This document shows positions 1-34,104 of a stretch of 34,104 nt of DNA, piece by piece. Under the pieces are notes generated by a model. That model saw nothing but the letters and a program-made list of their open reading frames with translations, was not told the origin of the DNA and made no database searches. Source of the DNA: Synergistaceae bacterium (GTDB lineage Bacteria; Synergistota; Synergistia; Synergistales; Synergistaceae). A program made the position numbers and the translations under genes. Every line of letters begins with the position of its first letter. Positions within the stretch are counted from its first letter, which is position 1. The stretch covers positions 1 to 34,104 of the forward strand of contig JAUNJZ010000028.1 in the NCBI GenBank assembly GCA_030533085.1, in the 5' to 3' direction.

Positions 1-2
1 TA

Positions 3-30
3 TACAAGGCCGATGTTTTGTTGCCTTGTA
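3..30. repeat. 8-bp inverted repeat at left edge
   Basis: TACAAGGC (3-10) and GCCTTGTA (23-30) form a perfect 8-bp inverted repeat with a 12-nt loop, just downstream of the stop codon of the DUF501 gene. It could be the stem of a transcription terminator for that minus-strand operon, but a T tract in the minus direction would lie beyond the window edge and cannot be checked. Confidence 0.4.
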
Positions 31-42
31 ACTGCTGACTTA

Positions 43-636
43 TTATACGAGGGAGCCGGCGCATTCCATGGCTCCCAGTTCGGCGCGCAGCCAGCTTTCA
101 GCGGGGTGACTGCCTAGGCCGAGCAGCGTCGCCGTTTGCAGATGCAGGCATTTCGCCGCGTGAGGGTTTTCTTTCAGGTTTATTCCTCCGACTCCCGATT
201 CGGACAGGACGCGGGCTATGCCCGGCTTCATCTTTTTTATTCTTTCACGGCCGCGCGGAGGGATGAGAGAAAGGCGCAGCGCGGCATAGGCGGCGTGCCA
301 TTTTTTTACCGCTTCTCCGTCGGCGGCAAAAATGGTCTCCAGCTCCGCTATTTTATGCGCCGATTCCAGCTCGCCGCATCTGCGCCGCAGGTAGGGGCAG
401 GTAAGCCAGAAAAGCGTGGGAAATGGGAGCCCCTCCGGCGACAGCGGATTGGAGACGACGGCCTGCGGATAACCGCCGCCGCAGCGGCGGGCGACGAAGA
501 GCACCTCCGCGCAGTCGAATACGCGGCCTCGATTCTGTTTCAGCAGGATTTCTCTCTCTCCCTCGCGGAGGGGAGTCCAAAAGGCCGGAGGAGTCGCCTC
601 CTCCGGCCGTGATATTTCGTTTGACGCTTCGTTCAT
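43..636 (-). CDS. DUF501 domain-containing protein
   Basis: A 197-aa protein recognised as DUF501 (PF04417) by its hallmark segment around residues 60-82: a VVSNPL stretch, then LPFPTLFWLTCPYL with the invariant Pro-Thr-Leu-(F/Y)-Trp-Leu-Thr-Cys-Pro. The family has no established biochemical function. In other bacteria it is often found near cell-division or RNA-metabolism genes, which I recall rather than see here. Its ATG directly abuts the stop of the upstream S1-domain gene, so the two are probably co-transcribed and translationally coupled. The C-terminal half holds the conserved histidine segment HAAKCLHLQ. No signal peptide or membrane segment is visible, so the protein is probably cytosolic. 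Confidence 0.85.
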   Translation of the reverse strand: MNEASNEISRPEEATPPAFWTPLREGEREILLKQNRGRVFDCAEVLFVARRCGGGYPQAVVSNPLSPEGLPFPTLFWLTCPYLRRRCGELESAHKIAELETIFAADGEAVKKWHAAYAALRLSLIPPRGRERIKKMKPGIARVLSESGVGGINLKENPHAAKCLHLQTATLLGLGSHPAESWLRAELGAMECAGSLV

Positions 637-1071
637 TTATTTCTTTCCGGCGGAGCTGCCGCCGCCGCCACTGCCGCCGCGGCGTTTGTTTCCGCGGGGG
701 TCTTTGTTTTTGCTGTTGAGGTCGGCTATCTTCTCGTCGCTGAATTTCATGAAGTTGGTCAGCTTCTTTTCAAAATCCTCTTCACGATGCACGGGAGGAC
801 GAACCTCTCTTATTTGCAGCGCTTTGATTGAAAGGTCTATGCGCCCCTTGTCGTCGATTTTGATGACCTTTGCCGTGATTTTCTTGCCCTGTTCCAGCAC
901 GTCTTCAACTTTCTTAACGTAGTTGTGGGAGAGCTCCGAAATATGAACCATTGCCTTCTGCCCTGATTCCAGCCTGATAAAAGCACCGTACGGCGCGACA
1001 TGTTCCACTGTGCCGCTTACTGTCTCCCCTACGCTCACTGTCGGCGCCGCCGCAGCCACCTTCTCTGACAT
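637..1071 (-). CDS. S1 RNA-binding domain protein (YugI/GSP13-like)
   Basis: A 144-aa protein with a single S1 OB-fold at about residues 15-87. Visible S1 signatures are G-x-V-x-G-TVEHVAPYGAFIRLESG, the MVHISELS segment, and IKIDDKGRIDLSIKAL at the end of the fold. The C-terminal tail after residue 120 is rich in Gly, Ser, Lys and Arg and looks disordered and basic, as in small S1 proteins that associate with ribosomes or mRNA. This architecture resembles the general stress protein 13/YugI group. The start codon has only a distant GGAGG (about 14 nt upstream). A candidate promoter lies in the 112-bp gap after cheY, so the gene may be transcribed separately from the codY-cheY operon, together with the downstream DUF501 gene. 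Confidence 0.85.
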   Translation of the reverse strand: MSEKVAAAAPTVSVGETVSGTVEHVAPYGAFIRLESGQKAMVHISELSHNYVKKVEDVLEQGKKITAKVIKIDDKGRIDLSIKALQIREVRPPVHREEDFEKKLTNFMKFSDEKIADLNSKNKDPRGNKRRGGSGGGGSSAGKK

Positions 1072-1152
1072 CTGTGGTTTCTGACCTCCAAAATAATTTT
1101 TTAAAGACGATAGATATCCGCCGGTCCCTTATCGGATTACCAGACGCATTTT

Positions 1153-1181
1153 ATCATATTTTTCTCTTTCAGTGTTGCGAA
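1153..1181 (-). promoter_or_regulatory. Candidate promoter for S1-domain gene
   Basis: On the minus strand TTCGCA (-35, 4/6 match) and TATGAT (-10, 5/6 match) are separated by exactly 17 nt in the AT-rich gap between cheY and the S1-domain gene. The predicted start of transcription would leave a leader of about 75 nt. Supported by consensus match only. Confidence 0.45.
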
Positions 1182-1183
1182 TT

Positions 1184-1546
1184 TTAAGCTATCGAACGCT
1201 CCAGAGCCTCTTTGACGCGCTCGGACTGGAGAGGCTTGATAAAGAAGTCCGCCGCTCCGGCGCGTATCGCCTCAATAACCTGATTTTGCTGATTCATCGC
1301 GCATACCATGACGACTTTCGCGTCAGGATTGCCGCTCTTTATCGCCTTCAGCGCCTCTATGCCGTCCATTGCGGGCATAGAGATGTCGAGCGTGACGACG
1401 TCCGGTTTCAGCTTCTCGTACAGTCTGACAGCCTCTTCCCCGTCCTCCGCCTCTCCGACGACGTCGTATCCCTCTCTTATGAGCATGTCCTTCAGAATCA
1501 TACGCATGTGTACGGAATCGTCCGCTATAAGAACTCTCGCTTTCAT
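1184..1546 (-). CDS. cheY: Single-domain response regulator, CheY-like
   Basis: A 120-aa stand-alone receiver domain with no output domain. The acidic pocket is D9-D10, the phospho-acceptor is D54 (in TLDISMP) and the conserved lysine is K104 (FFIKPLQ). The segment M84-x-QQ-x-x-VIEAIRAGAADF closely resembles CheY proteins of the Thermotoga type, which bind the flagellar switch. The conserved Ser/Thr that normally couples phosphorylation to conformational change is Cys82 here (MVCAMNQQ), which is unusual. The gene starts 20 bp after codY, in the position where the flagellar/chemotaxis operon begins in Bacillus. No partner kinase or flagellar gene is in the window, so a chemotaxis role is inferred from the family and from synteny. 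Confidence 0.88.
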   Translation of the reverse strand: MKARVLIADDSVHMRMILKDMLIREGYDVVGEAEDGEEAVRLYEKLKPDVVTLDISMPAMDGIEALKAIKSGNPDAKVVMVCAMNQQNQVIEAIRAGAADFFIKPLQSERVKEALERSIA

Positions 1547-1566
1547 CGCTGCCGCCCCTTTCGCCT

Positions 1567-2403
1567 TTATCTGGCTGATATGCCGAGCTCTTCAAGGAAG
1601 AGCGGGCTAAGTACTTTTATATAGGTTCCCTTCATGCCAAGACTTCTGCTCTCTATTATACCCGCGCTTCCCAGTTTTCTCAGCGCGTTTACTATGACGC
1701 TTCTCGTAACTCCGACTCTGTCCGCGACTTTGCTCGCGACGACGACGCCTTCGGGGCCGCCGAGGTCTTCTATGATGTGGCGCACTGATTCCACTTCGGA
1801 GTATGAGAGCGCGCGCATGGCCATCTGAACGACAAGGCGCTCCCTGCCGCGTTCCTCTATCGTTTTGCCTTTGTCGTTGAGTATCTCAAGGCCGACGACC
1901 GTCGAGAGATATTCCGCGAGGACAAGGTCGCGCGTGTCGAACTGGCAGCCGAAGCGCGCCAGTATCAGCGTGCCGAGCCGCTCTCCCGCGCCGCTTATCG
2001 GCACTATGAGCACATGCTTGTTGGAATAGGCGCAGGGCTGGTCTACCGCATAGGCGCAGAGGCCGTGGTCTGTATGGTTGAGGACCGATTCGTGGAACTG
2101 GTTCACCTTTTCGACGTAGGCGGCGGGCATACAGCCGTTGATAAGCGTATCGGCCATTATCGGGCAGTCGTATTCGCTGACCCAGGCGTAGCCGAGTATC
2201 CGTCCGTCTTTGTTGATGACGTAGACGTTGGCGGCGGAGAGATCGCACATCAGCCGCGACAGCTTCTGATAGTCCGGCACGCCGCGGTCTTTGCGCGATT
2301 GCAGCACGCGGCTGACGACCCTTGTCTTTTCCAGCAGGTCCTGCATGGCGGACTGGTTCATTATTTTAGGACGATTTTCAATAAGTTCTTTTGGTGTTTC
2401 CAT
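1567..2403 (-). CDS. codY: GTP- and BCAA-sensing global regulator CodY
   Basis: A 278-aa CodY. The N-terminal GAF domain (about 20-165), which binds branched-chain amino acids in the family, is followed by a linker helix and a winged helix-turn-helix at about 222-264. The recognition segment VADRVGVTRSVIVNAL followed by SRSLGMKGTYIKV is almost identical to the family consensus. In Firmicutes CodY represses nitrogen and amino-acid catabolism genes when GTP and isoleucine/valine are plentiful. It sits 33 bp behind xerC, as in Bacillus (codV-clpQ-clpY-codY), but without the clpQY/hslVU pair. Its ribosome-binding site is GGGGAGG about 10 nt upstream. A near-perfect CodY box lies in the promoter of the xerC-codY unit (3385-3399), which points to autoregulation. 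Length is slightly above the roughly 260 aa of Bacillus CodY. Confidence 0.96.
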   Translation of the reverse strand: METPKELIENRPKIMNQSAMQDLLEKTRVVSRVLQSRKDRGVPDYQKLSRLMCDLSAANVYVINKDGRILGYAWVSEYDCPIMADTLINGCMPAAYVEKVNQFHESVLNHTDHGLCAYAVDQPCAYSNKHVLIVPISGAGERLGTLILARFGCQFDTRDLVLAEYLSTVVGLEILNDKGKTIEERGRERLVVQMAMRALSYSEVESVRHIIEDLGGPEGVVVASKVADRVGVTRSVIVNALRKLGSAGIIESRSLGMKGTYIKVLSPLFLEELGISAR

Positions 2404-2436
2404 TATATGACTGCCTCCCCTGAATACTTGTCGCTT

Positions 2437-3345
2437 TTAATTGTCAGCTCCCTCATCCGCGGTCGCCCGCGGGTGAGAGGCCATATAGCTTTTTTTTATC
2501 TGCTCCGAGGTTATCGTCAGATAGCGCTGTGTGGACGCTATGCTGTCATGTCCGAGCATTTCCTGCATCACGCGCAGAGGCGCGCCGTTTTCAAGCATGT
2601 GCGTCGCGCAGCAGTGGCGCAGCGTGTGCGGCGTCACTCCGTGCAGCCCGAGCCTCGCGGCCGCCCGCAGTACGACGCGGTCAACCGTCCTCACGGTGAG
2701 CCGTTCCGCCCCCTTCGCGGAGAGAAACAGCGGGGCTTTCGTATCAAGGCAGGTGATGTCGCGCCATTCTTCAAGCATTTCTTTCAACCCTCTGCCAAAG
2801 GGGACAAGGCGCTCTTTTTCACCTTTGCCCATGATCCTCAGCGTGCGCTCCTCCGTATCGACCATATCCCAGTTGAGCCCTATAAGCTCAGAGACGCGCA
2901 GCCCAGCTCCGTAGAGCAGTTCGAGTATCAGTCTGTCGCGCATGTAGCTTTTCGAGCTTTTGTCCGGCCCTTCGGTCAGCAGCTTTACCGTCTGTCCGTA
3001 GGAGAGGGCGCGCGGCAGCGGCTCCGTTTTTTTCGGCCCCTTGACGCCTGGGGAGGGATCATTTTCCAGCTTTCCGCTCTCCCAGAGCCAGGCCGTGAAG
3101 CCGCGAACGGCGGAGAGCCTTCTTGATGCGGATGTCTTTGCCTCTCCGACGCCTATGATGCTGCTGATAAATATCCTGACAGCCCGCGTGTCTATATCGG
3201 CCACATCGAAAATACCCTGCCCGTCAAGATAGTCTTTGAAGTGTCTGAGATCTATCCTGTAGTTCAGCGTCGTGTGGGGCGACTTGCCCTCCGAGGCCAG
3301 ATATTCGATATAGCTGTCAATGTTCTCCGCGACATTCTCTATCAT
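2437..3345 (-). CDS. xerC: Tyrosine recombinase XerC (CodV-like)
   Basis: Site-specific recombinase expected to resolve chromosome dimers at dif. Counted from the ATG at 3345 it is 302 aa: an N-terminal SAM-like core-binding domain (about 1-90) and a C-terminal catalytic domain (about 110-290). The full catalytic set is visible: R150 (GAGLRVSEL), K174 (MGKGEK), H240 and R243 (HTLRH), H266 (MLGHDS) and nucleophile Y275 (TQRYL). An upstream in-frame GTG at 3402 would add 19 residues. I reject it because that segment spans the promoter and CodY box and matches no family N-terminus. No Shine-Dalgarno precedes ATG 3345, and one candidate promoter would initiate almost at this ATG, so a leaderless mRNA is possible. 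Gene order trmFO-xerC-codY is conserved with Firmicutes. Confidence 0.93.
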   Translation of the reverse strand: MIENVAENIDSYIEYLASEGKSPHTTLNYRIDLRHFKDYLDGQGIFDVADIDTRAVRIFISSIIGVGEAKTSASRRLSAVRGFTAWLWESGKLENDPSPGVKGPKKTEPLPRALSYGQTVKLLTEGPDKSSKSYMRDRLILELLYGAGLRVSELIGLNWDMVDTEERTLRIMGKGEKERLVPFGRGLKEMLEEWRDITCLDTKAPLFLSAKGAERLTVRTVDRVVLRAAARLGLHGVTPHTLRHCCATHMLENGAPLRVMQEMLGHDSIASTQRYLTITSEQIKKSYMASHPRATADEGADN

Positions 3346-3352
3346 GTTCGGT

Positions 3353-3380
3353 ATTTTATCATGAAAATTGTAAATATCAA
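3353..3380 (-). promoter_or_regulatory. Candidate promoter of xerC-codY-cheY
   Basis: Minus-strand TTGATA (3375-3380) and TAAAAT (3353-3358) are spaced by 16 nt. Transcription would start at or next to the xerC ATG at 3345, matching the lack of a ribosome-binding site there. A second possible promoter, TTGATG (3410-3415)-N18-TAAAAT (3386-3391), overlaps the CodY box and would give a leader of about 33 nt. Which one is used cannot be told from sequence. Confidence 0.5.
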
Positions 3381-3384
3381 GCGG

Positions 3385-3399
3385 AATTTTAAGAAAATT
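3385..3399. promoter_or_regulatory. CodY box
   Basis: The 15-mer AATTTTAAGAAAATT matches the published CodY consensus AATTTTCWGAAAATT at 14 of 15 positions, and its two 6-bp arms are perfectly palindromic. It lies between trmFO and xerC, just upstream of one candidate promoter and over the -10 of another. A match this close is unlikely by chance in GC-rich DNA. Confidence 0.75.
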
Positions 3400-3426
3400 C
3401 ACAAGTAAACATCAAATGTGTACTAT

Positions 3427-4782
3427 TTAACAAACTCCTTTTTTCGGAAAGAGTTCGGGGTTTTCGGCGATGAATTTTTCCAGCGCTTCTATGGCTCTTT
3501 TCGCGTAGGCTTCGCAGCGTTCCGTTCTTTTGCGTATCTTTTTCGTTCCGCACTTCGGGAAGATGCCGAGGTTGACGTTCATCGGCTGGAAGCTTCCGGG
3601 GAGCGCAGTTTTCAGGTAGTTGAGCAGGGAGCCTATCGCTGTCTCCGCCGGAAATTCGGGGGCTTTCAGCCCTTGCGTATGGCGGCAGGCGAAGAGCGCC
3701 GCCGCAAGTCCGGTCGCGGTGCTTTCCATGTAGCCTTCGACGCCGGAGGCCTGCCCCGCGATGTAAAGGGCCTCGCGTCCGCGAAAGCGGAGGCAGCCGT
3801 CAAGCACCCTTGGGGCGCAGACGAAAAGGTTTCTGTGCATCACGCCTTTGCGCGCGAATTCCGCTTCGCGCAGCGCGGGAATAAGGCGGAATACGCGCTC
3901 CTGCTCTCCCCATTTCAGATTTGTCTGAAAGCCGACGATGTTGAATAGCGTTCCTTCTTCATTATCCTGACGCAGCTGAACGACGGCGTAAGGCTCTTCT
4001 CCGCCGCAGGCGGCTTCAAAGCCTACCGGGCGCAGCGGGCCGAAGAGCAGCGTCTTTTCGCCGCGTCCGGCGATGACCTCCACCGGCAGGCAGCCCTCGA
4101 AATGACGCTGCTGTTCCGCCTCGAAGTCGTGGCGCGGCGCGGTCTCAGCGCTTACAAGCGCCTGCCAGAAGAGCTTGTATTCTTCCTCGTTCATCGGGCA
4201 GTTGATATAATCGCCCTCCGCGCCGTAGCGGTTGGCTCTGAAAGCCTTCGTCATATCTACCGTGCTTACCTCCACTATAGGGGCGACGGCGTCGTAGAAG
4301 TAGAGAAAATCTTCGCCGGTCAGCTTCGCAAGCTCCGCCGCCATCGTCGCGCTGGTGAGCGGCCCTGTGGCGATTATCGCAGGCTCGAGAGGTATCTCGC
4401 AGAGCTCTTCGCGTATCAGCTCTATATTTTCGTGCGCGCGGATCTTCTCCTCCACCATGCGCGCAAAGCGTTCGCGATCCACGGCCAGCGCGTTTCCCGC
4501 CGGCACGCGCGTCGCCTCGGCGCATTCCATGATGAGGCTGCCCATACGTTTCAGCTCAGCCTTCAGGATGCCGGCAGGGGTGGTCGTCCTGTCGCCGCCA
4601 AGCGAGTTGCTGCATACAAGCTCGGCGAGATAACTGCTCTCGTGAGCGGGAGTCATCTTTTCAGGACGCATTTCGTAAAGCTTCACGCGGAAGCCGCGAA
4701 GGGCGAGCTGCCATGCAGCCTCGGAGCCGGCGAGCCCTCCTCCGACGACTGTGACGCTCTTACATGTCTGAGGCGTCGTCAT
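3427..4782 (-). CDS. trmFO: Folate-dependent tRNA (uracil-54-C5) methyltransferase TrmFO
   Basis: FAD enzyme that makes m5U54 in the T-loop of tRNA using methylenetetrahydrofolate. From the ATG at 4782 it is 451 aa, normal for the family. The N-terminal Rossmann FAD motif VVGGGLAGSEAAW is at about residues 12-24, and the family segments YEMRP, LVCSNSLGGD (conserved Cys) and IVGFQTNLKWGEQ are present. The conserved GQ-x-SGVEGYMES block lies in the C-terminal half. An open frame continues upstream inside topA, but only the downstream start fits the family. A TTG at 4788 is an alternative because it lies 7 nt from an AGGAG. The gene overlaps the end of topA by 23 bp and is followed by xerC, the classic topA-trmFO-xerC order. 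Confidence 0.95.
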   Translation of the reverse strand: MTTPQTCKSVTVVGGGLAGSEAAWQLALRGFRVKLYEMRPEKMTPAHESSYLAELVCSNSLGGDRTTTPAGILKAELKRMGSLIMECAEATRVPAGNALAVDRERFARMVEEKIRAHENIELIREELCEIPLEPAIIATGPLTSATMAAELAKLTGEDFLYFYDAVAPIVEVSTVDMTKAFRANRYGAEGDYINCPMNEEEYKLFWQALVSAETAPRHDFEAEQQRHFEGCLPVEVIAGRGEKTLLFGPLRPVGFEAACGGEEPYAVVQLRQDNEEGTLFNIVGFQTNLKWGEQERVFRLIPALREAEFARKGVMHRNLFVCAPRVLDGCLRFRGREALYIAGQASGVEGYMESTATGLAAALFACRHTQGLKAPEFPAETAIGSLLNYLKTALPGSFQPMNVNLGIFPKCGTKKIRKRTERCEAYAKRAIEALEKFIAENPELFPKKGVC

Positions 4783-7078
4783 CTGCAATACGCGGCTCCT
4801 GAGCCGCCCCCTCTTCCTTGCCGGGCTTTTTCCATGAGACGTAGTCGCAGTCGGGGTAACGCTCGCAGCCGTAGAAGAAACGCCCCGCCATCTTGCCTTT
4901 GGAGGCCTTTCTGCGAACAAGCTCGCCCTCTCCGCATTTGGGGCATTTTATCCCCGTCGTCTTGACTATCTTCCGCGTATATTTGCATTCGGGGTAGCCG
5001 GTGCAGGCGATGAACTCTCCGAAGCGTCCGCGCTTTATTATCAGCTCATGGCCGCATTCGGGGCATTTTTCGCCTATAAGCTCCGGCTCCGGCCTCATGC
5101 TCTCGCCGTGGGCCGAGACATCCTCTACCACAGGCTTGAAGCCCCGCCAGAAGTCCCCCATCAGCTTTTTCCACTCTATTTCGCCGGATTCGACCTGGTC
5201 AAGCTCCCGCTCCATCCCAGCCGTGAAATCGACATTTATCAGCGAGGAGAAGTATTTTACGAGGAAGCTGTTGACTAGCCGCCCAAGCTTCGTGGGGTTG
5301 AGCTTTTTGTCCTCTTCGCCGCGCTCGACGTAGCCGCGCAGAAGAAGCGTTTCGATTATCGTCGCGTAGGTAGACGGCCGTCCGATGCCCTTTTCTTCCA
5401 GAGCCTTGATAAGTCCGGCCTCTGTGTACTGCGGCTGCGGCTGCGTGAATTTCTGCTCTTTTTCGATATTTTCCAGTTCGAGCCTTTCGCCCTTGACCGC
5501 CGGTTCGATATCCACATCCTTCACTCCGAGCGGATAGAGGCGTCCCCAGCCGTCGAAAGTGACGACCGTGCCGGACTGCTTCATCTGGTAATCGGCGGAG
5601 CTGCATATAAGGTTTGTGCGCGCCACTACCGCCTCCTTCATCTGGCTCGCGATGAAGCGGCTCCATATCAGCTCATAGAGCTTGTATTGCTCCGGCGTCA
5701 GGTAGGCTTTTATAGATTCGGGCGTCAGCGCCGCGTCCGTGGCGCGTATCGCCTCGTGGGCGTCCTGCGCCTTGCCTTTTGGGGTGTATTCGTTGGCCTT
5801 CTCCGGCAGATAGGCGTCGCCGAAGCTGCTTTTTATAAAGGCGCGCGAGGCCTCCAGCGCCTCAGGGGCGAGGCGAAGGCTGTCGGTGCGCATGTAGGTG
5901 ATAAGTCCCGTAGGGCCGCGTCCAGGTATCTCTATCCCCTCATAGAGAGCCTGCGCAATACGCATCGTCCGCCTTGGGGCGAAACCGCAGCGGCGCGAGG
6001 CTTCCTGCTGTAATGTGCTGGTTTTGAAGGGCGGGTTGGGCTGTTTTTTGCTTTCTTTCGTGCTGAAATCCTCAACGACGAGCTTTCCGGCGCGTATTTC
6101 GCCCTCTATCCGATCGGCCTCTTCGGCGTTTTCGATCGTCAGCGGCCTGTTTTTATATTTTTCCACGCGCAGCTTGTAGCGGCGTTTCGCGTCGAGGCTG
6201 CGCCCGCCGACGTCCATCAGCCAGTATTCCTCCGGTATGAAGCGCTCTATTTCGTCCTGACGCTCGCAGACGATGCGCAGCGCAACGGACTGAACGCGCC
6301 CGGCGGAGAGGCCGCGCTGCACCTTGTACCAAAGCAGCGGGCTCAGCTCATAGCCGACGAGGCGGTCAAGCACGCGCCGCGCCTGCTGCGCCTCGACAAG
6401 CTGCATATTGATATTGTCCGGCTCAGAGACGGCGCTTTTTACGCCGTGTTCCGTGATTTCATGCATTCTGATACGGCAGCGTTCGTTCATGTCTATACCG
6501 AGCAGCGTCGCGAGATGCCACGCTATCGCCTCGCCTTCGCGGTCGGGGTCGGAGGCGAGCAGCGTGTGGGCGCTCACGGATGAAGCGCCTTTCAGCGTCT
6601 TTATCAGGTCGGCCTTTCCGCGCACCTGTATATATTCCGGCTCAAAGTCATTTTCCAAATCTATCGCCAGCCGCCCCTTGGGAAGGTCGCGGACATGGCC
6701 GACGCTGGCAAGCACCTTATATTTTCCTCCGAGTATCTTTTCCAGCGTCTTCGCTTTCGCTGGGGATTCGACTATCACAAGAGTCTTTCCGTCGTACTGG
6801 GAGAATTTTTCCGTCTTTGAGCGGCTTTTGGCTGCCGGCTTTTTCGCAGCGCATTTCTTCGCCGTGCTTTTCTTTTCCGTGCTTTTCTTTTCGGCGGCGC
6901 TCTTCGCGCTTTTCGCGCTCTTTTCTTTCGCTGTGCTCTTTTCTTTCGTCGCGGCGGAGCTTTTCTTCGCGGCCGCGCTTTTTGCGCTCTTTTTAGCGGG
7001 GGCGCTTTTCTTTACCGCCTCTTCCTTTATATCCTGGGGGGCCGCGTCGTCCCGCGGCACAGTCTTTTTAGCAGCCAT
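4760..7078 (-). CDS. topA: DNA topoisomerase I with lysine-rich N-terminal tail
   Basis: Type IA topoisomerase of 772 aa that relaxes negative supercoils. The TOPRIM domain starts near residue 98 (TLVIVESPAKAKT, catalytic E104) and has the D177-x-D179-x-E181 metal triad in SDPDREGEAIAW. The nucleophile is Y395 in GLITYMRTDS. Two C-terminal four-Cys zinc ribbons are visible (CPECG...CTGYPEC and CPKCG...CERYPDC). Residues 1-92 form an extra tail with about 29% Lys plus Ala and Ser in AKKSA-like repeats, resembling histone H1 or the C-terminal tails of actinobacterial TopA, but placed at the N-terminus. The gene follows dprA by 21 bp and overlaps trmFO. Confidence 0.96.
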   Translation of the reverse strand: MAAKKTVPRDDAAPQDIKEEAVKKSAPAKKSAKSAAAKKSSAATKEKSTAKEKSAKSAKSAAEKKSTEKKSTAKKCAAKKPAAKSRSKTEKFSQYDGKTLVIVESPAKAKTLEKILGGKYKVLASVGHVRDLPKGRLAIDLENDFEPEYIQVRGKADLIKTLKGASSVSAHTLLASDPDREGEAIAWHLATLLGIDMNERCRIRMHEITEHGVKSAVSEPDNINMQLVEAQQARRVLDRLVGYELSPLLWYKVQRGLSAGRVQSVALRIVCERQDEIERFIPEEYWLMDVGGRSLDAKRRYKLRVEKYKNRPLTIENAEEADRIEGEIRAGKLVVEDFSTKESKKQPNPPFKTSTLQQEASRRCGFAPRRTMRIAQALYEGIEIPGRGPTGLITYMRTDSLRLAPEALEASRAFIKSSFGDAYLPEKANEYTPKGKAQDAHEAIRATDAALTPESIKAYLTPEQYKLYELIWSRFIASQMKEAVVARTNLICSSADYQMKQSGTVVTFDGWGRLYPLGVKDVDIEPAVKGERLELENIEKEQKFTQPQPQYTEAGLIKALEEKGIGRPSTYATIIETLLLRGYVERGEEDKKLNPTKLGRLVNSFLVKYFSSLINVDFTAGMERELDQVESGEIEWKKLMGDFWRGFKPVVEDVSAHGESMRPEPELIGEKCPECGHELIIKRGRFGEFIACTGYPECKYTRKIVKTTGIKCPKCGEGELVRRKASKGKMAGRFFYGCERYPDCDYVSWKKPGKEEGAAQEPRIADDDASDM

Positions 7079-7099
7079 GTTGAGCCGTACACCTCTCTT

Positions 7100-8191
7100 T
7101 TACAGATTGCCTTTCGCACTGTAGCGTCCCGGCGATGACATAAAAATAACTCCTTTTGAGGACAAAAGCGTTATGTTTTTTAAAATGTCAGCGGCGCTCA
7201 TTTTAACGGCAACAGAGAGCTTGTCAATCGTCTGCCCCTCATTTTCCGTTAAATATCTGAAAATTCGCTCCTCCTCAGCCGAAAGCGGCGGCATGTCAGA
7301 GGCGCGCTCGCCGTTTTTTTCCGTATCCGCGCCGCAGGAGGCGAAAAATTCTTTTCCGTTTATATAAGGATATGCGCCGTCGAATATCAGCCTGTTCGAC
7401 CCCTCAAAGCCGGCCTCGGTTATGCGCCCCGGAACGGCCCACACTTCGCGCCCCAGTTCGAGCGCCAGACGGGCCGTTATCATAGAGCCGCTTTTCACCG
7501 GCGCTTCGACGACGACCAGCTTCCGCGACAGCGCCGCGACAATGCGGTTTCGCTGCGGAAAGTGCCACGGCTCTCCGCTCTCTCCGATGGGAAACTCCGA
7601 AATGAGCGCGCCGCGTTCGCATATCCTTTCAAAGAGCGAGCGGTTTGCCGCCGGGTAGACCACGTCTATGCCGGTTCCGAGTACGGCGAATGTGCTTCCG
7701 CCGCCGGAGGCGCAGCCATCCTGCGCGCAGCCGTCGACGCCCCACGCTCCTCCGCTTATCAGGCCGACGCCATATTTCGCGCAGTCCGCCCCGACGGCGC
7801 GCGCCGTCTCCTTGCCGTAGGCGCTCGCCCTGCGCGTTCCGACAACGCCGACGCACAGCTCCGGCAGCGGCCAGCCTCCGCCGCGCCTGTAGAGAACGAG
7901 CGGCGCGTCTTTCAGGTCGAACAGCGGAGAGGGATAATCATTGTCTTCAATAGTCACGATCGCCGCGCCAAGCCTTTCCGCCCGCTCCAGCTCGCGCTCG
8001 GCCCAGCTTTCGGCCTCCGCCTGCCTCAGCCGCGCCAGCGTCTTTTCCGAAAGAGCCAGAGCCGCAGCGTCTACGCTGCCCGGCGACCACAGCTCGCGCG
8101 GGGAAATGCCGAGCGGCATAAGCGAGGCGAGTGCGGAGGCGTTCGCCCCTGCGCGGTTCAGCAGCAGCATGAGCTTCAGACGTTCATCCAC
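7100..8191 (-). CDS. dprA: DNA-processing protein DprA
   Basis: A 363-aa DprA/Smf protein, which loads RecA on incoming single-stranded DNA during natural transformation. It has an N-terminal helical domain (about 1-70), the Rossmann-like DprA core (about 80-290) and a C-terminal winged-helix (DML1-like) domain (about 300-360). Core motifs visible are VVGTRRAS, SGGAWGVD, LGTGIDVVYPA, EFPIG, FPQRNRI and the KSGSMITA segment. The usual SGGARGID motif reads W150 in place of Arg, at a position normally strongly conserved. The gene overlaps the end of the comM-like gene by 16 bp and is followed by topA 21 bp later, as in Bacillus (dprA-topA). Confidence 0.94.
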   Translation of the reverse strand: MDERLKLMLLLNRAGANASALASLMPLGISPRELWSPGSVDAAALALSEKTLARLRQAEAESWAERELERAERLGAAIVTIEDNDYPSPLFDLKDAPLVLYRRGGGWPLPELCVGVVGTRRASAYGKETARAVGADCAKYGVGLISGGAWGVDGCAQDGCASGGGSTFAVLGTGIDVVYPAANRSLFERICERGALISEFPIGESGEPWHFPQRNRIVAALSRKLVVVEAPVKSGSMITARLALELGREVWAVPGRITEAGFEGSNRLIFDGAYPYINGKEFFASCGADTEKNGERASDMPPLSAEEERIFRYLTENEGQTIDKLSVAVKMSAADILKNITLLSSKGVIFMSSPGRYSAKGNL

Positions 8192-9690
8192 GAGGTGGCC
8201 TCCCCTTCCCTGTAGCTCGCGGCCTCCGCCACATGGCGTGGCTCTATCTGCGGCGCTCCATCAAGATCCGCTATCGTCCGCGACAGACGCAGCACGCGCG
8301 ACAGTCCGCGCCCGGAAAGCTTCACCCGCTTCAGCAGCTCAAGAATAAAGGCGCGCACCTCCGGCTTCATCGCGGCGCTGCGCCGCAGAAATTTTTCAGG
8401 TATCTCCGAATTATAATGAAAGCCGAACTTCTTCCAGCGCTCGAGCTGTATCCCGCGCGCTCTGACCACACGCCCGCGAATGTCGGCGCTGCTCTCGCCG
8501 GAAGCGCCGCCCAGAGAGACAAGCTCCTCAGGCGTAAGCCTCGGCACGGGAACATGCAGATCTATCCTGTCAAGAATGGGGCCGGATAATTTTCTTCTGT
8601 AGCGTTCAAGCGCCGACGGCGAGCAGATACACTGACGGTCAGTATCTCCAGCGAAGCCGCAGGGGCAGGGATTGCAGGCGGCCACCACAAGCGCCTTAGC
8701 CGGATAGACCACGCTGCCGGATACGCGGCTGACTGTGATGGAACCGTCCTCCAGCGGCTGACGCAGCGCCTCTATCACGTCGCGCTGGAACTCGGGAAAT
8801 TCGTCAAGGAAAAGCACGCCGCGCGAAGCGAGGCTTATCTCGCCGGGGCGCAGCCCTGAACCGCCGCCGCATATCGCGGCCGATGTGGCGGTATGATGCA
8901 CAGTCCGGAAAGGGCGTTCGCGGCTCAGCTCAAATGGAAGCCCTGCCGTGCTGCGCAGAAGCATTACCTCCATCAGCTCGTCGTCGGCCAGCGGAGGCAG
9001 TATCCCCTTGAGCGCCCTGGCAAGCAGCGTCTTGCCGGAACCGGGCGAACCGATGAACAATATATTATGATGTCCCGCCGCCGCTATCTCAAGGGCGCGT
9101 TTAGCCGCGCTCTGTCCCTTTATTTCGGAAAAATCGGGGTCGGCGGCGCCTTCGTCGTAAGAGACCTCGCTTCGGGCTATCTTATCCAGCGGCTTTTCGC
9201 CTCGCAGATGAAGTATAAGGCTCTGCAAGTCCGGCACGCTCCAGGCGCGCGCGCCGTCTACAAGCGAGACTTCGTCAGCATTCTCCGACGGGACGAACAG
9301 CTCCAGCCCCTTTTCCCGCGCGAAAAAGGCGGCGGGCACCGCTCCGCGCACGCGGCGCAGTCTGCCGTCCAGCGCAAGCTCTCCTATATACAGCGAGGGG
9401 ATTTCGCATTTGACGCGCCCAGCCTTTTCCGCCAGAGCAACGGCGATCGGCAGGTCAAGCAGCGCCCCCTCCTTCGGAATGTCGGCAGGGGCGAGATTTA
9501 TCGAGACGCGCCCTTTGAGCGATACGCCCACGGAACGCAGCGCGGCGCGCACACGTTCGCGCGCCTCTCTGACGGCGGCGTCGGGCAGCCCCACCACCGA
9601 AATGACAGGCATTCCGCCGGTGATCTCGGCCTCGACCTCGACAGCCGCGCCATTCATTCCCCTTAATGTAAGCCCGGAAATATTTTTCAT
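8176..9690 (-). CDS. comM: YifB/ComM family Mg-chelatase-like AAA+ ATPase
   Basis: A 504-aa protein with the three-part ComM layout: an N-terminal Lon-like ChlI domain (about 20-145, including LPDAAVREARERV and INLAPADIPKEG), a central AAA+ module with Walker A GSPGSGKT near residue 215 and a GVLFLDEFPEF Walker B, and the C-terminal Mg_chelatase_C domain. A CPCGF-D-x-x-x-x-C-x-C zinc-like cluster follows ACNP, as usual in the family. In Vibrio and Haemophilus ComM is a helicase that promotes branch migration during transformation, which fits its overlap with dprA. It also overlaps yraN by 4 bp. Function outside transformation is not established, so the symbol is given by family. Confidence 0.92.
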   Translation of the reverse strand: MKNISGLTLRGMNGAAVEVEAEITGGMPVISVVGLPDAAVREARERVRAALRSVGVSLKGRVSINLAPADIPKEGALLDLPIAVALAEKAGRVKCEIPSLYIGELALDGRLRRVRGAVPAAFFAREKGLELFVPSENADEVSLVDGARAWSVPDLQSLILHLRGEKPLDKIARSEVSYDEGAADPDFSEIKGQSAAKRALEIAAAGHHNILFIGSPGSGKTLLARALKGILPPLADDELMEVMLLRSTAGLPFELSRERPFRTVHHTATSAAICGGGSGLRPGEISLASRGVLFLDEFPEFQRDVIEALRQPLEDGSITVSRVSGSVVYPAKALVVAACNPCPCGFAGDTDRQCICSPSALERYRRKLSGPILDRIDLHVPVPRLTPEELVSLGGASGESSADIRGRVVRARGIQLERWKKFGFHYNSEIPEKFLRRSAAMKPEVRAFILELLKRVKLSGRGLSRVLRLSRTIADLDGAPQIEPRHVAEAASYREGEATSWMNV

Positions 9691-10145
9691 GCCATCGGCT
9701 CCGTTATACTGCGAAAATGTTCTATCTTTGGGGCTTTATTCCCCTCCACCGTTACGGCTACAAGGTCGATGCGCCAGCAGCCGTTGTAATTATGCTCCTC
9801 CGTCCAGAGCGACGCACCGCGGATCAGCCGTTCGAGCTTGCGCGGCCCCACGCTGTCCTCCGGCGCGGCGACGGGATTCGCGCTGCGGGTGCGCACCTCC
9901 GCGAAAACCAGCTCGTCGCCGTCGCGCGCGATAATATCTATCTCGCAGCGGCCTGCGCGGACATTTCTGCACAATATCCGAAATCCAAGCCCCGCCAGAT
10001 ACCGCGCCGCAAGCTCTTCGCCGCTGTCGCCGAGAAGCAGATGCTTCGCCCTGCCGGCCTTCGCCTGAGCGGCGGCGGGGGCGGCGTGAGCTTCGGCCGC
10101 GACGGAGCGTTCAAGCGCCCTCTTCAACGAGCCGCTAACGCCCAA
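9687..10145 (-). CDS. YraN/UPF0102 family nuclease-like protein
   Basis: A 152-aa UPF0102 protein with a PD-(D/E)xK nuclease-like fold. Conserved elements are GEELAARYLAGLGF (E43/E44), the EIDIIARDGDELVF strand with E68 and D70, and FAEVRTR with E83. In most homologues the ExK motif ends in lysine (VEVKTR). Here that position is R85, so metal-dependent cleavage may be altered or absent. There is an Ala-rich, low-complexity N-terminal extension of about 35 residues. The gene overlaps rnhB by 11 bp and comM by 4 bp (ATGA). The rnhB-yraN pairing is common in many bacteria and supports the call. Confidence 0.88.
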   Translation of the reverse strand: MGVSGSLKRALERSVAAEAHAAPAAAQAKAGRAKHLLLGDSGEELAARYLAGLGFRILCRNVRAGRCEIDIIARDGDELVFAEVRTRSANPVAAPEDSVGPRKLERLIRGASLWTEEHNYNGCWRIDLVAVTVEGNKAPKIEHFRSITEPMA

Positions 10146-10743
10146 CGGAGGCCACTCCCCTGAAGGACAGCCTGTGAATCGGCAAAGGCCCGTACTCAGC
10201 TATGCGGCTGATATGCAGAGCGCTGGGATAGCCCTTGTGCTTCGCAAATCCATATTGCGGATATATTCGATCCATCACCGTCATCACCCTGTCGCGCAGC
10301 ACCTTCGCGACGACGGAGGCCGCGGCGATGGCGGGAACGCGGGAATCTCCCTTTACGATTGCCTCCTGACGCAGCTCCAGCCCGGGGATCAAAACGTTGC
10401 CGTCCACCAGCACCAGAGCGGGAGCTTCAGGAAGCCGAAGCAGCGCGCGCTTCATACACCACAGAGAGGCCTGTAAAATATTTATCCTGTCTATCACGTG
10501 GGGAGAGGCGGCCTGAGCGCGCCACAGTACCCCCATCCCGCACATCTGCGAAAAAAGCGCCTCGCGCCTTTTGGCGGTCAGCTTTTTGGAATCATTCAAA
10601 CCGGAGGAAAGAAGCAGCTCGCTCTGCTCGTCGGTCAGCACGGCCGCCGCGGCCACGACAGGCCCGGCGAGCGGCCCGCGCCCCGCCTCGTCCGTTCCGG
10701 CTATAAGGCCGCCGGGAAAGGGCAAAGCTAAAGCTCCTCCCAC
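10135..10743 (-). CDS. rnhB: Ribonuclease HII
   Basis: Cleaves RNA in RNA-DNA hybrids and starts removal of misincorporated ribonucleotides. The 202-aa protein begins almost directly with the catalytic strand IAGTDEAGRGPLAGP, with D18 and E19 as active-site acids. Further acids lie in LVLVDGNVLIPG and in the block with KGDSRVPAIAAASVVAKVLRD. The length is typical for RNase HII. It overlaps rbgA by 16 bp, and the rbgA-rnhB order is the same as in Bacillus subtilis. Confidence 0.95.
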   Translation of the reverse strand: MGGALALPFPGGLIAGTDEAGRGPLAGPVVAAAAVLTDEQSELLLSSGLNDSKKLTAKRREALFSQMCGMGVLWRAQAASPHVIDRINILQASLWCMKRALLRLPEAPALVLVDGNVLIPGLELRQEAIVKGDSRVPAIAAASVVAKVLRDRVMTVMDRIYPQYGFAKHKGYPSALHISRIAEYGPLPIHRLSFRGVASVGR

Positions 10744-11561
10744 AGCGGCGAATCCTGCGGACGTTCGAGGCTCATGCGCCCCAGCCTGCCGGTCGCGAAA
10801 GCCTCCAGAAAGGCGCGCCCGGCGCTCTCCATATCCACCAGACCGCCCGGCAGCAGCTTCCCCAGCCTGCGGCCGATCTTTTCCATAATATCGTCCGGCG
10901 TGCCTTCGCCCTTTATCCCCCAGGCCTCCTCAACGCCGCGCCATAAATCCTTTTTTATCATAAATGCGGCGCACTCCTTCGCATGTTCCTCAAAGTTTCC
11001 AATCACCTGACTGCGCGAAGAGCCTATCCACGAAATCATCCTGTGCGCGCGCGCGTCGCCGTGCGGGTCAAGGATACCCGGAGAATCCACAAGCAGAAAG
11101 CCCTGCCCGCTGAACCACGAAACGCCTTTGGTCACGCCGGGAATGCCGCCGACGCGAGCCGCCCTGCGCCCCACAAGCTGATTTATCAGCATCGACTTTC
11201 CCACATTCGGCGTACCGACGACGGCGATACGCAGGTCGCGGAAAGAGGGCTTCTTCTTCGCCAACGCGCTGCGGATCTGATTCATTCCGCCCTTGCGCAA
11301 ATCCAGCGGCCACGCGCGGAAGCCCTCGTCGTCAAGAAAAGCCGCCCATTCGCGCGTGATTCTCTCATTCGCCAGGTCGGCCTTGGAAAGCACGACAAAA
11401 GTCTCTATCTTCTGCGAAAAAAGAGAAAGCGTCGGAGAAGAGGTCAGCCGCGGCGCGCGGGCGTCGCGAACCTCAATCAGCAGGTCGATATTCGCGGCAA
11501 GCGCCTCAAGCTGACGCCTGCCCTTCGCCATGTGGCCGGGAAACCAGACCGTGCGCGCCAT
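10728..11561 (-). CDS. rbgA: Ribosome biogenesis GTPase RbgA (YlqF)
   Basis: Circularly permuted GTPase of 277 aa that helps late assembly of the 50S subunit. As expected for the permuted class, the G4 motif comes first (residues 59-62, SKAD), followed by G1 GTPNVGKS (116-123), a G2 threonine near 144 and G3 DSPG (159-162). The N-terminus MARTVWFPGHMAKGRR is characteristic of YlqF. The C-terminal domain (about 180-260) is the RNA-binding part. Family members usually have NKxD or NKAD at G4, so Ser in place of Asn may weaken guanine specificity. It starts 3 bp after lepB and overlaps rnhB. Confidence 0.94.
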   Translation of the reverse strand: MARTVWFPGHMAKGRRQLEALAANIDLLIEVRDARAPRLTSSPTLSLFSQKIETFVVLSKADLANERITREWAAFLDDEGFRAWPLDLRKGGMNQIRSALAKKKPSFRDLRIAVVGTPNVGKSMLINQLVGRRAARVGGIPGVTKGVSWFSGQGFLLVDSPGILDPHGDARAHRMISWIGSSRSQVIGNFEEHAKECAAFMIKKDLWRGVEEAWGIKGEGTPDDIMEKIGRRLGKLLPGGLVDMESAGRAFLEAFATGRLGRMSLERPQDSPLWEEL

Positions 11562-11564
11562 TCT

Positions 11565-12080
11565 TTAATCCATCGTGCCGATCCGCGAAAGCGGCCAGTA
11601 ACGGAAAACTGCCGGGCCGCGCAGGAAATTCTTCGGCACAAAGCCCCAGAAACGCCCGTCCTGTGAGTTGGGGCGATTATCGCCGAGACAGAAATAATTC
11701 TTCTCCGGCACAGTGACAGGAGCCATATTATAACTGTCGATATTCTTCACATAAGGTTCAAAAAGCTCCACGTCATTTACATAGACAGTCCCGTTCCTCA
11801 TCTCGACCTTATCCCCCGGCAGCCCTATCACGCGCTTCACAAAATCGCGGCGCGGGTCTACCGGATACTTGAAGACGACTATATCGCCGCGCTTCACATC
11901 GACCTTGGGCAGATGATACCAGAACTTCAGCACCAGCACGCGGTCGCCGACCTCCAGCGTCGGGATCATGGAGCCGCTCGGTATCCAGAAAGCCTGTATC
12001 ACAAAGGTTCTGAGAATCAGAGCCAGCACGACCGCCCATAAAACGGTCTCTATAGTTTCACGCCACCATGGTTTGGCCAT
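11565..12080 (-). CDS. lepB: Signal peptidase I
   Basis: Membrane serine protease that removes signal peptides from secreted proteins. The 171-aa protein has one N-terminal transmembrane helix (about residues 9-28), then the catalytic serine S37 in IPSGSMIPTLEVGD and the general-base lysine K82 in DFVKRVIGLPGD. A third conserved box, YFCLGDNRPNSQDGRFWGF, is also present. The short form with one membrane helix is usual outside Enterobacteria. It has a good GGAGG ribosome-binding site 7 nt from the ATG. It sits between dapF and rbgA with gaps of 42 and 3 bp, suggesting one transcript. Confidence 0.96.
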   Translation of the reverse strand: MAKPWWRETIETVLWAVVLALILRTFVIQAFWIPSGSMIPTLEVGDRVLVLKFWYHLPKVDVKRGDIVVFKYPVDPRRDFVKRVIGLPGDKVEMRNGTVYVNDVELFEPYVKNIDSYNMAPVTVPEKNYFCLGDNRPNSQDGRFWGFVPKNFLRGPAVFRYWPLSRIGTMD

Positions 12081-12122
12081 TACAATACCTCCAGATATCT
12101 TTTGCCGCTTTTGCGGAACGCC

Positions 12123-12959
12123 CTATCTCAGCGCGTCCGGCAAAATGGAAACTTCCGCTATCATAAGCGCCCCGCCCTCAAGCCTGGGGCATATCGTCTC
12201 TGCGTCCGAAAACTCCAAGGTCACGCGGTTGACGCCGCCAGGATTGACGACCTCGACCTCGCTTCCGGTAACGCCGAGCAGCAGCCCCGCTATGGCGCTG
12301 GCCGTGGAGCCGGTGCCGCAGGAAAGGGTCATATCCTCCACCCCGCGCTCGTAAGTCATCACATCGAGCCCCCCTCCGCGCTTCTCCGTCAGGAGCGCGA
12401 AATTGACGTTAGCGCCCTGCGGAAAGAGGTCGAGCCTGCCGCGTATCGCCCTGCCAAGCGGCGCGTAATCCTCAAAACGGCGGCGGCGCTCCCTCTCAAA
12501 AATGACCACATGCGGAACGCCAACGGTGAGAAAAGTATAGCTGAACTCGTAACCGTCCACGGAAGCCTTAGCGTCCGTCACAGCGCCGGCCAGAGAAACG
12601 GGAGCCAGATCGAGCGTCACTCGATCGCCCTTCGCAACGGCATGAACCGTGCCCCCCAGCGTTTCAAAGCTCATATCTTCCGACGGCGCTATTCCCTTCT
12701 CAAAGGCGAATCTTGCGATACAGCGCGCGCCGTTGCCGCACATCTCTCCCTCGGAGCCGTCGCGGTTGAAAAGACGCATCTTGAAATCGGCGGAAGACGA
12801 CGGCTCGGCAACAAGCAGGCCGTCGGCCCCCAGCGCCTCGCGGCGGCGGCAGAGCAGCCGCGCGCAGCGCGAAAGCTCATCGCCGTCAAGCGTCAGCGAC
12901 ATATTGTCCATAACAAGAAAATCGTTGCCATTCCCGTTCATCTTTGAACAGTTTATCAT
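12123..12959 (-). CDS. dapF: Diaminopimelate epimerase
   Basis: Cofactor-independent racemase converting LL- to meso-diaminopimelate, the precursor of lysine and of peptidoglycan cross-links. The 278-aa protein has both catalytic cysteines: C74 in EMCGNGARC and C214 in TLSCGTGSTA. The N-terminus MINCSKMNGNGNDF fits the family K-MHGLGNDF pattern. The two mirror-related halves of the fold are both complete. No strong ribosome-binding site precedes the ATG. A GGAG lies about 15 nt upstream in the loop of a small AGCAT/ATGCT hairpin. The gene begins the lepB-rbgA-rnhB-yraN-comM-dprA-topA run, separated by 96 bp from coaE. Confidence 0.95.
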   Translation of the reverse strand: MINCSKMNGNGNDFLVMDNMSLTLDGDELSRCARLLCRRREALGADGLLVAEPSSSADFKMRLFNRDGSEGEMCGNGARCIARFAFEKGIAPSEDMSFETLGGTVHAVAKGDRVTLDLAPVSLAGAVTDAKASVDGYEFSYTFLTVGVPHVVIFERERRRRFEDYAPLGRAIRGRLDLFPQGANVNFALLTEKRGGGLDVMTYERGVEDMTLSCGTGSTASAIAGLLLGVTGSEVEVVNPGGVNRVTLEFSDAETICPRLEGGALMIAEVSILPDALR

Positions 12960-12997
12960 TAAGGATCAGCATCTCCAATGCTAAATTTATACATAAC

Positions 12998-13017
12998 CGG
13001 TATTTTAACACATACCG
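12998..13017. repeat. Inverted repeat in dapF upstream region
   Basis: CGGTAT (12998-13003) and ATACCG (13012-13017) form a 6-bp inverted repeat with an 8-nt AT-rich loop in the 96-bp gap between coaE and dapF. It is not followed by a T tract and is not GC-rich, so an operator is more likely than a terminator. No regulator can be named. Confidence 0.3.
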
Positions 13018-13055
13018 ATAAGCGACGAAACAAAAGCTGCGCAAATCAAAGCCCT

Positions 13056-13634
13056 TTACAGAGTCAGAAGCTTTGCCCCGAGCTTCCGCGCCTTCTCCCG
13101 CCATTCTTCCTCGCTGCCGTCGTTTATCAGTACAAAGTCAGCTCTGGACATCTTCTCCGCGGATGGAAGAAGCTTTCTCTCGCGGCGCGAAAGCTCTTCC
13201 GCGTCCCAGCCGCGTCCGGCGTTGCGTTCGACGCGGCGCTCAAACGGGGCGGCGGCGTAAACCACATAATCAAGCCAGCCTTCATGTCCTCCCTCGTAAA
13301 GCAGAGGTATCTCCACGACGACCACGCCGTCAAGCGCGGCAGCCCGCCTCTTCAGCTCCGCGATAGTCCTCTTGTGCAGCAGAGCCGCCGCAAAGCGGTA
13401 TTCCTCCTCGTCGGTGAATATCTTCGCCGCGATCTTCGCCCACAGCTCCTTATGAGGCGCGTCGAAAAAGCCTGTTCCCCAGCGCTTTTCCGCCTCCCGC
13501 TGAATATCAGGCTCATCCCAGAGGGCGCGCGCCGCGCTGTCCGCGTCTATAATATGAGCCCCCATCGCCCCCCACTCCTTACAGAGCGTGCTCTTACCAG
13601 CGCCAACGTCGCCCGTTAGCCCGACTATCGACAT
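13056..13634 (-). CDS. coaE: Dephospho-CoA kinase
   Basis: Last step of coenzyme A synthesis, phosphorylating the ribose 3'-OH of dephospho-CoA. From the ATG at 13634 the protein is 192 aa and starts with MSIVGLTGDVGAGKST, whose P-loop is at about residues 8-16, followed by the family motif HIIDADSAAR. Later blocks VVVEIPLLYEGG and the R-x-x-R-x-A-G-like segment near residue 140 also fit. A GGGAGG lies 8 nt upstream of this ATG, favouring it over an in-frame start 42 nt earlier. The start lies inside the end of the helicase gene (41-bp overlap), implying translational coupling. Confidence 0.93.
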   Translation of the reverse strand: MSIVGLTGDVGAGKSTLCKEWGAMGAHIIDADSAARALWDEPDIQREAEKRWGTGFFDAPHKELWAKIAAKIFTDEEEYRFAAALLHKRTIAELKRRAAALDGVVVVEIPLLYEGGHEGWLDYVVYAAAPFERRVERNAGRGWDAEELSRRERKLLPSAEKMSRADFVLINDGSEEEWREKARKLGAKLLTL

Positions 13635-15558
13635 GATACTCGCCTCCCTGCGCCTCGTCGCTGAAATCAATGACATCTTTCGGTATTTCGCCGATAAAGC
13701 GCGACATCGGATTGCGCTGGATACCGCCGAAAAGCAGCCTGCTCTTCACGCAGCTCATGTGAAGCCGCTCGCGCGCCCGCGTCATGCCGACATAACACAG
13801 CCGCCGCTCCTCCGCGACGTCGCTCTCGCCTGTTACGGCGCGCGCGCTTGGGAATATCCCCTCTTCAAGACCTATGATAAAAACAACCGGAAATTCAAGT
13901 CCCTTAGCGGCGTGAAGCGTTAGCAGATTGACGGCGTCGGCGGCGCTCTGCGCGGAATCCTGATCCGTTATCAGCGGGATCTCCGTCAGCGCCTGCGCGA
14001 TATCGCTCTCCGGCGGCACGATGGAAAGTATTTCCATCACATTTTCCACGCGCTCCTCCCAGTCGTCGGAATATTCTTCTTTCAGGTAACTCTCGTAACC
14101 GTTCGCCTCTATTATAGTATGAACCGCGTCGGCAACGCTTCCGCGCGACGCCAGAATCGCCAGCATCTCGCCGGCCAGAGACTTCGCGCCGCTGCCCTGC
14201 TTTCCTTTAAGCCCGCCGCCCTTCTCGCGCACAGCCTGCCAAAGCGCCTCCGCGTCATCCGTCCCTATCGCGGCTATAGCTTCGCCCAGCAGTTCCACGC
14301 CGCGCTTTCCCAGCCCGCGCGTCGGTATATTCGCGACGCGGGACAGAGATACCATATCGCGTGGATTGACCGCCAGCCTCAGCATCGAAAGCGCGTCCTT
14401 AACCTCCGCGCGCTCGTAGAAGGCGACGCCGCGAATCACGTTATACGGTATCGACCGCTCCAGCAGCGCCTGCTCCATACCGCGGCTGAGCGCGTTGATC
14501 CGGTAAAGTATCGCCATCTCGCTGTAGCCGTAGCCATCGTCGTGAAGCTCCTCAATTCTTTTCGCTATCCACTCCGCCTCGTCGGAATCCCTGAACATGC
14601 GCCGCACATCTATCAGGCGGCCGCGCTCTGAGGCCGTCCACAGCTTCTTAGGGTGGCGGTCGTCGTTGTTCTCTATCACGCCGTTCGCGCCGTCGAGTAT
14701 ATTCCCCGTCGAACGGTAATTTTGGTCAAGAATAGTCAGCTTCGAGCCTTTGAAATCGCGCTCAAAGTTCAGTATCATCGACATATCCGCCCCGCGCCAG
14801 CCGTATATGGACTGATCCGGGTCGCCGACGACCATTATCTTCCGCCCCTCGTCAACGAGACAGCGCAGCAGCAGATATTGCGGGTGATTCACATCCTGAT
14901 ATTCATCGACAAGCAGCCAGTCCAGACGGCCGCGCTCATGCTCCAGCACATCCTTATTGGTGGCGAGAATGTGCAGCGGCAGCACCATAAGGTCGTCAAA
15001 ATCAAGCGCACCTTGCTCGCGCAGGATCCTCTGATAAGCGTCATAAAGCGAGCGCCAGCGCTCGGATATCTTAGGCTCGCGCGATACGGGATTAGCCTTT
15101 GTCTTGGCCTGCGATATCATGTCCAGCGCGCTTGCGTTATCAAGCTTCTTCGGGTCGATGTTAAGCTCGAACATCGCCCTCCTGAGCACCGACTTCGTAT
15201 CTCCGCGGTCAAATATCACAAATGGATATGGATAGCCGAGAAGTCGGAGCGCGTCGGAATAACGGTGCAGAAAACGAAGCCCGTAGGCGTGAAAAGTCGA
15301 TATCTCAAGCCCCTGCATATCGCCGCCGAACATCTCCTCCGCGCGGCTCTTCATCTCCCGCGCCGCCTTATTGGTAAAGGTCAGGGCAAGTATGCGCCAG
15401 GGGCGGACATTTTTTTCACGGATAAGATAGGCGATCTTTGTAGTGAGCACCTTCGTCTTGCCGCTGCCCGCGCCTGCAAGCACCACCTGCGGCCCGTCGC
15501 ACCACGCGACCGCCTCACGCTGCCTGGGGTTCAGAGAATCTGTCAGTTCAGATGCCAT
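13594..15558 (-). CDS. UvrD/PcrA-type superfamily 1 DNA helicase
   Basis: An ATP-dependent 3'-5' DNA helicase of 654 aa. Visible motifs include the Q-motif LNPRQREAV, Walker A AGAGSGKTK, motif Ib TFHAYGLRFL, Walker B LLVDEYQDVN, motif III GDPDQSIYGWRGAD, the QNYRST segment, and motifs V/VI LLTLHAAKGLEFPVVF and YVGMTRARERL. It is shorter than Bacillus PcrA (about 740 aa) and lacks the typical extended C-terminal tail, so it could be PcrA or a Rep-like paralogue. The ATG at 15558 is chosen because AAGGA lies 9 nt upstream. An alternative GTG at 15564 would sit too close. It overlaps coaE. Confidence 0.93.
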   Translation of the reverse strand: MASELTDSLNPRQREAVAWCDGPQVVLAGAGSGKTKVLTTKIAYLIREKNVRPWRILALTFTNKAAREMKSRAEEMFGGDMQGLEISTFHAYGLRFLHRYSDALRLLGYPYPFVIFDRGDTKSVLRRAMFELNIDPKKLDNASALDMISQAKTKANPVSREPKISERWRSLYDAYQRILREQGALDFDDLMVLPLHILATNKDVLEHERGRLDWLLVDEYQDVNHPQYLLLRCLVDEGRKIMVVGDPDQSIYGWRGADMSMILNFERDFKGSKLTILDQNYRSTGNILDGANGVIENNDDRHPKKLWTASERGRLIDVRRMFRDSDEAEWIAKRIEELHDDGYGYSEMAILYRINALSRGMEQALLERSIPYNVIRGVAFYERAEVKDALSMLRLAVNPRDMVSLSRVANIPTRGLGKRGVELLGEAIAAIGTDDAEALWQAVREKGGGLKGKQGSGAKSLAGEMLAILASRGSVADAVHTIIEANGYESYLKEEYSDDWEERVENVMEILSIVPPESDIAQALTEIPLITDQDSAQSAADAVNLLTLHAAKGLEFPVVFIIGLEEGIFPSARAVTGESDVAEERRLCYVGMTRARERLHMSCVKSRLLFGGIQRNPMSRFIGEIPKDVIDFSDEAQGGEYHVDSRANGRRWRW

Positions 15559-15588
15559 CGTCACACATCCTTAATAAAATATGATATA

Positions 15589-15617
15589 AAAGTACCCCCA
15601 ACGCGATTAACGGTCAA
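15589..15617 (-). promoter_or_regulatory. Weak candidate promoter for the helicase-coaE unit
   Basis: Minus-strand TTGACC (-35, 15612-15617) is followed after 17 nt by TACTTT (-10, 15589-15594, only 3/6). A TATATC lies slightly downstream. The -35 is good and the -10 poor. Confidence 0.35.
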
Positions 15618-15677
15618 GTAAAAAATAACATTCCCGCGCTTTTGCCTGAGCAAGCCGCCTCCGTCTGACTGCTAGAA

Positions 15678-15702
15678 CGGCGGCGGTACAAGACCGCCGC
15701 CG
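15678..15702. repeat. Perfect 10-bp GC hairpin
   Basis: CGGCGGCGGT (15678-15687) and ACCGCCGCCG (15693-15702) pair perfectly with a 5-nt ACAAG loop in the 265-bp gap between hpf and the helicase gene. No T tract follows on either strand, so it is not a standard intrinsic terminator. It could be a backup terminator, an RNA-stabilising stem or a protein-binding palindrome. Confidence 0.5.
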
Positions 15703-15777
15703 CTCTTCTGAAGGGTTCCCATCCGTGAGGAAAAATATCCGCATACCGCTACTTCATGACCGGCGCGGCTCCGCCAT

Positions 15778-15805
15778 AAAAAAATCCCCTCCGTGAGGAG
15801 GGGAC
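15778..15805 (-). terminator. Intrinsic terminator of hpf
   Basis: TCCCCTCC/GGAGGGGA form an 8-bp stem with a GTGA loop, followed on the minus strand by eight T residues. It starts about 25 bp after the hpf stop codon and separates hpf from the helicase gene. Confidence 0.85.
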
Positions 15806-15829
15806 TTCTATTGCAAAAACAGCTTTTCT

Positions 15830-16372
15830 TTATTTGGGTTCGAGCAGTCCGTAGCCGCCCTCTTCCCTGCGGTAGACGACATTTATCGCGCCGCTCTCGT
15901 CGTTCTTGAATATAAAGAAAGAATGGCCGAGCAGATCCATCTGCATCGTAGCCTCAAGCGGCGTCATAACATCCACCGTGAATTTCTTTTTCTTTACGAT
16001 CTCGCGTACCGGCTCCTCTTTTTCGGCAACGGCTGAAACAAGCTCCGGGTCGATATCGAAGGAGAGATCCTGAGCCTTCATCCTGGCCTTATCCGTCAGA
16101 TAGCTCTTATGCTTCTTCACCTGACGCTCGATATTTTTCAGCGCCTTATCAAAGGCCTTGCGAAGATCAGGGGCGTAATCCTCCCCGCGCATCACCACTC
16201 CGTTGACATTCGAGGTGATCTCAACCACATTCATTCCCCGCTTGTAGTTGAGAGCGACCTGCGTGTCAAGTATACGGTCAAAAAACTTTTCTATCTTGAA
16301 AAGCTTCTTTTCCATATAGTCCTTAATATCTCCGGGGAGTTCAACATTGCGCGTAACAAAACGTACCTCCAT
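15830..16372 (-). CDS. hpf: Ribosome hibernation promoting factor, long form
   Basis: A 180-aa long HPF, which binds the 30S decoding region and dimerises ribosomes into inactive 100S particles in slow growth. The N-terminal S30AE domain (about 1-100) begins MEVRFVTRNVELP and carries the RKAFDKALKNIERQVKKHK helix. The C-terminal dimerisation domain (about 120-180) has the typical TPLEATMQMDLLGHSFFIF segment and an NVVYRREEGGYGL end. It has a GGAGGAG ribosome-binding site, its own sigma70-type promoter and its own terminator, so it is probably monocistronic and growth-phase controlled. Confidence 0.95.
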   Translation of the reverse strand: MEVRFVTRNVELPGDIKDYMEKKLFKIEKFFDRILDTQVALNYKRGMNVVEITSNVNGVVMRGEDYAPDLRKAFDKALKNIERQVKKHKSYLTDKARMKAQDLSFDIDPELVSAVAEKEEPVREIVKKKKFTVDVMTPLEATMQMDLLGHSFFIFKNDESGAINVVYRREEGGYGLLEPK

Positions 16373-16418
16373 AGCAACTCCTCCATTTCGTATGTTGCTT
16401 ATATTTCCTGCCGTCTAT

Positions 16419-16447
16419 ATTCTAGCATGATATTCAAACAGGCTCAA
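16419..16447 (-). promoter_or_regulatory. Promoter of hpf
   Basis: TTGAGC (16442-16447) and TAGAAT (16419-16424) on the minus strand are separated by 17 nt and lie about 45 bp before the hpf start codon. The -35 is part of one arm of an 8-bp inverted repeat (AGGCTCAA/TTGAGCCT, 16440-16475). Confidence 0.65.
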
Positions 16448-16475
16448 ATGTGCAAATTATGTAAATATTGAGCCT
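16440..16475. repeat. Inverted repeat over the hpf -35 box
   Basis: AGGCTCAA (16440-16447) and TTGAGCCT (16468-16475) are perfect 8-bp arms separated by 20 nt of AT-rich DNA. Centre-to-centre spacing is 28 bp. One arm coincides with the hpf -35 hexamer, so it may be a regulator binding site. It lies in the 262-bp divergent region between hpf and the aminotransferase. Confidence 0.45.
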
Positions 16476-16595
16476 ATTTATAATCACAGAACCCTACCAT
16501 TTAACGACAGCGGCGCAAAAATTATTTTTCGCGGACGGTAGCGTAAGCCTCTCTTTCGTATTATAATGATTATACTTTGCGCATAGCGAATAGGC

Positions 16596-16610
16596 GGCAA
16601 CGTAGTTGCC
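16596..16610 (+). other. Small 5' UTR hairpin before aminotransferase
   Basis: GGCAAC and GTTGCC pair perfectly around a 3-nt GTA loop, 9 nt ahead of the ACGGAGG ribosome-binding site of the aminotransferase. It may stabilise the mRNA 5' end. TATAAT at 16562-16567 and TATACT at 16571-16576 are possible -10 boxes, but no convincing -35 is seen. Confidence 0.35.
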
Positions 16611-16634
16611 ATTTAGAGAACGGAGGTCATAAAA

Positions 16635-17798
16635 GTGAAGTTTTCAAAAAAAATCCTGAACATCCAGCCCTCGGCCACAGTCAGCATCTCCGGAAAAGCG
16701 AAGACAATGAAGGCGGAGGGAAAGCCAGTCCTCTCATTCAGCGCGGGAGAGCCTGATTTTGATTCGCCGAAATCGGCCCGCGAGGCGGCGATCGCGGCCA
16801 TAGAGCGCGGAGAGTCGCACTACACGCTGAACCCCGGCATCGCGGAGCTTCGTCAGGAGGTCTGCAGCTATTACAAGAGACGCTTCGGCCTCGACTACAC
16901 CCCGGCAGAGGTGATAATAGCCCCAGGCGCGAAGCCGCTGCTCTACGAGGCATTGCAGGCGCTCGTCGACGAAGGCGACGAAGTTATTCTTTTCGCCCCC
17001 GCCTGGGTCAGCTATGTGGAGCAGATACACATGGCCGGCGGCGTTGAAAAGGTCGTCGATACGATAACGACCGGCCTGCTGCCGACAAAGGAAAATCTGC
17101 TCGCCGCGATTGGGGAAAAGACAGTCGGACTGATACTGAACTCCCCCTCCAACCCAACCGGCGCGATCTATCCCGAAGAAACCATGAAAATGATAGCGGA
17201 AGTGGCGAAGGAAAAGGATCTCTGGATAATCTTCGACGAGATATACGAGCGCTTCGCCTACGCCCCCGCCAGACATGTCAACATCCTCAACGCCGCGCCG
17301 GACATCAGGGAGCGCGTGCTCATCATCAACGGCGTCAGCAAAGCCTACGCCATGACAGGCTGGCGCATAGGCTACGCCCTCGGCCCGAAAGAGATAATAG
17401 CGAAAATGAACACATTGCAGACGCACCTCACATCAAACGCCTGCTCAATCGCGCAGTGGGCCGCCTGCGGCGCGCTCAAGGAGGCAGACGGAGACGTCGA
17501 CGCGATGCGCGACGAGTTCGCGGAGCGCCGCCGCGTCATAATAGAGCTGATCCGCAGCATGCCTTACGTCAAGGTCAAAGAGCCGGAGGGGGCTTTCTAC
17601 GTCTTCGTGGATATCCGCGATTGCCCGATAGCGGACGACATGAAATTTTGCGAAAAGCTGCTCAATGAAAAATACGTCGCGGCAGTTCCCGGAACGGCCT
17701 TCTTCGCCCCCGGCTTCCTGCGCCTCTCCTACGCCTGCTCGATGGAAAATATAAAAGAGGGCATGGCGAGAATGAAAGAATTCCTCAAAAGCCTGTAA
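16635..17798 (+). CDS. Class I/II pyridoxal-phosphate aminotransferase (aspartate-type)
   Basis: A 387-aa fold-type I aminotransferase of the COG0436 aspartate aminotransferase group. The PLP-binding lysine is K236 in INGVSKAYAMTGWRIG. Other family marks are the substrate-binding GEPDFDSP near residue 38, YTLNPGIAELRQ, NSPSNPTG (N173) and FDEIYERF (D201, Y204). An arginine near residue 365 in FLRLSYACS probably binds the substrate carboxylate. The start is GTG, supported by ACGGAGG 8 nt upstream. It stands alone on the plus strand with a strong terminator behind it. Exact amino-donor specificity cannot be read from the sequence. Confidence 0.92.
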   Translation: MKFSKKILNIQPSATVSISGKAKTMKAEGKPVLSFSAGEPDFDSPKSAREAAIAAIERGESHYTLNPGIAELRQEVCSYYKRRFGLDYTPAEVIIAPGAKPLLYEALQALVDEGDEVILFAPAWVSYVEQIHMAGGVEKVVDTITTGLLPTKENLLAAIGEKTVGLILNSPSNPTGAIYPEETMKMIAEVAKEKDLWIIFDEIYERFAYAPARHVNILNAAPDIRERVLIINGVSKAYAMTGWRIGYALGPKEIIAKMNTLQTHLTSNACSIAQWAACGALKEADGDVDAMRDEFAERRRVIIELIRSMPYVKVKEPEGAFYVFVDIRDCPIADDMKFCEKLLNEKYVAAVPGTAFFAPGFLRLSYACSMENIKEGMARMKEFLKSL

Positions 17799-17813
17799 AA
17801 AAACATCGCTGAT

Positions 17814-17854
17814 AAAAAGGGGCGCGCGAAAACAATCGCGCGCCCCTGCCTTTT
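17814..17854. terminator. Bidirectional intrinsic terminator
   Basis: GGGGCGCGCG (17819-17828) and CGCGCGCCCC (17837-17846) form a perfect 10-bp stem with an 8-nt loop. A TGCCTTTT tail follows on the plus strand and five T residues follow on the minus strand. It can end both the aminotransferase transcript and the convergent radA operon. The rest of the 238-bp gap (to 18036) shows no gene. Confidence 0.85.
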
Positions 17855-18036
17855 CACTCCGTCGAAAAACGCCGCGATTTTCGGCTTCTCCACCGGTTGC
17901 GCCTGAGCCCCGATGAGAAAACCAGCCGACTCGCACTAAATCAAAGATTCCGGCACGCTGGCCGCCTCAAGGAGCGGGCCGAATAGCAGGGCAAAGGAAA
18001 AAGACAAGGACGGAAAAAGCAAGCGTGGCGGCGGGG

Positions 18037-19389
18037 TCAGCTTTTCAGGAATAGATCTATTATTTCGCGCAGCGATGATATTTTCAGCGTTTCTATCGGG
18101 TATTGCTCTTTCGGCGTGCGGCGGCTTATGACGGCGCGTTTGAAGCCGAGGCGGGCCGCTTCTCTGACGCGCATGAGGGTGCGTCCGGCGGGGCGGATTT
18201 CTCCAGCTAGCCCTACTTCGCCGATGAAGCAAGTATCGGAGGGGAGGGGGATGTCCGCGAGGGCGGAGGCGAGGGCGGCGCAGACGGCGAGGTCGGCGGC
18301 GGGGTCTTTGAGGGAGAGGCCTCCGGCTACGTTCAGGTAGACGTCGCTGGAGCGCGAGGATATGCCGCAGCGCCGTTCGAGGACGGCAAGCAGCAGCTGC
18401 AGGCGGCTCACTTCTATGCCGCGGGCGGTGCGTTTCGGGTATGGGAATGGCGTTGGGCAGCCGAGGGCCTGTATTTCCGCCGCGAGGGCGCGCGAGCCTT
18501 CGAGCGCCATCGAAATCGCGACTCCGGAGCTTCCCAGTTCCGCGCCGTTCCAGTAGAGGCGGCTTGGGTCGCAGACGGCGGATAGTCCTTTTTCGGACAT
18601 TTCAAATATTCCCAGCTCTTCGGTGCTGCCGTAGCGATTTTTTTCGGCGCGCAGCAGACGGTTTGGGGAGTTATGTTCGCCGGAGAAGAGCAGTACGACG
18701 TCTACCATGTGTTCAAGCAGCTTCGGCCCGGCTATCTGTCCCTGTTTTGTGATGTGTCCGACAAGGACTGTGGGTATGCCGCAGCGTTTCGCCGTTTCGA
18801 CGGCCATTGAGGCGACCGCCTTGACTTGCGCCGGAGAGCCCGCCCAGCCGCTTTCTTCGTCGGCGCGGAATGCCTGCACGCTGTCGATGACGATGAATTT
18901 GTAGCCGTGCCGTTCGGCGGCGGCTAGTGATGAGGGGAGGTCGCTTTCGCAGAGCAGATCCAGCCCGCGCGTCATCAGTCCGAGTCTTCGCCCGCGCAGC
19001 GCGAGCTGGCCGGAGGATTCTTCGCCGGAGATGTAGAGGACGCTGTTTCCCACTTTCGCCATTTCGGCGCATACCTGTAGGAGCAGCGTGGATTTGCCTA
19101 CGCCCGGCTCGCCGCCGAGCAGCGTCACTCCGCCGCCTACCCAGCCTCCGCCGAGGACGCGGTCGAGCTCTTCTATGCCGGAGGGTATCCGCTCCTGCTC
19201 TTCTGCTTCAAGGCCGGATATTGGAACGGCGGCGCGGACGGAGGCGACGAGGCCGTTTTTTGCCGCCGCTATCGGAGTTTCCGCTTCCAGCGTCCCCCAG
19301 GAGCCGCATTTCGGGCATTTGCCCATCATCGTCACGCTCTGGTAGCCGCATTCCGAGCATTTATATACGGATATTTCTTTTTTTGCCAT
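18037..19389 (-). CDS. radA: DNA repair protein RadA/Sms
   Basis: A 450-aa RadA, a RecA-like hexameric helicase that extends recombination intermediates. It has an N-terminal C4 zinc finger (CSECGYQS...CPKCGSWG, about residues 10-31), a Walker A GGEPGVGKS near residue 90, the RadA signature KNRYGSTEELG (the family form is usually KNRFG) and a C-terminal Lon-protease-like domain (about 280-440). It is the last gene of a six-gene operon with signalling proteins and starts 9 bp after the PHP gene. The DNA-repair role is from family knowledge, and nothing visible links it functionally to the sensor genes. Confidence 0.96.
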   Translation of the reverse strand: MAKKEISVYKCSECGYQSVTMMGKCPKCGSWGTLEAETPIAAAKNGLVASVRAAVPISGLEAEEQERIPSGIEELDRVLGGGWVGGGVTLLGGEPGVGKSTLLLQVCAEMAKVGNSVLYISGEESSGQLALRGRRLGLMTRGLDLLCESDLPSSLAAAERHGYKFIVIDSVQAFRADEESGWAGSPAQVKAVASMAVETAKRCGIPTVLVGHITKQGQIAGPKLLEHMVDVVLLFSGEHNSPNRLLRAEKNRYGSTEELGIFEMSEKGLSAVCDPSRLYWNGAELGSSGVAISMALEGSRALAAEIQALGCPTPFPYPKRTARGIEVSRLQLLLAVLERRCGISSRSSDVYLNVAGGLSLKDPAADLAVCAALASALADIPLPSDTCFIGEVGLAGEIRPAGRTLMRVREAARLGFKRAVISRRTPKEQYPIETLKISSLREIIDLFLKS

Positions 19390-19398
19390 TTTGAACCA

Positions 19399-20163
19399 TC
19401 AGCCCCAGGGCCAGGATATTTTTCTCCCGTCTTCGCCGCGCAGCGCTTTTTTTATCTCTTCAAAGGTCGGGGCTTCGAGCATCATTTTTGTGCAGTTGGC
19501 GCGGGAGATCGTATCAAGCGAATGTGAGTCGGAGGAGCGTATGAAGGGGCGTCCGGGGTAGCCGTCACGCCATTTCTGCGCTTCTTCGCTGTTCAGTCGG
19601 CGCGAGAGTTCGAAGCCGTCCGACGGGTAGTCGGGGGGCATCGGCCCCAGCGCCGCGGTGTATGAGAATGCGGGGCGGTCTACGTGCGCCAGTATCGCGA
19701 GGCCGCCCATTTGTTTTGTTTTTTCGACTATCTGGTCTACTTCATAGCCGCAGCCCTGTATCAGCAGCGTTTCTTCTTCTTTTATTATTTCGTTTTCAGC
19801 GTTTACCACTATCTGGTAGCCAAAGTGTTCGACGTCGTTTTTTATCGCCCTTATGCGCCGCCACAGCCATTCTTTATATTCAAGGGCGACGGCGTAGTCG
19901 GGGAATACGCAGAGTATATGAATGTCTTCCGCGCTCTGGGTCTCTATGCAGGGTAGGACGACGGGGGTTCCAGGCTTTTCGCCCGCCGCCGCCGCCCCCG
20001 CTATGCCCGGATAGTTTTCGCATGTGTTGTGATCCGCGACGCCGATTATGTCAATGCCGGCCTCTCTGGCCTTCTCCACTATTTCGGGCGCGCCCATTTC
20101 CAGCTCGCCGCATGGCGACAGGAGCGTATGAATATGCAGATCGACCCAGAAAGGCTTCAGCAA
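19399..20163 (-). CDS. PHP-domain metal-dependent phosphoesterase
   Basis: A 254-aa protein of the PHP superfamily (polymerase and histidinol phosphatase). Metal ligands visible are H10 and H12 (VDLHIHTLLSPCGE), D44-H45 (GVADHNTCEN) and a C-terminal SSDSHSLD. The middle has an ILAHVDRP block with another histidine. Such stand-alone PHP proteins hydrolyse phosphomono- or phosphodiesters, including nucleotides; the substrate here is unknown. It starts 4 bp after the small DRTGG gene and precedes radA by 9 bp. Its constant placement in this sensor operon suggests it may act on a signalling nucleotide or phosphoprotein, but this is only inference. Confidence 0.88.
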   Translation of the reverse strand: MLKPFWVDLHIHTLLSPCGELEMGAPEIVEKAREAGIDIIGVADHNTCENYPGIAGAAAAGEKPGTPVVLPCIETQSAEDIHILCVFPDYAVALEYKEWLWRRIRAIKNDVEHFGYQIVVNAENEIIKEEETLLIQGCGYEVDQIVEKTKQMGGLAILAHVDRPAFSYTAALGPMPPDYPSDGFELSRRLNSEEAQKWRDGYPGRPFIRSSDSHSLDTISRANCTKMMLEAPTFEEIKKALRGEDGRKISWPWG

Positions 20164-20167
20164 GGGG

Positions 20168-20503
20168 TCAGCCTTTCAGCCCAAGCGCAGCGAGTTTGGC
20201 GCAGACGGCGTAGATGCTGTCTGGAACGGAGACTATCGCTATATTTTCCGTTGTGCAGCGCTCTATCAGATCTTCCGGCGCTTTTCTTCCTGAGGCTATT
20301 ATTATCAGCGGCAGGTCTTTCAGCACCGCTACGGCCGCGACGTTGAGGTGTGCCTGTACCGTGACCCAGGCCGCCCCTTCGCGCGCAGTTCCCATGATGA
20401 AGCTCAGAAGGTCTCCGGCCGCCGCTTCCGTTATTTCTCTGCCGCCTATGCCGGGGCACTGTATCTCTCCGCCGAGCGCCTTACAGATTTCTGTTATTGT
20501 CAA
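20168..20503 (-). CDS. DRTGG-like domain protein (second copy)
   Basis: A 111-aa single-domain protein of the DRTGG group (PF07085-like), a domain also found in some phosphotransacetylases and CBS-domain proteins. The visible pattern is a DLLSFIMG segment, AWVTVQAHLNVAAVAVLKDLP, LIIIASGRKAPEDL and a SIYAVCAKL ending, parallel to the other small protein at 22275-22637. The domain's ligand is not known with certainty. It overlaps the hydrogenase-like gene by 4 bp (ATGA) and is followed 4 bp later by the PHP gene, so it is part of the operon. Paired DRTGG proteins around an HATPase and an iron-sulfur protein recur in anaerobes, as I recall. Confidence 0.8.
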   Translation of the reverse strand: MTITEICKALGGEIQCPGIGGREITEAAAGDLLSFIMGTAREGAAWVTVQAHLNVAAVAVLKDLPLIIIASGRKAPEDLIERCTTENIAIVSVPDSIYAVCAKLAALGLKG

Positions 20504-21816
20504 TTTGCTCCACCCTTCCTTTTTAATGTCTGAGGCTGCGATTCTGAAAGCACGACTATTTTATTCGCCAATGACGCGATACCTTCACGCAGTTTGAATA
20601 TGCAGTCCGTCACGGAGCCGTGGCCGCGCACTATCTCTTCCGCCATGGCCTGGCAGGAGGGGCGTCCGCAGGAGCCGCAGTCTATGTGAGGCAGTCCTGA
20701 ATATATTTCTTTCATCTGCTGTAGTTTGACCATGGCTTCCGCCACGTTGTCCGACAGCGGCAGGCGCGGGCGCGGCATGTACTCTTTGGAGATGGACCAG
20801 AAGTCCATCGCGTAGAGCTCTTCGACGCGGCGCAGGTCTTTCGGCTTTATCTCCCAGTCTGTCTTTATGTTGTTGAGTCTCAGGCTTGCGAGGAAGCGCG
20901 AATCCGCTGTGCCGATGCCGCCGACGCAGCCGGTGTCGCAGGTGCGGCACTCGATAAAGTCAACTGAGCGCAGCCGTCCCAGCTCCAGCTCTTGCAGGAC
21001 GTCTATTGTGTTTCTCATGCCGGAGACTGAGAGTATGGTAAGCTTTTTCTCGGAGAAGGCTTTTATATGCTTTGTTTCGCCGCCGCGGCGCGCCCACTCT
21101 ATCCAGCGGTTGTTGCGTTCTTTCCGTCCTTCTCCGCTTCCGGTGCTGACGTTGCTGGCCATTATGCTGCGCGCGACGCGGCGCACTGTGACTACGCTGT
21201 CTATCGGCGAGCGTTCGCGCCCCTGCGGCTCGCGCACCATTGTTATCTTTGACGAGCAGGGGGCGAGCAGCGTTATCGGGGCGGAGCTGTTCGTCCTCAT
21301 GTGCCAGAGGTCGGCGGCCAGAGATATCGGAGATAGTATCGGCGTAACTCTGGAGATCAGCTCAGGGAAGCGCGACTGTATCAGCCGGAGCACGGAGGGG
21401 CAGTAGCTCGATATCATCGGAAGCGACTGCGGCGCGGTTCTGGCAAGGAGCTGGGCGGTCGCGGCCGCGCTGAGGTCGAAGGCCTCTTCAAGCTCGTCTA
21501 TCAGCACGTTGAAGTCAAGCGATGTAAGAACCTCTTCCAGAAGGGCGGGGTTCATGTAGTGGCTGAACTGTGTGAAGAATACCGGATCCGGTATCAGCGT
21601 CACTCTTGAGGATTCTTTGATACGGTTCCAGTCGTCTTCTTCTATTCCGAGCGCCTGTCTGTGGCATGAGCGGAGACATTCTCCGCAGTCGATGCACAGC
21701 TCTCCGATGATGCTTATTTCCCCGTCCACGACGCGAATGGCCTCTGTCGGACATACGCGGATGCAGTTGACACAGCCCTGGCAGGCTTCTTTGGAAATTT
21801 TAACGCTGTGGAACAT
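20500..21816 (-). CDS. [FeFe]-hydrogenase-like iron-sulfur sensor protein
   Basis: A 438-aa protein. The N-terminus has two [4Fe-4S] ferredoxin motifs (C12/15/18/22 and C41/44/47/51). The middle is an [FeFe]-hydrogenase H-domain: L1 is SSYCPS (C139), L2 is APCSSK (C187) and L3 is CRTCDTGCVGG (C293 and C297). These four cysteines match the ligands of the H-cluster cubane, but the catalytic proton-transfer Cys before C139 is Y138. The C-terminus holds a third cluster domain (DCGSCGRPSC...DC, PF04060-type). This mix fits the sensory, non-bidirectional class of [FeFe]-hydrogenases. No hydE/F/G maturase lies in the window. It sits between HATPase and DRTGG genes, suggesting redox or hydrogen sensing in the cytosol. 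Confidence 0.85.
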   Translation of the reverse strand: MFHSVKISKEACQGCVNCIRVCPTEAIRVVDGEISIIGELCIDCGECLRSCHRQALGIEEDDWNRIKESSRVTLIPDPVFFTQFSHYMNPALLEEVLTSLDFNVLIDELEEAFDLSAAATAQLLARTAPQSLPMISSYCPSVLRLIQSRFPELISRVTPILSPISLAADLWHMRTNSSAPITLLAPCSSKITMVREPQGRERSPIDSVVTVRRVARSIMASNVSTGSGEGRKERNNRWIEWARRGGETKHIKAFSEKKLTILSVSGMRNTIDVLQELELGRLRSVDFIECRTCDTGCVGGIGTADSRFLASLRLNNIKTDWEIKPKDLRRVEELYAMDFWSISKEYMPRPRLPLSDNVAEAMVKLQQMKEIYSGLPHIDCGSCGRPSCQAMAEEIVRGHGSVTDCIFKLREGIASLANKIVVLSESQPQTLKRKGGAN

Positions 21817-21836
21817 TGTCCGTCACACCTCCCGCT

Positions 21837-22271
21837 TTATTGCTGTTTATGGAAAAAGACCGTGCATTTCAGCGTGGTGCCTTTTCCCACTGTTGATTCT
21901 ATCTCAAAGAGGTCGCTGTTCCGTTTGATGTTCGGAAGTCCCATACCGGCTCCGAAGCCCATTTCGCGAGCCTGGTCGGTTGCGGTGGTATAGCCTTCGG
22001 TCATGGCCTTTTCGATGTCTGCTATTCCGGGGCCTTCGTCTTGGGCTATCAGCAGCACGCTGTCTTCGGATATTTCCGCCTTGAGCACTCCGCCGCCGGC
22101 ATGTATCACGAGGTTTATTTCCGCCTCGTATGTGATGATGGCGACCCTGCGGCAGACCTCGGAGCTGATTCCTATCATTTTGAGGGTGTTTTTAATGTTG
22201 TTTGAGGCCGCTCCCGCAACCATAAAATCGTTGCCCTCAATTCTGTATTCCAGACAGACAGGGGCGCTCAT
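21837..22271 (-). CDS. ATP-binding HATPase protein (anti-sigma factor type)
   Basis: A 144-aa GHKL ATPase domain without a histidine-phosphotransfer region. The N box is EAEINLVIHA (E49, N53, H57), the G1 box is DEGPGI (about 78-83) and the G2 box is GFGAGMGL (about 105-112). Small proteins of this form, such as SpoIIAB and RsbW, are anti-sigma factors or serine kinases. The operon has no sigma factor or STAS antagonist, so its partner is unknown, and the neighbouring DRTGG proteins are obvious candidates. It follows the first gene by 3 bp and precedes the hydrogenase-like gene by 20 bp. Confidence 0.88.
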   Translation of the reverse strand: MSAPVCLEYRIEGNDFMVAGAASNNIKNTLKMIGISSEVCRRVAIITYEAEINLVIHAGGGVLKAEISEDSVLLIAQDEGPGIADIEKAMTEGYTTATDQAREMGFGAGMGLPNIKRNSDLFEIESTVGKGTTLKCTVFFHKQQ

Positions 22272-22274
22272 TTA

Positions 22275-22637
22275 TCAGATCTCCTGAACGCTGTGGCTCG
22301 GTTTCATCCCCTTCGCAAAGAGCACTCCGCAGGCTTCAAACATGCTGTAACGCGACAGGAGAACAGGTATGCCGTTTTCTTTCGCAAGCTGAATTGTCTC
22401 TTCGAGGGGAACCTTGCCTCGGACGAAAACTATAGCAGGTATGTCCAGCATCTGCGCGGTGCGCACTATCTGGACATTTGTCAGACCGGTAATGAGAAGC
22501 GAGCCGGGCGTGCAGAAGGCAAGCACGTCGCTCATCAGGTCACAGGCGTAAGCGTTGTTGACCACAATATTATTCAGATCTTCTGTCGTTGAAACATTTT
22601 TAGCGTCAAGGAGCGACGCCACCTCTTGCAATGTCAT
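22275..22637 (-). CDS. DRTGG domain-containing protein (first copy)
   Basis: A 120-aa first gene of the operon. Its core reads SDVLAFCTPGSLLITGLTNVQ, then TAQMLDIPAIVFVRGKVP and a final YSMFEACGVLF. The pattern is shared with the smaller protein at 20168-20503, so the two are probable paralogues. The ATG has a CAGGAGG ribosome-binding site 7 nt upstream. The DRTGG domain has no firmly known ligand. As the first gene, next to an HATPase and an iron-sulfur sensor, it is likely part of a signal-transduction chain rather than an enzyme on its own. Confidence 0.82.
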   Translation of the reverse strand: MTLQEVASLLDAKNVSTTEDLNNIVVNNAYACDLMSDVLAFCTPGSLLITGLTNVQIVRTAQMLDIPAIVFVRGKVPLEETIQLAKENGIPVLLSRYSMFEACGVLFAKGMKPSHSVQEI

Positions 22638-22660
22638 ATTATTCTGCCTCCTGAAAATTT

Positions 22661-22688
22661 ATGTTATATCTTTTCCTCAGAGTATCAA
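22661..22688 (-). promoter_or_regulatory. Candidate promoter of the sensor operon
   Basis: On the minus strand TTGATA (22683-22688, 5/6) and TAACAT (22661-22666, 4/6) are 16 nt apart. Transcription would start only a few bases before the ribosome-binding site, which is tight, so an upstream promoter is also possible. Confidence 0.35.
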
Positions 22689-22739
22689 CCCCTTGTGTAA
22701 AGAATAACAAAGAGAGGTGAGAAAAACAAGTGCGAGAAT

Positions 22740-22768
22740 GTGTCACTATTGAAGATAAATGAGATAAT
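22740..22768 (+). promoter_or_regulatory. Candidate promoter of the sodium symporter gene
   Basis: GTGTCA (22740-22745, 4/6) and GATAAT (22763-22768, 5/6) are 17 nt apart and end 33 bp before the ATG. The 164-bp divergent region thus holds promoters for both directions. Confidence 0.45.
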
Positions 22769-22801
22769 ATACAGATGAAATCTGACAGGAAGTGATTTTT
22801 T

Positions 22802-24247
22802 ATGTATCTGTTCCATATCTCGGCTTTCGTTCTTTTGGCGCTCTTCGTCGGCGCGGGGCTGATTACAGGAAGGAGCGGCGGCGGAAAAAAGGATTACAGC
22901 CTCGGCGGACGCAGCGCGGGGGCGGCAGGGGTGACGGGAATACTGCTCGGCGCTCTTGTCGGCGGAGCGTCGACCGTAGGGACAGTGCAGATGGCCTACA
23001 GCTACGGCCTGACGGCGTGGTGGTTCACGCTTGGCGGCGGTATAGGCTGCCTGCTGCTGGGGCTGCGTTTCGCGGCTCCGCTGCGTGATTCCGGCGTCGC
23101 CACTATCGCTGATTATATAGAAAGAAGTTACGGCGGTCACGAATCGCGCTGCGCCTCCGCGATAGCCTTCACGGTGACTGTGTCTTCGTCTATCGGCGCT
23201 TTTATTTCAATATGCGCGCAGTTCCTCGCCTGTATCGCGCTGATACGCGGCGCTTTTCCTATCTCTCCGGCTGCGGCCGCGCTTGTCGCCGCCGTCTCAG
23301 TATGGGGCTTCATCGCCGTTGGCGGAATGAAGAGCTTTTCCACGCTGGGGGAGGCGAAGATCGTTCTTCTTTATATCGCGCTGCTGCTCTGCGCTGGGGC
23401 GGCGCTTTTTCAGAGCGGCGGCCTTGCGCCGCTGGCCCGCGCGCTCGGCTTCAATCCGTGGTTTAATCTCTTCGGCCGCGGCTTCGTGCCGGAGGCCGGA
23501 TATCTGGTTTCGATGATTGTAGGCGTATTCACCACGCAGATATATATTCAGTCGCTTGCCGCCGCGAAGGACGCGAGGACGGCAAGGGCAGGGGCTTTCG
23601 CCTCCGCGCTGCTTATGCCGCCGATGGGGCTGCTCGGCACGCTTATCGGCCTTTCCGTAAGGGCGCGCGGCGTCGAAATCGCGCCGGATCAGGTGCTTTC
23701 ATGGTTCATAATGGAATCTTTCCCGCCGCTGGCCGGCGGTCTGCTGTGGGGCGGCATACTGATAACGGTCGTAGGCTGCGCGGCGGGGCTTATCCTCGGA
23801 ATAGCGACCAACATTTCCAGAAACTTCATTCCTCGCCGGATAATGGAAAAATACGCCTCGAAGAACAGCGCAATCCAACAGCTGCTCGTTCTGGCGATGA
23901 TAGTAACGGCGGCCTTATCTGGGCTTGGCGGTGCAGGCTCGATGATACTCGAATGGAGTTTTATGAGTATGGGGCTGCGCGGCGCGGGGACCTTCTTCCC
24001 CTTCGTTCTCGCAGTGCTGAAGCCGGGGCTGCTCTCGCCGCGCCGCGCGCTGGCCTCCTGCGTGGGTGGGCTTGCAGCGATGCTGCTGTGGGCTTTCCTC
24101 GGCCTGAAAGGCGACCCGCTCTTTGCCGGACTGGCCTTCTCCGCGCTCTGCACTGCGCCGGAATTTGTACAAAGAAGAAAATATCTCCATCGGAGCCATG
24201 CGGCCAAAGAGCGCAGCTCTACGCCGCCTCCTTTACGCCGCCGCTGA
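22802..24247 (+). CDS. Sodium:solute symporter (SSS family)
   Basis: A 481-aa polytopic membrane protein with about 12-13 predicted hydrophobic helices. SSS-family signs are the N-terminal helix followed by GRSGGGKKDYSLGGRSAG, then LLGALVGGASTVGTVQMAYSYG, and the IADYIERSYGG segment between early helices, as in the LeuT-fold sodium symporters. The C-terminal residues (from about 460) are basic and Ser/Pro-rich. The substrate could be an organic or amino acid but cannot be told from the sequence. A candidate promoter lies upstream; the AGGAAG ribosome-binding site is about 12 nt from the ATG. The flavoprotein gene follows 63 bp later on the same strand. Confidence 0.88.
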   Translation: MYLFHISAFVLLALFVGAGLITGRSGGGKKDYSLGGRSAGAAGVTGILLGALVGGASTVGTVQMAYSYGLTAWWFTLGGGIGCLLLGLRFAAPLRDSGVATIADYIERSYGGHESRCASAIAFTVTVSSSIGAFISICAQFLACIALIRGAFPISPAAAALVAAVSVWGFIAVGGMKSFSTLGEAKIVLLYIALLLCAGAALFQSGGLAPLARALGFNPWFNLFGRGFVPEAGYLVSMIVGVFTTQIYIQSLAAAKDARTARAGAFASALLMPPMGLLGTLIGLSVRARGVEIAPDQVLSWFIMESFPPLAGGLLWGGILITVVGCAAGLILGIATNISRNFIPRRIMEKYASKNSAIQQLLVLAMIVTAALSGLGGAGSMILEWSFMSMGLRGAGTFFPFVLAVLKPGLLSPRRALASCVGGLAAMLLWAFLGLKGDPLFAGLAFSALCTAPEFVQRRKYLHRSHAAKERSSTPPPLRRR

Positions 24248-24310
24248 TAATAAATTATAATAAATCATTACTAATGAGGGCAAAATAATAATGTTAAGGG
24301 GGAGATGCAG

Positions 24311-24874
24311 ATGGAGGAGAAAAAGGTTTTAACGATACTGTTGGGAAGCCCGCGCAAGGGAGGCAACTCGGAGACTCTGGCCGAAGCGCTTGCCGCCGGC
24401 GCGGCGTCGAAGGGCTATGAAGTGAGGAAGAGGCGCCTTGCCGGCATGAAGCTGATGGGCTGCGTGGATTGCCGCGGCTGCTGGGGCAGAGGCGGGCCGT
24501 GTATGCTGGATGACGATATGGGAAAGCTGTACGAAGATATCGAAGCGGCCTCCGTCGTCGCGCTGGTCTCGCCGCTGTATTATTACACATGGTCGGCTCA
24601 GATAAAGCCGGTCATTGACCGTATGCAGCCCTACAACGCGGAGGGCGCGCCGCGCGGAGTCAAGGGCAAAAGGGTTCTGCTGCTCTCCGCTTCCGGCGAC
24701 GAGGAGGCTGAGGTCTTTGACGGATTGCTGGCCGCATACCGGAGGACGATAGATTTCCTTAAATGGGAAAATGCCGGCGAGATATGCGCCCCAGGAATAT
24801 ATAAGATGGGGGAGATGGAAGAAAAGGGACAGCGCTGGCTTGAAGAGGCCAGAGCGCTTGGCGAAAGGCTCTAA
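24311..24874 (+). CDS. Iron-sulfur flavoprotein-like NAD(P)H-dependent FMN reductase
   Basis: A 187-aa flavodoxin-fold protein. The FMN phosphate loop is GSPRKGGNSETL (residues 12-23). A compact cysteine cluster C51-x2-C54-x2-C57-x6-C64 follows, matching the CX2CX2CX4-7C motif that binds a [4Fe-4S] cluster in the Isf (iron-sulfur flavoprotein) family of anaerobes. The later VSPLYYYTWSAQIKPVIDR segment holds the family's Y-x-x-x-x-x-x-x-K-x-x-x-D-R motif. Isf proteins pass electrons between ferredoxin and oxidants, including peroxide or oxygen in methanogens. I use the ATG at 24311, since an ATG 6 nt earlier overlaps the AAGGGGGAG ribosome-binding site. A strong terminator follows. Confidence 0.88.
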   Translation: MEEKKVLTILLGSPRKGGNSETLAEALAAGAASKGYEVRKRRLAGMKLMGCVDCRGCWGRGGPCMLDDDMGKLYEDIEAASVVALVSPLYYYTWSAQIKPVIDRMQPYNAEGAPRGVKGKRVLLLSASGDEEAEVFDGLLAAYRRTIDFLKWENAGEICAPGIYKMGEMEEKGQRWLEEARALGERL

Positions 24875-24884
24875 GGAACGCTGA

Positions 24885-24912
24885 GGCAGGGGCAAAGGCC
24901 CCTGCCTTTTTT
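24885..24912 (+). terminator. Intrinsic terminator after flavoprotein gene
   Basis: GGCAGGGGC and GCCCCTGCC form a 9-bp stem with an AAAG loop, followed by six T residues on the plus strand, 10 bp after the flavoprotein stop codon. Confidence 0.9.
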
Positions 24913-24954
24913 ATCTCCGCTGATTACATGCGCCCGCCGCAGGGGAGTCTGCGG

Positions 24955-25452
24955 TCATCTTTTATAGCCGATAATATCGCGCAGCAGCATTTTGCGCCAT
25001 GCCTGCCCCTTTTCGTCTTCTGTTCCCTTTGTGGTGAAGCCGTCGATAACTCCCGTTACGCCGCGTCCCTGTTCGCTCTCCGCAATGATAAGCTGAAGCG
25101 GGTTCGCCGTCGCCGCGAATATGCGGCAGACCTCCTGAACATCTTTTATTCTGTTCAGCACATTGATGGGATAGCCGTTTTTCATCACGATGACAAAGAC
25201 GTGCCCCGCGTTGATCTTCTTCGCGTTTTCCACGGCGGCGCTTTCCATATCGCCGTTATTGCCGTCGTGACGGATGAGGCAGTCGCCTGAGGCTTCACAG
25301 AAAGCTATGCCGAACTCGACGCAGGGAGAGGCTGTGACCATCGCCTCATAAAGATCCTCTACCGTTTTGATAAAATGGCTCTGTCCGACTATGATGTTGG
25401 CATCTTCGGGAATGACCGCCTGTACAACGCTTAAATTCAAACTGTCCGCCAT
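24955..25452 (-). CDS. Adenosine-specific kinase family protein (PF04008)
   Basis: A 165-aa protein of the adenosine-specific kinase family. Family members of about 160-165 aa bind adenosine or AMP in crystal structures, and the physiological reaction is uncertain. Conserved segments visible are the [19 protein letters not shown] strand-helix, [19 protein letters not shown], and [20 protein letters not shown]; the C-terminal [10 protein letters not shown] and [14 protein letters not shown]-like end also fit. The ATG at 25452 lies 8 nt from GGAGG. A GTG nine bases upstream would overlap the ribosome-binding site and is rejected. It is convergent with the flavoprotein gene and lies 100 bp behind skp, from which it is separated by a terminator. 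Confidence 0.87.
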
Positions 25453-25499
25453 TGGGAACACCTCCAGATAATATTTCGCTTCCGTCAGTATATCACAAT

Positions 25500-25534
25500 A
25501 AAAAAGCGGCGGCTCCCTTAAAAAGAGCCGCCGC
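25500..25534 (-). terminator. Intrinsic terminator of skp
   Basis: GCGGCGGCTC (25506-25515) and GAGCCGCCGC (25525-25534) form a perfect 10-bp stem with a 9-nt loop. Six T residues follow on the minus strand. It lies 18 bp after the skp stop codon. Confidence 0.85.
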
Positions 25535-25552
25535 CGCTGTGTTATGAAAATA

Positions 25553-25981
25553 TTACTTCTTTTTCAGCTCCGCGATAACGGCGTCCGTGATATCGACGCC
25601 GCCGTAAAAGACAGCTTCTTTGTCAACGACCACAGTCAGCTTTTTCTGATTGGCGACAGTCCTGATAGCCAGATTTATCTCCTTGAAAAGCGGCTCCATC
25701 AGCTTACGCTCCTCTTCGGCCAGCTCCTGACGCTTCGTCTGGAAGATCTCGGCCTTTTTCCTGTCGTCAGACTCTTTGTCTATCGCCGTCCTGGCTTCCT
25801 TTTCCTTGCTTGCGGATATATCCTTAATCTGCTTCTGAACCTGTTCAAACTTCGGATGCTGGAACATGATCTTCTGAGTGCTTATCGTGCCGATCACGTC
25901 GGCGGCGAAGGCAGAACCAGCCAGCAGCAGAGCGGAGAGCGCCGCCAATATTGTTACCGCAACAGTCTTTCTAAGAACCAT
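25553..25981 (-). CDS. OmpH/Skp family periplasmic chaperone
   Basis: A 142-aa secreted protein. Residues 1-26 form a signal peptide (basic N-region LRK, hydrophobic core, AFA cleavage site before Ala-Asp). The mature part has the OmpH/Skp layout: a short beta strand [14 protein letters not shown], a long charged coiled-coil (about 45-105) rich in Lys, Glu and Gln, and a C-terminal strand [22 protein letters not shown]. In other diderms Skp escorts outer-membrane proteins across the periplasm, so the gene is evidence for an outer membrane. The ATG at 25981 has AGGAGGAGG 7 nt upstream. An upstream in-frame start adds 15 residues with no match to the family and is rejected. A monocistronic unit is likely, with its own promoter and terminator. 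Confidence 0.9.
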
Positions 25982-26042
25982 AAAATTTCCTCCTCCTGAT
26001 CGCAGGAATAAATCAATACTCCTCAATCTTTATGACCTGTGT

Positions 26043-26071
26043 ATTTTACCTTTTTTTTCAGATTCCGTCCA
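26043..26071 (-). promoter_or_regulatory. Candidate promoter of skp
   Basis: TGGACG (26066-26071, 4/6) and TAAAAT (26043-26048, 5/6) are 17 nt apart on the minus strand, with an A-rich spacer, about 60 bp before the skp start codon. The rest of the 243-bp divergent region is AT-rich with no gene. A TATAAT-like -10 near 26165 could serve the plus-strand DUF3343 gene. Confidence 0.45.
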
Positions 26072-26224
26072 CGTATATTTAGCAAGCATGTCAGAAAAAA
26101 ACTTGATTTTCCTTCACTCCCAAATCCGCTTTGTTGCGTTGAACAATTGCGCCGTCATCTTATTTATAATATCCGAAAGATGTGGTAAAAATATGACTGT
26201 GGAGTAATTCGCGGGAGGATATGT

Positions 26225-26449
26225 ATGATGGAATGTATAGCAACCTTTGACACGACGCATATGGCGCTTTTTTTTGAAAAGTCCTGCCGCGCGTCCGGCC
26301 TGAAAGTAAAGATAATACCGGTGCCCAGACAGGTATCGGCAAGCTGCGGTCTGGCGTGCAGCTATCCCTGCGGCGAATCGGAAGCGGTAAAGGCGATAGC
26401 CGCCGAAAAGGCGATAGAGGTGGCTGAATATCACGAGCTGGCCTCGTAA
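26225..26449 (+). CDS. Small DUF3343 protein (putative Se/S carrier-like)
   Basis: A 74-aa protein of the DUF3343 family, also described as putative Se/S carrier-like. The family pattern is a central basic VPR followed by S-x-x-CG. Here it reads VPRQVSASCGLACSYPCGE. The usual single Cys is C41, and two extra ones (C45 and C49) give a CxxxCxxxC array that could bind a metal or carry sulfur. The ATG has GGGAGGA a few bases upstream. The gene stands alone and convergent with nhaC; a bidirectional terminator follows. A role in sulfur or selenium handling is family annotation, not proven. Confidence 0.85.
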   Translation: MMECIATFDTTHMALFFEKSCRASGLKVKIIPVPRQVSASCGLACSYPCGESEAVKAIAAEKAIEVAEYHELAS

Positions 26450-26490
26450 GAGGCATTTACCGCCGCGCTTTTCTTAAAATTCACACATCG

Positions 26491-26531
26491 AAAAATCCCC
26501 GCCGCGCTGAGTGCGCCTGCGGGGATTTTTT
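26491..26531. terminator. Bidirectional intrinsic terminator
   Basis: AATCCCCGC and GCGGGGATT form a 9-bp outer stem, with an A run on the left and a T run on the right, so it works in both directions. It ends the plus-strand DUF3343 gene and the minus-strand NhaC-family gene. Confidence 0.85.
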
Positions 26532-26549
26532 CATGCGGCGTATTTTCTG

Positions 26550-28016
26550 TTACTTCTCGTATTTCGCCGCCTCGCTTTTCAGATAGACCTGCGGCTCCGT
26601 GGGAAGCTTGAATAGCGGAATAAAGCGATCCCAGCCGGTGAAGGTAAGGACGAGCATCGAACCTACCGCGATCCATGCCAGATAGTTGTGCGTAATGATC
26701 TGACCGACCGAAAGAGCTTCGGCAAGCGGATAGACTGAAACGCTGATTCCGATGAAAAATCCCATGTAGCAGTGCCAGGGAACGAGCTGTGAACCAAGAA
26801 CTCCCATCGCGTCGGAAAGCGTGGCGTTTCTCAGCGACAGAGTGTACATATCCTCTTTTGAACCGACGACATTTTCTTCCGTGATATTTTTAATGATGGG
26901 GCCGATAGTTACTATCTGCGCCATTTCGTCGGAGAGGGCCGCGTTCCCCAGCAGGCAGAGGATGCCGTTGGCGAAGATGAGATGGCGAACCCTGTGCACC
27001 ATGCGGGCGATAAGCTCAGCCACGGGGTCAAAGGCGTTCATCAGACGCATGACGCCGCCGAAGGCTCCGACCCAGAGCATCATCGCTATCGACCAGCCTC
27101 CGGCGTCGGAGAAGCCGGTGTAAACCAACTCAAGGAATTCCGTTACGCTTGCCACAGTTCCGGCCATGAGGCCGAAGGCCAGTGAGGAAAATATTCCTGC
27201 GCCGAGACATATCAGCGTGCTGTAGCCCATGACGGCCGCCGCAAGAACGATGATGAGCGGTATCACCATGTAGATCGGAACGCCCTGTCTCACAAGCTCA
27301 AGCAGGGTTACTGCCGACGGGCGCTCCTCCGCCAGAGCGGCCCATACCTCCTGCGGTATCTGCGCAATGGCGTCTGCGGCCTGTCCGCTGGTGTTCGGCA
27401 GCCCAAGCCCCGCGCCGATCAGATAAAATACCACCGCGGCGCAGATGAGGCAGAGCAGCGACCATACCCCCTGATGACGCACGCGTTTGATTATCTCAAC
27501 CTGCTGTATGCCGGAGCTGACAATCGTAGTGTCCGAGATAAGCCCGATATTGTCGCCGAAGCAGGAGCCGCCGGCAATCGCGCCGACGGTCAGGGCTATA
27601 TTGCCGCCGACGATATGGTTAAGCCAGAGGAATATCGGCGCGCAGGCGGCGAATGTTCCCCAGGACGTTCCTGTAGCGATGGAGAGAACTGACGTCACCA
27701 GCAGGGCGACGACGGCGAGGACTTTCGCGTTGAGTCCCGCGGCAAGCGACATATTGATGACCGACGCCGCGACGCCTGTAGCCATGAAGCATTCCGCTAC
27801 GGCGTAGGCCGCCTGGAGGATGAGGAAGACTATCAGGAAGTGTTTCAGATTGTCGAGCGCAGCGTCAAGACATTCCTGGAATTTGAAGCGGTCAACAAGC
27901 ATAGCGATGATGACCGAATACATGAACGAGAGCGGAGCGGCAAGAAGAATATCCATACCAGAGAGCATAAGCCCCGCGATGACGCAAACCGGAGAGAGTT
28001 TCAACAGTGCTTTCAT
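26550..28016 (-). CDS. NhaC-family Na+/H+ antiporter-like transporter
   Basis: A 488-aa membrane protein with about 11-12 hydrophobic segments. The NhaC mark is GTSWGTFAACAPIFLWLN followed by GAIAGGSCFGDNIGLISDTTI. Some members of this superfamily (LysW, named in a study of lysine riboswitches) are predicted lysine carriers rather than antiporters. The ATG at 28016 is used; a ribosome-binding site AGGAGG lies 12 nt upstream, somewhat far. A further in-frame ATG at 28043 lies upstream of that site and has no ribosome-binding site, so it is rejected. The leader (28044-28210) is predicted to fold and has some lysine-riboswitch-like features. The gene lies after the SDR/GcvP-like operon, so it may import that pathway's substrate. 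Confidence 0.86.
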   Translation of the reverse strand: MKALLKLSPVCVIAGLMLSGMDILLAAPLSFMYSVIIAMLVDRFKFQECLDAALDNLKHFLIVFLILQAAYAVAECFMATGVAASVINMSLAAGLNAKVLAVVALLVTSVLSIATGTSWGTFAACAPIFLWLNHIVGGNIALTVGAIAGGSCFGDNIGLISDTTIVSSGIQQVEIIKRVRHQGVWSLLCLICAAVVFYLIGAGLGLPNTSGQAADAIAQIPQEVWAALAEERPSAVTLLELVRQGVPIYMVIPLIIVLAAAVMGYSTLICLGAGIFSSLAFGLMAGTVASVTEFLELVYTGFSDAGGWSIAMMLWVGAFGGVMRLMNAFDPVAELIARMVHRVRHLIFANGILCLLGNAALSDEMAQIVTIGPIIKNITEENVVGSKEDMYTLSLRNATLSDAMGVLGSQLVPWHCYMGFFIGISVSVYPLAEALSVGQIITHNYLAWIAVGSMLVLTFTGWDRFIPLFKLPTEPQVYLKSEAAKYEK

Positions 28017-28046
28017 TATAAATAAATGCCTCCTTATAAGCATAAG

Positions 28047-28210
28047 CCATGTCCGTTTCTGCGGACAGTCACATGAAAGCTGAAAGAACGCGCGGGACTA
28101 GAACAGAATATGACGAGCGCAGCCCCCGCTCCTTCACCTTTGGAACGCTTCAGGTCATGCCCTTTACTTTCTGAGGGCACGCACCTCTTTCAGTCTGTGG
28201 AACGCTTTGA
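28047..28210 (-). promoter_or_regulatory. Structured 5' leader of the NhaC gene, possibly riboswitch-like
   Basis: The 230-bp gap before the NhaC gene holds no ORF but contains RNA-like structure on the minus strand. CTGAAAGA (28193-28186) pairs perfectly with TCTTTCAG (28087-28080), enclosing a hairpin TGCCCT/AGGGCA (28179-28158). A second hairpin, TGTCCG/CGGACA (28067-28050), lies nearer the gene. AGAGGTGCG (28188-28180) and ACTGTC (28069-28064) match conserved boxes of the lysine (L-box) riboswitch. The conserved GCCGAAG box and the expected P3/P4 helices are not seen, and the length is short. I therefore call it a putative regulatory leader, not a confirmed lysine riboswitch. Confidence 0.4.
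28141..28207. repeat. 10-bp direct repeat in the NhaC leader
   Basis: TGGAACGCTT occurs at 28141-28150 and again at 28198-28207. On the minus strand each copy is followed by a similar purine-rich stretch (cAGactGAAAGAG and aAGGtGAAGGAG), 57 bp apart. It may be an ancient duplication inside the leader, or two sites for the same regulator. Confidence 0.5.
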
Positions 28211-28246
28211 AAAAAATCCGCCTTTGAAGCTTAGCGCCGCCAGGCT

Positions 28247-28999
28247 CTAGTACAGTCCGGCCGTTTCGCCGCCGTCTATTCTGATGTCGGCCCCTGTGAT
28301 GTATTTCGCGTCGTCGGAGGCGAGGAAGGCGTAGAGCTTGCCTATCTCTTCCGGTTCGGCGTGGCGCTTCATCGGGATGCCTTCGTTTACCTTCGCGAGC
28401 ATTTCTTCCGTGTACTCAGCCTTCTGCATCGGGGTAAGGACGTAGCCGGGGCAGACGCAGTTGACGCGCACTGTCGGCGCAAGCTCCAGCGCCATGCTTT
28501 TTGTGAGCAGGATCACGCCGGCCTTTGAGGCGTTATAGTCCGTATACCAGCGATGTCCCTCAGTGCCGTTCGTCGAGGCGGTCATGAGTATGACTCCGCT
28601 TTTTTGCGCCATCATGCGGCGCGCGGCCTCGCGGGCGCAGAGGAACATGCCGTTGAGGTTGATGTCTATCACCTTTTTCCACTGTTCGTAGCTGATATCC
28701 ACGAAGTCGGAGCGGACGCTGATGCCGGCGTTTGAGATAAGGACGTCTATGCCGCCCTCCGTCTCGTCCATCTTTTTGAAAGCCTCGCGCACATCCTCTT
28801 CTTTGCTGACGTCGCCGACATAGCATCCGGCAAAGTCGGGATTTTCTTTCATCACCTGTTCCGCCGCCGCGCGGTTGTAATCGACGATGAAAACGCGCGC
28901 CCCCTGCCGCGCGAACAGCTGGGCGGCCGCCAGCCCGATGCCGCTCGCCGCTCCGGTGATCAGCACTCTTTTTCCTGCAAGCTCCTCATAACGTGTCAT
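28247..28999 (-). CDS. SDR-family NAD(P)-dependent oxidoreductase (second)
   Basis: A 250-aa classical short-chain dehydrogenase. The cofactor loop is TGAASGIG (residues 15-22), NAG lies at 90-92 and the catalytic triad is S142, Y155, K159 (YNASK). VDYN after the second strand has Asp in the position that favours NAD over NADP. The family oxidises secondary alcohols or hydroxy acids; the substrate is unknown. It is the last gene of the SDR-gcvPA-gcvPB-acoX-SDR run, 33 bp after the AcoX-like gene. No strong terminator is seen after it: a T7 tract at 28216-28210 has only a weak stem, so read-through into the NhaC leader is possible. Confidence 0.9.
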   Translation of the reverse strand: MTRYEELAGKRVLITGAASGIGLAAAQLFARQGARVFIVDYNRAAAEQVMKENPDFAGCYVGDVSKEEDVREAFKKMDETEGGIDVLISNAGISVRSDFVDISYEQWKKVIDINLNGMFLCAREAARRMMAQKSGVILMTASTNGTEGHRWYTDYNASKAGVILLTKSMALELAPTVRVNCVCPGYVLTPMQKAEYTEEMLAKVNEGIPMKRHAEPEEIGKLYAFLASDDAKYITGADIRIDGGETAGLY

Positions 29000-29032
29000 G
29001 ATGCTGTTATTCCCCCGTTTCTTTGTTTATTT

Positions 29033-30151
29033 TCAGGATATTTTCGCCATTATTTTCCGCCCGTGGCCGGTGACGACGGGAATGTAGCCCGCCAGCTCAC
29101 GGTCGAGCGCGCTGTCGCCCGTGTCGGCGATAAGGCTTCTGCCGAAAAGCTGCGCCATCTTTGCCGGCGTGGCGATGACTGTGATGTTTTCTTTCTCTAT
29201 CATCCGCAGCGCCTCAGGGCTGAGCTGCTGGTTTCCGCGCCCGAATATATGCCCCTGTCCGCCTATCGCCGTGATGATGAGCGCTCTCTTTTCCCTCTCG
29301 ACTGTGGAGAGTATTTTTTTTATCTCCGCCTCTGTCAGATCTTTTCCGATGAGTTTTCCGTCCATCACCGCGTCCACTCCGAGCAGCGTCCCGTCAAGGC
29401 CGAGCCTCTCCGTGAGCTGTCTGGTGGTCGAGCCGGAGCCTATGAGGTAGAGATGGCCGGGCTTCATCGAAAGCGCCATAAAGGCTGCCAGCTCCGCCGC
29501 TTCTTCAGCGGGGCCGCCGCTGCCGCCGGATTTGCGCTCCTGCATGAATTCGCGGTCGTCAGGTATTTTCATGCAGCCGTAGAGGCGCGCTCGGACGATG
29601 TTGTCGCGGAATGCCTCTTCGTCTATATCGACGACTTCCGCCGCCGCGAAGCGCCTGACTTCGCCGGAGATAAATTTGCCGACGAGCATTCCTGCAGCTT
29701 TCGGCCTTTTCGCGTAGACGCCGGAATGTATCTTGACTCCGGCCGGAATGCCGACGGCGGGAATACTTTCGCCGACGACGGAACAAAGGTCGCGCGCCGT
29801 TCCGTCGCCTCCGGCGAATACGATGAGGCTGACGCCGCGCTCCAGCATCATTTCAGCGGCGCGCCTTGTGTCCGCCGGCACAGTATGTTCCGACGGCTCG
29901 AAGAGCGATTCCGTCCGTAAGCTGTAAGATTTGAGCAAATCGGCTCCCATAGCGCCGGAGGGGCTGTAGAAAAGGCAATCAGCAGCTTTTCCCGCGAATT
30001 CCTTTACCGCCTCGTCGGCGCGCCCCGCGGCCACAGGCACTGCGCCAAGCTCAACGGCCCTGCGGAGCGTCTCTTCTCCGTCTGTTCCCTTGAGGGCCAC
30101 CTTGCCCCCCATTCCTGCCACAGGGTTGATCAAGAAGCCGATTTTCATCAT
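29033..30151 (-). CDS. AcoX/ATP-NAD kinase-like protein (COG3199)
   Basis: A 372-aa member of the ATP-NAD kinase superfamily in the subgroup that includes AcoX from acetoin operons. Key motifs are the N-terminal GFLINPVAGMGG, the central FAGGDGTARDL with GGDGT at 114-118, and the following GIPAGVKIHSGVYA. The C-terminal half has ITAIGGQGHIFGRGNQQLSP, also typical of the group. True NAD kinases are about 290 aa, so the extra length supports the AcoX branch. What AcoX phosphorylates is not settled; NAD or a diacylglycerol-like or sugar substrate have been considered. It sits 6 bp after gcvPB-like and 33 bp before an SDR, which suggests cofactor or intermediate phosphorylation for the same pathway. 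Confidence 0.87.
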   Translation of the reverse strand: MMKIGFLINPVAGMGGKVALKGTDGEETLRRAVELGAVPVAAGRADEAVKEFAGKAADCLFYSPSGAMGADLLKSYSLRTESLFEPSEHTVPADTRRAAEMMLERGVSLIVFAGGDGTARDLCSVVGESIPAVGIPAGVKIHSGVYAKRPKAAGMLVGKFISGEVRRFAAAEVVDIDEEAFRDNIVRARLYGCMKIPDDREFMQERKSGGSGGPAEEAAELAAFMALSMKPGHLYLIGSGSTTRQLTERLGLDGTLLGVDAVMDGKLIGKDLTEAEIKKILSTVEREKRALIITAIGGQGHIFGRGNQQLSPEALRMIEKENITVIATPAKMAQLFGRSLIADTGDSALDRELAGYIPVVTGHGRKIMAKIS

Positions 30152-30157
30152 TTTGCT

Positions 30158-31723
30158 TTACCGCGGCTCGAAATAGCCCTTGTACTTTTTATTGTAAGCG
30201 CGCCATGTGATGGCGTACTTCGCCGGGTCGTCAAAATAGTCGTGGTCGATATGGTGAACCGTGCTGTTTTCCGGCGCGTGTTTGACGGCCTCCGGCTCCT
30301 CGTAGCACATGCGCGATATCTCCGCCAGCACGCCGCAGTAATCGTCGATGTCCTGCTTTGAGTATGATTCGCTGGGCTCGATGGTGAACGGCTCGGGGAT
30401 GACCCACGGCTCGTGGCTAGACCAGTAATGCGTGCCGAAGTCGGCGATGCAGCGCTGTACGTCGGCGGTACCGAAGCCTGTATCCTCTTTGAGCTTCTGC
30501 CAGCTGTAGCGCGCCTGCTCTATGCGCGAAGGATGGTTCGGGAAGCTGAGGGAGGCTCCTTTTATCGCGAGTATCTTTTTCATGCAGTAGTTGTTGTTGA
30601 GAATGGCGACGCGGGAAACTTCGCGCAGCCCATCCGCCCCAAGCGCCATGATCCACGAGTATGCCTTCACGACCACAGGCGCGACTCCCCAGAAGGATTT
30701 GATCTTTCCGCAGGATTTCGGCAGGTCGAAGTCGAGATAGTAGCCCTTTTCCGGGGAATATTCGACGAGCGGGACCGGCATGTAGGGGCGCAGCTCCTTC
30801 TTCGCCGCGACAAGCCCTGTTGCCGGGCCGCCGCAGCCGTGCGGCGCGCCGAAGGTCTTGTGCAGGTTAAAGAATGACATGTCGAAGCCGGCCTCGACTG
30901 TGCGCGTGATTCCGAGCAGGCCGTTGGCGTTCGCCTGGTCGTAGCAGCAGAGGATTCCCTTTTCATGGGCAAGGCGAGTGAACTCTTTGATGCGGACGTT
31001 GAAAATGCCCGTGTCCTCCGGGTTGGTGAAGAATATAGCCGCCGTGCGGTCAGATATCGCCGCCTTGAAAGCCTCAAGGTCGGGATAGCCCTCCGCGTCC
31101 GGCTGTATGATCGTCACCTTGTAGCCCTTTGTTATCGGCACAGCGCAGTCGGCCGGATGCGAGAAGAGCGTCGTTATTATTTCGTCGCGCTTTTCTTCCT
31201 CACCCTTGTCGCGCCAGTAGGCGTGGACGATAGAGGCGAGAGCCAGCACGCCGTGCGAGCCGCCGCCCGGCTGCATCGAAAATACGTCGAGGCCGGATAT
31301 TTCTTTGAAGAGCCCGCCGGTCTTATAGAAAAGCTCCAATATCCCCTGGGCTGTTTCGTCAGGCTGGAGCGGGTGCATATCGGCGACCTTCGCCAGCCCG
31401 GCCAGACGGTCGTTGACCTTGGGGCTGTATTTCATCGTGCAGGTTCCCTGCCCTATGTCGATATTTCCGTCTACGCCGATATTTTCCTGCGAAAGATGAT
31501 TGTAATGGCGCACGAGCTGAAGCTGCGCGACTTCGGGGAGATTCGCCTTATCGCGGCGCAGCATCGCCTCCGGCAGGGAGGCCGTCGCCTCTTCAACGCT
31601 CACGCAGCCGCAGCAGGGGCCTGGCACCAGGACGGCGCGCGCCCCCGGCTCGCTTATTTCGTATATGATAGGCTCGTTCCACCTGGCCTGACGGAATTTT
31701 TTCATTCTTTCAAGATTATTCAT
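30158..31723 (-). CDS. GcvPB-like PLP decarboxylase subunit, divergent
   Basis: A 521-aa protein related to subunit 2 of glycine dehydrogenase (decarboxylating). The PLP lysine is K289 in NLHKTFGAPHGCGGP. General family features (ADMHPLQPDETAQGILEL; DLPKSCGKIKSFWG) remain. However, motifs that in true P-protein line the active site differ: DSAHGTNPASA is replaced by FSHPADCAVPI (187-197), LQPAAGAHGE by MQPGGGSHGV (150-159) and YDGANLNA by YDQANANG (261-268). The start has AAGGAGG 8 nt upstream, overlapping the end of gcvPA-like. No gcvH or gcvT occurs in the window. It may be a glycine decarboxylase, but a related activity on another amino acid is as likely. Confidence 0.85.
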   Translation of the reverse strand: MNNLERMKKFRQARWNEPIIYEISEPGARAVLVPGPCCGCVSVEEATASLPEAMLRRDKANLPEVAQLQLVRHYNHLSQENIGVDGNIDIGQGTCTMKYSPKVNDRLAGLAKVADMHPLQPDETAQGILELFYKTGGLFKEISGLDVFSMQPGGGSHGVLALASIVHAYWRDKGEEEKRDEIITTLFSHPADCAVPITKGYKVTIIQPDAEGYPDLEAFKAAISDRTAAIFFTNPEDTGIFNVRIKEFTRLAHEKGILCCYDQANANGLLGITRTVEAGFDMSFFNLHKTFGAPHGCGGPATGLVAAKKELRPYMPVPLVEYSPEKGYYLDFDLPKSCGKIKSFWGVAPVVVKAYSWIMALGADGLREVSRVAILNNNYCMKKILAIKGASLSFPNHPSRIEQARYSWQKLKEDTGFGTADVQRCIADFGTHYWSSHEPWVIPEPFTIEPSESYSKQDIDDYCGVLAEISRMCYEEPEAVKHAPENSTVHHIDHDYFDDPAKYAITWRAYNKKYKGYFEPR

Positions 31724-31737
31724 AAAAGCTGCCTCCT

Positions 31738-33123
31738 TTACGCCAGAATCTCGCCCAGCGCCGAAGCGAGAGCTTTGATATCGTCCGCCGAAGTCTGCTC
31801 CGTCACTGCCAGCAGCATACAGCCCTCAAGCTCCGGGAAGCTTCCGCCGAGGTCGTAGCCGCCGAGTATTCCCTTTTCGAGCAGCTTCCTGTTGATCTCC
31901 GAGACCTTTTTGCCGCTCGCCGAGAAATCCGCGACGACCTCCTGGAATGGAGTGCCTGAAAATCTGTCGAAGGAAATTCCCTTAACGCCGGAAAGAAGCT
32001 TTCTCAGGCACAGCTGCCGCTGTACGACGGCCTCGCCAAGCTCCTTCATCCCCTGCGGCCCCATAGCGGCAAGATAAACGCCGGCTGCGATGCCCCATAG
32101 GGCGGAGTGCGTTCCGACAAATTCCTTAGCGCCGTCGCGATTCGCGAATGAGGTGCGCTCCCAGAGAACGTCGCCGAAGCCCCATTCCCTCTCGCTCGTC
32201 GGCGCGACGCCGAAGAGGCGCGAGGGATATTCGTCCACAAAGCGCGGCTCATCCTTCGTCGCGATGAAGCCGGCTACTCCTCCGCCATAGTTCATGTGCA
32301 GGCCGAGCCCCTGAATATCGCCGCAGGCTATATCGGCGCCGTAGCGTGAGGGAGGCGTGAGCAGGCCGAGCGTGGACGGTTCGACCCAGGCTACCATCAG
32401 CGCCCCATTGGCGTGCGCCAGCTCCGCTATATCCTGAGCGCTCTCCTCGATAACGCCGAAGAAGTTGGGATTCATCACAAGCACTGCCGCAGCCTTATCG
32501 GTAAGCTTCTCCTTCAGACTGTCGAGACATATGCGCCCGCTCTTCGCGCTGTAATCCACATATGTGATGCTGATATCGGGCTGTAGATACGTCTGTACTG
32601 CGCGCAGCGTATCAGGATTGACATTGCGAGGGATAAGCACCTCTTTGCGGCGGGTAATGCGCGCCGCCATGCGGAGCGCCGTACCGACCGCCTGACTTCC
32701 GTCGTAATTCGGCACGTTGCAGACGTCCATATCGAGCAGCTCTGCCATCATCGACTGATATTCAAACATCGCGTGGAAACGCCCGTGATCCTCGTATGGC
32801 TCGCCGGCGTAGGCGGTCAGAAACTCCGAGCGGTTCACGACCTCGTCGACGACCGCCGGAACATAACGGTTATAGCAGCCCGCGCCGAGGAAGCAGACAA
32901 GCTCCCGCGCCGTTTTGTTCTTATCCAGCATCGAGCCGACATGGCGGAAAAGCCCCGCCTCGTCGCTGACAGCCTCCGGCAGATTCATCTTCTGCTTCAT
33001 CCGCATATCTTCGGGTATATCGGCGATCAGCTCGTCAATTGAAGCCGCTCCGATATATTCCAGCATCTCCCGCTGAACCCTTTCATCGGAATTTGGTATG
33101 TAAGGATACATCTTTGCTGACAT
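31738..33123 (-). CDS. GcvPA-like PLP decarboxylase subunit, divergent
   Basis: A 461-aa partner of the GcvPB-like subunit. The start MYPYIPNSDERVQREMLEYI, the FLGAGCY (78-84) and the FEYQ segment (120-123) are typical of subunit 1 of glycine dehydrogenase. Between them, canonical P-proteins have TAYTPYQPEISQGTLQ; this protein has TAYAGEPYEDHGRFHA (103-118), losing the Pro-Tyr-Gln-Pro-Glu and Gln-Gly core. The NASMYDGATAAAE-type motif is also altered (NVPNYDGSQAVGTA). The fold and partner match the family, but the active-site edge is remodelled. It has AGGAGG before its ATG, starts 12 bp after the first SDR and ends 14 bp before the gcvPB-like start. Confidence 0.85.
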   Translation of the reverse strand: MSAKMYPYIPNSDERVQREMLEYIGAASIDELIADIPEDMRMKQKMNLPEAVSDEAGLFRHVGSMLDKNKTARELVCFLGAGCYNRYVPAVVDEVVNRSEFLTAYAGEPYEDHGRFHAMFEYQSMMAELLDMDVCNVPNYDGSQAVGTALRMAARITRRKEVLIPRNVNPDTLRAVQTYLQPDISITYVDYSAKSGRICLDSLKEKLTDKAAAVLVMNPNFFGVIEESAQDIAELAHANGALMVAWVEPSTLGLLTPPSRYGADIACGDIQGLGLHMNYGGGVAGFIATKDEPRFVDEYPSRLFGVAPTSEREWGFGDVLWERTSFANRDGAKEFVGTHSALWGIAAGVYLAAMGPQGMKELGEAVVQRQLCLRKLLSGVKGISFDRFSGTPFQEVVADFSASGKKVSEINRKLLEKGILGGYDLGGSFPELEGCMLLAVTEQTSADDIKALASALGEILA

Positions 33124-33135
33124 TTCAGCCCCTCC

Positions 33136-33918
33136 TTATGCTATTCCGCCACCGTCAACGACAAGCGACGAGCCTGTCACCCACGGGGCCATATCGCTGC
33201 AAAGGAAAAATACGCACATCGCCACGTCCTTCGGCTCTCCGAGACGTGCCATCGGACGCTGGGCGCACTCTTCCTTATACTTTTCGTCATACACGCCGCC
33301 AAGCTGCTCGCACTCGCTCTTGAGCATCGGCGTATCTATATCGCCGGGGCAGACGCAGTTTATATTTATATTGTCCGGGCCGTGGTCAATCGCCATCGCG
33401 CGCGTCATATTCCAGACGCCGCCCTTCGCGGCGCAATAGGAAACGGCGTGATCTCCGCCTTTGAGCGACCAGCCGGAGCCGATATTTACGATTTTGCCGC
33501 CGCCGGCCTTTTTCATATAGGGAATGACATGCTTGCACATCAGGTAAACGCTTTTAAGCGTGACGTTTATCGCGAGATCCCAGTCGCTCTCGGGAAGCGT
33601 CTCGACCGTATGACGGCGCGCGACGCCGGCGCAGTTTACGAGAATATCTATCCTCGAACGCTCCGACGCGACCCTCTCTGCCAGCGCCTTGCAGTCGGCC
33701 TCCTTCGTGACGTTGCAGCGGATAAACTCAGCCTCTCCCCCCGCCTCTCGGATCTCAGCCTCGACCTTACGCGCCAGCTCCTCGTTGATGTCGGCGATGA
33801 CGACAGAAACCCCCGCGCTCGCGAAGAAGCGCGCGATTCCCGCGCCGATGCCGGAAGCCGCGCCGGTGATAACGGCGGTCTTACCCTTCATCCCGCAAAG
33901 TTTGTTCAAATCCAGCAT
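33136..33918 (-). CDS. SDR-family NAD(P)-dependent oxidoreductase (first)
   Basis: A 260-aa classical SDR. TGAASGIG at 18-25, NCAG at 95-98 and the triad S148, Y161, K165 (YCAAK) are all present. IADIN after the second strand has Asp where NAD-dependent enzymes have it. The C-terminal GDIDTPMLKSECEQL and VVDGGG end are usual. The substrate is unknown; closest families oxidise hydroxy acids, polyols or sugar acids. It is the first gene of the operon, with AGGAG upstream of the ATG and an excellent promoter about 80 bp before it. The two SDRs flanking the GcvP-like/AcoX genes differ in sequence, so they are not a recent duplication and probably act on different steps. Confidence 0.9.
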   Translation of the reverse strand: MLDLNKLCGMKGKTAVITGAASGIGAGIARFFASAGVSVVIADINEELARKVEAEIREAGGEAEFIRCNVTKEADCKALAERVASERSRIDILVNCAGVARRHTVETLPESDWDLAINVTLKSVYLMCKHVIPYMKKAGGGKIVNIGSGWSLKGGDHAVSYCAAKGGVWNMTRAMAIDHGPDNININCVCPGDIDTPMLKSECEQLGGVYDEKYKEECAQRPMARLGEPKDVAMCVFFLCSDMAPWVTGSSLVVDGGGIA

Positions 33919-33972
33919 AACCGTCTCTCCTTTGCAAAAATTATTTTTTTATTGCCTCTAAAAGGTATCCAC

Positions 33973-33980
33973 TGTATACA
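33973..33980. promoter_or_regulatory. Palindromic TGTATACA, possible operator
   Basis: A perfect 8-bp palindrome a few bases downstream of the predicted transcription start of the SDR/GcvP-like operon. GntR-family repressors often bind TNGTNNNACNA-like palindromes of this kind. A repressor site here would block transcription. The regulator itself is not seen; it could be the divergent gene beyond the right edge. Confidence 0.35.
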
Positions 33981-33995
33981 TTAATTTCATATAGT

Positions 33996-34024
33996 TTTAT
34001 ATATCATCGGAGAGAAATTGTCAA
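33996..34024 (-). promoter_or_regulatory. Sigma70-type promoter of the SDR/GcvP-like operon
   Basis: On the minus strand a perfect TTGACA (34019-34024) is followed after exactly 17 nt by TATAAA (33996-34001, 5/6). Transcription is expected to start near 33988, leaving a 5' UTR of about 70 nt. This is the strongest promoter match in the window. Confidence 0.75.
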
Positions 34025-34080
34025 TACTTTTTCCTGACATTCATACAATCCCCTGAATTGCAAAAGTAAGTGCAAGCTCA

Positions 34081-34104
34081 GAGGAGGTATTGTGTTGCGT
34101 TAAC
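34081..34104 (+). other. Possible ribosome-binding site of a divergent gene at the right edge
   Basis: GAGGAGG at 34081-34087 is a strong Shine-Dalgarno-like sequence on the plus strand. TTG at 34090 starts an open frame up to the window end; a GTG at 34092 meets a stop after three codons. A divergent gene, perhaps the operon's regulator, may begin here, but only a few bases are available. Confidence 0.25.

Follow-up and report, generated by a model that had tools for sequence, protein, structure and literature searches.

A Group D-derived [FeFe]-hydrogenase-like protein of Synergistota with an apparently rebuilt active-site pocket: a candidate cubane-only redox sensor

The sensor gene and its surroundings

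The window (the whole stretch of DNA analyzed, 34,104 nucleotides from a Synergistaceae bacterium) includes a clean minus-strand open reading frame, 21816..20500, for a 438-amino-acid [FeFe]-hydrogenase-like protein, hereafter the sensor (Table 1). A forward-strand reading of the interval was ruled out by stops throughout. Using Pfam, we identified two N-terminal 4Fe-4S motifs, Fe_hyd_lg_C at residues 89-300 (86.1 bits, E 3.7e-24) and PF04060 FeS at residues 375-407 (43.9 bits), as the initial annotation of this DNA had described for the N-terminal and C-terminal clusters. The C-terminal motif (C380-x2-C383-x4-C388-x16-C405) is an exact match to CX2CX4CX16C, the C-terminal motif of group C/D sensors (PMC8163306). 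The AlphaFold2 model has a mean pLDDT of 92.6, and its best Foldseek matches are [FeFe]-hydrogenases (E down to 1.9e-16). The high confidence of the model and these matches in the PDB indicate that the predicted H-domain fold is intact.

In-frame TAG or TAA codons in orthologues from G112, G114 and G032 proved to be ordinary terminal stops rather than interruptions. In one Armatimonadetes MAG (L151) the sensor gene is broken into two open reading frames by a frameshift or an assembly error.

Table 1. Features of the sensor locus, with positions in the window
Feature	Position	Strand	Evidence
DRTGG-domain protein, cassette gene 1	22275..22637	-	PF07085 29.9 bits; conserved position
RsbW/SpoIIAB-like GHKL ATPase	21837..22271	-	PF02518 31.3 bits; TIGR01925 49.4 bits, below family cut-off; conserved
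[FeFe]-hydrogenase-like protein, Group D (M2e) lineage, 438 aa	20500..21816	-	Pfam, tree, AlphaFold2, Foldseek
D77 codon, at Ala of 'A-P-S/T' motif (about A230 of CpI)	21586..21588	-	
Y138 codon, site of proton-shuttle Cys299 (CpI) / A137 (TamHydS)	21403..21405	-	
Cubane ligand C139 codon (L1)	21400..21402	-	
Cubane ligand C187 codon (L2)	21256..21258	-	
R291 codon, site of CpI M497 by ADT ligand	20944..20946	-	
Cubane ligand C293 codon (L3)	20938..20940	-	
Cubane ligand C297 codon (L3)	20926..20928	-	
Second DRTGG-like protein, meets sensor gene end	20168..20503	-	weak PF07085 18.3 bits; conserved position
PHP-type metallophosphoesterase	19399..20163	-	PF02811 20.5, NF045780 52.2 bits, both below cut-off; conserved position

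The sensor gene is the third of a minus-strand cassette in the order DRTGG, RsbW/SpoIIAB-like ATPase, sensor, second DRTGG and PHP, adjacent genes overlapping slightly or lying no more than about 20 bases apart. This order is preserved in most of the Synergistota and Firmicutes loci examined, and in many Firmicutes loci the cassette is followed by another ATPase and HydABC-like genes. The conserved position supports the identities of the second DRTGG and PHP proteins, whose family matches fall below curated cut-offs. The neighbors are signaling-type proteins with no electron-transfer subunits among them, in agreement with the initial annotation. Judged by eye, a minus-strand cluster elsewhere in the window (28247-33918) may encode a pair of SDR dehydrogenases, a glycine decarboxylase P-protein split in two and an ATP-NAD kinase-like protein; an NhaC-like antiporter gene is close by.

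Two other hydrogenase systems were identified in the source genome. One is a bifurcating-type HydABC on another contig (C17); the other is a group C sensor of the PAS type, encoded on contig C37 beside a phosphatase-like gene. In this group C sensor (L094, 3900-5630) the C299 position is occupied by Cys (TTCCPSV), and the gene that follows it resembles a SpoIIE/PP2C-type phosphatase. Many bifurcating-type HydA, including L093 (2780-4525), have TSCSPGW as L1, which in an ungapped alignment places Ser at the cubane-ligand position C300.

Group D placement and the active-site pocket

We placed the sensor using an 83-row tree (quick IQ-TREE, SH-aLRT support only), in which groups A, B and C were assigned from layout and motifs. 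The named homologues were fetched by peptide patterns from Synergistota sequences, and are a sample biased toward that pattern. Among the matches listed, the sensor belongs to a Synergistota clade (support 100, stem 0.88) whose sister group consists of the other Group D sequences (support 94; joint clan 100), including those of Thermoanaerobacter, the genus of the characterized TamHydS. Groups A, B and C are separate from this clan. Identity to non-Synergistota homologues is 32-37% among the matches listed. The Group D layout is present: two N-terminal [4Fe-4S] clusters, H-domain, C-terminal CX2CX4CX16C and no PAS domain. Membership of catalytic Group A/B was ruled out (best NCBIfam score 113 bits vs a cut-off of 450; apart in the tree), as was membership of Group C (no C-terminal PAS domain by Pfam; separate in the tree). 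We conclude from sequence comparison that the sensor belongs to a long-stemmed Synergistota sister clade of Group D (M2e, TamHydS-type) putative sensory [FeFe]-hydrogenases. The layout, the phylogeny and the conserved signaling cassette bear out the sensor-type assignment made initially, for which classification by phylogeny had been proposed as a check.

The four cubane ligands (C139, C187, C293 and C297) and Y138 are at the residue numbers first given for them when read from the minus-strand open reading frame. Ligands and Tyr are kept across 77 Synergistota orthologues, so the pattern is far from chance. Tyr does occupy the place of the proton-shuttle Cys, as was first noticed; however, it is no private oddity of this protein but a fixed trait of the clade (77/77).

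Pocket residues were tabulated for 47 Synergistota sequences from genomes of high completeness (27 with maturases, 20 without) and for 66 sequences from outside the phylum. Two further changes, D77 and R291, were found at positions that, like that of Y138, line the 2Fe site by motif match. Like the HydABC and group C systems described above, they go beyond the initial annotation. D77 is present in all 47 tabulated Synergistota sequences, whereas Ala is found in 64/65 outside (among the matches listed). Cys299 is replaced as in Group D, yet by Tyr: Y138 is present in 47/47, compared with Ala in 57, Ser in 7 and Tyr in 1 of 65 outside (among the matches listed). R291 is also found in 47/47, and Arg in only 1/66 outside (among the matches listed). 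The Y/D/R set is thus fixed in the 20 sequences from maturase-less genomes as well. Tyr and Arg occur together in one non-Synergistota sequence among the matches listed, L172 (Firmicutes bacterium UBA4795), a hint that the two go together and possibly a case of convergence. L172 has Gly at position 77, and its genome encodes HydF.

In CpI, C299 and M497 contact the azadithiolate bridgehead and M353 contacts the bridging CO (PMC10055695). The C299 position of sensory sequences is Ala in ~43%, Cys in 17%, Pro in ~10% and Ser in ~10%, and Tyr is not named in that text (PMC10055695). Proven [2Fe]-binding sensors vary at the M497/C299 positions (Ser/Ala in TmHydS, Leu/Ala in TamHydS). The M353 position is A185 in the sensor, not Ser/Thr, and is Ala or Ser in most of the clade; change of M353 to Ser/Thr is well conserved in M2e and is not a group-defining trait (PMC8163306).

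Equivalences with TamHydS were taken via an alignment with the T. wiegelii sequence L138 (extracted numbering two behind): Y138 = A137, E247 = E252, E289 = E289, R244 = S249 and S265 = D265. E247 and E289, the counterparts of the first two positions in the proton relay proposed for Group D, are invariant in Synergistota. The relay residues S249 and D265 are replaced in the sensor by R244 and S265. From motif alignment, we take D77 and K190 to correspond to CpI A230 and K358, and presume that these two residues are near the cyanide ligands of the [2Fe] site; our literature search found no paper confirming K358/A230 contacts. Lys at the K358 position, K190 in the sensor, is present in 27/27 sequences from maturase-positive Synergistota genomes and in 66/66 outside (among the matches listed). 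In maturase-less genomes it is replaced by Arg or Met in 8/20 (Fisher 0.0004, with sequences treated as unrelated), in about two independent events or clades judging by tree position. Of the pocket positions that we looked at, only this Lys separates the maturase-positive from the maturase-less set.

Maturases, selection and [NiFe]-hydrogenase operons

The initial annotation had proposed a genome search for the three maturases, taking absence of all three to mean a plain cubane iron-sulfur protein. HydE, HydF and HydG are all present in the source genome, above family cut-offs, so this refuting condition does not apply. We then surveyed 111 Synergistota genomes at least 93% complete, 55 of which carry an orthologue of the sensor, using E<=1e-35 for HydE and for HydF (both loose) and E<=1e-60 for HydG. 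HydE and HydF are encoded in 29 of the 55 carriers; at these cut-offs all three maturases were undetected in the other 26. The latter include the one-contig genomes G030 and G032 (99% complete), the two-contig G182 and the three-contig G011, as well as G015. In 20 of the 26, no PF02906 protein other than the Tyr protein was found, and the same holds for G029, where it is present in two copies. In a control set of non-Synergistota carriers HydF was found in 40/50; judging by record titles, these include 11/11 named isolates, and all 10 misses are MAGs. Maturase absence differs between Synergistota and the control (Fisher p = 0.004, with genomes treated as independent though they are not).

HydG alone was not used as a criterion because at E<=1e-60 it also went undetected in some genomes that encode both HydE and HydF. 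These genomes are G108, G109, G111, G116-G119, G124, G126, G139, G140, G169 and G172, most of which encode a catalytic-type [FeFe] hydrogenase. The misses may reflect divergent HydG, assembly gaps or another source of CO/CN.

Group C homologues in maturase-less genomes were also seen to lack the Lys of the K358 position: L222 (G025) and L224 (G028) have PCIARK and L223 (G122) has PCIASK. Those seen in maturase-positive Synergistota genomes have PCISK or PCIAKK. Group C sensors of maturase-less genomes may have gone the same way as the Tyr clade.

For the sensor gene, dN/dS is 0.02-0.14 in maturase-less pairs vs 0.025-0.09 in maturase-positive pairs, with some pairs saturated, which points to strong purifying selection in maturase-less genomes. 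All cubane ligands, E247 and E289 are retained in 20/20 maturase-less sequences. Thus, 2Fe chemistry alone cannot explain why the "proton path" glutamates of Group D are conserved.

Most maturase-less genomes lack any catalytic [FeFe] hydrogenase and encode a HoxH-like [NiFe] enzyme instead. We identified a PF00374 match in all 26 maturase-less carriers; it has the two-block, HoxH-like pattern in 23, and in the other three it is only a short N-terminal block that may belong to a complex-I-like protein. In family f3 (L220), the cassette is directly upstream of, and on the same strand as, HydC-HisK-HydD-HydB-HydA-HydS-HydL-HydP (genes named by size, order and resemblance). HydA of this operon has 707 amino acids and no H-cluster. 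HydA of the bifurcating NiFe-HydABCSL of A. mobile also lacks an H-cluster (PMC8880783), and the f3 operon is of the same type. Cassette and [NiFe] operon are clustered likewise in f10 (L221, with an extra gene between PHP and the hydrogenase genes) and f9 (L225). In these three families the sensor thus accompanies the hydrogenase operon despite a different catalytic metal site. Counts of PF02906 would label Acetomicrobium and relatives as carriers of [FeFe]-hydrogenase, although the [NiFe] enzyme is used instead.

Inferred function and comparison with known systems

The sensor is probably a Group D-derived, [2Fe]-less ("cubane-only") redox sensor that acts via its DRTGG / RsbW-like ATPase / DRTGG / PHP cassette, and it probably reads the electron balance of the cell rather than hydrogen gas. 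We favor the [2Fe]-less reading because the A to D, C to Y and M to R changes are clade-wide, HydE, HydF and HydG are lacking in 26/55 carriers and the protein is conserved there. Of the initial proposal that the protein senses H2, CO or redox state, redox state is the better option; sensing of H2 or CO is weakened because it presupposes a loaded 2Fe subsite, against the comparative evidence. Other observations count against the [2Fe]-less reading. The source genome encodes all three maturases and K190 is kept in all 27 maturase-positive sequences, so that the source organism could form a holo-protein. Both E247 and E289 are retained, the M497 and C299 positions vary even in sensors proven to bind [2Fe], the D77/A230 and K190/K358 mapping depends on motif alignment, and a route of 2Fe assembly other than HydEFG is conceivable.

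Were HydEFG to load the 2Fe subsite, the protein would be a holo Group D H2 sensor in which Tyr138 serves as an alternative proton relay or as a hydrogen-bond partner of the azadithiolate, and H2 would be slowly turned over or sensed, as by TamHydS. We consider this rather unlikely. It draws on the maturases of the source genome, the invariant E247 and E289, the Lys retained in maturase-positive lineages, the Group D placement and the binding of [2Fe] by TamHydS without Cys299 (PMC8163306). However, Y/D/R and both glutamates are also kept where the known route makes no 2Fe (20/20 tabulated sequences), two relay residues are replaced, and the M353 position is Ala rather than the Ser/Thr typical of M2e. 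The lineages may instead be split, with a holo H2 sensor in the maturase-positive f1, f5 and f7 (including the source) and a secondarily cubane-only protein in maturase-less families. Such a split fits the Lys, which never varies in the maturase-positive set and whose losses are confined to the maturase-less one, but the three other pocket changes are equally fixed in both sets and Lys alone differs, so that we regard the split as improbable. It is very improbable that the maturases only seem absent because assemblies are incomplete or the maturases divergent, in which case nothing would follow for the cofactor. HydG is indeed missed in HydE/HydF-positive genomes (e.g., G109 and G124). Yet three maturases are jointly missing in 26 genomes, including one-contig assemblies, HydE and HydF were searched at a loose threshold, and most of these genomes have a HoxH-like [NiFe] enzyme and no catalytic [FeFe] hydrogenase.

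If the sensor is [2Fe]-less, descent from Group D (TamHydS-type) sensory [FeFe]-hydrogenases would have been followed in Synergistota by rebuilding of the 2Fe site through D77, Y138 and R291. The cofactors would most likely be the H-domain [4Fe-4S] cubane and the three accessory [4Fe-4S] clusters only, the 2Fe subsite presumably being absent also from the protein of the source organism. The Tyr, Asp and Arg side chains could occupy the vacated cavity. The two N-terminal clusters could accept electrons from reduced ferredoxin or a comparable donor and pass them to the H-domain cubane, whose change of state could be relayed to the co-encoded ATPase and on to the DRTGG and PHP proteins. The output of the cassette would tune hydrogenase-linked electron disposal.

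Taken singly, Group D sensors, the loss of C299 and H-domains that lack [2Fe] (as in Nar1, PMC12621388) are already known. In the open-access literature, we found no description of a bacterial clade of Group D descent that combines a rebuilt pocket, maturase-less hosts and clustering with bifurcating [NiFe] operons. We think it about as likely as not that a whole clade of bacterial pseudo-hydrogenase sensors, having lost the 2Fe site but retained the cubane, continues to control electron disposal linked to hydrogenases, with [FeFe] and bifurcating [NiFe] operons alike. Such a clade would read reduced ferredoxin rather than H2, would raise the question of whether H2 is truly what Group D sensors as a group respond to and would be a bacterial counterpart of Nar1. 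The Tyr clade addresses the question of what Group C/D "sensory" hydrogenases sense and how they signal. It keeps the whole cassette where the known route makes no 2Fe, and so lets the question be put directly: a cassette that functions in the absence of a 2Fe subsite would have redox state, and not H2, as its signal.

The closest characterized system is TamHydS of Thermoanaerobacter mathranii. Compared via the T. wiegelii sequence, the sensor shares with it two N-terminal clusters, H-domain, C-terminal CX2CX4CX16C without PAS, the E252/E289 equivalents and the DRTGG-HATPase-sensor-DRTGG-PHP cassette. Unlike TamHydS, the sensor has Tyr for A137, Asp for the Ala of 'APS', Arg for Leu at the M497 position, Ala for Ser at the M353 position and replacements of the S249/D265 relay, and in the source genome HydABC is encoded elsewhere than beside the cassette. 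H2 elicits no response from the C-terminal cluster of TamHydS (PMC13104023), which fits a signal other than H2 but is no proof of it. Group C sensors (TmHydS type) have a similar layout with a C-terminal cluster, but carry a PAS domain and are separate in the tree. The Acetomicrobium mobile NiFe-HydABCSL operon is of the type clustered with the cassette in f3, f9 and f10; in the accessible part of PMC8880783, however, its extra genes are given as HydD, HydP and HisK, not an upstream cassette.

Nar1 is an H-domain protein without [2Fe] (PMC12621388). Like eukaryotic Nar1/IOP1, the sensor has an H-domain with a [4Fe-4S] site, proposed here to lack 2Fe. As to the Nar1-like absence of HydE, HydF and HydG from the host, 26 of the 55 relatives lack them, but the source genome does not. 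The sensor also differs in its extra C-terminal cluster and in its place in a bacterial signaling cassette, whereas Nar1 serves Fe-S cluster assembly.
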